From: Candidatus Gastranaerophilales bacterium
Lineage (GTDB): Bacteria > Cyanobacteriota > Vampirovibrionia > Gastranaerophilales > Gastranaerophilaceae
NCBI GenBank assembly: GCA_947626645.1
Contig: CANQSZ010000003.1
Location: forward strand, 1 to 40,713
Direction: 5' to 3'
Length of the DNA: 40,713 nucleotides
This document shows, piece by piece, positions 1 through 40,713 of this stretch. Each line of letters starts with the position of its first letter. Position 1 is the first letter of the stretch. The notes below the pieces were generated by a model that had not been told where the DNA came from, searched no databases, and was given only the letters and a program-made list of their open reading frames with translations. The position numbers and the translations under genes were made by a program.

Positions 1-75
1 TCTACCGAAATCGACGCGGTTAAAAAAGTTATTTCCAAAAACGTTGAATCTTCATTCAAAACATTCAATGCTTAA
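1..75 (+). CDS. C-terminal tail of an unidentified protein (partial)
   Basis: Frame 1 is open from the first base of the window and gives 24 residues, beginning STEIDAVKKVISKN and ending FKTFNA, followed by TAA at 73-75. The tail looks helical and Lys-rich. It is followed within 40 nt by a strong intrinsic terminator, which supports a real gene end. The fragment is too short to assign a family, so no function is proposed. Confidence 0.5.
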   Translation, partial: STEIDAVKKVISKNVESSFKTFNA

Positions 76-114
76 AAAGATTAATTTCCTTTCCCTTTTT
101 CCTATTGATTTTCC

Positions 115-143
115 AACGACTCGTAAAACAGTCGTTTTTTTTT
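115..143 (+). terminator. Intrinsic terminator after the partial upstream gene
   Basis: A 7-bp stem (AACGACT at 115-121 with AGTCGTT at 130-136) has an 8-nt loop and runs into eight further T residues. It isolates dnaG from the upstream gene. Confidence 0.8.
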
Positions 144-239
144 GAGATAAATATTATTATTTTAACAAACATGAATATAAATATTTGTAATATTATGAAA
201 TGAAATTTGGACAAAAAAGTAACTTAAAAAATATGTTAA

Positions 240-248
240 TGTTAAAAT
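240..248 (+). promoter_or_regulatory. Extended -10 promoter of dnaG, probably leaderless
   Basis: TG-T-TAAAAT (240-248) is an extended -10 box that ends only 6 nt before the dnaG ATG at 255. There is no purine-rich Shine-Dalgarno in front of the ATG. No good -35 is visible. Transcription would start at or next to the A of the start codon. Confidence 0.4.
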
Positions 249-254
249 TTTAAT

Positions 255-2147
255 ATGGCAAGCAGTTGGGAAGAATTAACACAAGAAATCAAAAGCCGTT
301 TGGATATTGTGGAAGTGATATCCGAACAGGTAGTTCTTAAAAAGAAAGGGAATAATTACTGGGGATTATGTCCGTTTCACAAAGACAAGAATCCGTCGTT
401 TTGTGTAACACCGCATTTGGGGATTTATAAGTGTTTCAGCTGCGGGGAAGCCGGTGATGCTTTGAAATTTATAATGAAAACAAAAAACATGGATTTCAAA
501 GAAGTAATAACCGACCTTGCCGAAAAATTCGGGCTTGAACTTCCCGTATCGTTCAAAAAATCAGACGGCTCCGCTAAAGATACAAAAGAGAAAATGCTTA
601 AAGCAACTATGATTGCGGCAGAATTTTATAACGATTTACTTATAAGAAAAAAAGAGTCCAATTCTCAAACGGCACTTGATTATTTGACAAAACGCGGTAT
701 CGGGCTTGACATAATCAAAAAATACCACATCGGAATTGCACCAAAAACATACACAACGCTTTATGATGAATTAAGAAAAGATTTCTCAAACGATATTCTC
801 GAAAAAGCGGGGTTGATACTGAAAAGCGACAAAGGCGGCTACATTGACAGATTTCGCAATCGTGTAATAATACCTATCCAAAACGAAAACGGCGAATTTG
901 TGGCATTTGGCGCAAGAGCTTTGGAAAAAGACCAAAACCCGAAATACTTAAACTCGGCAGATTCGCTTATTTACAACAAAAGCCGAATTTTGTACGGACT
1001 TTATACCGCCAAAGATGCAATAAAAGAAAACGATTCGGTGATATTAATGGAAGGTTATTTTGATGTAATCTCATCCCAAGCCCACGGAATAGAAAACTGC
1101 GTTGCATCTTGCGGAACTTCACTCACCGCAGACCATGTAAAATTGCTTTCCAGATACACCAAATCAAGAAGGATATATCTTTCTTTTGATACCGATTCGG
1201 CAGGACAAAAAGCCACAGCCAGAGGTGCGGAAATTATTAAAGAAGTTTTTGCGGGATTAGGCAATATTAAACAATTTGACGAAAGCTACATTTCATCAAA
1301 CAAAGACAACTACGCTTGCGAAATCAGAGTAATCTCGCCGCCGGAAGGAAAAGACCCCGATGAATTTGTACGCTCGGCGGGCGCTGAGGCATATAAAAAA
1401 TACATGGAAAAAGCACCTTTGTTTATTGATTTTCAAATCAATAATATTCTCAAAAATAAAGACAAATATACGACACCTCAGGAAAAAGCACGCTATATAA
1501 GCACTTTCATTCCATTTCTTGCGGAAATTCAAAATAAAATTATCCGCAGCGAATATGTCGATATGATTGCCCAATCGCTCGGTTTAGACCCGCAGGCACT
1601 AAATTCCGAAATAAAATCTTTTGAATATTCCAACCTTCCGAAAGTTGAACGAATTGTTAAGAATGTAACAAAAAATGAAACAATTTTAAAAAAAGCGCAA
1701 AAAAATTTATTGAGCGTTTTTCTTGTAAATGACAGTCATATACCATTGAAAAAAATTAATGAAATGATTGCCGACGTTACATTTGATGATGAAATATTAA
1801 TAATTGTAAAATCTACAATTGACAAATTATCATGTACCGTAAATAATGTGAAAGAATTAATCGAACATTTATATACTGAATTTGTTGATAACCCTGAAGC
1901 ACAGGCAATTCTACCCGAATTGATAACAGCATCGGAAGCGTATAAAGGTCTGAGTGAAGAAGATTTTGGAAGTGTAATTCAAGAAACCATTAACAAAATT
2001 AATCAATGCAGACAGGTTAAAGAAATCGAACAAATAAAAAAAATGTACAAAGGGATTGACGATAACGATCCCGAAGCCCTTAAAATTCAGATACAACTTA
2101 GAGATAAAATAAAGAAAAAAAGACAACAATCGGAGAAAATTAAATGA
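255..2147 (+). CDS. dnaG: DNA primase DnaG
   Basis: This is the bacterial primase that lays down RNA primers at the replication fork with the DnaB helicase. The N-terminal CHC2 zinc-binding domain shows C39-x2-H42-x17-C60-x2-C63. The TOPRIM catalytic core has E266 in EGYFD and the metal-binding D312-T-D314 in [10 protein letters not shown]. The C-terminal third (about residues 400-630) is the helicase-interaction region and is divergent, as is usual. The 630-aa length fits the family. The start is the ATG at 255, because the zinc domain begins only about 38 residues later. The stop overlaps the rpoD start as ATGA, giving a dnaG-rpoD unit like the classical macromolecular synthesis operon, but without rpsU in front. 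Identification is secure. Confidence 0.97.
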
Positions 2148-3241
2148 CAAAAAAAAGACAATCAGGCTCCTCAATAGTAAGCGTAATGGAAGATGAAAAT
2201 CTTGATTTACAAGACTTGAGTGAGGATTCGGTTTTAAGCCCCGACAATGATGACATTAATTATATGAATGTAGATATTTCGACCGACAACATCGAAGACA
2301 TTGTTACGTCTAAAATGGGCGACAAACTTTCTCAAGAAGATATCTATATGATGCACTCATCCGACGAACCGGATGTTAATGATTTGGAATTGCCGAAAAA
2401 TGTTGCAATAGACGACCCCGTAAGATTATATCTTCGCGAAATCGGAAGAATTAAACTTTTGAGCGCTAACGAAGAAATCGAACTTGCAAGAAAAATTCTC
2501 GAAGGCGGCACCCCCGGTGCGATTGCCAAAAGAAAACTTGTTCAAGCAAACTTGCGTTTGGTTGTAAGTATTGCCAAAAAATACGTCGGACGCGGAATGT
2601 TGTTCTTAGACCTTATTCAAGAAGGTAATCTCGGTTTAATCAGAGCGGCTGAAAAATTTGACCACGAACGCGGGTTCAAGTTTTCAACTTATGCAACATG
2701 GTGGATTAGACAAGCCATAACCCGTGCCATCGCTGATCAGGCAAGAACAATAAGAATCCCCGTTCACATGGTCGAAACTATTAACAAATTGAAAAAAATT
2801 ACAAGAAAACTTGCCCAAGACCTTTCAAGAAAACCGACCGAAGACGAATTGGCAGCAGAAATGAACGTTTCTATCTCTAAACTTCGCGAAATTATCAAAA
2901 TTGCCCAAGAACCTCTATCTTTAGAAACTCCGATTGGTAAAGAAGAAGATTCACGTTTGGGTGATTTCATAGAAGATAAAGAGGCTGATGCTCCGGTTAA
3001 AATGGTTGCATCGGAACTTCTGAAAGAAGATTTGGCAGAAGTTTTGTGTACCCTTTCCCCTCGTGAACGCGACGTTTTAAGATTACGTTTCGGTATGGAC
3101 GACGGACGCCAAAGAACTTTGGAAGAAGTCGGTCAACTGTTCGGCGTTACTCGTGAACGTATCAGACAGATTGAGGCGAAAGCTCTGCGAAAACTTCGCC
3201 ACCCGAACCGCAAAAAACGTTTGGAAGAATACGTTGAATAA
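2144..3241 (+). CDS. rpoD: Principal RNA polymerase sigma-70 factor (RpoD/SigA)
   Basis: This is the housekeeping sigma factor. The first 90 or so residues are acidic and low-complexity. Region 1.2 follows ([18 protein letters not shown]), then region 2 with the RNAP-core and -10 recognition segments ([38 protein letters not shown]), region 3, and region 4 with the -35 helix-turn-helix ([20 protein letters not shown]). The non-conserved insertion between 1.2 and 2 is very short, as in cyanobacterial SigA-type factors, and the 365-aa length agrees. The ATG overlaps the dnaG stop by 4 nt, so translation is probably coupled. A strong terminator follows the stop. The promoters in this window (TTGNNN-17-TATAAT types) are what such a factor would read. 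Confidence 0.96.
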
Positions 3242-3247
3242 AACTCT

Positions 3248-3280
3248 AAAAAACATTACGTTATTGCGTAATGTTTTTTA
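3248..3280 (+). terminator. Intrinsic terminator of dnaG-rpoD
   Basis: A 10-bp perfect stem (AAACATTACG at 3251-3260 with CGTAATGTTT at 3267-3276) has a 6-nt loop and continues into TTT. It starts 6 nt after the rpoD stop. Confidence 0.85.
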
Positions 3281-3341
3281 TTTACATTTCTTAAAAATTT
3301 ATAATAATTTAGCAACTTATAAAATTTTTGCATATTAATAC

Positions 3342-4352
3342 ATGCAAACGGCGAAAAAACAGGCAGAAGTATTTATGAGTAATCTCATTATCACAAACGA
3401 TGGAAAACAATATAAATCTGTGAACGGTTTTAACGGTTCAATCGGCATAATAGCGGGTTTAACAGGCAGCACTGTCTTATCAACACAATTAAAAAAACAT
3501 ACTTTAAAACCGGTTTGCATCAAAATGACTAAGCTCTACAAATCCGTACCGTTTAGCGAAATTGGTTATCCTGCAATAGAGAAAGCAAAAAAGATTGCCC
3601 AACTTGATAAAAAGGGGGTTAAAATCGTTAATGCCGCCGATATAAATTATGATGAATATTTAAAAAATTTAAACATGATTGAATTAAACACAATGAATAA
3701 ATCGATTTGTAACCGGTTATTATCGTTGAACGGTACGGATATAGAAGGATTTAAAAAGCTGCCTTTCAAAAATCAATTTAAGTTATTAAAAGAAATAATG
3801 AAAAAACACTTTCAAGCCGTACACATAAAACACGTAATTAAAGGCAATGTTTCTTCTTATATGGAAACGAAGACAGTAGTAACAAACTTCAATAATCGCG
3901 GCTTAGCTTTAACCCACGAAATCGGGCATGCCATTCACCATAACTCAAAAGGATTATGGAAAAATATAATGATTAAATATAAAAAGAATGTTCCTCTTTT
4001 ATCCGCAATATTTTTGACCGCCGCATTAATTAAGCGCAAAAAAGCCGATGGTGAAGGATACAAAAATAAATTCGACAAAGCGACAACTTTTGTGAAAAAC
4101 AATATCGGTCTTATTTCAACAGGGCTTTATGTTCCGACAATTGCCGAAGAAATCCACGCATCCGTATTGGGAAACAGAATAGCTAAACAAATATACTCCC
4201 CCGAACTTTATAAAAAGACCGTGAAAATTACAAAATTCGGAGCTTTAACCTATATCATAACCGGCATTATATCCGGTTTAAGTGCTTGGACGGCAGTAAA
4301 AATCAAAGATTTAATCGCCAAACCCAAGCTGATTAAAAATTCCGACAAATAA
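3342..4352 (+). CDS. Membrane protein with an HEIGH zinc-metalloprotease motif
   Basis: I do not recognise the family. The protein carries H192-E-I-G-H196 followed by A-I-H199-H200, a zincin HExxH signature. About 70 residues further on, AEEIHAS (E269-E270) could supply the third, glutamate ligand of a gluzincin. A hydrophobic stretch lies between them (PLLSAIFLTAALI), and another lies near the C-terminus (GALTYIITGIISGLSAW). The N-terminus (about residues 30-50) is also hydrophobic, so the active site probably sits at a membrane face. The ATG at 3342 has no Shine-Dalgarno, though TATAAA lies at 3318-3323. An alternative start is M12 at 3375, preceded by a weak purine-rich stretch. The gene stands alone, with rpoD upstream and an L,D-transpeptidase downstream. 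Confidence 0.7.
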   Translation: MQTAKKQAEVFMSNLIITNDGKQYKSVNGFNGSIGIIAGLTGSTVLSTQLKKHTLKPVCIKMTKLYKSVPFSEIGYPAIEKAKKIAQLDKKGVKIVNAADINYDEYLKNLNMIELNTMNKSICNRLLSLNGTDIEGFKKLPFKNQFKLLKEIMKKHFQAVHIKHVIKGNVSSYMETKTVVTNFNNRGLALTHEIGHAIHHNSKGLWKNIMIKYKKNVPLLSAIFLTAALIKRKKADGEGYKNKFDKATTFVKNNIGLISTGLYVPTIAEEIHASVLGNRIAKQIYSPELYKKTVKITKFGALTYIITGIISGLSAWTAVKIKDLIAKPKLIKNSDK

Positions 4353-4417
4353 TTTTATTTTCCCTCAGCTTAATAATTCTTTATAAAATGATTTTTTTCA
4401 TGCAATTTTTACAACCG

Positions 4418-4441
4418 AAATGTTTTTATATATAAGTAAGG
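4418..4441 (+). promoter_or_regulatory. 24-bp shared upstream element, copy 1
   Basis: The element reads AAATGTTTTTATATA, then TAAGTAAGG. It matches the copy at 10048-10071 at 23 of 24 positions and lies 33 nt before the ldt ATG. The TATATA core could act as a -10 box. No -35 consensus is at the right distance. Confidence 0.5.
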
Positions 4442-4474
4442 GAAATTTAACACGGGAAAAAAAGGAGTTTTAAA

Positions 4475-5131
4475 ATGACATTCAATTACAATATTGGTCT
4501 TAGCCCGATTTCAACGGGAACAACAGGTGCAAGCAGAACTTATTCAAGCAGAAAACCATCTGCAAACTTAATATTTTCTCCGGAAAATGCGGCATATTAC
4601 AGGGGTGAAACCCACACTACCGTTAATGAAATTTCGGATATACCTTTGCCTGAGGTGAAAGGTTCGGATGATCCAGCGATTTTGGCACAAGCACCGACCT
4701 CCAAGATAAAAATTAACGGGGAAGACAAAAATGCGGTTATAATTGTTGATACCGAAAGAAATATTTTGTATCACTACGACGAAAACGGCAAACCCGATAT
4801 GGCATATTTGGTTGCCACGGGAAAACCGTCAACCCCGACGGATAAAATGGTAAAAGTTGTTTCTCATATCGAAAATTATCCGTATTCAAACGCACCGGCT
4901 GCGACAAAAAGACGCAACGACCCAAATTCATACGGACCAAAAATCATAATACTTGATAAAATTGACCCCGAAACGGGAAAAAGAAGCTACCACGGCGAAT
5001 TTGTACACGGAAACAGTAACCCGTCATGCCTTGGCAAACACGCTTCTCACGGATGCGTAAGAACGGATAACGAAGTTATAAAAATTCTTGCCTCTCAGGT
5101 CAAACGCGGTGATATCGTTATATTTCAATAA
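4475..5131 (+). CDS. L,D-transpeptidase, YkuD fold
   Basis: The enzyme class forms 3-3 peptidoglycan crosslinks or attaches proteins to the wall, using an active-site cysteine. The YkuD domain spans about residues 85-218. The catalytic signature is SHGCVR with C194, preceded by the conserved His in GEFVHGN. The N-terminal 75 or so residues are Ser/Thr/Pro-rich and disordered. There is no hydrophobic signal peptide or membrane anchor, which is odd for a periplasmic enzyme, so export may use another route. AGGAG lies just before the ATG. The gene has its own upstream element and ends at a bidirectional hairpin facing the 5202-5612 gene. Confidence 0.88.
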   Translation: MTFNYNIGLSPISTGTTGASRTYSSRKPSANLIFSPENAAYYRGETHTTVNEISDIPLPEVKGSDDPAILAQAPTSKIKINGEDKNAVIIVDTERNILYHYDENGKPDMAYLVATGKPSTPTDKMVKVVSHIENYPYSNAPAATKRRNDPNSYGPKIIILDKIDPETGKRSYHGEFVHGNSNPSCLGKHASHGCVRTDNEVIKILASQVKRGDIVIFQ

Positions 5132-5141
5132 AAAAATCAAA

Positions 5142-5162
5142 AGACCGGTTTATAACCGGTCT
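5142..5162. terminator. Bidirectional intrinsic terminator
   Basis: AGACCGGTT (5142-5150) pairs with AACCGGTCT (5154-5162) in a 9-bp stem with a 3-nt loop. On the minus strand it runs into a T-rich tract, so it suits the 5202-5612 gene best. It also lies directly after the L,D-transpeptidase stop. Confidence 0.75.
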
Positions 5163-5172
5163 AAAATTTTCG

Positions 5173-5639
5173 TGTGAGTAACCATAGTATATTTATAAGT
5201 CTTAAATAAATAAATCCGCAAACGGTCCTTTGGGGTCTTGAATACGAGCAGCCACTGCGCTGTCTGTTACCGATTCCAACCCCGGAATAACTACCGTTTT
5301 TAATCCGTTTGTTACGCTTGCAACCTGTGCTGCCGTAACTTTGTAGGTATAACCTAAATCGGCAAGTATTGCGTTGGTCTCATCTGCCAAATCCTTATCT
5401 TCTGCCGTGAATTTACCTAACTTAACTCCGTAAAGACTCTGTGTGGATTTGGTCAATAAGTCCGTTTCATTTTCCAAACCCTTAAATTCTGTGCTACTTT
5501 TCTCAATTTCCTTTGATTCTTTTGATTTTTCGGCATCTTTTACATTTTGATGTCCTACAACAAGGTTGTAATTCTTATAGTTGCTGTTAAAATCATTAAA
5601 TTTAATTACCATTTTGGTACTCCTTGTACTTTACTCACA
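5173..5639. repeat. 9-bp inverted repeat bracketing the 5202-5612 gene
   Basis: TGTGAGTAA at 5173-5181 and its reverse complement at 5631-5639 flank the gene. The repeat lies 20 nt beyond the stop and 18 nt before the start. In the mRNA the two copies would be complementary, placed at the 5' UTR just ahead of the Shine-Dalgarno and at the 3' UTR ahead of the terminator. Confidence 0.6.
5202..5612 (-). CDS. Small unknown protein, paralogue of the next gene
   Basis: I recognise no family. It is a 136-aa protein without a signal peptide or membrane segment. Residues 25-55 are Lys/Glu/Ser-rich and polar, and the second half looks folded. It shares two short motifs with the neighbouring 130-aa protein: a central YGV, and a C-terminal end of the form PF-[AS]-[DE]-L-[FY] (here GPFADLFI). 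AAGGAG precedes the ATG. The gene is monocistronic, with its own terminator and its own pair of TGTGAGTAA repeats. The C-terminal motif could be a sorting or partner-binding tag, which is inference. Confidence 0.65.
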   Translation of the reverse strand: MVIKFNDFNSNYKNYNLVVGHQNVKDAEKSKESKEIEKSSTEFKGLENETDLLTKSTQSLYGVKLGKFTAEDKDLADETNAILADLGYTYKVTAAQVASVTNGLKTVVIPGLESVTDSAVAARIQDPKGPFADLFI

Positions 5640-5734
5640 TGAGTATTTACGGCATAAGTTTAATAATCTTTAGTAAATTCTCAATTTTTTTCCAAATTTG
5701 TTACATTTGTTTACAATTCACAAAACCAAAATAA

Positions 5735-5758
5735 AAGGTCGGATTGACCGACCTTTTT
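5735..5758. terminator. Terminator hairpin after the 5789-6181 gene
   Basis: AAGGTCGG pairs with CCGACCTT across a 5-nt loop. It is followed by a T-run on the plus strand and by a TTTTATTTT tract on the minus strand. It sits at the same relative place as the hairpin after the sister gene. Confidence 0.75.
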
Positions 5759-5761
5759 ATA

Positions 5762-6208
5762 TGTGAGTAAAATTTATAAACAAACAAATTATGTATATAA
5801 TTCGGAAAATGGGGATTGTGATTTTTGCAGATGTTCTGCAACCGATTTACCGTCGCGAAGGACATACATGTAAGTATTTAAAGTTGAAGCTGCATTATTG
5901 GGGTCATTCAATGCAAAATTGCCATGCCATTTACCTAATTCCGGTGCAGCTTGCGCAAAGAATTCAACCGTTCCCGATGAGGGTTTTTTAATATCCAAAC
6001 CCATTACCCCATAGGGATTTTGTAAATCTAAATCTTTTCTTCCGACTTTATCATCATCAGATTTAAAACTAACCAGCTGAGTGGATTCAGTCTGTGATGT
6101 TGAAGTTGTTTTGTCGGGTTTGTGTACATTGTTAACGCCGTTAAAGTTTGTAAATGCACTGTTAATTCCATCTGGTATCATTTGTAAATCTCCTTTTTTT
6201 TACTCACA
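5762..6208. repeat. 9-bp inverted repeat bracketing the 5789-6181 gene
   Basis: TGTGAGTAA at 5762-5770 and its reverse complement at 6200-6208 lie 18 nt from the stop and 18 nt from the start of the enclosed gene. This is almost exactly the geometry seen at 5173-5639. Confidence 0.6.
5789..6181 (-). CDS. Small unknown protein, paralogue of the 5202-5612 product
   Basis: I recognise no family. The 130-aa protein has a Thr/Ser/Gln-rich N-terminal third (TTSTSQTESTQ) and no signal peptide or transmembrane segment. It shares a central YGV motif and a C-terminal PF-[AS]-[DE]-L-[FY] ending (here SPFSELYT) with the adjacent 136-aa protein, while the rest has diverged. AGGAGA lies before the ATG. 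The unit is terminator, repeat, gene, repeat, the same order as its neighbour, so the two loci look like an old tandem duplication. A possible promoter element lies 82 nt upstream. Confidence 0.65.
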   Translation of the reverse strand: MIPDGINSAFTNFNGVNNVHKPDKTTSTSQTESTQLVSFKSDDDKVGRKDLDLQNPYGVMGLDIKKPSSGTVEFFAQAAPELGKWHGNFALNDPNNAASTLNTYMYVLRDGKSVAEHLQKSQSPFSELYT

Positions 6209-6263
6209 TACTCTTAAATTGTATGTTTCCTATTGTTGAATCATCCTAATATGATTTTCCATC

Positions 6264-6283
6264 TGTATATATATAAAGTATTT
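6264..6283 (-). promoter_or_regulatory. Possible promoter element (AAATACTTTATATATATA)
   Basis: On the minus strand, AAATACTTTATATATATA lies about 82 nt before the 6181 start. It resembles the element before the 11523 start (GAATACTTTATATAAATA) and, more loosely, the 24-bp elements at 4418 and 10048. The TATATA core may act as a -10 box. Confidence 0.35.
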
Positions 6284-6366
6284 ATCGCTTAAATAATTGC
6301 TTAATTTAAGAAAAATTTTAATATTTCTTAACATTACCCAAAACAAAGAGTACAACAGGAAAATAA

Positions 6367-6397
6367 AATGACTTCCGTATTTTGTACAGAAGTCATT
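6367..6397. terminator. Terminator of the ferredoxin gene
   Basis: AATGACTTC (6367-6375) and GAAGTCATT (6389-6397) form a 9-bp stem flanked by T-rich DNA on both strands. It lies about 50 nt past the ferredoxin stop. Confidence 0.7.
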
Positions 6398-6445
6398 TAT
6401 TATTTACCTCTTGAAAGAGGTTTTATTTTGAATATTTTTTATAAG

Positions 6446-6622
6446 TTATTCAACTTCGATAGCTCCGACCGGGCAAGCATCTGCTGCTTCTTTTACAGCA
6501 TCAATGTTGTCAGCTACTGCCGCATCATTTACAACTGCTTTGTCATCGATTGAAAATACAGCGTCGCAGATTGATTCGCATGCGCCGCATGAAATACAAC
6601 TATCATTTACTTTTACTGCCAT
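6446..6622 (-). CDS. Ferredoxin, single [4Fe-4S] cluster
   Basis: This is a small soluble electron carrier of 58 aa. Cluster ligands are C9-x2-C12-x2-C15 and C50-P near the C-terminus, the pattern of single-cluster Thermotoga/Clostridium-type ferredoxins. C19 is an extra cysteine. The start is the ATG at 6622 (MAVKVNDSC), which has a good AAGGAG. The open frame continues 14 codons further upstream, through the Shine-Dalgarno, and is not used. The gene is monocistronic, with a consensus promoter and a terminator. The protein is very acidic, as expected. The likely use is fermentative or anaerobic electron transfer; the partner enzyme is not in the window. Confidence 0.9.
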   Translation of the reverse strand: MAVKVNDSCISCGACESICDAVFSIDDKAVVNDAAVADNIDAVKEAADACPVGAIEVE

Positions 6623-6670
6623 CTTATTTCTCCTTACTTTTTTAACTCGTGAAATTTCTTTCACAACGAT

Positions 6671-6699
6671 ATTCTATAATAAACATCATGAAATTTCAA
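6671..6699 (-). promoter_or_regulatory. Promoter of the ferredoxin gene
   Basis: On the minus strand TTGAAA (6694-6699), a 17-bp spacer and TAGAAT (6671-6676) form a near-consensus sigma-70 promoter about 50 nt before the ATG. A small GTGAAA/TTTCAC hairpin (6651-6664) falls in the leader. Confidence 0.65.
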
Positions 6700-6798
6700 G
6701 AAATTATTAATGTAAATAATCTTAATCAAAACCCCCGCCAAGTGTAACAAATTGTAAACTTGAATCAGTGTGGATTTTGTTAAAAAATTTGCATTTTG

Positions 6799-7980
6799 TT
6801 ATGCCAAAAATTCTCTGACAATTTTTGCAATATAGTCAAATCCGTTTATTTCACCTAAGTTTTCCGGTTTGATATTTTTTGAATAGATAATAACGGGAAC
6901 TTTTTCTCTGGTATGGTCAGTTCCTTGAACTGTCGGATCGCAGCCATGGTCTGCGGTTATTACAAGCAAATCGTTTTCACCCATGGCAGACATTATCGGT
7001 TCAAGATAGGTGTCAATTTCTTCTATCGCCTTTCCGTAACCTGCGGCATCATTTCGGTGTCCGTAAAGCATGTCCGTATCAACAAGGTTTGTGAATATTA
7101 TTGTTTTGTTGTTGTAATTTTTCCCTTTGATATAAGAAATATCTTCAAGCGGGAGTTCGTTTTTAACGGCTTTGAGCGTTAATTCAAGCCCTTCTTTGTT
7201 TGAACCGGTGTGAATAGCATGGGTTATGCCCGATTTTGAAAATATATCTTCAATTTTGCCGATTCCTATTACTTTTCCGCCGTTGTCTTTAATTTCATTT
7301 AAAACCGTCGGTCTTACAGGTTCTATTGAATAATCTCTGCGGTCTTTGGAAATTCGTGTCGGTTTTGAGTCAATAATTTTATAAGGTCTTGCAATTACTC
7401 GCGAAACGTAATAATTTCCGTCGGTTAAAATTTTTCTTGCGATTTTACACCAGTCGTATAAAGTTTCCAAAGGAATCAAATCCGTATCGAGTGCAATTTG
7501 AAAAACACTGTCAGCCGATGTGTAAACAATCGGAAATTTGGTTTTGTGGTGTTCGTCGTTGAGTTTTTCAATAATAGCGGTTCCGCTTGCGGGGCAATTT
7601 GCCAAAACTCCGCCGCAACCTGTTTCTTCTATAAATTTATCAATAATTTCAGACGGAAAACCGTTCGGAAATGTTGCAAATGCTCTATCTAATGTTATTC
7701 CCGCAATTTCCCAGTGTCCGGTTGTGGTGTCTTTCCCTTTTGATTTTTCCGTCAATGTTGCGTATTGTGCAATCGGGTTTGCGGTCTTTTTTATCCCCTC
7801 AAAGTCTTGAAGATTCCCAAGCCCCATTTTTTCCAAATTCGGAACATTCAATCCGTGGTTAAATTTACAAACGTTTCTTAACGTATTACATTCCGGTACA
7901 TCCCCAAAATCGCGGCAATCAGGCATCGCACCTATTCCCATCGAATCTATTACCGCTATTATTACTCTTTTTTCGCTCAT
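6799..7980 (-). CDS. deoB: Phosphopentomutase DeoB
   Basis: DeoB interconverts (deoxy)ribose-1-phosphate and (deoxy)ribose-5-phosphate, linking nucleoside breakdown to the pentose phosphate pathway. The 393-aa length and the alkaline-phosphatase-superfamily metal motifs fit: VIAVIDSMGIGAMPD at the N-terminus, DTDMLYGHRND, and LLVITADHGCDPT near the C-terminus, with HTREKVP following. The metal ions are normally manganese. AAGGAG lies before the ATG. The gene is transcribed alone, divergently from the sensor kinase gene. A uridine phosphorylase at 39854-40612 would supply ribose-1-phosphate, although the two genes are 32 kb apart. Confidence 0.95.
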   Translation of the reverse strand: MSEKRVIIAVIDSMGIGAMPDCRDFGDVPECNTLRNVCKFNHGLNVPNLEKMGLGNLQDFEGIKKTANPIAQYATLTEKSKGKDTTTGHWEIAGITLDRAFATFPNGFPSEIIDKFIEETGCGGVLANCPASGTAIIEKLNDEHHKTKFPIVYTSADSVFQIALDTDLIPLETLYDWCKIARKILTDGNYYVSRVIARPYKIIDSKPTRISKDRRDYSIEPVRPTVLNEIKDNGGKVIGIGKIEDIFSKSGITHAIHTGSNKEGLELTLKAVKNELPLEDISYIKGKNYNNKTIIFTNLVDTDMLYGHRNDAAGYGKAIEEIDTYLEPIMSAMGENDLLVITADHGCDPTVQGTDHTREKVPVIIYSKNIKPENLGEINGFDYIAKIVREFLA

Positions 7981-7998
7981 TTTAACTCCTTTTTCTCT

Positions 7999-8027
7999 AT
8001 TTTAATTGTTATGAGCCAAAAATTCAA
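7999..8027 (-). promoter_or_regulatory. Promoter of deoB
   Basis: On the minus strand TTGAAT (8022-8027), a 17-bp spacer and TAAAAT (7999-8004) lie 18 nt before the deoB start, with AAGGAG in between. Confidence 0.6.
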
Positions 8028-8073
8028 CTTTTAAATAAATCCGTTTTGTACGGTTTGTTTTATCCTTTACAAA

Positions 8074-8102
8074 TTGCCTTAAAAACTTGTTAGGGCTATA
8101 AT
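8074..8102 (+). promoter_or_regulatory. Promoter of the sensor kinase gene, leaderless geometry
   Basis: TTGCCT (8074-8079), a 17-bp spacer and a perfect TATAAT (8097-8102) end 6 nt before the ATG at 8109. The expected transcription start is the A of the start codon, and no Shine-Dalgarno is present. Confidence 0.65.
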
Positions 8103-8108
8103 TTTACT

Positions 8109-9767
8109 ATGAAAAAGTTTGACTTTTTTAATCAGTACAGAGATCCGGTTATTGTAATAAGGGATTATGAGGAAGTTGTTTTTAAAAACAACACGTTTTG
8201 TCGTGTGTTTCAACAGTTTGGGGATATAAGAAAATTCGCACACAAAATGACTTTCGACATGTGTCCGATGGATAGCGAAAATGTCGATATGTGTTCCCCT
8301 ATTTTTCAGGCAATCGTTTCAAAACAAAACTTTTTTGCAAGAGTTTCTTACATTTCTTCTTCGGGTCAAACCTATTACTACGATTTAACCGCCGTTAAAC
8401 GCGGGTCTTATACGATAATTTTTCTTGCTGATGTAACTTCAGACGTTCTTTTACGGGACAATCAAAAAGAACAGGCGATTTTTAAAGACAAATTGTCCAA
8501 GCTCGAAGAAGAAAACGATGAACTTCAAAAAATCCGTCAAAAAGCACAATCGCAGGCTTTCAGAATAGCTTTAATCAACAAAGTGTCAAATATTATAAGA
8601 GAATCAATGGACATTTCAATGATTTTAAATTCGGCACTCAAAGAATTGGCGATAATGTTCGGGTGTTTCAGAGCATACTATGCTTCCTCGGGTGATGACG
8701 GGTTCTATATAGAAGAAACCTACGGCGAAAATAACGACGGAAAAAATATTTGCATAACTTTTGATGAACATGTTATGAACAGCTTGAAAACAGAACATAT
8801 TTCAATAAGTTACTGCCTTATGGAATATCAAAAAGCCGAACCCTTTAAACAGTCCGTCTTAAGAGTAATCGTTCCGGTTTTTCATCTTCAAAAGATGATA
8901 GGCGTTCTTGTTCTGTTAAGCTACCAAAAACGCGAATTGAATGAGGAAATAGAAATTTTGGATGCGGTTTCTTCGCAGCTGGGCAACGCAATTATAAGAG
9001 CCGAACTTTATCAGAAAAACGCCCAAAACGTCAGAGACTTGAAAAAAACTTTGGAAGAATTGAAAGAAACACAATTGCAGCTTATAAATTCCGAAAAAAT
9101 GGCATCTTTAGGTCAATTGGTTGCGGGAGTTGCCCACGAAATTAATACCCCCGTTGCCTCTATAAAATCCAACAACAGTATAATCTCTAAACTCATTTCC
9201 CAAATTGAACAGGACGATTTGCGAGAAACATTCGCCCAAATAAATACAATCGACCAAGAGGCAATCCAAAGAATAAGCAATATCGTCGTTTCTTTGAAAA
9301 AGTTTGTACGTCTTGATGAGGCGGAACTTCAAGAGGCTAATATCAATAAAGAACTGGATTTGACCCTCGATTTAATCAGCCACGAAATAAAAAATAAAAT
9401 TGAAATAATAAAACATTACGGCGATATTCCGCCCATAAAATGCTACCCGAACATGCTTAATCAGGTTTTTACAAATATTTTGGTAAATGCCTGCCAAGCA
9501 ATTAGCCAAAAGGGTATAATCGAAATAACAACCGAGTTTGATAACGGAATATTGAGCGTAAAAATAAAAGACAACGGTCATGGCATAGCTGCCGAAAATA
9601 TAAACAAAATTTTCACCGCCGGATATACTACAAAAGGTGTAGGAGTAGGTACAGGACTCGGACTTGCAATCAGTCAAAAGATTATCGACAAACATAACGG
9701 CAAAATCCACGTCAATAGTGCCGTTGGAGTCGGTACGGAATTTATTATTACTATCAAAAGCGAGTAA
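8109..9767 (+). CDS. Cytosolic sensor histidine kinase (PAS-GAF-HisKA-HATPase)
   Basis: This is a two-component sensor that autophosphorylates on histidine. A PAS-like domain lies at about residues 1-115 (PVIVIRDYEEVVFKNN), a short coiled coil at 120-155, and a GAF-like domain at about 165-300. The HisKA dimerisation helix follows, with H343 in AHEINTP. The HATPase core shows the N box (NILVNACQAI), the G1 box (DNGHGI) and the G2 box (GTGLGLAIS). There is no signal peptide or membrane segment, so it senses an internal cue. No response regulator gene is adjacent, so it is an orphan here. Translation probably starts on a leaderless message. Confidence 0.9.
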   Translation: MKKFDFFNQYRDPVIVIRDYEEVVFKNNTFCRVFQQFGDIRKFAHKMTFDMCPMDSENVDMCSPIFQAIVSKQNFFARVSYISSSGQTYYYDLTAVKRGSYTIIFLADVTSDVLLRDNQKEQAIFKDKLSKLEEENDELQKIRQKAQSQAFRIALINKVSNIIRESMDISMILNSALKELAIMFGCFRAYYASSGDDGFYIEETYGENNDGKNICITFDEHVMNSLKTEHISISYCLMEYQKAEPFKQSVLRVIVPVFHLQKMIGVLVLLSYQKRELNEEIEILDAVSSQLGNAIIRAELYQKNAQNVRDLKKTLEELKETQLQLINSEKMASLGQLVAGVAHEINTPVASIKSNNSIISKLISQIEQDDLRETFAQINTIDQEAIQRISNIVVSLKKFVRLDEAELQEANINKELDLTLDLISHEIKNKIEIIKHYGDIPPIKCYPNMLNQVFTNILVNACQAISQKGIIEITTEFDNGILSVKIKDNGHGIAAENINKIFTAGYTTKGVGVGTGLGLAISQKIIDKHNGKIHVNSAVGVGTEFIITIKSE

Positions 9768-9889
9768 TAAATTGTTAAGTTTTGTTAATAATGATTTTAA
9801 TTTATTCTTGAATTACAATTATATTTATAAAAACATTTATAAAAATTTTTAAAATAATTCATAAAACTGAGGAAAAAATTATAATTTTG

Positions 9890-9898
9890 TGTTATAAT
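9890..9898 (+). promoter_or_regulatory. Extended -10 promoter upstream of the HEAT-repeat gene
   Basis: TGTTATAAT has the extended -10 TG and a perfect TATAAT hexamer (9893-9898). No matching -35 is visible. It lies about 208 nt before the ATG at 10107, so it would produce a long leader. Confidence 0.35.
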
Positions 9899-10047
9899 AG
9901 TAGTACAGATTGAATAAGTGTCAGAATTACCCTTAATAATACAACTGACGGTTCAGTACAGTAATAATAGGAAAAATCGAAAAACAATTTATGAATTGTA
10001 AACAAATATGAACTAAAAATACACAAAAAAGGCAATAATATTCGCAA

Positions 10048-10071
10048 AAATGTTTTTATATAGAAGTAAGG
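10048..10071 (+). promoter_or_regulatory. 24-bp shared upstream element, copy 2
   Basis: The element reads AAATGTTTTTATATA, then GAAGTAAGG. It differs from the copy at 4418-4441 at one base. It lies 35 nt before the ATG, compared with 33 nt at the other locus. Confidence 0.5.
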
Positions 10072-10106
10072 TGTGTGAATATTTATTGTAGTGTCGGAGG
10101 AAAATA

Positions 10107-10964
10107 ATGACAATTAGTGTGAACAGCAAGAAAAAACAAGTAAAAAAGACATTTGACGAGTTATTGAACGACTTACAAACGAGCAATTCGGAAAAAGTCA
10201 GATACAATGCGGCTCGTATTTTAGGTGAATTGGGCGATGCAAAAGCAGTCGAACCATTAATCGAAGTTTTAAAACATGACAAAAACGGTTCCGTAAGATT
10301 GTATGCGGCAAGAGCATTGGGTGAATTGGGCGATTCATCGGCAACAATTCATTTGATAGAATCGTTGCGTGAGGACAGAAACGTTGACGTGCGTGTTCGT
10401 GCGGCAAGAGCATTAGGTCGTTTGGGCGGTGCTATTGTTGTTGAACCGCTTGTTGAATCTTTAAACGATGAAAACCCGCAGGTTTGTATCACCGCAACGG
10501 ATGCGTTAATTGAAATCGGCGATGTTGCAACCGATGCTTTAATCAAATCACTTGATCACGAAAAAGTTAATGTAAGATGTGATGCGACAAGAGCGTTAGG
10601 CGAAATCGGAAACAAAAAAGCGGTTGACAAGATTATCAATATGCTTTATGACGAATGGGTTAACGTAAGAATATACGCGGTAACTTCGTTAGGAAAATTA
10701 AACGATACAAAAGCGGTACCTGCATTGATTGATGTAATGAAAAACCGTTCCGAAAACGAATTAGTCAGAGCCGGCGCAGCAGCAGCTTTGGGTGTTTTAA
10801 GAGACACAAGAGCTTTGATGCCGTTGAGAGAACTGATTATGGAAGCTGAAGAACTCGGTGAGCTTGAAGATACGGCTTTAAAATCATTCAAAAAGATTAT
10901 GGCTGCAAACTGGCAGTCTATCCCGGGGGCTACGGCTCAGAAAAAACCGGCAGGTTCTTTTTAA
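10107..10964 (+). CDS. HEAT-repeat protein, PBS-lyase type
   Basis: This is a 285-aa protein made of about seven tandem 31-residue helical repeats of the form VRxxAARALGELGDxxAVxxLIxxLxD, covering about residues 30-250. Such solenoids are protein-binding scaffolds. The closest named group is the PBS lyase HEAT-like repeat family, but this family is widespread and no phycobilisome gene is present, so a lyase role is not implied. There is no signal peptide or membrane segment. CGGAGG lies before the ATG. The gene is monocistronic with a strong terminator. It shares an upstream element with the L,D-transpeptidase gene, suggesting joint control. Confidence 0.85.
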   Translation: MTISVNSKKKQVKKTFDELLNDLQTSNSEKVRYNAARILGELGDAKAVEPLIEVLKHDKNGSVRLYAARALGELGDSSATIHLIESLREDRNVDVRVRAARALGRLGGAIVVEPLVESLNDENPQVCITATDALIEIGDVATDALIKSLDHEKVNVRCDATRALGEIGNKKAVDKIINMLYDEWVNVRIYAVTSLGKLNDTKAVPALIDVMKNRSENELVRAGAAAALGVLRDTRALMPLRELIMEAEELGELEDTALKSFKKIMAANWQSIPGATAQKKPAGSF

Positions 10965-10990
10965 TTGATGGGTTAGATTATATATAACAG

Positions 10991-11020
10991 AAAAAAGCGG
11001 TTTTTATAAACCGCTTTTTT
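10991..11020 (+). terminator. Terminator of the HEAT-repeat gene
   Basis: AAAAAAGCGGTTT (10991-11003) pairs perfectly with AAACCGCTTTTTT (11008-11020) across a 4-nt loop and ends in a T-run. Confidence 0.9.
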
Positions 11021-11064
11021 AAGTTTATAGAACTCTCAGTTTAAAAACGCTTAACAGTTAAAAA

Positions 11065-11092
11065 AAAATGCTTAACACAAGGTAAGCATTTT
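11065..11092 (-). terminator. Terminator of the 11116-11523 gene
   Basis: AAAATGCTTA (11065-11074) and TAAGCATTTT (11083-11092) form a 10-bp stem. On the minus strand it is followed by a run of T residues. It lies 24 nt past the stop. Confidence 0.85.
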
Positions 11093-11115
11093 ATGGGATA
11101 AATAATAAGAGATAA

Positions 11116-11523
11116 TTATGGAGTTTTTTTGAATTTAGCGCCAATCCATAGGAAGGGTTTTTTGATATAATTCCAAGTTGTTGAGGCTAAGGATTTTAAA
11201 TTTTTCATATTAAGTCCGGACAGTTTTTTTCTAAAAACCAGCGCAGCGGCACTTAACAGTAGCACTGATGCGAATGCCCATTTTTTCCAGCGTTTTGGTT
11301 GAACCAAGCCTTTTTTATTTGAGTTTTCGTATTCATCAACATTCGGGATATCTTTAAGTTTAGTTCCCGGGGGCAGAAGTGAGATATCAGTCATCGGCAA
11401 ATCAACCATGGCGGGATTTCCGACAAATCTTGCCGGTTGGTCGAGTATATATGCCGCAGCATCATAGTCTATAACTCCGTTTGCTGCCAAAGAATCTAAT
11501 GCAAATACCCAATTTAATGCCAT
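11116..11523 (-). CDS. Unknown small protein with one membrane segment
   Basis: I do not recognise it. The 135-aa protein starts with a hydrophilic domain of about 75 residues (ALDSLAANGVIDYDAAAYILDQPARF), then has a basic patch (KRWKKW), one transmembrane helix at about residues 80-97 (AFASVLLLSAAALVF) and a very basic tail (KKLSGLNMKNLK, KKPFLWIGAKFKKTP). The topology is probably N-terminus out and the Lys-rich tail inside, but the basic patch before the helix makes this uncertain. A weak AAGGAAA precedes the ATG, and a TATATAA element lies at 11545-11567. It is downstream of a secreted-protein gene on the same strand. Confidence 0.6.
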   Translation of the reverse strand: MALNWVFALDSLAANGVIDYDAAAYILDQPARFVGNPAMVDLPMTDISLLPPGTKLKDIPNVDEYENSNKKGLVQPKRWKKWAFASVLLLSAAALVFRKKLSGLNMKNLKSLASTTWNYIKKPFLWIGAKFKKTP

Positions 11524-11544
11524 AATACTTTTCCTTTATTTTCT

Positions 11545-11567
11545 GCCTTATTTATATAAAGTATTCT
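11545..11567 (-). promoter_or_regulatory. Possible promoter element before the 11523 start
   Basis: On the minus strand it reads GAATACTTTATATAAATA followed by AGGC, ending about 22 nt before the ATG. It resembles the element at 6264-6283. A TATAAA hexamer is present, but no clear -35. Confidence 0.35.
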
Positions 11568-11611
11568 TTGAGCAAAAAATTGCGTATTTTTAAATTTTTG
11601 TAACAATAAGT

Positions 11612-12370
11612 TTAGAAAATCTTTTCGCACATGCCGGCTTTGACGTGTTTATCAACTGTTTTCATCAAGTTAGCACCTATGCCTTTTGAGGGTTCGTTTG
11701 AACATTTAACCTCATAACCGCCTTCTCCCAACTTGGTATAGTAGCAAGTTGCATCGGCATATTCGCAAGCATATTTGGCAAGTATTTTTTGTCCCTGCGG
11801 GTCGTCATTGTCATAGCTTATACACGAACCCATATTCATCATCAACTTATCATACGAACTCATTTTTTCCGAACTGAAAGATACTTTAATCTGATTTTCG
11901 GTAACTTTTGCGGGAGGATTTTGGTTGTCGTGTTTTAAGTAGGCTCTGTAAAGTTGGGCACGTTCGGAGTTATTAAATTTACACTTGGTAATATTCATTT
12001 CTTTTATAGCCTGTGCCATCATTTGTTGTTGGGTAGGAAATTCAATTTCGTTAGGATTTTCTTTTGAAAAGGAGTTGATAACAGCACCGGATAATCTTTT
12101 ATAATTTTCGTAAACTTTGGGGTCTGAAAAATCCGTATAGCTTCTTATTTCGACTTCGCATCTTCCCGATGGGAGAGCGCCTTTTATGGTATATTCGAAT
12201 ATTTCTCCGTTACCGCTTCGAAATGTTCCTTTTGTGCAGGTTTTTAAATTATTTATGTACTGTGCGGGAGGTTCTGTACCTACAGTTATTGCTTGCGCCA
12301 ATTCTTTTAATTGAACGGCACAAATACTTAGAATGCTTAATATTCCCAATATTATCAAAACTCTTTTCAT
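11612..12370 (-). CDS. Unknown exported Cys-rich protein
   Basis: I do not recognise the family. The 252-aa protein begins with a signal peptide or anchor (MKRVLIILGILSILSICAVQL), basic then strongly hydrophobic, with possible cleavage after AQA at about residue 27. The mature part has around eight cysteines (such as C46, CKF, CISY, CEYADATCYY, CSNE and the near-terminal CEKIF), compatible with disulfides in an oxidising compartment. GGGGAAG precedes the ATG, and a good promoter lies upstream. The gene downstream on the same strand has its own promoter-like element. Adhesion or envelope roles are possible but not shown. Confidence 0.65.
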   Translation of the reverse strand: MKRVLIILGILSILSICAVQLKELAQAITVGTEPPAQYINNLKTCTKGTFRSGNGEIFEYTIKGALPSGRCEVEIRSYTDFSDPKVYENYKRLSGAVINSFSKENPNEIEFPTQQQMMAQAIKEMNITKCKFNNSERAQLYRAYLKHDNQNPPAKVTENQIKVSFSSEKMSSYDKLMMNMGSCISYDNDDPQGQKILAKYACEYADATCYYTKLGEGGYEVKCSNEPSKGIGANLMKTVDKHVKAGMCEKIF

Positions 12371-12392
12371 AATCTTCCCCTCAATATCTTTA

Positions 12393-12421
12393 TTTTATCA
12401 TATTATTCGGTTCAAATCAAA
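12393..12421 (-). promoter_or_regulatory. Promoter of the exported protein gene
   Basis: On the minus strand TTGATT (12416-12421), a 17-bp spacer and TAAAAT (12393-12398) lie 22 nt before the ATG at 12370. Confidence 0.6.
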
Positions 12422-12488
12422 TGGACTATTTAAGATTTTTTATGATAAAATTTTTTTATAAACACTAAGCAGCGAGGTATAAACAGTT

Positions 12489-14063
12489 ATGGAAAAATAT
12501 TATTTAACAACGGCAATAGACTATGTGAACGGTGCACCGCATATCGGGCATGCGTATGAAAAGATTCTGACCGATATTATAGCAAGACATTATTCGCAAA
12601 GAACCGATAACATGTTTTTCCTGACAGGAACAGACGAACACGGAATTAAAATACAAAAAACTTCCGCAGCGCAGGGTAAAACTCCAAAACAGTTGTGCGA
12701 TGAGAATGCCCAAAAGTTTAAAGATGCTTGGAAAGCTCTTGATATTAACTACAACAGATTTATAAGAACAACCGATGAAGACCACGAAAAAATTGTTCAA
12801 AAAATATTTAAAAAACTTGTTGAAAAAGGTGATATTTATAAACATGAATATGAAGGTCTATATTGTTCCGGCTGCGAGTGTTTTCTGAATCCGAAAGATT
12901 TAACCGAAGACGGTTTATGCCCCGATCATTTGAAAAAGCCCGAAGTTGTGAAAGAAGAAAATTATTTCTTCAAATTATCTTCGTATAAAGATGCGATAAT
13001 CAAACACATCAAAGAAAATCCGGAATTTATCGTTCCGAGTTTCAGGGCAAACGAAGTATTGAACCAGCTTGAGGATATTCAAGATATTTCTGTTTCCCGT
13101 AACAAATCGAATGTAGGCTGGGGAATAGATGTATTGGGCGATGACGAACAGTCAATATATGTTTGGATTGACGCCCTTTCAAATTATATAACCGCAATCG
13201 GTTACGATACGGAAAACCCCTCGGAACAGTTTAAAACTCTTTGGCCGGTTGATGTTCATGTTATCGGTAAAGATATTTTGAAATTCCACAGTATTTATTG
13301 GATAGGAATACTTATGGCATTGGAATTACCTTTGCCGAAACATATTTTCGCCCACGGCTGGATAACGATTGATGAAACAAAAATGTCAAAATCTTTGGGG
13401 AATGTAGTTTCACCGACATCTGTTTTGGAAAGTTTTGAATTATCACAACCCGATGCGTTCAGATATTATATGGCAACATCGGCTCCTTGCGGGCGCGACG
13501 GCAATTATTCCGATCAGGATTTTAAAGAAAAAGTTAATGCACATCTTGCAAACAGTATGGGCAACCTTTTGAACAGAAGTCTGTCAATGCTTGTAAAATA
13601 TTTTGACGGCGAAGTGAAGGAAGAATTTTTGACCAATCGTTCAAACCAAGCGCAAAGCCTTTTGAGAACCGCGTTGGGTACGGTTAAAACAGTCGAAAAT
13701 CATTTTAACCATTTTGAAATACAAGAAGCGGCACAGGAAATTATATCGCTTGTCGATGCCGCAAATAAATTTGTAACCGATACCGCGCCTTGGACACTGG
13801 CAAAAGAAGATAAAACGGTTGAATGCGGACAGGTCTTAACAACTGTTTTTGAAGTTATGTGTGTGGTTTCTTCATTGATTTATCCGTATTGTCCGAATAT
13901 CGCTTCTGATATGGCAAAACAGTTGTCTTATGATATCAATACAAAACTTGATGATATTACAACTTCAAATATAAAAGCCGGAAAACTTATTACAAAAGAA
14001 GAAATACACCCCGTATTTTTAAGAGTGGATAGCGAACTTGCCGACAAAAGCGTAAAATTATAA
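12489..14063 (+). CDS. metG: Methionyl-tRNA synthetase
   Basis: The enzyme charges tRNA-Met with methionine and is a class I synthetase. The HIGH motif is H18-I-G-H21 and the KMSKS motif is K298-M-S-K-S302. The connective-peptide zinc knuckle reads CSGCEC then CPDH. The 524-aa length means the C-terminal dimerisation (Trbp111-like) domain is absent, as in monomeric bacterial forms. The anticodon-binding helical domain spans about residues 370-520. GAGG lies 11 nt before the ATG, and TATAAA ends 5 nt before it, so the start may be leaderless or weakly Shine-Dalgarno driven. The gene converges on the FliI-type ATPase gene with only 8 nt between stops. Confidence 0.96.
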   Translation: MEKYYLTTAIDYVNGAPHIGHAYEKILTDIIARHYSQRTDNMFFLTGTDEHGIKIQKTSAAQGKTPKQLCDENAQKFKDAWKALDINYNRFIRTTDEDHEKIVQKIFKKLVEKGDIYKHEYEGLYCSGCECFLNPKDLTEDGLCPDHLKKPEVVKEENYFFKLSSYKDAIIKHIKENPEFIVPSFRANEVLNQLEDIQDISVSRNKSNVGWGIDVLGDDEQSIYVWIDALSNYITAIGYDTENPSEQFKTLWPVDVHVIGKDILKFHSIYWIGILMALELPLPKHIFAHGWITIDETKMSKSLGNVVSPTSVLESFELSQPDAFRYYMATSAPCGRDGNYSDQDFKEKVNAHLANSMGNLLNRSLSMLVKYFDGEVKEEFLTNRSNQAQSLLRTALGTVKTVENHFNHFEIQEAAQEIISLVDAANKFVTDTAPWTLAKEDKTVECGQVLTTVFEVMCVVSSLIYPYCPNIASDMAKQLSYDINTKLDDITTSNIKAGKLITKEEIHPVFLRVDSELADKSVKL

Positions 14064-14071
14064 ATGTGGTG

Positions 14072-15418
14072 TTAAATATCGACTCCTTCCATCATATCGA
14101 CAAGTTGTTTTATGGTGCCGTCCATTGTTACGCTGTCAGATGTTCTTTGCTGCAAGAAGGCATTAACTTTGGGCATCATCTCAATTGCGATATCAAGTTT
14201 GGGGTTTGAACCGGGTTGATACATACCCACATCAATCAGGTCTTTGTTTTCGCGATACATAGACATTATTGTACGAAGTTTTGCGGCGGCGGCTTTATGT
14301 TCCGGGGTTGCAATCGCGCTCATCAAACGTGAGATACTTCCTAAAACATCAATTGCGGGGTAGTGGTTTGATTCGGCGACTTTTCTTGATAAGAAAATAT
14401 GCCCGTCAACAATACCGCGGACAATATCGACAATCGGGTCTGAAATATCGTCTCCTTCCATTAAAACGGTGTAAAGAGCGGTGATAGAACCTTTCGGACT
14501 GTTTCCAGCACGCTCTAAGGCTTTTTGCAGCCATGAAAAAATTGATGGCGGATAACCTTTCATAGTCGGCGGTTCGCCCAATGATAACCCGACTTCTCGA
14601 CCTGCCATTGCACATCGGGTTATTGTATCGGTCATTAAAAATACTTTTTTCCCTTTGTCTCTAAAGTATTCGCAAACGGCGGTTGCCGTAAGGAGTGCTT
14701 TTTGCCTGATTAAAGGCGGCTGATCGCCCGTTGAACATACAAGAACCGATTTTGCCATGCCTTCTTCACCAAGCGAATCTTCAACAAACTCTTTAACTTC
14801 ACGTCCGCGTTCTCCGATTAGTGCAACGACGTTAACATCGGCATCGGAATTTCTTGCAATCATCCCGAGCAGCGTACTTTTACCGACTCCGGAACCCGCA
14901 AATAAACCCAAACGCTGCCCGCAACCCATTGTCATACAACCGTCAATCGCTCGAACTCCGGTTGAAAAAATTTCTGTTATAATCGGTCTTTCAAAAGGTC
15001 CCGGCGGAGGTCCTTCAATCGGGCGCCATGTGGCATCGGTTGTGTCTATCGGTTTTCCGTCAAGCGGATTTCCCAGCGGGTCTATCAATCTTCCGAGTAA
15101 AAAATCTCCGACGGGTACCGTTATCGGACGTCGGGTGGTTGTTACCAAACTGCCTTGTCCTATTCCGCTTCCGTCTAAAAGTAACGACAATTGCGCCACT
15201 TCACCTTTGAACGCTTGAACTTCTGCGGGTTTTTGTTTTCCGTCGTAGGTTTCTATATAGCACAAATCACCGATTTTTAACCCCGGAAGTTTTACCTCTA
15301 CCGTTAACCCCAAAAGTTTCGATACCGTTCCTTTATAAGAATACAGGCTCGTTTCGTCAAGTTTTTGCTTAACTTTTTGTTTTAATTCTTCTATACTGCT
15401 TTTGTCGATATCAACCAT
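14072..15418 (-). CDS. fliI: Flagellar/type III secretion ATPase, FliI/YscN family
   Basis: This family forms the hexameric ATPase that unfolds and feeds substrates to flagellar or type III export. The N-terminal beta-barrel (about residues 25-100) is followed by the RecA-like core: Walker A AGSGVGKS at 174-181, the family-specific GERGREVKEFVE, Walker B KKVFLMTDTITR, and ALERAGNSPKGSITALYTVL. The Pro-rich GPPPGPFERP stretch is also typical and separates it from F1-ATPase beta. The length is 448 aa. No other flagellar or secretion gene is in the window, so FliI versus YscN/SctN cannot be settled. The promoter geometry predicts a leaderless message. adk lies upstream on the same strand. Confidence 0.88.
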   Translation of the reverse strand: MVDIDKSSIEELKQKVKQKLDETSLYSYKGTVSKLLGLTVEVKLPGLKIGDLCYIETYDGKQKPAEVQAFKGEVAQLSLLLDGSGIGQGSLVTTTRRPITVPVGDFLLGRLIDPLGNPLDGKPIDTTDATWRPIEGPPPGPFERPIITEIFSTGVRAIDGCMTMGCGQRLGLFAGSGVGKSTLLGMIARNSDADVNVVALIGERGREVKEFVEDSLGEEGMAKSVLVCSTGDQPPLIRQKALLTATAVCEYFRDKGKKVFLMTDTITRCAMAGREVGLSLGEPPTMKGYPPSIFSWLQKALERAGNSPKGSITALYTVLMEGDDISDPIVDIVRGIVDGHIFLSRKVAESNHYPAIDVLGSISRLMSAIATPEHKAAAAKLRTIMSMYRENKDLIDVGMYQPGSNPKLDIAIEMMPKVNAFLQQRTSDSVTMDGTIKQLVDMMEGVDI

Positions 15419-15424
15419 ATTTCC

Positions 15425-15452
15425 ATTATACTTATTTTTTGGTTTATATCAA
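15425..15452 (-). promoter_or_regulatory. Promoter of the FliI-type ATPase gene, leaderless geometry
   Basis: On the minus strand TTGATA (15447-15452), a 16-bp spacer and TATAAT (15425-15430) end 6 nt before the ATG. No Shine-Dalgarno fits. Confidence 0.6.
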
Positions 15453-15467
15453 TTTATTAAGCTGATG

Positions 15468-16124
15468 TTACCGAACAACTTCTAAAAGTCTTTCCCAAAC
15501 TTCGTCAATTGTTCCTTGCGCATTGATTGTTTTTAAGTTTCCTTTGTTTTTGTAGTAATCAATCAAGGGTGCAGTTTCATTGAAATATGTTTCAAATCGT
15601 GCTTTTGCGGTTTCTTCGTTGTCATCTTTTCTTTGAGTTAATTCTGTTGCACATTTGTCGCATTTGCCTTCAATTTTCGGAGGTTTTGATTTTAGGTTGT
15701 AAATCTCTCCGCAATTCGGGCATGAACGACGGTTTACAATTCTTGATATCAAAATGTCGGGATTGAGTTCAAAATATATTGCTCTGAAACTTGTGCTTTG
15801 ACCGTTGTCAATTTCGGAGTTTATTTTTTCAAGCATTTGTGCCTGTTCAACACTTCTGGGGTAACCGTCAAGTATATACCCGTTTTTGCAATCGTCTTGC
15901 GAAAGTCTGTTTTTAATTATTCCCCCGACAAGCTCAACCGGAACAAGCTGCCCTTTGTCAATGAAGGATTTTGCAATTTTTCCGTTCTCGGTTTCGTTTT
16001 TAATCTCCGCTCTTAACAGTGAACCCGTGTCAATGTGGGGAAATCCGAAATGTTGTGCAAGTTTCGATGTTTGTGTGCCTTTTCCGCAAGCCGGAGGTCC
16101 TAAAAATATAAATTCTCTTTTCAT
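15468..16124 (-). CDS. adk: Adenylate kinase
   Basis: Adk catalyses ATP + AMP to 2 ADP. The P-loop is GPPACGKGT at residues 9-17, followed by the AMP-binding segment (DTGSLLRAEI), GYPRSVEQAQ, and a long LID carrying a zinc knuckle: CPNCGEIYN and, further on, CDKCATEL. Arginines of the catalytic core are visible in RIVNRRSC and KARFETY. The length of 218 aa is the long-LID bacterial form. The P-loop has Ala-Cys where Gly-Ala or Gly-Ser is usual, a mild variation. There is no strong Shine-Dalgarno (AGAGC only). The gene lies 49 nt upstream of the FliI-type gene, which has its own promoter. Confidence 0.96.
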   Translation of the reverse strand: MKREFIFLGPPACGKGTQTSKLAQHFGFPHIDTGSLLRAEIKNETENGKIAKSFIDKGQLVPVELVGGIIKNRLSQDDCKNGYILDGYPRSVEQAQMLEKINSEIDNGQSTSFRAIYFELNPDILISRIVNRRSCPNCGEIYNLKSKPPKIEGKCDKCATELTQRKDDNEETAKARFETYFNETAPLIDYYKNKGNLKTINAQGTIDEVWERLLEVVR

Positions 16125-16225
16125 AGTTTTGCTCTTTTTATGTCTGTTTACAAAAGAATTTTACATTAATCTTTGGTTTTATTCAATAATTTATTTTTTT
16201 GTAAAAAGATGTACATATATGGCTA

Positions 16226-16254
16226 TTTACTATATAAAAGAAAAAAGTTATAAT
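16226..16254 (+). promoter_or_regulatory. Promoter of the DppD-type gene, leaderless geometry
   Basis: TTTACT (16226-16231), a 17-bp spacer and TATAAT (16249-16254) end 7 nt before the ATG at 16262. No Shine-Dalgarno is present. Confidence 0.6.
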
Positions 16255-16261
16255 AATTTTG

Positions 16262-17218
16262 ATGTCAATTTTAGAAGTAAAAAATTTGAATTTGGGATTT
16301 CAAACGGAAGAAGTATTTCGTCAGGCGATATTTGACGTTTCATTCAATCTTGAGAAAGGTAAAATGCTTTCGCTGGTAGGGGAATCCGGATGCGGGAAAA
16401 CAATGAGCGCGATGAGTATTCTCGGGCTTATTCCCAAAACGGCAAGAATTACCGGCGGTGAAGTCTGTTTTAACGGCGAAAACCTATTAACAAAAACCCA
16501 AAAAGAAATGCAAAAAATTCGCGGCGGAAAAATCGCACTTATTCCGCAAGACCCGATGACATCTTTAAATCCTCTATACACCGTAGGCGACCAGTTATTG
16601 GAGGTTATAAAAATACATCAGGGCTTGTCGGGTGATGAGGCTTTAAAAAAGGCAAAAGAAGCGTTTGATGCCGTTCAAATTCCTGCCGCACAATCACGCT
16701 TGAAAAACTATCCGCACGAATTTTCCGGAGGCATGAAACAACGCGCAATTATTGCCATGGCACTTGCATGTAACGCCGAAATCCTTATCGCAGACGAGCC
16801 GACAACCGCATTAGACGTTACAATCCAAGCTCAAATTATGAAACTTTTGAATGAAATTAAAATAAATCAAGCCACATCAATACTTCTTATAACGCACGAT
16901 TTGGCTTTGGTAAGCGAAAATGCCGACGATATTGCCGTTATGTATGCGGGAAGAATTGTCGAAACCGCACCTTCTGCGGAGTTTTTTAACAACCCCAATC
17001 ATCCCTATTCAAAAGCGTTGTTAAATTCTTTGCCCTCATTTGGTGCGGATAAGTTGAAAACCATTAAAGGTCAACCGCCTGCTCTTTCTCAAATTATTGA
17101 CGGTTGCAGATTTAATCCAAGATGTGATTTTTGTACGGAAGTTTGCACCAAAAATGTTCCTGATTTGAAACCTGTTGCACAAAACCATTTGAGCGCCTGC
17201 TTTTTGAACGATAATTAG
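16262..17218 (+). CDS. Peptide-type ABC transporter ATP-binding protein (DppD/OppD family)
   Basis: This is the cytoplasmic ATPase of a dipeptide/oligopeptide or nickel-type importer. Walker A is GESGCGKT (residues 40-47), the Q-loop [11 protein letters not shown], the signature FSGGMKQR, Walker B ILIADEPT, and the switch ITHDLAL. The C-terminal extension of about 60 residues is the oligopeptide-transporter domain with the Cys pattern [14 protein letters not shown] and a final C, as in DppD/OppD. No permease, binding protein or partner ATPase is adjacent, so it is an orphan here. The ATG at 16262 is preferred; the TTG just before it would sit within the predicted -10 to start spacing. Its stop overlaps the mntP stop. 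Confidence 0.9.
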
Positions 17219-17754
17219 TACAAAGATTTTAGTGCAAGCAGAATTAATATTATCCCGCCTGTTATTTCAAGATATTTTGTCGGAATTTGCTTTATTAAAT
17301 TCCCGCCGAAATAACCCGCGGTTGACATCAAAAATGACGCTATTCCAATTAATACAGCGGATAACAGCAGATTTGTTTGTGTAAGTTTGAGCGTTGCGCC
17401 CGATACTAAAGCGTCAATACTTGTCGCTATTCCTAGCCCTATAAGACATTTCATATCCAAACATTCGATTTTTTCTTCTTTTATATTGAAGGCTTCCAGT
17501 ATAAATTTGATACCGAGTACAAAAAATATGGCAAAAACGATTTTGCTGCTGTAAGGGAGAATAATTTTGTATAACGAGTTTGTTCCGACATATCCGATAA
17601 TCGGCATTAATCCTTGGAATAACCCCATTGTAAACGCAAGTCGCAGCGCGGTTTTTATCCTGTCGGTTTTAAATATTAAGCCCTGTGAAAAAGAAACCGC
17701 AAAGCAATCTATACCCAGTGCAATTGATAGTAAAACAATCTCAACTAAAGTCAA
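17215..17754 (-). CDS. mntP: Manganese efflux pump MntP
   Basis: This is a small membrane exporter of Mn(II), 179 aa with about six transmembrane helices. Two inverted repeats of the family motif are visible: LGIDCFAVSFSQG near residues 14-26 and IATSIDALVSGATL near residues 108-121, each carrying an aspartate thought to line the cation path. The gene starts inside the end of the DUF4127 gene (14-nt overlap, same strand), so translation is probably coupled and the two may share a promoter. In many bacteria mntP is under a Mn riboswitch or MntR; I see neither here. Its stop shares bases with that of the convergent ABC gene. Confidence 0.92.
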   Translation of the reverse strand: MTLVEIVLLSIALGIDCFAVSFSQGLIFKTDRIKTALRLAFTMGLFQGLMPIIGYVGTNSLYKIILPYSSKIVFAIFFVLGIKFILEAFNIKEEKIECLDMKCLIGLGIATSIDALVSGATLKLTQTNLLLSAVLIGIASFLMSTAGYFGGNLIKQIPTKYLEITGGIILILLALKSLY

Positions 17755-19084
17755 TTTCTACCTCAAACAATCTGTTCCAAGGGAATTTGTAACCGATTTC
17801 CGTTTTTATATTCAAAACATTTTTCACGATATTTTCAAAATTTTTCATCTCTTTTTTAAGAATATTCAAATCGGTATTTCTGACAGTTTGGCGAACATTG
17901 GATTGATATGCCCAATCATCAAGCAATCTTGTCATCTGCAATTTGAGGAAGTTGTTTTTGTCGAAATTTTTTGCAAAAAATTTCATTTTAGCGGCGCAAA
18001 TTAAACTTCCCAAAGTATTTGCGGTCGTGTTCCAACCGGAATATCCGTAGAAATTTTCTTTTGTAAGGTCATTTTTGAAAAGTTCTCTTATAAAATTGTT
18101 ATCCGCACCGTTTGCAAACCTTACATCCGCTATCATATACGGTTTTTGAGGCAGTGTGAATGTTTTTGAAAACCCTTGTGTTCCGATTTTCATAACAATT
18201 TCACCCTGATTGTTTTTAAAATTGTTAACATATAAAATTAAATCAGCCACATTTTCGTCAGCAACTTCGCATCCGGCAAGCTCGATTTGATTTTTTACGG
18301 AATTTTCGACCGAAATATCTTCATAGTTGGAAATCAAATGTGTCTGCTGCGGCTCGGCAAATATCGGACAAATTTTCAAACTGCCTTCGATTGCTCTTGA
18401 TAAAAGGCTCAGAGGAATTTCATCAGCACCTGTTTTTACCGTTGCCCCTTCTTTTTCCAAAAATTTTGCCTCTTGAACATTAAATCCGTATTCGGCACAA
18501 TCGTCTTTCGAAAATATCAAACAGTCAAACAGTCCTTCTTTTTGCCATTCGAGGTAAATTTTATTTATTTCAAAGTTTCTTTTTCTTGTTGCGATGTAAT
18601 CGTCAAGTATTTCCGAGGGGATTGTGTTTGATATGCAGCTTTCGCAGCCGAGTTTGTGGGTTTGATAGGAGTAATCAAAAATTCTTTTTCCCCATTTTGA
18701 CCAATACTCTTTTTCTTCTTCGTTGCAATTGTTGTTTGAAATTCGCATTATGCTTGAAAAAGCATAAACTTTAGCTTGTTTGTTTTCTAAAATTTGTTTC
18801 AATTTTTCTATTCTTGATTTAATTTCATCAAAAGTATCGTTTGAGCGTCTTGAGGGAATTAACCCGCCGTAAGCTATCGTATCGAGTGAAAGAATTATTG
18901 CATCGGGGTTTTCAAGGTTTTCAAGCCAGTCAAAAAGTTTTTCTATATCGGCAGTTTTTATTAAGTCTCCCAAGTATTTTCTTTCGGGGATATGAAAATT
19001 AATGTTTTTATCCATGCCCGCAATCAGCTTGGGAAGCGTGTAGCAAACCGGTCTGTTATCTATCGGTAAAAATCCAATTTCCAT
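17741..19084 (-). CDS. DUF4127 family protein
   Basis: The start, MEIGFLPIDNRPVCYTLPKLIAG, is the hallmark N-terminus of the DUF4127 family, whose biochemical role is not established to my knowledge. Further family-like motifs are DAIILSLDTIAYGGLIPSRR, MRISNNN, DDCAEYG, DIRFANGADN (here DVRFANGADN) and YSGWNTTANTLG. These conserved Asp, Arg, Asn and Trp residues suggest an enzyme. The length of 447 aa is slightly shorter than the larger members. It is the first gene of a pair with mntP (overlapping ends). Its promoter predicts a leaderless mRNA. Confidence 0.85.
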   Translation of the reverse strand: MEIGFLPIDNRPVCYTLPKLIAGMDKNINFHIPERKYLGDLIKTADIEKLFDWLENLENPDAIILSLDTIAYGGLIPSRRSNDTFDEIKSRIEKLKQILENKQAKVYAFSSIMRISNNNCNEEEKEYWSKWGKRIFDYSYQTHKLGCESCISNTIPSEILDDYIATRKRNFEINKIYLEWQKEGLFDCLIFSKDDCAEYGFNVQEAKFLEKEGATVKTGADEIPLSLLSRAIEGSLKICPIFAEPQQTHLISNYEDISVENSVKNQIELAGCEVADENVADLILYVNNFKNNQGEIVMKIGTQGFSKTFTLPQKPYMIADVRFANGADNNFIRELFKNDLTKENFYGYSGWNTTANTLGSLICAAKMKFFAKNFDKNNFLKLQMTRLLDDWAYQSNVRQTVRNTDLNILKKEMKNFENIVKNVLNIKTEIGYKFPWNRLFEVEIDFS

Positions 19085-19091
19085 ATTAATA

Positions 19092-19120
19092 ATTCTATGC
19101 TAAAATATTATTTTAGTAAA
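19092..19120 (-). promoter_or_regulatory. Promoter of DUF4127-mntP, leaderless geometry
   Basis: On the minus strand TTTACT (19115-19120), a 17-bp spacer and TAGAAT (19092-19097) end 7 nt before the ATG at 19084. The -35 hexamer, spacer and distance match those at 16226-16254. Confidence 0.55.
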
Positions 19121-19131
19121 TGGAGTAAATT

Positions 19132-19806
19132 ATGCTCGATAATAAAAATCCGCAAAAAGTAAGAGAGATATTTGAAGAAATTTCACCATATTACGATTTT
19201 ATGAACAACATAATATCTGTCGGGTGTCATCTTTTGATAAAGTTTTTGTCAATAAAAGAACTTAATCCGCAACCGAATACAATGCTTTTGGATTTGTGCT
19301 GCGGAACGGGTGATTACACAAAAATTATTTCAAAATTTTATCCGAAAGTTAAAACAATAGGTCTTGATTTTTGCGATAAAATGCTTAAAATCGCGAAATT
19401 AAAAAATCCCAAAGGAACGTTTATGCGCGGCGATTGCACAAGTTTGCCGTTTAGGGATAACGAATTTAATTATGTAACAATGAGTTTCGGGCTCAGAAAC
19501 ATTCAAGACCGCAAAGCCGCGTTGGAAGAAATCTATCGCGTGTTGGATGTCGGCGGATTGTTTTTGCATTTGGATTTTGGCAAGCATAACTTTTTAAGCA
19601 AAATTTTTAACATCTTGGTACCGATTGTTGCGATGTTTTTTGGAAAAAATAAAAATCATTATGAGTATTTAATAAATTCCAAAGAGGAATTTCCACAGCC
19701 GACGGCTTTAATCAGAGAATTTAAAGCCGTTGGGTTCAAGTATAAAAAAAGACGCGATTATTTGTTTGGGGTTATATCCTTACAAATTATGGAAAAAGTA
19801 AATTAG
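19132..19806 (+). CDS. ubiE: Demethylmenaquinone/ubiquinone C-methyltransferase (UbiE/MenG family)
   Basis: SAM-dependent class I methyltransferase of quinone biosynthesis, 224 aa. The N-terminus VREIFEEISPYYDFMNNIIS is the UbiE/MenG family signature. Motif I is LLDLCCGTGDYTK, followed by the acidic residue in TIGLDFCDKML. Motif II-like sequences are MSFGLRNIQDRKAALEEIYRVLDVGG. GGAGT precedes the ATG. The likely product in an anaerobe is menaquinone or a related quinone, but no other men/ubi gene is in the window. The gene is divergent from DUF4127 and convergent with the dehydrogenase gene; the two stop codons overlap as TTAG. Confidence 0.9.
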   Translation: MLDNKNPQKVREIFEEISPYYDFMNNIISVGCHLLIKFLSIKELNPQPNTMLLDLCCGTGDYTKIISKFYPKVKTIGLDFCDKMLKIAKLKNPKGTFMRGDCTSLPFRDNEFNYVTMSFGLRNIQDRKAALEEIYRVLDVGGLFLHLDFGKHNFLSKIFNILVPIVAMFFGKNKNHYEYLINSKEEFPQPTALIREFKAVGFKYKKRRDYLFGVISLQIMEKVN

Positions 19807-20825
19807 ATAACTCTGTTTTGTTTTCCTCCGTAAAGAAAATCAGAAAGCCCGTCAAAGGTTGCTTCAAGAATATAATCGATTGATTCTTGTGTTTCGTAGG
19901 CAATATGCGGGGTTATAATTACGTTGGGGTAAGAATTTAATTCCTTTACAATTTTGGATTCTTCCAAACACATCAACGATGAGCGTTCCAATTTTTTTAT
20001 GTCGTCCATACAAGAAGAATCGATGCAAGCTACAACGTCTAAACCTACCCCGCAAAGTTTTCCGTTTTTTACGAATTTAACAAGCGATTCGATGTCTATA
20101 AGTTCACCTCTTGAAACATTTATTAAGTATGAATTTTGTTTCATTTTCTTGAATTGGTTAGTTGATAGCATGTGGTAATTATTTTCGTTGTAAGGTACGT
20201 GAAGTGAAATTATATCGGCATTTTCAAGCAAATCGTCAAGGTTTGTGTATTGAACATTGTATTTTTCTTCGAGTTCCTGTTTTGGGAATAAATCGTAGGC
20301 AATAATTTTCATTCCGAAAGCGTGCGCAATTGTGCAAACTCCGGCTCCGATTGCACCTGTTCCTATTACACCGAGGGTTAAGGCGTTCAGGTTTCTTCCC
20401 GTGTAATTTGTTTGAATACATGTTCCGCTTTTAACGGCTTGCATGGCAGGGTATAAGTTTCTTACAAGCGATAGTATCAGCGCAAACGTAAATTGGGCAA
20501 CCGATATATTTCCGTAAGATTCCACGTTTATCAGTGCGATGTTTTTGTCTATCAACGGCTGCAAATCTATGTGGTCATACCCTGTTGAGCGGGTCGAGAT
20601 TATTCTTAAATTCTTAAACTTGCTTACAACTTTTTTTGTAACTTCCGAGGTTATAAAAACACTGATTACCATTGTTTGTTCAAGTTCTTCTGGGGATAAT
20701 GTTTCCACCGTTTCTTCGTTTAAACTTTCCCTGAAGTATTTTATATCAAAGTTGTCCGGTTTATGTTTATTCAAAAAATTTTTTTCATCTTCTCTTAAGT
20801 CAAAAAAAAGCATTTTACAAGACAT
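19803..20825 (-). CDS. D-2-hydroxyacid dehydrogenase (D-lactate dehydrogenase-like)
   Basis: NAD-dependent enzyme that reduces a 2-oxo acid to a D-2-hydroxy acid, with pyruvate to D-lactate the most likely reaction. The Rossmann motif is GVIGTGAIGAGV, followed by IIAYDLFP. The substrate arginine lies in INVSRGELID, a Glu follows near the C-terminus, and the catalytic His is in PHIAYET. The start is the ATG at 20825 (MSCKMLFFDLRED), which has AAGGAG at the right distance. The frame extends 19 codons further but without a Shine-Dalgarno. The protein is 340 aa. Substrate choice between lactate, other hydroxy acids and phosphoglycerate cannot be fixed, but the length and neighbours do not suggest SerA. 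Confidence 0.82.
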   Translation of the reverse strand: MSCKMLFFDLREDEKNFLNKHKPDNFDIKYFRESLNEETVETLSPEELEQTMVISVFITSEVTKKVVSKFKNLRIISTRSTGYDHIDLQPLIDKNIALINVESYGNISVAQFTFALILSLVRNLYPAMQAVKSGTCIQTNYTGRNLNALTLGVIGTGAIGAGVCTIAHAFGMKIIAYDLFPKQELEEKYNVQYTNLDDLLENADIISLHVPYNENNYHMLSTNQFKKMKQNSYLINVSRGELIDIESLVKFVKNGKLCGVGLDVVACIDSSCMDDIKKLERSSLMCLEESKIVKELNSYPNVIITPHIAYETQESIDYILEATFDGLSDFLYGGKQNRVI

Positions 20826-20975
20826 AAGTTTTCTCCTTTTTTCAACATTATTCTTTTTTAAACAAAAAAATCCATTGTACAAAAGTGTAAGATATTGACT
20901 AAAAAATTGACTGAAAAGGCAATGAAAAGCATTTCAAAAAGTTTTATCTTAATAAAGAAAGAAAGGAGTGAAGGT

Positions 20976-21458
20976 ATGAATCACGATTTAACAGTAAGAG
21001 AGCCTGAACTTTATTTTGACAGTATCCACAGGGAACTGGACAGTTTTTTACGCGATACGTTTTTTGAACACGCTTTTGCCCACCCTCTAAATGTTATAAA
21101 AAATACAACTTTACGCCCCGCCGTAGAAGTTATCCAAAATAAGGACAATTATAAAGTGAAAGTCCAATTACCGGGGGTGAAAAAAGACGATATAGAAGTC
21201 GAACTTGATAACGATTTTATGACGATAAGTGCTGTTATACACGAAGAAAAAGAACAGGAAGAACAAGCCGAAAACAATGCCCGTTATCATACAAGCGAAT
21301 TTCGTTACGGAAAATATCAGCGCACAATATCGTTTGATTGTCCGGTAAAATTTGAAGACACAAAAGCCATATACGAAAACGGAGTGCTTAATATAACAGT
21401 TCCAAAACAAAATATCGAGGCTGCAAAACCAAAAAAATTAACAATAGAAACGAAATAA
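20976..21458 (+). CDS. Small heat-shock protein, Hsp20 family
   Basis: ATP-independent chaperone that holds unfolded proteins, 160 aa. The alpha-crystallin domain spans about residues 45-150: RPAVEVIQNKDNYKVKVQLPGVKKDDIEVEL, then FRYGKYQRTISFDCPV, and the hallmark GVLNITVPK near the C-terminus. An acidic insert (EEKEQEEQAENNA) lies in the loop. The start is the ATG at 20976, behind GGAG; the longer frame from 20895 would run through the Shine-Dalgarno. I find no CIRCE inverted repeat upstream, so HrcA control is unlikely. The stop is directly followed by the structured RNA at 21461-21620, which could be its 3' UTR. Confidence 0.92.
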   Translation: MNHDLTVREPELYFDSIHRELDSFLRDTFFEHAFAHPLNVIKNTTLRPAVEVIQNKDNYKVKVQLPGVKKDDIEVELDNDFMTISAVIHEEKEQEEQAENNARYHTSEFRYGKYQRTISFDCPVKFEDTKAIYENGVLNITVPKQNIEAAKPKKLTIETK

Positions 21459-21460
21459 AT

Positions 21461-21620
21461 TTTGAATCTGTTGCCGAAATCTCCCGCAGTTCATTGCGGG
21501 CATGCACACCATAGCGGCGCGATTCAAACGGTTGTTTCGACAGAGAGCATGAACTGTCGTGGTTGAACAACCGATATAAAGGAAATCGACTTTTAACTTT
21601 TTATAAAGTCGATTTCCGCT
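21461..21620 (+). ncRNA. Candidate structured RNA with complementary hairpin loops
   Basis: The sequence after hsp20 folds into nested perfect helices. P1 pairs TTTGAATC (21461-21468) with GATTCAAA (21521-21528). Inside it, GCCG (21473-21476) pairs with CGGC (21515-21518), and hairpin A is CCCGCA (21483-21488) with TGCGGG (21495-21500) closing the loop GTTCAT. Hairpin B has CGGTTGTT (21529-21536) with AACAACCG (21566-21573), and within it CGACAG (21538-21543) with CTGTCG (21554-21559) closing AGAGCATGAA. The loop of A is complementary to ATGAAC (21549-21554) in B. A 13-bp terminator hairpin (21581-21617) ends the element. I do not recognise a known RNA family. It may be a separate small RNA or the hsp20 3' UTR. 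Confidence 0.55.
21581..21620 (+). terminator. Terminator of hsp20 or the structured RNA
   Basis: GGAAATCGACTTT (21581-21593) pairs with AAAGTCGATTTCC (21605-21617), 13 bp perfect with an 11-nt loop, followed by GCTTTT. The T-run is short, but the stem is strong. Confidence 0.7.
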
Positions 21621-21632
21621 TTTATGTATTTA

Positions 21633-21661
21633 TTGCCTTTATTACTTATTTTTTGTAAAAT
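21633..21661 (+). promoter_or_regulatory. Promoter of the rpmF-fab operon
   Basis: TTGCCT (21633-21638), a 17-bp spacer and TAAAAT (21656-21661) lie about 28 nt before the first ATG. The -35 hexamer is the same as that of the sensor kinase promoter. It lies downstream of the structured RNA, so that RNA is not the operon leader. Confidence 0.6.
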
Positions 21662-21689
21662 AATTTTATTGAAAGAAAAGGAGAAAGCT

Positions 21690-21938
21690 ATGGCACAACA
21701 ATTTAATCCGCAAAATATTAAAAAACGTTATTCTGTTTTGGTATTTATTAAAGGTTCAACCGCTCCGTTGGTTTTGTACGTAAAAGAACACGAAACCCTT
21801 TATAAAGAGTTGGTTGAAAAAATGCAATCATCTCAGGCAGTTTTGATTGAAAAAGAAACCGAAGGACCTCTTAAACAGGTTTGTTTCTTGTCTAATCAAA
21901 TCGCAGCCGTTGCGGTTCAGGAAGAACAGTACGTTTAA
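21690..21938 (+). CDS. 82-aa unknown protein heading the rpmF-fab operon
   Basis: I do not recognise a family. The protein is small, soluble and apparently globular (MAQQFNPQNIKKRYSVL, then an alternating strand-helix pattern), without cysteines that suggest a metal site (one Cys only). The start is the ATG at 21690, because GGAGAAAGCT lies directly before it; the open frame from 21624 lacks a ribosome site and overlaps the promoter. The stop is followed after 5 nt by the yceD ATG, so it is part of the operon with rpmF, plsX and the fab genes and may have a role in translation or lipid synthesis, which is guilt by association only. Confidence 0.75.
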   Translation: MAQQFNPQNIKKRYSVLVFIKGSTAPLVLYVKEHETLYKELVEKMQSSQAVLIEKETEGPLKQVCFLSNQIAAVAVQEEQYV

Positions 21939-21943
21939 CAATT

Positions 21944-22444
21944 ATGGAAAGAATATTATTACTTGAAGATTTGGAAAATGCACAAAACAAAACCCTTTGT
22001 TGTACTTTCGATGAAAAAATAGACGGTATAGAGTCTGTCGGGAATATTCATGCCGATTTGACCGCGAAATCTCTCGATGAATTTGTGCAAATTACGGGAC
22101 ATGTTAAGGGAATTGTAACATTAGAATGCGATTTGTGTCTTGAAAAATTTGAGCATAAATTGGATTTTGACATAAATGAATTATACTCAAAAGGCTCACT
22201 ATTCGGGGATTATGAGGAGTCGGGTCAAGAGTTTGAAATTAAAGAAGGTCAATTTGTAACAGACTTAAACGGCGCAAAAGAGATTAATATTTATGACTTA
22301 TTGTATCAATCTGTAATATTAAGTTTTCCAAATAAAAAAGTTTGTGGTATTAATTGTAAGGGGAAGGAAATTTTTTCACAAGAAAATATCCCTGACCCGA
22401 GGTTAGATGTTTTTAACAATATAAACATTGACCTGAAAGATTAG
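21944..22444 (+). CDS. yceD: YceD/DUF177 family protein
   Basis: This 166-aa protein is of the YceD (DUF177) family, which sits directly before rpmF in many bacteria and is linked to 23S rRNA or ribosome large-subunit biogenesis. The characteristic core is ITGHVKGIVTLECDLCLEKFEHKLDFDINELY, with the C-x2-C pair (CDLC) that marks the family. A second Cys pair (CGINC) near residue 130 also fits the usual pattern. The C-terminal PDPRLDVFNNI is the typical family ending. The ATG has no clear Shine-Dalgarno and lies 5 nt after the previous stop, so translation is probably by reinitiation. Confidence 0.85.
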   Translation: MERILLLEDLENAQNKTLCCTFDEKIDGIESVGNIHADLTAKSLDEFVQITGHVKGIVTLECDLCLEKFEHKLDFDINELYSKGSLFGDYEESGQEFEIKEGQFVTDLNGAKEINIYDLLYQSVILSFPNKKVCGINCKGKEIFSQENIPDPRLDVFNNINIDLKD

Positions 22445-22479
22445 TTAGTAAGTACAGAAAATAAAAAAGGAAAAACAAA

Positions 22480-22842
22480 ATGGCAGTACCAAAGAAAAGA
22501 ACAGGACATTCCGCACAAGGGAGCAGAAGGGCGAATTGGAAAGCTACCAAGCCTGAAACAACAAAATGCCCGAATTGCGGCGCAACAGTATTAACACATA
22601 CAGTATGTACGGCCTGCGGCACATATAAAGGACAACCTGTCAAATTGGCAGACAAAGCGGCAGCAGCAACCGTATCGGAACCGGCTAAAAAACCGGCAAA
22701 GAAAACTTCAGCAAAGAAAACAGCTTCTAAATCAACCAAAGCTAAAAAATCAACTCCCGTTGAAGAAACAAAAGTTGAAGAAGTTAAGGTTGAAGAAGTG
22801 AAAGCTGAAGAAACAACTGTAGAAGAAAAAACAGAAGAATAA
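22480..22842 (+). CDS. rpmF: Ribosomal protein L32 with a long charged C-terminal tail
   Basis: The first 58 or so residues are canonical bacterial L32 of the large ribosomal subunit: MAVPKKRTGHSAQGSRRANW, then the zinc-binding CPNCGATVLTHTVCTACG (four cysteines). Ordinary L32 ends at about 57-60 residues. Here the frame continues to 120 aa with a two-part tail: a basic Lys/Ala/Ser segment (about 65-93, with KKPAKKTSAKKTASK) and an acidic Glu/Val repeat (about 94-120, with VEEVKVEEVKAEE). The codon pattern continues without a break and ends in TAA. AAAGGAAAAAC precedes the ATG. A hairpin lies between this gene and plsX. Confidence 0.93.
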   Translation: MAVPKKRTGHSAQGSRRANWKATKPETTKCPNCGATVLTHTVCTACGTYKGQPVKLADKAAAATVSEPAKKPAKKTSAKKTASKSTKAKKSTPVEETKVEEVKVEEVKAEETTVEEKTEE

Positions 22843-22850
22843 CGAAAAAA

Positions 22851-22880
22851 GCGGAAAAGCGGTGCAAATCGTTTTTCCGC
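22851..22880. other. Hairpin between rpmF and plsX
   Basis: GCGGAAAA (22851-22858) pairs with TTTTCCGC (22873-22880). On the plus strand it is not followed by a T-run, so it is more likely an RNA-processing or stability element than an operon terminator. On the minus strand it is followed by TTTTTT and would terminate antisense transcription. Confidence 0.45.
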
Positions 22881-22916
22881 CGAATATACTTGCAGACTTT
22901 GAGAGAGAATAAGGAT

Positions 22917-23981
22917 ATGTCAAGAATAGCAATAGATGTAATGGGTGGAGATTATGCTCCGAAAGCGATAATGGAAGGTGCTTTATGGGCAGCACAAGAT
23001 TACGGCGTCGGTTTGGAGCTTGTCGGCAGGGAAGATGCCATAAATGCCGAGTTGGCAAGAATTAAGTCTGCCGGTTGCATTTATTCCGATTGCGGTACTA
23101 AAGGTCATAAAAGAAAGATAAAAATTGATATTGATAAAATAGATTACACGATTACAAACGCTTCGGAGGTAATCGGTATGGGCGAAGCGGTCGGACAATC
23201 AATCAGAAGAAAGAAAGATTCTTCGATTGTTGCCTCAGTAAGAGCGGTAGCGGAAGGCAGATGTGAGGCGGTAGTTTCGGCAGGTTCAACCGGAGCTGCG
23301 ATGGCAGCAAGTTTATTCGGACTCGGCAGGATTCACGGGGTACAAAGACCCGCCATTGCCGTTACTTTGCCGACGATGAAAGACCCGATTGTTCTTATTG
23401 ACGGCGGAGCTAACAGTGATTGCACTCCCGAAATGCTCGCTCAATTTGCCGAAATGGGTTCTGCTTATGCCGAAAATATTATCGGCATTGAAAATCCTAA
23501 AGTCGGGATTTTAAGTATCGGCGAAGAAGAAGGCAAAGGCAACGCTTTGGTTAAAGAAACTTACCCCATTTTAAAAGATATGCACGAAAAAGGCTATATA
23601 AATTTTGTAGGAAACATTGAAGGTAAAGAGTTATTTATAAACAAGTGTGATGTTTGTGTTTGCGACGGTTTTGCGGGAAATGTCGCATTGAAAGTAACCG
23701 AAGGCACTGCATCAATGCTTTTGAAAATGATTGCATGCGAATTTAAGTCGGATTTTGTCGGATGTTTCATCGGTTTGATGGCTAAACCGTTTTTAAGAAG
23801 AATCCTTAAAAAAATTAATTGGGAAGTGTTCGGCGGAATGTTACTTTTGGGCGTTAAAGGTATTTCGGTAATTGCACATGGCAGAAGTTCGTCTTATGCT
23901 ATGAAAAATGCCGTAAGAGCTGCCGTAAGAGTTCTTAATAAAGATATCAACTCTAAAATCGCAGAAAATATTAACAGATAG
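22917..23981 (+). CDS. plsX: Phosphate acyltransferase PlsX
   Basis: PlsX makes acyl-phosphate from acyl-ACP for glycerol-3-phosphate acylation. It starts RIAIDVMGGDYAPKAIMEGAL, the PlsX signature; the middle has VSAGSTGAAMAASLFGLGRI and DGGANSDCTPEMLAQFA, and the C-terminus CVCDGFAGNVALKVTEGTA. The length is 354 aa, as usual. The start is ATG 22917 with AAGGA before it; the frame extends upstream to a TTG without a ribosome site. It sits in the standard rpmF-plsX-fabH order. Confidence 0.95.
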   Translation: MSRIAIDVMGGDYAPKAIMEGALWAAQDYGVGLELVGREDAINAELARIKSAGCIYSDCGTKGHKRKIKIDIDKIDYTITNASEVIGMGEAVGQSIRRKKDSSIVASVRAVAEGRCEAVVSAGSTGAAMAASLFGLGRIHGVQRPAIAVTLPTMKDPIVLIDGGANSDCTPEMLAQFAEMGSAYAENIIGIENPKVGILSIGEEEGKGNALVKETYPILKDMHEKGYINFVGNIEGKELFINKCDVCVCDGFAGNVALKVTEGTASMLLKMIACEFKSDFVGCFIGLMAKPFLRRILKKINWEVFGGMLLLGVKGISVIAHGRSSSYAMKNAVRAAVRVLNKDINSKIAENINR

Positions 23982-23992
23982 GAAATTAATCA

Positions 23993-25006
23993 ATGACAAA
24001 TAACAAAATACCCATAAGAATTGCAGGTTTAGGATATAGCGTACCGAAAACGGTTGTTACAAACGACGATTTGACAAAACTGTATGAAACATCCGATGAA
24101 TGGATTTATACAAGAACGGGTATTAAAGAAAGAAGGATTGTATCGGGTAATGAAGATGCCATTGATTTGGGATATAAAGCAGCACAAAATGCCATGAAAA
24201 AATCGGGGTTAAAACCCGAAGATATAGATTGCGTAATAGCTGCCTCGTCAGCTCCGCCGCAATTGTATCCGGCTTTGGCATGTCATATTCAGGCAAGATT
24301 AGGAATCCCCGATTTTGTTCCTTCGTTTGATTTAACTGCCGCTTGTACGGGTTTGATTTATTCTTTGCAGGTTGCAAGAGGACTAATCGGTGCGGGTTTA
24401 TATAAGAATATTTTAATTGTTGCATCTGACAACAATTCACGATTGCTTGACTGGACAGACAGAGGAACGTCGATATTATTCGGCGACGGAGCGGGTGCAA
24501 TGGTTGTTGAGCCGGCTCAAGACGGAATTGACGATGTTTTGGCTCTCGATATAAGAGCAGATGGGGTTATCGGTCAATATATTTACATGAACATGCCGGG
24601 GAAAAACTGCCCTCTTGTTGAACAAGCAGAAATTGAACAAAATCCGAAAATTCACATGGCGGGTCGTGATGTTTATAAATTTGTTGTTTCAACCCTTCCT
24701 CAATATGTTGATAAATGTATTGAAGATGCGGGAAAAATACCCGAGGATATTGATTATTTAATTCCTCATCAGGCAAACCAAAGAATTATCGAGGCTTTGC
24801 AGCAAAGACTTAATTATTCCGATGATAAAGTTATTTCAAATATAAAATATTACGGAAACACATCGGCTGCATCAATTCCTATCGCGCTTGTTGAAGGGGT
24901 TGAACAGGGAAAAATAAAACTTGGTTGTACGGCGATATTGTGCGGATTTGGTGCCGGCATGACTTGGGGTACGGCGGTTGTTCGCCTCAGAGAAGGTATT
25001 TGTTAA
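23993..25006 (+). CDS. fabH: 3-oxoacyl-ACP synthase III FabH
   Basis: FabH starts fatty acid synthesis by condensing acetyl-CoA (or a branched starter) with malonyl-ACP. The catalytic triad is C118 (TAACTGLIYS), H259 (LIPHQANQR) and N289 (YYGNTSAAS). The N-terminal IAGLGYSVPKTVVTNDDL and TRTGIKERRI are family hallmarks. It is 337 aa. AGGAAA precedes the ATG. The operon position between plsX and fabD is canonical. Confidence 0.96.
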   Translation: MTNNKIPIRIAGLGYSVPKTVVTNDDLTKLYETSDEWIYTRTGIKERRIVSGNEDAIDLGYKAAQNAMKKSGLKPEDIDCVIAASSAPPQLYPALACHIQARLGIPDFVPSFDLTAACTGLIYSLQVARGLIGAGLYKNILIVASDNNSRLLDWTDRGTSILFGDGAGAMVVEPAQDGIDDVLALDIRADGVIGQYIYMNMPGKNCPLVEQAEIEQNPKIHMAGRDVYKFVVSTLPQYVDKCIEDAGKIPEDIDYLIPHQANQRIIEALQQRLNYSDDKVISNIKYYGNTSAASIPIALVEGVEQGKIKLGCTAILCGFGAGMTWGTAVVRLREGIC

Positions 25007-25019
25007 GGAGATTGATGTT

Positions 25020-25967
25020 ATGATTAAAAAAACTGCATTTTTGTTTCCGGGGCAAGGTGCTCAATTTGTAGGTATGGGTAAAGACTTATACGAAAACTAC
25101 GATGTGGCTAAGAAAGTTTTTGATACCGCCGATAAGATTTTAGACAAAAGTATTACGAATTTATGTTTTGAAGGACCCGAAGAAGATTTAAAACAAACCG
25201 TAAATACTCAGCCGTCAATTGTTGCAATGTCAATTGCGGCTTTAGAGGTTTTTAAATCACAATTAAATATAACCCCAAAATTTACGGCAGGACACAGTTT
25301 GGGCGAATATTGCGCAATGTATTGTTCGGGGGTTATGGATTTAGAAACAACATTTAAAGCAATACAAAAGAGGGCTGATTTAATGGGCGCAGTCAAAGGC
25401 GGTGCAATGTCGGCGGTTTTGAACGCTCCCGTCGGAAGTTTGGAAAAAATATTAAAAGAGGCATCAACCGTCGGTTATGTTGATGTGGCAAATTACAATT
25501 CACCCGCGCAAGTTGTGCTCACGGGGGATAACAAAGCCGTCGAAAAAGCAGGCGAATTACTTTTGGCAGAAGGTGCAAAAAGAGTTGTTCCGCTTGCCGT
25601 TTCGGGAGCTTTTCATTCCAAGTTTTTGGAAGATGCGGGCAGAGAGTTTGCTAAATTCATTGCTGATTTTGATATTTCCAGTGCATCAATTCCGGTTGTA
25701 ACAAACGTTGATGCCGCTGCTACTATTTCGGCGGACGATTTTAAAAACAAAATGCCCAGACAAATTTATTCTTCCGTTCATTGGACTCAAACTATTGAAA
25801 ATATGATTGAAAACGGAGTGGATACGTTTATTGAAATCGGCCCCGGGAAAGTTCTTGCGGGCTTGAACAAAAAAATAAATGCTGATGTAAAAACGTATAA
25901 TATTTATGATAAAGAATCTTTGGAAAATACTGTATCCGAACTGAAATCGGAAATGGTCGGTGTTTAG
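25020..25967 (+). CDS. fabD: Malonyl-CoA:ACP transacylase FabD
   Basis: FabD loads malonyl groups onto ACP. The start motif is KKTAFLFPGQGAQFVGMG; the catalytic serine is S93 in GHSLGEYCA, and the catalytic His lies in SGAFHSKFL. QPSIVAMSIAAL and the Arg-containing QKRADLMG also match the family. The ATG at 25020 has AAGGAG at good distance and follows the fabH stop by 13 nt; the frame is open 14 codons further up, overlapping fabH, but that start has no ribosome site. The length of 315 aa is typical. Confidence 0.96.
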   Translation: MIKKTAFLFPGQGAQFVGMGKDLYENYDVAKKVFDTADKILDKSITNLCFEGPEEDLKQTVNTQPSIVAMSIAALEVFKSQLNITPKFTAGHSLGEYCAMYCSGVMDLETTFKAIQKRADLMGAVKGGAMSAVLNAPVGSLEKILKEASTVGYVDVANYNSPAQVVLTGDNKAVEKAGELLLAEGAKRVVPLAVSGAFHSKFLEDAGREFAKFIADFDISSASIPVVTNVDAAATISADDFKNKMPRQIYSSVHWTQTIENMIENGVDTFIEIGPGKVLAGLNKKINADVKTYNIYDKESLENTVSELKSEMVGV

Positions 25968-26006
25968 TTAAAATTTTTATAACTTAAATAATAAGGAGAA
26001 ATAATT

Positions 26007-26738
26007 ATGACAGAAAAAAAAGTGGCATTGATAACGGGAGCATCTCGTGGTATCGGAAAAGCGTGCGCACTTGAGCTTGCAAAAGCAGGGTGCGACATTG
26101 TTATTAACTATGCGGGAAATGACGATGCCGCAAATAAAACGGTTGAGGAGATTAAGGCTTTGGGAGTTGACGCTCAGGCTTTTAAATTCGATGTTTCCAA
26201 TCAAACGGAAGTCGATGAATCGATTGCCAAAATTATAGAAAAATTCGGCAGAATAGACATTTTGATAAATAATGCCGGAATCACAAGAGATGATTTGTTT
26301 ATCAGAATGGACTCGGATAAATGGAATGCGGTTATAAATACAAACCTAAACAGTGTATTTTACGTATCAAAACCGGTAGTAAAATTGATGATGAAACAAA
26401 GAAGCGGTGCGATAATAAACACAACATCAGTTGTAGGGTTGTACGGTAATGCGGGACAGGCGAATTATTCGTCTGCCAAAGCGGGATTGGTCGGGTTCAC
26501 AAAATCATTGGCAAAAGAACTCGGTTCAAGAGGAATAAGAGTTAATGCGGTTGCCCCCGGATTTATTGCAACCGATATGACCAAAGATTTGGGCAATACT
26601 GATGAGTATATGAAATTAATTCCGCTTAAACGTATGGGACAAGCCGAAGATGTTGCTAAAGCGGTTAAATTTCTCGCGCTTGACGGTGAATATGTAACCG
26701 GTCAGGTTTTGCAAGTTGACGGCGGATTGATTATTTAA
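26007..26738 (+). CDS. fabG: 3-oxoacyl-ACP reductase FabG
   Basis: NADPH-dependent reductase of the short-chain dehydrogenase family, 243 aa. The cofactor motif is TGASRGIGKACA, then NNAG, and the catalytic set is Ser in NTTSVVGLYG, with Tyr and Lys in ANYSSAKAGLVGF. The C-terminal VTGQVLQVDGGLII is standard. AAGGAG lies before the ATG. It follows fabD by 39 nt. Confidence 0.96.
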   Translation: MTEKKVALITGASRGIGKACALELAKAGCDIVINYAGNDDAANKTVEEIKALGVDAQAFKFDVSNQTEVDESIAKIIEKFGRIDILINNAGITRDDLFIRMDSDKWNAVINTNLNSVFYVSKPVVKLMMKQRSGAIINTTSVVGLYGNAGQANYSSAKAGLVGFTKSLAKELGSRGIRVNAVAPGFIATDMTKDLGNTDEYMKLIPLKRMGQAEDVAKAVKFLALDGEYVTGQVLQVDGGLII

Positions 26739-26786
26739 TCAAAAAGTAAAGAATATTTACAAAACCCTTGATAAAATGTAAATTTC

Positions 26787-26815
26787 TTGCAAAAAAATAT
26801 TCAACAAGTTATAAT
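26787..26815 (+). promoter_or_regulatory. Internal promoter before acpP
   Basis: TTGCAA (26787-26792), a 17-bp spacer and TATAAT (26810-26815) lie in the 134-nt gap between fabG and acpP. It would give extra acyl carrier protein transcript on top of the operon. Confidence 0.6.
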
Positions 26816-26872
26816 ATTTACATAAAAGTATTAGTAATACAAAAATAAAATTAAAAAAAGAGGAAAAAAAAG

Positions 26873-27109
26873 ATGAGTACATTAGACACAGTAAAAAAAG
26901 TTGTAGTAGATCAATTAAGTGTTGACGAAAAATTAGTTACACCTGAAGCACGTTTTACCGATGACTTGGGTGCTGATTCTTTAGACACTGTTGAATTGGT
27001 TATGGCTTTGGAAGAAGAATTTAAGTGCGAAATTCCTGACGAAGACGCAGAAAAAATTCAAACAGTTCAAGATGCTGTTTCTTATATCGACAGCAAATTA
27101 TCTCACTAA
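26873..27109 (+). CDS. acpP: Acyl carrier protein
   Basis: Carrier of growing acyl chains on a phosphopantetheine arm. S36 in [21 protein letters not shown] is the attachment serine. The 78-aa protein is strongly acidic and typical. GAGGAAA precedes the ATG. It has its own promoter, and a hairpin follows, which would support higher expression than the neighbouring enzymes. Confidence 0.97.
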
Positions 27110-27136
27110 TTTGAGTTAAAAAATTGAATTTTATAA

Positions 27137-27171
27137 ATATGAGAGTGGGATGTTTCATTTCGCTCTCATAT
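27137..27171 (+). terminator. Partial terminator between acpP and fabF
   Basis: ATATGAGAG (27137-27145) pairs with CTCTCATAT (27163-27171) across a 17-nt loop. It is followed by TATTTAT rather than a clean T-run, so it may only reduce read-through into fabF. Confidence 0.45.
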
Positions 27172-27202
27172 TATTTATACACACAGTAAAAGGGAATAAA
27201 CA

Positions 27203-28462
27203 ATGACAAAAAGAAGAGTAGTTATTACAGGTCTTGGGGCAGTTACACCTTGTGGAATAGGAGTAAGCAATTTTTGGAAGGCAATGCTTGAAGGTAAAAG
27301 CGGCGTTTCTTTGATAGAAAGAATTGATACCGAAAAACAGACGGTAAAAATTGCAGCGGAAATTAAAGACAAAGATTTCAATCCGGAAGATTATATTGAT
27401 CCCAAAGAAGTAAAAAGAATGGATAGATTTACTCAATTTGCGATGGTAGCGGCAGATGAGGCGATAGAAGATTCGGGGATAGAAAAGACAAATATTGACC
27501 CTTACAGAATCGGTGTAATAGTCAGCTCTGCTGCCGGCGGTTTTCACACGTTTGAAAAAAACCACATTGCCATGATTGAAAAAGGACCTACAAAAGGTTC
27601 ACCGTTTACTGTTCCGATGTTGATTGTTGATATGGCATCAGGTCGTATTTCAATAAAACACGGATTTAAAGGGGTTAATAAGGTAGTAGTATCCGCTTGT
27701 GCAACAGGCACACATTCAATCGGCGATGCTTACAGAAGTATTCAATACGGTGATGCCGATGTAATTGTAGCGGGCGGTTGCGAGGCAACGATTACAACTT
27801 TGGGTGTCGGGGCATTCACAGCTTGCAGAGCGTTATCAAAACGTAACGATGAGCCGCAAAAGGCTTCTCGTCCTTATGACAAAGACAGAGACGGATTTAT
27901 TATGGGCGAAGGTGCCGGTGTTCTTATTCTTGAAGAATATGAACATGCTAAAGCACGCGGTGCAAAAATTTATGCAGAAGTCGTAGGATATGGTCAAACT
28001 GCCGATGCACACGATATTGTTGCACCTGATCCCGAGGGTAGGGGTGCATTAAAATCGATGGAATTTGCACTAAAAGATGCCGGCATGAAACCTGAAGAAA
28101 TTGACTATATCAACCCGCACGGAACAAGTACGGGCTTGGGCGATATGGCTGAATCTCAAGCTATTGCCAAAATCTTTGGCGACAAAGAGAAAAATCCGAA
28201 CTTGCTCGTCAGTTCCACAAAAAGTATGCACGGGCACATGCTCGGTGCAACCGGTGCTGTTGAGGCTATTGTCTGTATTAAGGCGATTACAGAGGGCAAA
28301 GTTCCTCCGACAATTAATCTTGATAATCAGGATGAAAACGTCGCTAATCTTGACTATGTTCCGCACAAAGCAAGAGATAAAAAAGTTCATGCGGCTTTGT
28401 CAAACTCTTTCGGGTTTGGCGGACATAATACAACTTTGATTTTTAAAGAAGTTGTTGATTAG
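27203..28462 (+). CDS. fabF: 3-oxoacyl-ACP synthase II FabF
   Basis: FabF elongates acyl-ACP by condensation with malonyl-ACP. The catalytic cysteine is C166 (VSACATGTHSIG). The two histidines lie in NPHGTSTGLGD and in KSMHGHMLGATGAVE. The C-terminal NSFGFGGHN loop is conserved. It is 419 aa and begins RRVVITGLGAVTPCG. The Shine-Dalgarno is modest (AAAGGG). It is the last gene of the operon, closed by a hairpin shared with the convergent acyltransferase. Confidence 0.96.
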   Translation: MTKRRVVITGLGAVTPCGIGVSNFWKAMLEGKSGVSLIERIDTEKQTVKIAAEIKDKDFNPEDYIDPKEVKRMDRFTQFAMVAADEAIEDSGIEKTNIDPYRIGVIVSSAAGGFHTFEKNHIAMIEKGPTKGSPFTVPMLIVDMASGRISIKHGFKGVNKVVVSACATGTHSIGDAYRSIQYGDADVIVAGGCEATITTLGVGAFTACRALSKRNDEPQKASRPYDKDRDGFIMGEGAGVLILEEYEHAKARGAKIYAEVVGYGQTADAHDIVAPDPEGRGALKSMEFALKDAGMKPEEIDYINPHGTSTGLGDMAESQAIAKIFGDKEKNPNLLVSSTKSMHGHMLGATGAVEAIVCIKAITEGKVPPTINLDNQDENVANLDYVPHKARDKKVHAALSNSFGFGGHNTTLIFKEVVD

Positions 28463-28486
28463 TTAAAGTATCAAATAAAAACAAAA

Positions 28487-28523
28487 ATAAAAGGGTGCAT
28501 TTTTTAAAAGTGCATCCTTTTAT
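28487..28523. terminator. Bidirectional terminator between fabF and the acyltransferase
   Basis: ATAAAAGGGTGCA (28487-28499) pairs with TGCATCCTTTTAT (28511-28523), with one G-T wobble and an 11-nt loop. T-rich tails are present on both strands. Confidence 0.75.
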
Positions 28524-28543
28524 TTGCAGAATTTAAATCCGAT

Positions 28544-29365
28544 TTATACTCCCGAAACATCGGGTAAATCAATTCTTTTCAACCTTTGTTCAATTCTTCT
28601 GTACCATTTCAAATGCTGCTTAAACAGAATTTTATAATTATCAATTTCGCCTTGAGAAATCTTTTTGAATTGTTCATCGCAAGTTTCGGTTAATTTTGCC
28701 TCAAGGAATTTGGTGTAGTCTTTTCTGTCAATATTTTTATCCGTAAGTTCAATACGTCTGCCAAAGTCAACAATAACTTCGGGGCGGTTATCTCTAAGAA
28801 AGCAGTAATCAATCGAAAGTGGAATCAGGTTAACTTTTCCGTATTTTTTAACCGCATTTTGAGCGATATAAGTTAATCCGGTTTGGAATTTAAACGGTCT
28901 GAAATGCGGGGGTCTTATTATACCTTGCGGGAAAATACACAAGACATTTCTCAAATCGCCGAGCAAATCGACCGAGTATTGAAGTGCTTTCATAGCTGAT
29001 TGTGCCGATTTTTTGTTAACCGAATACGCACCTCCTCGTCTTAGCAGAGGAAACCTGTTTAATTCTTCTACCATAAGACGAATTTCTTTATGACAAATTC
29101 TATGGGTGATGTTATAAAGTACAATTCCGTCCCACCAGTTGCAATGAGGAGAAAAAAGTATTGTCGGATACTTGTTATCGCGTTCGGTGTAATTTTCATC
29201 ACCCGAATATCTGAATGCGTAAAACCTGTTTTGAAGCATATTGAAAAAGAACAAACTTGCCACAGTCAACCAGAACCGGTTTGTTTTTGCCGGTTTAAAT
29301 TTCTCCTCTTTGTTTCGTAATTTTGTCGGAGGTATATCCGAATATAGTTTTTCCTCAGTTGGCAT
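28544..29365 (-). CDS. 1-acyl-glycerol-3-phosphate acyltransferase-like protein (PlsC family)
   Basis: Acyltransferase of the LPLAT superfamily, 273 aa. The HX4D catalytic motif is H-C-N-W-W-D in FSPHCNWWDGI. The second motif, normally FPEGTR, reads FPQGIIRPP with Gln for Glu, followed by FKFQTGLTYIA. A hydrophobic stretch near the N-terminus (FWLTVASLFFFNML) suggests membrane attachment. It probably acylates lysophosphatidic acid or a related lysolipid, completing the pathway from PlsX and Fab enzymes. The ATG has no Shine-Dalgarno, and TAAAAT lies 6 nt before it. Confidence 0.8.
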   Translation of the reverse strand: MPTEEKLYSDIPPTKLRNKEEKFKPAKTNRFWLTVASLFFFNMLQNRFYAFRYSGDENYTERDNKYPTILFSPHCNWWDGIVLYNITHRICHKEIRLMVEELNRFPLLRRGGAYSVNKKSAQSAMKALQYSVDLLGDLRNVLCIFPQGIIRPPHFRPFKFQTGLTYIAQNAVKKYGKVNLIPLSIDYCFLRDNRPEVIVDFGRRIELTDKNIDRKDYTKFLEAKLTETCDEQFKKISQGEIDNYKILFKQHLKWYRRIEQRLKRIDLPDVSGV

Positions 29366-29371
29366 ACACTT

Positions 29372-29377
29372 ATTTTA
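29372..29377 (-). promoter_or_regulatory. -10 box of the PlsC-like gene, leaderless geometry
   Basis: On the minus strand TAAAAT ends 6 nt before the ATG at 29365, with only a weak TTTTAT at the -35 position. No Shine-Dalgarno lies at a usable distance. Confidence 0.4.
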
Positions 29378-29533
29378 CCCTAAATACTATGAATATAAAA
29401 CTTTTGATTAAGAAAACTTAACCCTTTTATAATACGATTAGTAATGAAAAAAAGCAAGTTACTCGAAAGGATTAATTTTGCGGTGAAAGATTTGTGAAAT
29501 GTTACAAAGTTTTTTCAAAAAGTTTAAGTATGT

Positions 29534-29562
29534 TTGACAAGTAACTATGCTTAAATTACTAT
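29534..29562 (+). promoter_or_regulatory. Promoter of the CPHG-protein operon
   Basis: A perfect TTGACA (29534-29539), a 17-bp spacer and TACTAT (29557-29562) predict a start near 29568-29570. This leaves a leader of about 145 nt before the ATG at 29713. Confidence 0.75.
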
Positions 29563-29566
29563 CAAG

Positions 29567-29711
29567 AAAAGAGGAAATGAAGTGAATATCTTCAACTGTA
29601 GCCGCAGCCGTAAAAGTCGGAACACTCAAAGAAAAACCTTAATCTTACGCGCTTATGGGATGGGGTAATAATTTTCTTAAGAAGTGTCCTCTTTTTAAAA
29701 GGGGATTTTTT
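29567..29711 (+). promoter_or_regulatory. Switch-like leader with competing pairings
   Basis: Segment 1 (AAAAGAGGA, 29567-29575) at the transcript 5' end is fully complementary over 9 bp to segment 2 (TCCTCTTTT, 29687-29695). Segment 2 can instead pair with segment 3 (AAAAGGGGA, 29697-29705), which contains the Shine-Dalgarno of the 29713 gene and is followed by six T residues, forming a terminator-like, ribosome-site-masking hairpin. The two pairings are mutually exclusive. What lies between (about 110 nt) could be a ligand-binding domain or a leader peptide. I do not recognise a known riboswitch. Confidence 0.45.
29582..29668 (+). CDS. Possible 28-codon leader peptide
   Basis: A GTG at 29582, with GAGG 7 nt upstream, opens a 28-codon frame rich in Arg, Lys and Ser (VNIFNCSRSRKSRN at the start) that ends in TAA. 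Its Shine-Dalgarno lies in segment 1 of the switch-like leader, so ribosome binding there would compete with the 1:2 pairing. There is no run of one amino acid as in classical attenuation peptides. It may not be translated. Confidence 0.2.
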   Translation: MNIFNCSRSRKSRNTQRKTLILRAYGMG

Positions 29712-29712
29712 A

Positions 29713-30438
29713 ATGTCACTCGGAGCAACAGCAGTACATAACCATACACACGCATCAAAAGTCGGAACATGTCCGCACGGATTGCCGTTAGGGGCATGCC
29801 CGATATGTAACGGCATGGCAGGCGGAAATTCAACCACAAAACGTGATATTCCGCGTAACGTCGGTGAAATGACTTACAATCAGTGTGCCGCAATCGGCGC
29901 AATGTTAAAAGCTCAAAAGCATGCCGCACAACAAGCGCAACTTGCTCAGCAAAATTATCTGCTCTCAATTGCAAACTTTCAAAAAACCATTGCAAATATT
30001 CATCAAAAAATCTTGGATTTAGCGGCTTCAATTTCAAATAAATTGCCACCAATCATCGCTAAACCCGTGAATTTTGTTTTAACCAAAATTGTTGCCGGCG
30101 TTTTAAATGTTATCCGAAATATTCCGAATGCAATAACTGATTTTACCCAAAGTTTAACTCAAAAATTTGCCGACATTTCGGATAAATTAAGTGCGGTTTA
30201 CGGTGAATTGAAAGCGGCAATTAATGAAAAAGTTTCTAAATTTGTTTCAAATTTTAAAAAGAAAATTAAATCATTATTTTTTGTTTTTGCCGCAGAAGAC
30301 TCTGATGATGAGGATAAGAAAATTGACGAGGCAAAAAGAACTTTTGAATTGAAAACATTTATACATAAACTATATAAAAAACTTAAAGGAAAAGATGAAA
30401 AGGAAATAGAAAACGATGAAAGTAGTTCCGTTCAATGA
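29713..30438 (+). CDS. Unknown protein with an N-terminal CPHG...CPIC metal-site motif
   Basis: I do not recognise a named family. The 241-aa protein starts with a His- and Cys-rich segment: H9-x-H11-x-H13 (HNHTH), then C20-P-H-G-x5-C29-P-I-C32 and G-rich residues, a likely zinc site. Residues 60-200 are long amphipathic helices with Ala, Gln and Lys (LAQQNYLLSIANFQKTIANI), without clear transmembrane segments, and may form a coiled coil or bind membranes. An acidic patch (EDSDDEDKKIDE) and a basic patch follow. AGGGG precedes the ATG. The stop overlaps the next gene by 23 nt; three genes appear co-transcribed. Confidence 0.65.
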   Translation: MSLGATAVHNHTHASKVGTCPHGLPLGACPICNGMAGGNSTTKRDIPRNVGEMTYNQCAAIGAMLKAQKHAAQQAQLAQQNYLLSIANFQKTIANIHQKILDLAASISNKLPPIIAKPVNFVLTKIVAGVLNVIRNIPNAITDFTQSLTQKFADISDKLSAVYGELKAAINEKVSKFVSNFKKKIKSLFFVFAAEDSDDEDKKIDEAKRTFELKTFIHKLYKKLKGKDEKEIENDESSSVQ

Positions 30439-31918
30439 CAACGAATCGTTAAGACAACAAAGAAATCTTACAAATTCGCAAAGAAAAAATATCAGAACAA
30501 CCAGAGAAGGTGTGGTTGTAAATACTCTTATAAAAGATAAAGAGGTAAACTTGAACGACACCAAGGACTTGTATATGATATCGGATGAAACAAAATTGCC
30601 CGACGAATTGTATCGCGATAATAAAATTATAGACAAAAAACTTATACCGCTAAGCGGGGTAACATTGGGTGTGATGTCTGCGATAGCGATATTGACGGGT
30701 TTTGCTCGCCGCAGTGCAAAGATTGCAAAAAATTTACCGAGTGAAAAGTGGCTTCCGACAGTTTTAAGAAATGTGCAATTAAGTGATGAACTTCATCAAA
30801 TTACATATCAGGTTGTGCAAAATCCTAATAAAAAGACGTTTTTAGCGGCATCGGGGGTCTTAACTCTTTCTGCCATGGCATTTATGGGCAAAACTTTTTT
30901 TGACGGGTTTAAAGAAGTCTGGGTTAAACGTAAAGAAGCTGAGATTCAAAAAAATCTTCAAGAAAATTTAATTGCTGTCGAAACATCCTCTTTTTCAGGC
31001 AAAATGCAAATTATAAGAAGTATGCTTTCAAAATATACAACGGATTTTGAAAAATATATTTCACCTGATGAAAAGATTTTAACAAATTTTGGAACAAACA
31101 AAATTTTACCCGTTCCGTTTACTTCCAAAAATAAATCGGCTCAAAACAAAAAGCATTCCGATTTTGTTAATATAATGCTCGGAATTGCCACATTCGCAGG
31201 TATTATCGGTTTGGGATTTGTTTCTATGCGAAATCTCTCAACGGGGAAAAAATACCTCAACCAAGGTTATGAAAATACAAAAAAACTTATACAAAATCTT
31301 GTTGATGTCTCGATGGAAAAAACAAAAGAAAAGGATAAAGACATACTTCAGCACTTGTTTTTTGCAATCGATGACGGCTCGGAAAGGATAAGAGAATTTA
31401 TAACTTCGCAAATTAATAAACTGAATTGGGCAAATTCGGAAGAAAAAACGGAATTTTTAAACGGTGTCTTAACGAAATTGAAAACTTCCGCCACAAAAGC
31501 AAACCCGAATTATGCGGGAGACGGAACGCCAAAGCCTGCGTTTAATTCCTTTGTACAGGATTATCGGGCATTTTTCTACAATTGGCTTTTAGATACAACC
31601 AATCCGCAGTTTAAACACTTATTCCTCGGCATAACCGGACTCACTGCGGTAAGTTACGGCGGAAAACTCGCGGGTGATGCAATAAAAGAGGTTCAGGTAA
31701 AAAAAATAAATGCCGAAACCGAGTTGGAGCTGCAAAAACGTCTTGTATCGACCGAGCTTCGGAATTTCAAATCCAAAAAAGATTCGGCAATTCAGCCGCT
31801 GGTTGAAGAATTTTATAAACAGGTCGATAGCGGAAACCGCTCTAAATCCGAGTTAAAATCGATGGCGGAAAATATTCTGTCGGAAATTAAAAACGGTCCT
31901 CCGTTTGTTTATTCATAA
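30416..31918 (+). CDS. Unknown membrane protein, 500 aa
   Basis: I do not recognise it. Four hydrophobic segments are visible: about residues 77-98 (LIPLSGVTLGVMSAIAILTGF), 140-160 (FLAASGVLTLSAMAFMG), 245-268 (NIMLGIATFAGIIGLGFVSM) and 400-420 (HLFLGITGLTAVSYGGKLAGD). Between them are long Lys/Glu-rich helical regions, suggesting a large cytoplasmic or periplasmic domain. The ATG at 30416 overlaps the previous gene, with AGGAAAT upstream. It is the second gene in the three-gene unit, and the next start lies 19 nt after its stop. Confidence 0.65.
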   Translation: MKVVPFNDNESLRQQRNLTNSQRKNIRTTREGVVVNTLIKDKEVNLNDTKDLYMISDETKLPDELYRDNKIIDKKLIPLSGVTLGVMSAIAILTGFARRSAKIAKNLPSEKWLPTVLRNVQLSDELHQITYQVVQNPNKKTFLAASGVLTLSAMAFMGKTFFDGFKEVWVKRKEAEIQKNLQENLIAVETSSFSGKMQIIRSMLSKYTTDFEKYISPDEKILTNFGTNKILPVPFTSKNKSAQNKKHSDFVNIMLGIATFAGIIGLGFVSMRNLSTGKKYLNQGYENTKKLIQNLVDVSMEKTKEKDKDILQHLFFAIDDGSERIREFITSQINKLNWANSEEKTEFLNGVLTKLKTSATKANPNYAGDGTPKPAFNSFVQDYRAFFYNWLLDTTNPQFKHLFLGITGLTAVSYGGKLAGDAIKEVQVKKINAETELELQKRLVSTELRNFKSKKDSAIQPLVEEFYKQVDSGNRSKSELKSMAENILSEIKNGPPFVYS

Positions 31919-31937
31919 TTGAGTGAGGAAAAGTCTT

Positions 31938-32426
31938 ATGATTTCACCTTTAATACAGTACAATTATAACAATAACCGATATATCCCGAAATACATCTGT
32001 GCTTCGGCTTGTCCGGTGCAAAGCGGCAAAAATTACTGCGTTTTTAATTCTGATGAGGTCGATTATTTTGTAAAATGCGGGGAAAATTCTTTGCCTTACT
32101 TAACGGATATTTTGCAAAATTCCGATAATGAAATGCAAATAACCGAGGTTCTTTATATTATGAACAAATTATACGATAGCGGGGTAAAAGGCATTGACAA
32201 GTTATATCCTGTTTTTTCAAGATTTAACAACACGCAATCAGCGAATATACAAACATTTTTGGCAGGAATTTATCGCAAAATTCAAGTTCCCGATGCTTTC
32301 GGACCACTTGTTAAAATGCTTATACAAAACTCAATAAAATTAAATACTTCGCCCCAACCGTTTGACCCCAACGAAGAAATCGGCGGTGCAATATTGAGTT
32401 TTTTATCCGACAGGTTTAAAAACTAA
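31938..32426 (+). CDS. Unknown helical protein, HEAT-like
   Basis: I do not recognise a family. The start is the ATG at 31938 (MISPLIQYNYNN), preceded by GAGGAAAAG; the GTG five codons upstream (31923) overlaps that ribosome site. The 162-aa protein has an N-terminal Asn/Tyr/Cys-rich stretch and then about four helical pairs of HEAT/Armadillo character (SLPYLTDILQNSDNEMQITEVLYIMNKL, GPLVKMLIQNS). It is the third and last gene of the unit. A scaffold or partner role for the membrane protein is a guess. Confidence 0.6.
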   Translation: MISPLIQYNYNNNRYIPKYICASACPVQSGKNYCVFNSDEVDYFVKCGENSLPYLTDILQNSDNEMQITEVLYIMNKLYDSGVKGIDKLYPVFSRFNNTQSANIQTFLAGIYRKIQVPDAFGPLVKMLIQNSIKLNTSPQPFDPNEEIGGAILSFLSDRFKN

Positions 32427-32440
32427 ATCAGCTTTTATAC

Positions 32441-32469
32441 TTGAAAACTGTTTTGAAAAATTGTATAAT
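32441..32469 (+). promoter_or_regulatory. Promoter of the pilin-like gene
   Basis: TTGAAA (32441-32446), a 17-bp spacer and a perfect TATAAT (32464-32469) lie about 33 nt before the ATG, with GGAG in between. Confidence 0.75.
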
Positions 32470-32501
32470 CTTTTTATAAGAAGAAATCGGAGTCAGAAAA
32501 T

Positions 32502-33179
32502 ATGAAAAAAGGTTTTACTCTGTCAGAAGCACTTATTACACTCGGTATAGTCGGATGTATTGCGGCTTTGACTATTCCTTCAATTATGAAGAATTATAAA
32601 AAGAAAGTATATGTTTCCCAATTGGAAAAAGCATATTCTCAAATAACCGATGCGGCGCAGGCTGTAATCAATGACGAGTTTGCAGACAGTTTTTATATGT
32701 CAACCGCGGGTGTTCCGAGCTCGTGCAATTCTGATATGACCAAGTCAAAAGGTGCTTGTTACTTTTTAAACAGTTATTTTAAAACCGTAAAAACGGATTG
32801 TCAAAGTGCAGATTCTAAAGACGGCGGATGTCTCGGTACGGATTACAAAAGTTTAGACGGTTCCGGCGTTGTAAACAGTTCGGGTATTAATGCTGAATAT
32901 TGTATCCAAACCACGAATAATGCAACAATATGTATATATTTTGATAAGGATAAGGGAAAGACTTCCGCGCTGGTCGATGTTAACGGTCCGGCAGAGCCTA
33001 ATATGGCGGGCTTGGACACTTTCTCAATGGATATATCATCTAACGGTTTGGTTACGGATTACGATAACGGCAGTGTTGAAGCTAAAGATTGCGGTAAGAA
33101 AAACAGCGGCTCTATTTATGAAATGGCTGCCGGATGCTTGAATGCTGTTATGGAAGCCGGTTGGAAAATGAAATACTAA
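32502..33179 (+). CDS. Type IV pilin-like / pseudopilin protein
   Basis: The N-terminus MKKG-FTLSEALITLGIVG is a class III signal: short basic leader, Gly at -1, Phe at +1 and Glu at +5, followed by a hydrophobic helix (residues 5-27). A prepilin peptidase would cut after G4. The exposed part has around eight cysteines (CNSDMTKSKGACYFL, CQSADSKDGGCLG, CIQTT, CIYF, CGKK, CLNA), consistent with disulfides. The length is 225 aa, and the final residues end GWKMKY. No other pilus gene is adjacent, so it may be a minor pilin, adhesin or DNA-uptake component used with machinery elsewhere. Confidence 0.88.
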   Translation: MKKGFTLSEALITLGIVGCIAALTIPSIMKNYKKKVYVSQLEKAYSQITDAAQAVINDEFADSFYMSTAGVPSSCNSDMTKSKGACYFLNSYFKTVKTDCQSADSKDGGCLGTDYKSLDGSGVVNSSGINAEYCIQTTNNATICIYFDKDKGKTSALVDVNGPAEPNMAGLDTFSMDISSNGLVTDYDNGSVEAKDCGKKNSGSIYEMAAGCLNAVMEAGWKMKY

Positions 33180-33200
33180 TCGAAGTTTTTGATAATAAAA

Positions 33201-33233
33201 AATGCACTAAGAAAATAATCTTAGTGCATTTTT
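33201..33233. terminator. Bidirectional terminator between the pilin-like gene and pfp
   Basis: AATGCACTAAGA (33201-33212) pairs with TCTTAGTGCATT (33219-33230), 12 bp perfect with a 6-nt loop. It has a T-run on the plus side and an A-run giving T residues on the minus side. Confidence 0.9.
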
Positions 33234-33248
33234 GTTGTTAATAATCAA

Positions 33249-34931
33249 TTAGACAGAGGCTAAGGATTTGCTCTTTTCCAATTGTAAAGTAACGGTTGTG
33301 ATATCGCAAACGGAGCTCGGACCGAAGTATTGAACTGCTCCGGGGAATAAATATCTGTCATTCATTGCCCAATCTTCTCTGTTATCTTGAAGTTTTTTGA
33401 ACACCGCGCCGTCAAGTTTAACCAACGCTTTTTGGATAACCGGTTTCATTTCACCGTGGCGTTTTTCCATATTCATCATCATTGTAAGCGGAACACCGCC
33501 GGCAATCCATTTATCAGCACTTTCGGTTAAGTTTCTGATTGAGGACAGATATCCTGTCAAGCCGTTTGCGATTAATGCAAATGCGTTGTAACCCAGCGAA
33601 TAGCAATAATCGGCATCAAAGTTTGACGGGAACGCACAGCGTCCTTCATATCCGAAGAAATGTGATTGAGCGGAGAATTTGCCTATAAAATCACCCTGTT
33701 TTTTCAAATCTTCAAGACGTGAATCAATCATTTGGATAAGCAATTTTTCCGTTTCAATCTTTGAAACTTGAACATTACCATGCGGGTCGCGGTCAGCCAA
33801 AAGTTGTTCTTTAATTATTGAAGGCAAAGAGCTGTAAACCCCTGCGTTTGCCGCATCTAATCTGTTTTCAACGATATCAAATTTTTCTCTCATAGATGTT
33901 GCGTTAACAAATGAAGCATCTGTTTCAAGGTTTGCCATTATATCGTTAAGATTGGAAATCATAGTGCCCATTTCGGGGATAAATTCAATCAAACCTTCGG
34001 GGATAACGGCGATACCGAAATTTTTGCCGTTGTTGGAACGTTTGACGATGATATCTGTCATATAGTCAATGATTGACGATAGAGACATTTTTTTCGCCTC
34101 AATTTCTTCCGAGATTAGAGTGATGTTTGGCTGAGTTTGCAATGCCGCTTCCAAAGCAACGTGCGAAGCACTTCTTCCCATAATTTTGATAAAGTGCCAG
34201 TATTTTTTAGCGGAATTTGCGTCTCTTTCGATGTTTCCGATAAGTTCGGCATAAGTTTTTGTGGCTGTGTCGAAACCGAAAGAAATTTCGATTTGTTCAT
34301 TTTTCAAATCACCGTCGATTGTTTTGGGGCAGCCGATTACTTGGATGCCTGCGTTGTTTTTGACGAACCACTCTGCAAGCAGTGCGGCATTTGTGTTTGA
34401 ATCGTCGCCGCCGATTATAACAACTGCGGTGATTCCGAGTTTTTGACATACAGCCAAAGATTTTTGGAACTGTTCTTCTGTTTCAAGTTTTGTTCTGCCG
34501 GAACCTATAATGTCAAACCCGCCCGTATTTCTGTAAGCGTCGATAAATTCGTCGGTAAATTCGACATATTTTCCGTCAATGATACCTGAGGGGCCGCCTA
34601 AAAATCCGTAAAGTTTGTTAGCGGGGTTAGCGTTTTTTAATGCGTCATAAAGCCCTGCGATAACGTTATGCCCGCCGGGGGCTTGCCCGCCCGAGAGAAT
34701 AACTCCGACGTTTCTTGGTTGCGAAGTTTTTTCTGTCGGGGAAGATTCAAATGTAACGGTAGGTTTGCCGTAAGTGTTTTTAAACAGAGCCTGAATTTGT
34801 TCTTGGTCGCGCACCGATTGAGTGGGCGAGCCTTCGACCATTTCAAGCGAGTTAACGCCTTTGCGTAAACTTGCGGGAAGTTTCGGCTCATACTTTAATC
34901 TTTCAATTTGTAATGGTGAAAGTTTTGTCAT
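33249..34931 (-). CDS. pfp: Pyrophosphate-dependent 6-phosphofructokinase
   Basis: Uses PPi instead of ATP to phosphorylate fructose-6-phosphate, a reversible step of glycolysis. The diagnostic GGDD (residues 174-177, not GGDG of ATP enzymes) and the P202-K-T-I-D-G-D208 segment mark the PPi type. The other conserved site is [14 protein letters not shown]. The 560-aa length is the long, plant-beta-subunit-like class. AAAGGAAA precedes the ATG. The gene is monocistronic; a GTGAGTAA element and an extended -10 box lie upstream. PPi use saves ATP, which fits an anaerobic fermenter. Confidence 0.94.
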
Positions 34932-34968
34932 CTGTTTTTCCTTTCGTTAAGTAACCTTGTACTCAAAC

Positions 34969-34977
34969 ATTTTAACA
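34969..34977 (-). promoter_or_regulatory. Extended -10 promoter of pfp
   Basis: On the minus strand TG-T-TAAAAT ends about 38 nt before the pfp ATG. No clear -35. A copy of GTGAGTAA (minus strand, 35032-35039) lies 55 nt further upstream. Confidence 0.4.
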
Positions 34978-35056
34978 TAAAAAGACGGCAAAAGATATTT
35001 GAAAATATCGGATTTTTCAGTATATGTCCTGTTACTCACTTGAAGTAAGGAATTTT

Positions 35057-35737
35057 TTAATAATTTCTTTTTAGCGGAACAATGTGGTAAATGACCAAAA
35101 GGGTCAATATAAATATTACTCCGTAGCTTTGAAATTTAAGAATTAAAAACGAAACGATTGTGCTGATTACCACAAAAAGCATGCCATAAAACAGTACGAT
35201 TTTTATGTTTGCGGAAATTTGACGCACTTTTTGATATTCTTGAGCCATAATAGCAATATTTGATTGTTCTTTTGCTTTTTCTTCGGTTTCTTCATCAATC
35301 AACTGCTGTTCTTTCAATTCCTCTACCGAATCTTTATAACATCTGTTGACAAATCTTTCGACAAGCGAAAGTACCGCTGCTTGCGGCGCGTCGTTTTTTA
35401 CGCACGCATACATGACTTCCCAAATGGTGTACCAAATTTTTTGCATTACTGTTTTCCAGTATTTCGGAGGGATTCCCGAACGAAACAGGTCTATTTCTTT
35501 GTGGAATGACCATTCTGCCATTACCTGTATGTAAAAACATTGATTCTCAAAGTCCAGTTTTGAAAATTCCTCGTTTTCTTCCATGGAAGATGCTAACATA
35601 CTTGCCGATTTTTTTATGTTGTTTATCAGATAATCCTGTTGCAATTTATTAACATCTTTTGGCAAAAGTGGTTCTATCTGCGCTAAAAGACCGTCGATAA
35701 ATTCGGTGTATTTTTTGTCTAATGCTTTTTCTTCCAT
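35057..35737 (-). CDS. Unknown protein with a C-terminal membrane hairpin
   Basis: I do not recognise it. The 226-aa protein is a soluble, helical, acidic domain (about 1-170, with EENEEFSKLDFENQCFYIQVMAEW and a Glu-rich linker) and two close transmembrane helices at the C-terminus (VLFYGMLFVVISTIVSFLIL and VIFILTLLVIYHIV) ending in KRNY. This places the large domain in the cytoplasm if both ends are inside. The start ATG has no Shine-Dalgarno; TATAAT ends 6 nt before it, and an inverted repeat overlaps the promoter. Confidence 0.6.
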   Translation of the reverse strand: MEEKALDKKYTEFIDGLLAQIEPLLPKDVNKLQQDYLINNIKKSASMLASSMEENEEFSKLDFENQCFYIQVMAEWSFHKEIDLFRSGIPPKYWKTVMQKIWYTIWEVMYACVKNDAPQAAVLSLVERFVNRCYKDSVEELKEQQLIDEETEEKAKEQSNIAIMAQEYQKVRQISANIKIVLFYGMLFVVISTIVSFLILKFQSYGVIFILTLLVIYHIVPLKRNY

Positions 35738-35743
35738 TCTTTT

Positions 35744-35749
35744 ATTATA
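35744..35749 (-). promoter_or_regulatory. -10 box of the 35057-35737 gene, leaderless geometry
   Basis: On the minus strand a perfect TATAAT ends 6 nt before the ATG at 35737. The -35 region is poor (ACAAAT), so an activator or repressor may act here. Confidence 0.5.
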
Positions 35750-35759
35750 GAAAATAATT

Positions 35760-35774
35760 TGACAGAATTTGTCA
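35760..35774. promoter_or_regulatory. Operator-like inverted repeat TGACA-N5-TGTCA
   Basis: TGACA, five bases, then TGTCA form a perfect dyad located at the -35 region of the 35737 promoter. This is where a dimeric transcription factor would sit. The regulator is unknown. Confidence 0.4.
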
Positions 35775-35793
35775 TATATATAGACTAATTATT

Positions 35794-37350
35794 TTAACCG
35801 ACTTTATTTTCCTGTTCTCTGTATTGAGCAGTTCCGGGGAAATCATCGGAACCCGTTCTGAGTTTTGTTATCAAATATTGCATTTTCGGTATAAGCGTTG
35901 ATAAGAACAATGCCGAGATTGCAAATCCTGTTCCCCAGTTAAATGCGTTCATTTTCAGGTTTTTCTTTGATGCTTTTGTTAACATCTTGTGTGTTACTTC
36001 TTTTGCATCGGTTTTTCTTGCCGTGTCTATTATTGATTGTACGTAGTCAATCAGTTCTTTTTTCATCGCATCAAGGTCATTTTGCGCTACGTATTTATAT
36101 TTTTCCATAAACTTCGTGCCAAATCTGTTCTTGTAAAATTCCTGTAAAAATGCGGGGTTGTTAATGTGTCCGCCTGAAAGTACGTCTTTAACCTGATTTT
36201 CGGTCAATATCGACATGCCCTTAATCTTTGGCTGCAATTTGGACATATCATCGGCAATCTTTTCAAATTCGGCATATTCATTTTCCGCAACAATTGTTCT
36301 CAATTCTTTCTTGAACTTGTCTAAAGATATTATTTTTATGCCTTTTCCTTCAAACTTATCTTTGAGCGTTTTAGGAAGTGTTATTTCTTTACCTAACATG
36401 TCTTTGGCGAATTTATCAACGTCAACCTTTATGTCAGCGATTTTTGTATCAACATCGGCGGTTGATTGCAGGTAATTTTTCATATATTGCGTTGTAAATT
36501 CGGCCGAAACGGGGTCTAATCTTTTTGCGTTGCCGTTTTGTTCAAGTTTATTCAACCATTTGTTCATGTTGTACATATTAAACATATAGAAATAAATTGA
36601 ACTTAAATCTCTAAACAGAATTTCGACTCTTTCATCGTTGTTTCTTGCCGAAATCGCTCTGCCTGAAGCTGTTCCGGCATCTACCGCAAGAAGTTTGTAG
36701 TTCCTGTTGTTCTCAAATTTATCCGCTATACTCAATAAATTGATACCAAACGAGATGTCTTTTTTGGTTTCATCTTTGTCTTTTTTATTGTCCAAAAAGT
36801 CTTGCATAGAAGTTTTATTAAACCTTAAATCAATATCATTTTGGTTAAGCGGTTGTTGAGGTTTATTTTTGTGATATGAACGTGTTATTGCCTGATTAAT
36901 TTTTGGAAGAACAAAGCCGATAAAGGCATTGGCAACCAACACGCTTGAAATAACCTTGATAAACTTAAACCTTGCCATTGTTGATTCCAAAATCTTGGCA
37001 CCCGATTTTGTTGTTTCGTTCTCAAGGAAGTTTGCAAGCGGTTTTCTGACTTCATCGCTTGCAATGTCAACAGCTTTGTTCGGTAATTTAAGGATTTTTT
37101 GCCCTATTTTTTCAAACAGTGCATTCAAAGCCGTAACCCCGCCGAGCCAAAATACCGCGCCCGAAAATTCTTCCGTGATACGCTCTCTTGCTTCATCAAA
37201 CCCGCCGCGCTTGTATGCCTGATAAGTTCTTCCCGCTTCCACGCATGCTTCCAATGCTATTACCGGCAAAAAACCGTCTTTGGCTATTTGAGACACAAAG
37301 TTTCTTGTTATTGAGCTATTCGTTTTTACGGTGGGTATTTTTATTGACAT
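35794..37350 (-). CDS. Unknown membrane protein, 518 aa
   Basis: I do not recognise a family. Weakly hydrophobic segments lie near residues 25-40 (DGFLPVIALEACVEAG) and 85-110 (GAVFWLGGVTALNALF); stronger ones lie near 150-170 (VISSVLVANAFIGFVLPKI) and 475-495 (WGTGFAISALFLSTLIPKM). The large middle part (about 175-465) is Lys/Asp/Asn-rich and helical, likely a soluble domain. The end, TGSDDFPGTAQYREQENKVG, is hydrophilic. It lies divergent to the 37551 gene. No clear -10 box lies just upstream; TAAAAT is further up, and GAAAGAAG may be a distant Shine-Dalgarno. It resembles large lineage-specific membrane proteins, with function unknown. Confidence 0.65.
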   Translation of the reverse strand: MSIKIPTVKTNSSITRNFVSQIAKDGFLPVIALEACVEAGRTYQAYKRGGFDEARERITEEFSGAVFWLGGVTALNALFEKIGQKILKLPNKAVDIASDEVRKPLANFLENETTKSGAKILESTMARFKFIKVISSVLVANAFIGFVLPKINQAITRSYHKNKPQQPLNQNDIDLRFNKTSMQDFLDNKKDKDETKKDISFGINLLSIADKFENNRNYKLLAVDAGTASGRAISARNNDERVEILFRDLSSIYFYMFNMYNMNKWLNKLEQNGNAKRLDPVSAEFTTQYMKNYLQSTADVDTKIADIKVDVDKFAKDMLGKEITLPKTLKDKFEGKGIKIISLDKFKKELRTIVAENEYAEFEKIADDMSKLQPKIKGMSILTENQVKDVLSGGHINNPAFLQEFYKNRFGTKFMEKYKYVAQNDLDAMKKELIDYVQSIIDTARKTDAKEVTHKMLTKASKKNLKMNAFNWGTGFAISALFLSTLIPKMQYLITKLRTGSDDFPGTAQYREQENKVG

Positions 37351-37426
37351 AGGTTTAAAACTTCTTTCAATTATTTTAATATCCCTAAAAAAATATATTT
37401 GCCTGTTTTTGTATAAACTTTAATAT

Positions 37427-37476
37427 TTTGTTACAATTAATTATATCAAATACACTTATTATTGGATTGTAACAAA
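37427..37476. promoter_or_regulatory. 11-bp inverted repeat between divergent membrane-protein genes
   Basis: TTTGTTACAAT (37427-37437) and its perfect reverse complement ATTGTAACAAA (37466-37476) are separated by 28 bp. Each half is itself nearly palindromic (TTGT-N-ACAA), so each could be an operator. They lie in the gap between genes starting at 37350 (minus) and 37551 (plus). Confidence 0.4.
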
Positions 37477-37550
37477 TAGTAACAAAAATAATTAACATTA
37501 GCAATAGTTTTTTTGTTTGGTTTTTGATATTGTTGAAGTAGGAAACGATT

Positions 37551-38357
37551 ATGATAAACCCTGTAACCGGTTATAAAAACTCAAATAACAATCAGTCATT
37601 GGCTTTCGGGCATGGCGGAAGTTCGGATTGTACATTATCCCGCAAAAAGAAGGCGGTAATTTTAGCGTCTTCCGCGTTGGGTATGGCTCCTGTTTTGGCT
37701 GTTATGGCTAAACGTAAAGGGTTTTCGCTTAATCCGTTAAAAATATTCAAGACTCCCGTTAAGGATTGGGCATTATTCAAGTGTACCCCAAAAGAAAAAT
37801 CCTTGGAATTTGAATCCCCGCTATCAATTTTGGCATTGGCAAGCGGTTCTGTTGTCGGCGGGTTTGTTGGTGGTGCGCTTGTTGATGATAAATCCAACCT
37901 GTCTGCCAAAAAACGTGAAGTTTTGAGCCAAATTTTGGGAAATGTTTCCGTTCCCGTTGCCTGTGTCGGTTTGGGTGCTTCGATTTACAAAAAATACGGT
38001 CATATAATAGAAAATATAATGCCGCAATTTAAGAAGGATAACAAGGTTTGTCATGTTTTTAATAATGTTATGAAAAAGTTACCTAATGCCGTTACAACTT
38101 TGGGGTTGTTGGGAGTTGGAATTTATCTTGGCAACAGGGTTTCTAATCTTATAAACGAAAAACTTTATCATAAAAAAGTAGAAAGAAATATTAAGGCAAC
38201 GGATTTTGCTCCGCACGTTGATGATGTTTGTCTTGCGGTTTCTATGATGAATCAGGAAACCAAATTCGGTACAAAATTGGGCAAAATTATTCCTTTGGCA
38301 CTTTTGGTTCCCGGGTATCAAACCGGTATCGCTCAAGAAAAACCGGAAAATGTTTAA
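37551..38357 (+). CDS. Unknown membrane protein, 268 aa
   Basis: I do not recognise it. The N-terminus MINPVTGYKNSNNNQSLAFG is polar with an Asn run, then KKK and hydrophobic segments at about 34-50 (AVILASSALGMAPVLAVM), 93-112 (ILALASGSVVGGFVGGALV), 130-145 (VSVPVACVGLGASIY) and 185-200 (TLGLLGVGIYLGNRV). Gly-rich helices of this type often pack closely. AGGAAACG precedes the ATG. It ends 10 nt from the convergent 38368 gene with no terminator between. It resembles the 500-aa and 518-aa membrane proteins nearby only in style, not in alignable sequence. Confidence 0.6.
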   Translation: MINPVTGYKNSNNNQSLAFGHGGSSDCTLSRKKKAVILASSALGMAPVLAVMAKRKGFSLNPLKIFKTPVKDWALFKCTPKEKSLEFESPLSILALASGSVVGGFVGGALVDDKSNLSAKKREVLSQILGNVSVPVACVGLGASIYKKYGHIIENIMPQFKKDNKVCHVFNNVMKKLPNAVTTLGLLGVGIYLGNRVSNLINEKLYHKKVERNIKATDFAPHVDDVCLAVSMMNQETKFGTKLGKIIPLALLVPGYQTGIAQEKPENV

Positions 38358-38367
38358 TTTTTGTTGT

Positions 38368-39849
38368 TTAGATTTCGCCTAAGCTGTCTATCTTAAACGT
38401 GCAGCCGATTTCTTCCTGCGCAAGCACTGTTATATCGTTTATGTATATTGATAACAGTGTGAAAAATATTTGCCTGTATTCCATCGGTACAATTAATTTT
38501 GGCGAATGGATATTTAATTTTTTCGATTTTTTAACGATTTTATCGGCAAGTTTTTCAGCGAGTGTTCCGTCAATTCTTATCATTGATTCTTCGGTATCAT
38601 CGCATCCTAAAACCATTTCGGTGTAAGTTTTTTCGGACAATTCAAATGCGCTGATTGTTTCGTTGTCAGTGTTTGTGTATTTGCGGCATATCTGTTTGGC
38701 AAGCGATAATCTTATTTTATTGAGGATGTCGCTTTTTGAACTGTCATCTGCATAATCGTTAATTTTTTCAAATAAGTACGTAATATTTTTTATCGACACT
38801 TTTTCTTTTATAAGGCTTGTCATCAAATATTTTATGTCGGCATAATTCAACACATCGGGAACGATGTTTTCGATTAAAAATTCGTTTTCCTTTTCAACCA
38901 CCTCAAGATATTTGTCGATATCTTCATAATCCAATAAATCATCAACGTATTTAATTGCAACGTATTCAAGAGCTTTTGCAATATATTCCGAGGGGGAAAT
39001 TCCTTGTTGCCAAAAATCTTTTGATTTATCTTTTTCAATCCAAACGGCTTTTCTGCCGGTTATTTCATCAATTACGTTAATTGAATTTTTTATTTTATGC
39101 TCGGTGTGAAGTTCGTCTGCGTAAAACATTACGTAATTCGGGCATACTCCCGCTCTGAAAACTTCCATACCTCTTATTCTTATGCTAAATTCGCAAGGAT
39201 TTAAGTTGTCATCGTCTTTGAATATAACTTTAGGTATCACATATCCGATTTCTTCGGTGAGTTTAATACGTGATTTTACGGTTTGTGCGATAAGTTCTTC
39301 TCCGGAATTGTCCCTATCGGAATCCACAAACCCGAGTAATTCCTCGCTTAAATATATGGTCAATTTTTCTTCGTGTAATTTTGAATACATTAAATCAGGC
39401 GAAGTTGCTTTTGTTAATTGACTTTTTAAGTCCTCAAGTTCTTTTAATCCCGCTGAAATTTTGTCGTTTAATCTTTTTCTTGAAACGGAATTTGCCGTTT
39501 CCGCATCAAGTGCCGATTTAATCTTGTTGATTTTTTCTTTCTGATGTCTTATTTTTGACTGAATTTCAAGACAGGTTTCGTATTCTGTCAGTTTTGGAGA
39601 AAGCATTTTCTCCATTTGGCTTTTGAAATCGGAAATATTAATTATATCAGATTCGGAATTGTTTTCGGATTTAGCCTGACGCATAAAGATGCAGTTAAGT
39701 TCTGACCCTGATTCTTCATCTCCGATGTCGTGCATGCTGTATAATTCCCATCCGTTCATTGACATTTCGTTCAAAAGATTTTGCAATTCCTGAGCGTTGT
39801 CTGCCGAACAGGTTTTTATAACATATTCCATTCTGTTTTTACCGAACAT
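38368..39849 (-). CDS. Unknown 493-aa protein with a DUF4177-like N-terminus
   Basis: The first 55 or so residues (MEYVIKTCSADNAQELQNLLN, then NGWELYSMHDIGDEE and NCIFMR) have the layout of small DUF4177 domains: a strand, a helix, a GWEL motif and closing strands. A coiled coil follows at about 75-145. The rest is unrecognised, with a region typical of a mixed alpha/beta domain (LNPCEFSIRIRGMEVFRAGVCP) and a helical middle. The sequence near the C-terminus (SPKLIVPMEYRQIFFTLLSIYINDITVLAQEEI) recalls a FlhA-like C-terminal patch, but this is weak. AAAGGA lies before the ATG, and the upstream udp stop is 4 nt away, so it is operonic with udp. Confidence 0.6.
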   Translation of the reverse strand: MFGKNRMEYVIKTCSADNAQELQNLLNEMSMNGWELYSMHDIGDEESGSELNCIFMRQAKSENNSESDIINISDFKSQMEKMLSPKLTEYETCLEIQSKIRHQKEKINKIKSALDAETANSVSRKRLNDKISAGLKELEDLKSQLTKATSPDLMYSKLHEEKLTIYLSEELLGFVDSDRDNSGEELIAQTVKSRIKLTEEIGYVIPKVIFKDDDNLNPCEFSIRIRGMEVFRAGVCPNYVMFYADELHTEHKIKNSINVIDEITGRKAVWIEKDKSKDFWQQGISPSEYIAKALEYVAIKYVDDLLDYEDIDKYLEVVEKENEFLIENIVPDVLNYADIKYLMTSLIKEKVSIKNITYLFEKINDYADDSSKSDILNKIRLSLAKQICRKYTNTDNETISAFELSEKTYTEMVLGCDDTEESMIRIDGTLAEKLADKIVKKSKKLNIHSPKLIVPMEYRQIFFTLLSIYINDITVLAQEEIGCTFKIDSLGEI

Positions 39850-39853
39850 ATAT

Positions 39854-40612
39854 TTATCCTTTTAAAATTTTTATTGCCTCAATTGCAGTTTTAATAGCTT
39901 TTTCAGTGTCGTGAACAACGGGATTTTCCAAATTATTTTTTTCTCTTTCCTGATTGGCAACCGTCAAAAATACCGAGCCGACCTTGACATTAAGATAACT
40001 TGCAACAATAAACAATGCCGCCGATTCCATCTCAGATGCCAGACATCCGAGTTTTTTCCACGCTTCCCACTTATTCATCAGCTCGTATCCGACAGGCTTT
40101 GACTCGGGGTCATGCTGACCGTAGAAAGAATCTTTACATTGCACAACACCTGTGTGATAGTCGTAGCCTAATTTTTTTGCGGCAGAAACTAAAGCATTTA
40201 CCACATCCAAATCAGGAACTGCCGGAAATTCAATCGGAGCATACTCTTTACTTGTTCCTTCCATACGAATTGCACCTGTTGCAATGACGATATCACCGCC
40301 TTTAACATCAAGCGCCATACCGCCGCATGTTCCTACTCTTATAAATACTTCCGCTCCGACTTTTACAAGTTCTTCCATTGCAATGGATGCCGAAGCTCCG
40401 CCTATACCGGTTGAGGTAACGCTGACTTTTTCTCCGCCAAGATAGCCTGTATAAGTAACAAATTCCCGTCTGTCTGCAATTAAACGGGGATTGTCTAAAT
40501 ATTGTGCAATTTTTTCGCATCTTTTCGGGTCTCCGGGTAATATCACGTATTTCCCGATATCACCCTGTTCTAACCCGATATGATACTGTTTTCCATCTTC
40601 TGAATAGTGCAT
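39854..40612 (-). CDS. udp: Uridine phosphorylase
   Basis: Cleaves uridine with phosphate to uracil and ribose-1-phosphate. The phosphate-binding loop is [13 protein letters not shown], followed by [16 protein letters not shown] and RVGTCGGM. The uridine-specific segment is [20 protein letters not shown], and the ribose-site motif is [13 protein letters not shown]. The 252-aa length is typical. The start has a weak, distant AAAGGA. It follows the OmpH-like gene by 8 nt and precedes the 493-aa gene by 4 nt, all in one direction. DeoB encoded at 6.8 kb would process its product. Confidence 0.92.
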
Positions 40613-40620
40613 ATTACTTT

Positions 40621-40713
40621 TTATTGTCCTTTAAGTTTTTTGATAATTAAATCGGTAACATCGACACCGCCGACAAAAATTACCTGATCGGACAATATTG
40701 CATCAAGTTTTTG
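40621..40713 (-). CDS. C-terminal end of an OmpH/Skp-like protein (partial)
   Basis: The minus strand is open from the window edge for 30 residues and ends TAA at 40621-40623. The sequence [19 protein letters not shown] has the OmpH/Skp C-terminal pattern (strand, Gly-Gly, Asp-x-Thr-Asp, helix with Lys-Lys-Leu). Skp-type proteins chaperone outer-membrane proteins in the periplasm. Only the tail is visible, so the assignment is tentative. It ends 8 nt before udp. Confidence 0.5.

Follow-up and report, generated by a model that had tools for sequence, protein, structure and literature searches.

A pseudoknotted, probably free-standing RNA family in Candidatus Gastranaerophilales

The segment following the small heat-shock gene hsp20 in a 40,713-nucleotide contig of a Candidatus Gastranaerophilales bacterium (the whole stretch that was analysed, hereafter the window) holds a structured element which, on comparison with its homologues, almost certainly belongs to a new RNA family. 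Our preferred reading, to which we give a probability of about 0.6, is that of a compact, pseudoknotted, free-standing non-coding RNA of Candidatus Gastranaerophilales, most likely acting in trans and linked to stress. These non-photosynthetic relatives of the cyanobacteria are common, uncultured gut bacteria, and covariation supports in them both the RNA family and its co-varying pseudoknot. The genomic setting (hsp20, raiA/HPF) points to stress survival and dormancy, and the alignment and model in hand make the family testable.

Fold, homologues and covariation

The core of the RNA, from P1 to P4, occupies 21461-21573 of the + strand, where the covariance model matches 21461-21579; all features below lie on this strand unless stated otherwise. 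It comprises a closed domain, made of P1 (8 bp, 21461-21468/21521-21528), P2 (4 bp, 21473-21476/21515-21518, with the 5' strand GCCG) and P3 (6 bp, 21483-21488/21495-21500), and a hairpin domain, sometimes with an extra hairpin, made of P4 (8 bp, 21529-21536/21566-21573) and the P5 hairpin (21538-21559, with a 6-bp stem at 21538-21543/21554-21559). Pair counts place the 3' strand of P2 and then that of P1 within 21515-21528. The terminal loop of P3, GTTCAT (21489-21494), is not conserved in sequence when loops are compared, and a predicted pseudoknot joins the strand after P3 to the loop of P5. The core is followed by a putative intrinsic terminator, a 13-bp hairpin (21581-21617; stem 21581-21593/21605-21617) with a T-rich stretch behind it; a terminator-like hairpin follows the RNA in 65 of 68 homologues, against 57 of 204 (28%) shuffled sequences. 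Members of the family measure about 115-130 nt, or 170 nt and more with insertions.

All helices from P1 to P5 and the terminator are found in the minimum-energy or centroid fold of 21461-21620, and every helix listed in a first-pass annotation of the window (8, 6, 8 and 6 bp, one of 4 bp and the 13-bp terminator) is present in both sequence and fold. The fold energy is -57.9 kcal/mol; 200 sequences shuffled with their dinucleotide content kept gave -37.1 +/- 3.9 (z = -5.4), and no shuffle did as well. The reverse strand likewise folds well (z = -5.1), as expected from the long perfect stems; we retained the + strand because of the direction of hsp20, the + strand terminator with its T-rich tail and the promoter-like motif seen in relatives. 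The element had also been described as lying outside any ORF. A 60-aa ORF of the minus strand (21388-21570) does overlap it, although coding is unlikely, since the homologues differ by indels and their pairs change on both sides.

BLAST returned three homologues from the same genus, at 73-75% identity, and plain DNA similarity farther out was noise; covariance models were therefore used, the first (R1) being seeded with three hand-structured sequences. R1 matched 33 of 194 related genomes, with one match each, R2 matched 66 of 383 genomes of the order and R3 matched 49 of 289 genomes of the class. More than 60 genomes carry a full-length copy, one per genome, and all belong to a single family-level group (Candidatus Gastranaerophilales), the sole match outside being a weak, partial R1 match of 70 nt (G087). 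Named records of the relatives correspond to Candidatus Gastranaerophilales or Melainabacteria. Among 72 hsp20 loci of named genomes, 33 match R3 at E < 0.001, all directly 3' of hsp20 and on the same strand, and weaker R3 matches in these loci occupy the same position, two excepted. Another 23 of these hsp20 loci, from more divergent genera, were read as divergent copies, many of them with large inserts after P3; in 18 of the 23, a P1 of 7 bp or more is retained around GCCG/CGGC, directly behind hsp20 (0.1 expected from shuffles), with the pairing chosen by the script lying off the usual place in L163 and possibly also in L141 and L146. Large inserts, sometimes carrying extra hairpins, were also observed between the pseudoknot strand and the 3' strand of P2 in L053, L067, L079-L087 (one genus), L148, L150, L164 and L165, which shows that this junction tolerates extra domains.

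Covariation was counted in an alignment (A7) of 42 homologues, over 37 scored pairs, leaving out rows where P4' was misplaced (extra hairpin after P5) or P3' misread (one genus). Standard pairs make up 91.9% of cells; shuffling lowers this share to 66.7 +/- 0.8%, and sliding the partners by 1-3 columns lowers it to 32-38%. Two-sided changes occur in 389 cells against 112 after shuffling. As A7 was fitted to the helices, these counts are raised for P1-P5, though not for the pseudoknot, which stood outside the models; even so, the margin is large and visible by eye. Compensatory changes, which the first-pass annotation had proposed to look for in the helices, are strong: 33 of the 37 pairs show at least one two-sided change. 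Such changes reach every pair of P1 (8/8), P2 (4/4), P4 (8/8) and P5 (6/6), and 5/6 pairs of P3.

Few of the unpaired bases are conserved (A21477, 21479-21480, 21489, A21506, 21507, G21514 and A21552), and no long conserved unpaired stretch was found among them. Grouped around P2, P3 and the pseudoknot, they would suit a packed tertiary core better than an antisense seed. The window copy deviates at two of these positions, with A at 21479 (U in 41/42) and G at 21489 (A in 41/42).

Pseudoknot and kissing loop

The first-pass annotation had singled out a kissing contact between the P3 loop GTTCAT and ATGAAC (21549-21554). The complementarity does exist in the window, with 6 of 6 pairs, but it is not conserved: the other 41 homologues form 0 to 4 of the 6 pairs, and we reject the contact as a feature of the family. 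Comparison argues instead for a pseudoknot between CATGC, the five bases after P3 (21501-21505), and GCATG in the P5 loop (21547-21551), which is very probably a real and conserved tertiary contact. The two strands are paired in 42 of 42 sequences (100% of cells), with two columns covarying, and this pairing was never part of any covariance model. Bases 21549-21551 are common to the kissing pair and the pseudoknot, so that the two contacts are mutually exclusive.

The pseudoknot switches as a unit between clades. Beside CATGC/GCATG, the six co-varying classes include CATGT/ACATG (4 loci), CGTGC/GCACG (4), CGTGG/CCACG (11), CGTAC/GTACG (9) and TGTAC/GTACA (1), these counts leaving aside 24 sequences for which the P3 rule was too strict, most of them covered by the A7 count or by a hand check. 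The table of class versus complement is nearly purely diagonal. Pairing extends to 7 bp in several loci (CATGTTA/TAACATG, CGTGGTG/CACCACG), and one copy of CATGC, in L116, lacks its complement.

Genomic neighbourhood and expression

The sole constant neighbour of the RNA is a divergent D-2-hydroxyacid dehydrogenase gene (19806-20828, minus strand; PF02826/PF00389), which synteny places upstream in 67 of 68 loci, the 68th having just 165 nt of upstream sequence. In the window, hsp20 (20976-21458; profile match to PF00011, E = 9.7e-17) ends with its stop codon 2 nt before the RNA. It stands between the dehydrogenase gene and the RNA in 37 of the 68 loci, where the distance between the hsp20 stop codon and P1 ranges from -4 to +12 nt. 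The RNA is present with no adjoining hsp20 in 31 of the 68, and the hsp20-less genomes tested hold either a distant hsp20 paralogue (about 35% identity) or none, the orthologue being gone. A lack of covariation and of conservation away from hsp20 had been named beforehand as evidence against a genuine RNA; the opposite is seen on both counts. Since the RNA is kept across dozens of species even where its usual host gene was lost, it is probably retained for a function of its own.

A promoter-like element, AATGAAA...TTATCTTAATAA, which sequence comparison marks as a putative promoter, lies upstream of hsp20 (20921-20955). Relatives that have hsp20 carry a comparable element before this gene, and many hsp20-less relatives carry one directly before the RNA. 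AATG(A/T)(A/T) occurs at most 100 nt upstream of the RNA in 28 of 31 hsp20-less loci (10.9 expected), and the combined element AATGAAA-N-TAT..AATGT, ending 2-60 nt before P1, in 18 of 31 (1.2 expected), both expectations being those of base-shuffled AT-rich sequence alone. As regards transcription and processing, we infer that the RNA most likely constitutes a separate gene, one that shares, or has taken over, the hsp20 promoter. In the window it would probably form the 3' part of the hsp20 transcript and be released by a cut near the stop codon; in hsp20-less relatives, transcription from this kind of promoter would probably begin at the RNA itself and give a primary transcript of about 120-190 nt.

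Downstream, raiA/HPF is found in 34 of the 68 loci. The window has the fab operon and not raiA at this place, the RNA lying between hsp20 and a chain of ORFs that continues into yceD, rpmF and the fab genes. Elsewhere, what lies downstream changes from one clade to another, and some loci (L052, L057) have a convergent gene next. Comparison shows the RNA to be independent of raiA as well as of hsp20. Several hundred nucleotides separate the RNA from a 73-aa gene that precedes raiA. The encoded cysteine-containing protein (MFRSRDMGRAVAVRRW...) has no Pfam match and is 89-99% identical across the genus, a striking figure as other proteins of the same species here are 40-80% identical; its gene lies at 912-1133 in L009, 2011-2232 in L010, 2029-2250 in L011 and, in the window's own genome, 1205-1426 in L038. 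In L040-L048, the stretch from the RNA terminator to the 73-aa gene, which reaches as far as about 500 nt past the RNA start, contains a conserved AAATATTTTACAA(T/A)TCTTAATA motif together with several CATG words, for instance GGGCATGCCC palindromes and ACCATGTCATACCATGG; the raiA operon may have its promoter or leader here.

Possible function and alternative readings

What would such an RNA do? From the gene context we infer action in trans, which we hold to be probable for this free-standing RNA. Its role would most likely be that of a structural or protein-bound RNA, in a setting of stress and ribosome hibernation suggested by hsp20 upstream and by raiA/HPF downstream in half of the loci. 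Binding of a protein, a ligand or the ribosome seems likelier than antisense action, given that the family has no long conserved unpaired stretch and that a search of 26 genomes from the order yielded no Hfq scoring past the Pfam cut-off, the E. coli and B. subtilis controls being positive. A weak Hfq-like match below the cut-off, with a stop inside, was seen in the window's genome only (G000:C60:5373-5495). A more specific and rather doubtful proposal would make the RNA a ligand sensor, a ribozyme or the core of an RNP, associated throughout the lineage with stress and ribosome hibernation, a counterpart of clostridial ModT without a shared fold.

The element could also work in cis, as a structure in the 3' UTR through which the hsp20 mRNA is stabilised or terminated, or through which temperature is sensed for hsp20, with no independent role. 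The close spacing between P1 and the hsp20 stop codon in 37 loci is consistent with this, as are the 33 of 72 loci of named genomes where the RNA comes right after hsp20. However, 31 of 68 copies have no adjoining hsp20, a covarying pseudoknot would be needless in a mere terminator, and the helices are strong, unlike those of a melting thermometer. Known RNA thermometers (ROSE, fourU) lie in 5' UTRs and occlude the ribosome-binding site, whereas the present one is found on the 3' side of hsp20, with a terminator at its end. We consider such a cis role unlikely, and the temperature-related hsp20 3' UTR suggested by the first-pass annotation, as a purely hsp20- or temperature-linked role, is unsupported because the RNA persists without hsp20. 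The compact, aptamer-like pseudoknotted fold with a terminator directly after it, and the presence of raiA downstream in 34 of 68 loci, might otherwise evoke a riboswitch or attenuator acting through the terminator on the downstream gene, that is, on the raiA/HPF operon in half of the genomes. A riboswitch would be expected to accompany a constant class of downstream gene; here that gene varies between clades and is sometimes convergent, as in L052 and L057, which led us to reject cis control of the downstream gene as the main reading. The several hundred nucleotides before the 73-aa gene, the paucity of conserved unpaired bases and the folds inspected, in which no alternative anti-terminator pairing was seen, also make this regulation quite improbable.

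For the origin of a free-standing RNA from the 3' end of a stress gene, the nearest model, by analogy, is CpxQ, a 3' UTR-derived RNA of about 60 nt that is bound by Hfq and acts by base pairing (PMC9438474). CpxQ stems from the 3' end of a stress-response mRNA, with a 5' end near the stop codon and its own terminator (PMC9438474), and the 37 hsp20-linked copies have, by position, all three of these traits. The RNA described here differs in being closed, pseudoknotted and present even without the parental gene. That it should itself be an antisense RNA of this type, pairing with target mRNAs through a seed with the help of Hfq, is suggested by its place at the 3' end of a stress-gene mRNA, the cut expected near the stop codon and the intrinsic terminator (PMC9438474), but appears very unlikely when no conserved unpaired stretch reaches seed length, the 26 genomes hold no Hfq above the Pfam cut-off, and CpxQ itself is so short.

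As for known families, the Rfam/Infernal comparison recommended by the first-pass annotation matched none: searches at permissive E-values over the window and homologue loci returned sub-threshold chance matches only. In setting, the nearest known RNA is the raiA motif/ModT (RF03072), homology with which is not detectable. It is likewise free-standing and pseudoknotted, often adjoins raiA and has an intrinsic terminator (PMC11706538). It occurs in Bacillota and Actinomycetota, however, and its model counts about 209 positions, with 8 helices and 2 pseudoknots (PMC11706538), whereas the present RNA has 5 helices, 1 pseudoknot and another size, and gives no Infernal match: with the limit set at E 5, RF03072 matched none of three homologue loci; the window scan did not show it either, and it was not found in 30 genomes, in a search where control genomes were equally silent. 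6S RNA is comparable as a free-standing structured RNA linked to growth state but differs in fold; window scans with RF00013 gave no match at the element, and a separate 6S-like locus, slightly under the cut-off, lies on another contig of the window's genome (G000:C32:3961-4137). SRP RNA (RF00169) scores above the cut-off on G000:C69, away from the element. ARAGORN finds no tmRNA in the window; elsewhere in its genome nothing stronger was seen than a weak RF00023 match below the cut-off (G000:C13:18495-18570, 18.3 bits), and tmRNA may be divergent, permuted or absent from the assembly. With no match at the element and the 6S, SRP and weak tmRNA matches lying elsewhere, the raiA motif, 6S, SRP and tmRNA were ruled out as its identity; the first-pass annotation, too, had recognised no 6S, SRP or tmRNA features. 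Although raiA adjoins in half of the genomes, as it often does for the raiA motif, a divergent copy of a known RNA is extremely improbable, as is a chance set of hairpins, which covariation excludes.

Orphan structured RNA candidates of comparative genomics (PMC2864571, PMC8040213, PMC11109978) likewise combine a covarying structure with an undescribed function. The main text of PMC8040213 does not mention Melainabacteria, Hsp20 or raiA, and we found no structured RNA of the lineage's own in the main texts of open-licence papers on Melainabacteria/Gastranaerophilales.

A second, unrelated RNA fold was observed after hsp20 in other Gastranaerophilales. It reads CCGC...CCACTTAA...TTAAGTTTACAGGAAA...GAGATT..GCGG, then a terminator, and shows two-sided changes in 8 of 23 predicted pairs; in six of its loci, no Rfam family matched within an E-value limit of 0.5. 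It lies at 2975-3110 in L144 and at the same place in L168, L173, L174, L177, L179, L182, L184, L186, L187 and L190. The site after hsp20 may thus be a fixed seat for structured RNAs. The window also contains, at 29556-29634 on the + strand, an AdoCbl-II (cobalamin) riboswitch with a score of 41.9 bits, above the Rfam cut-off.
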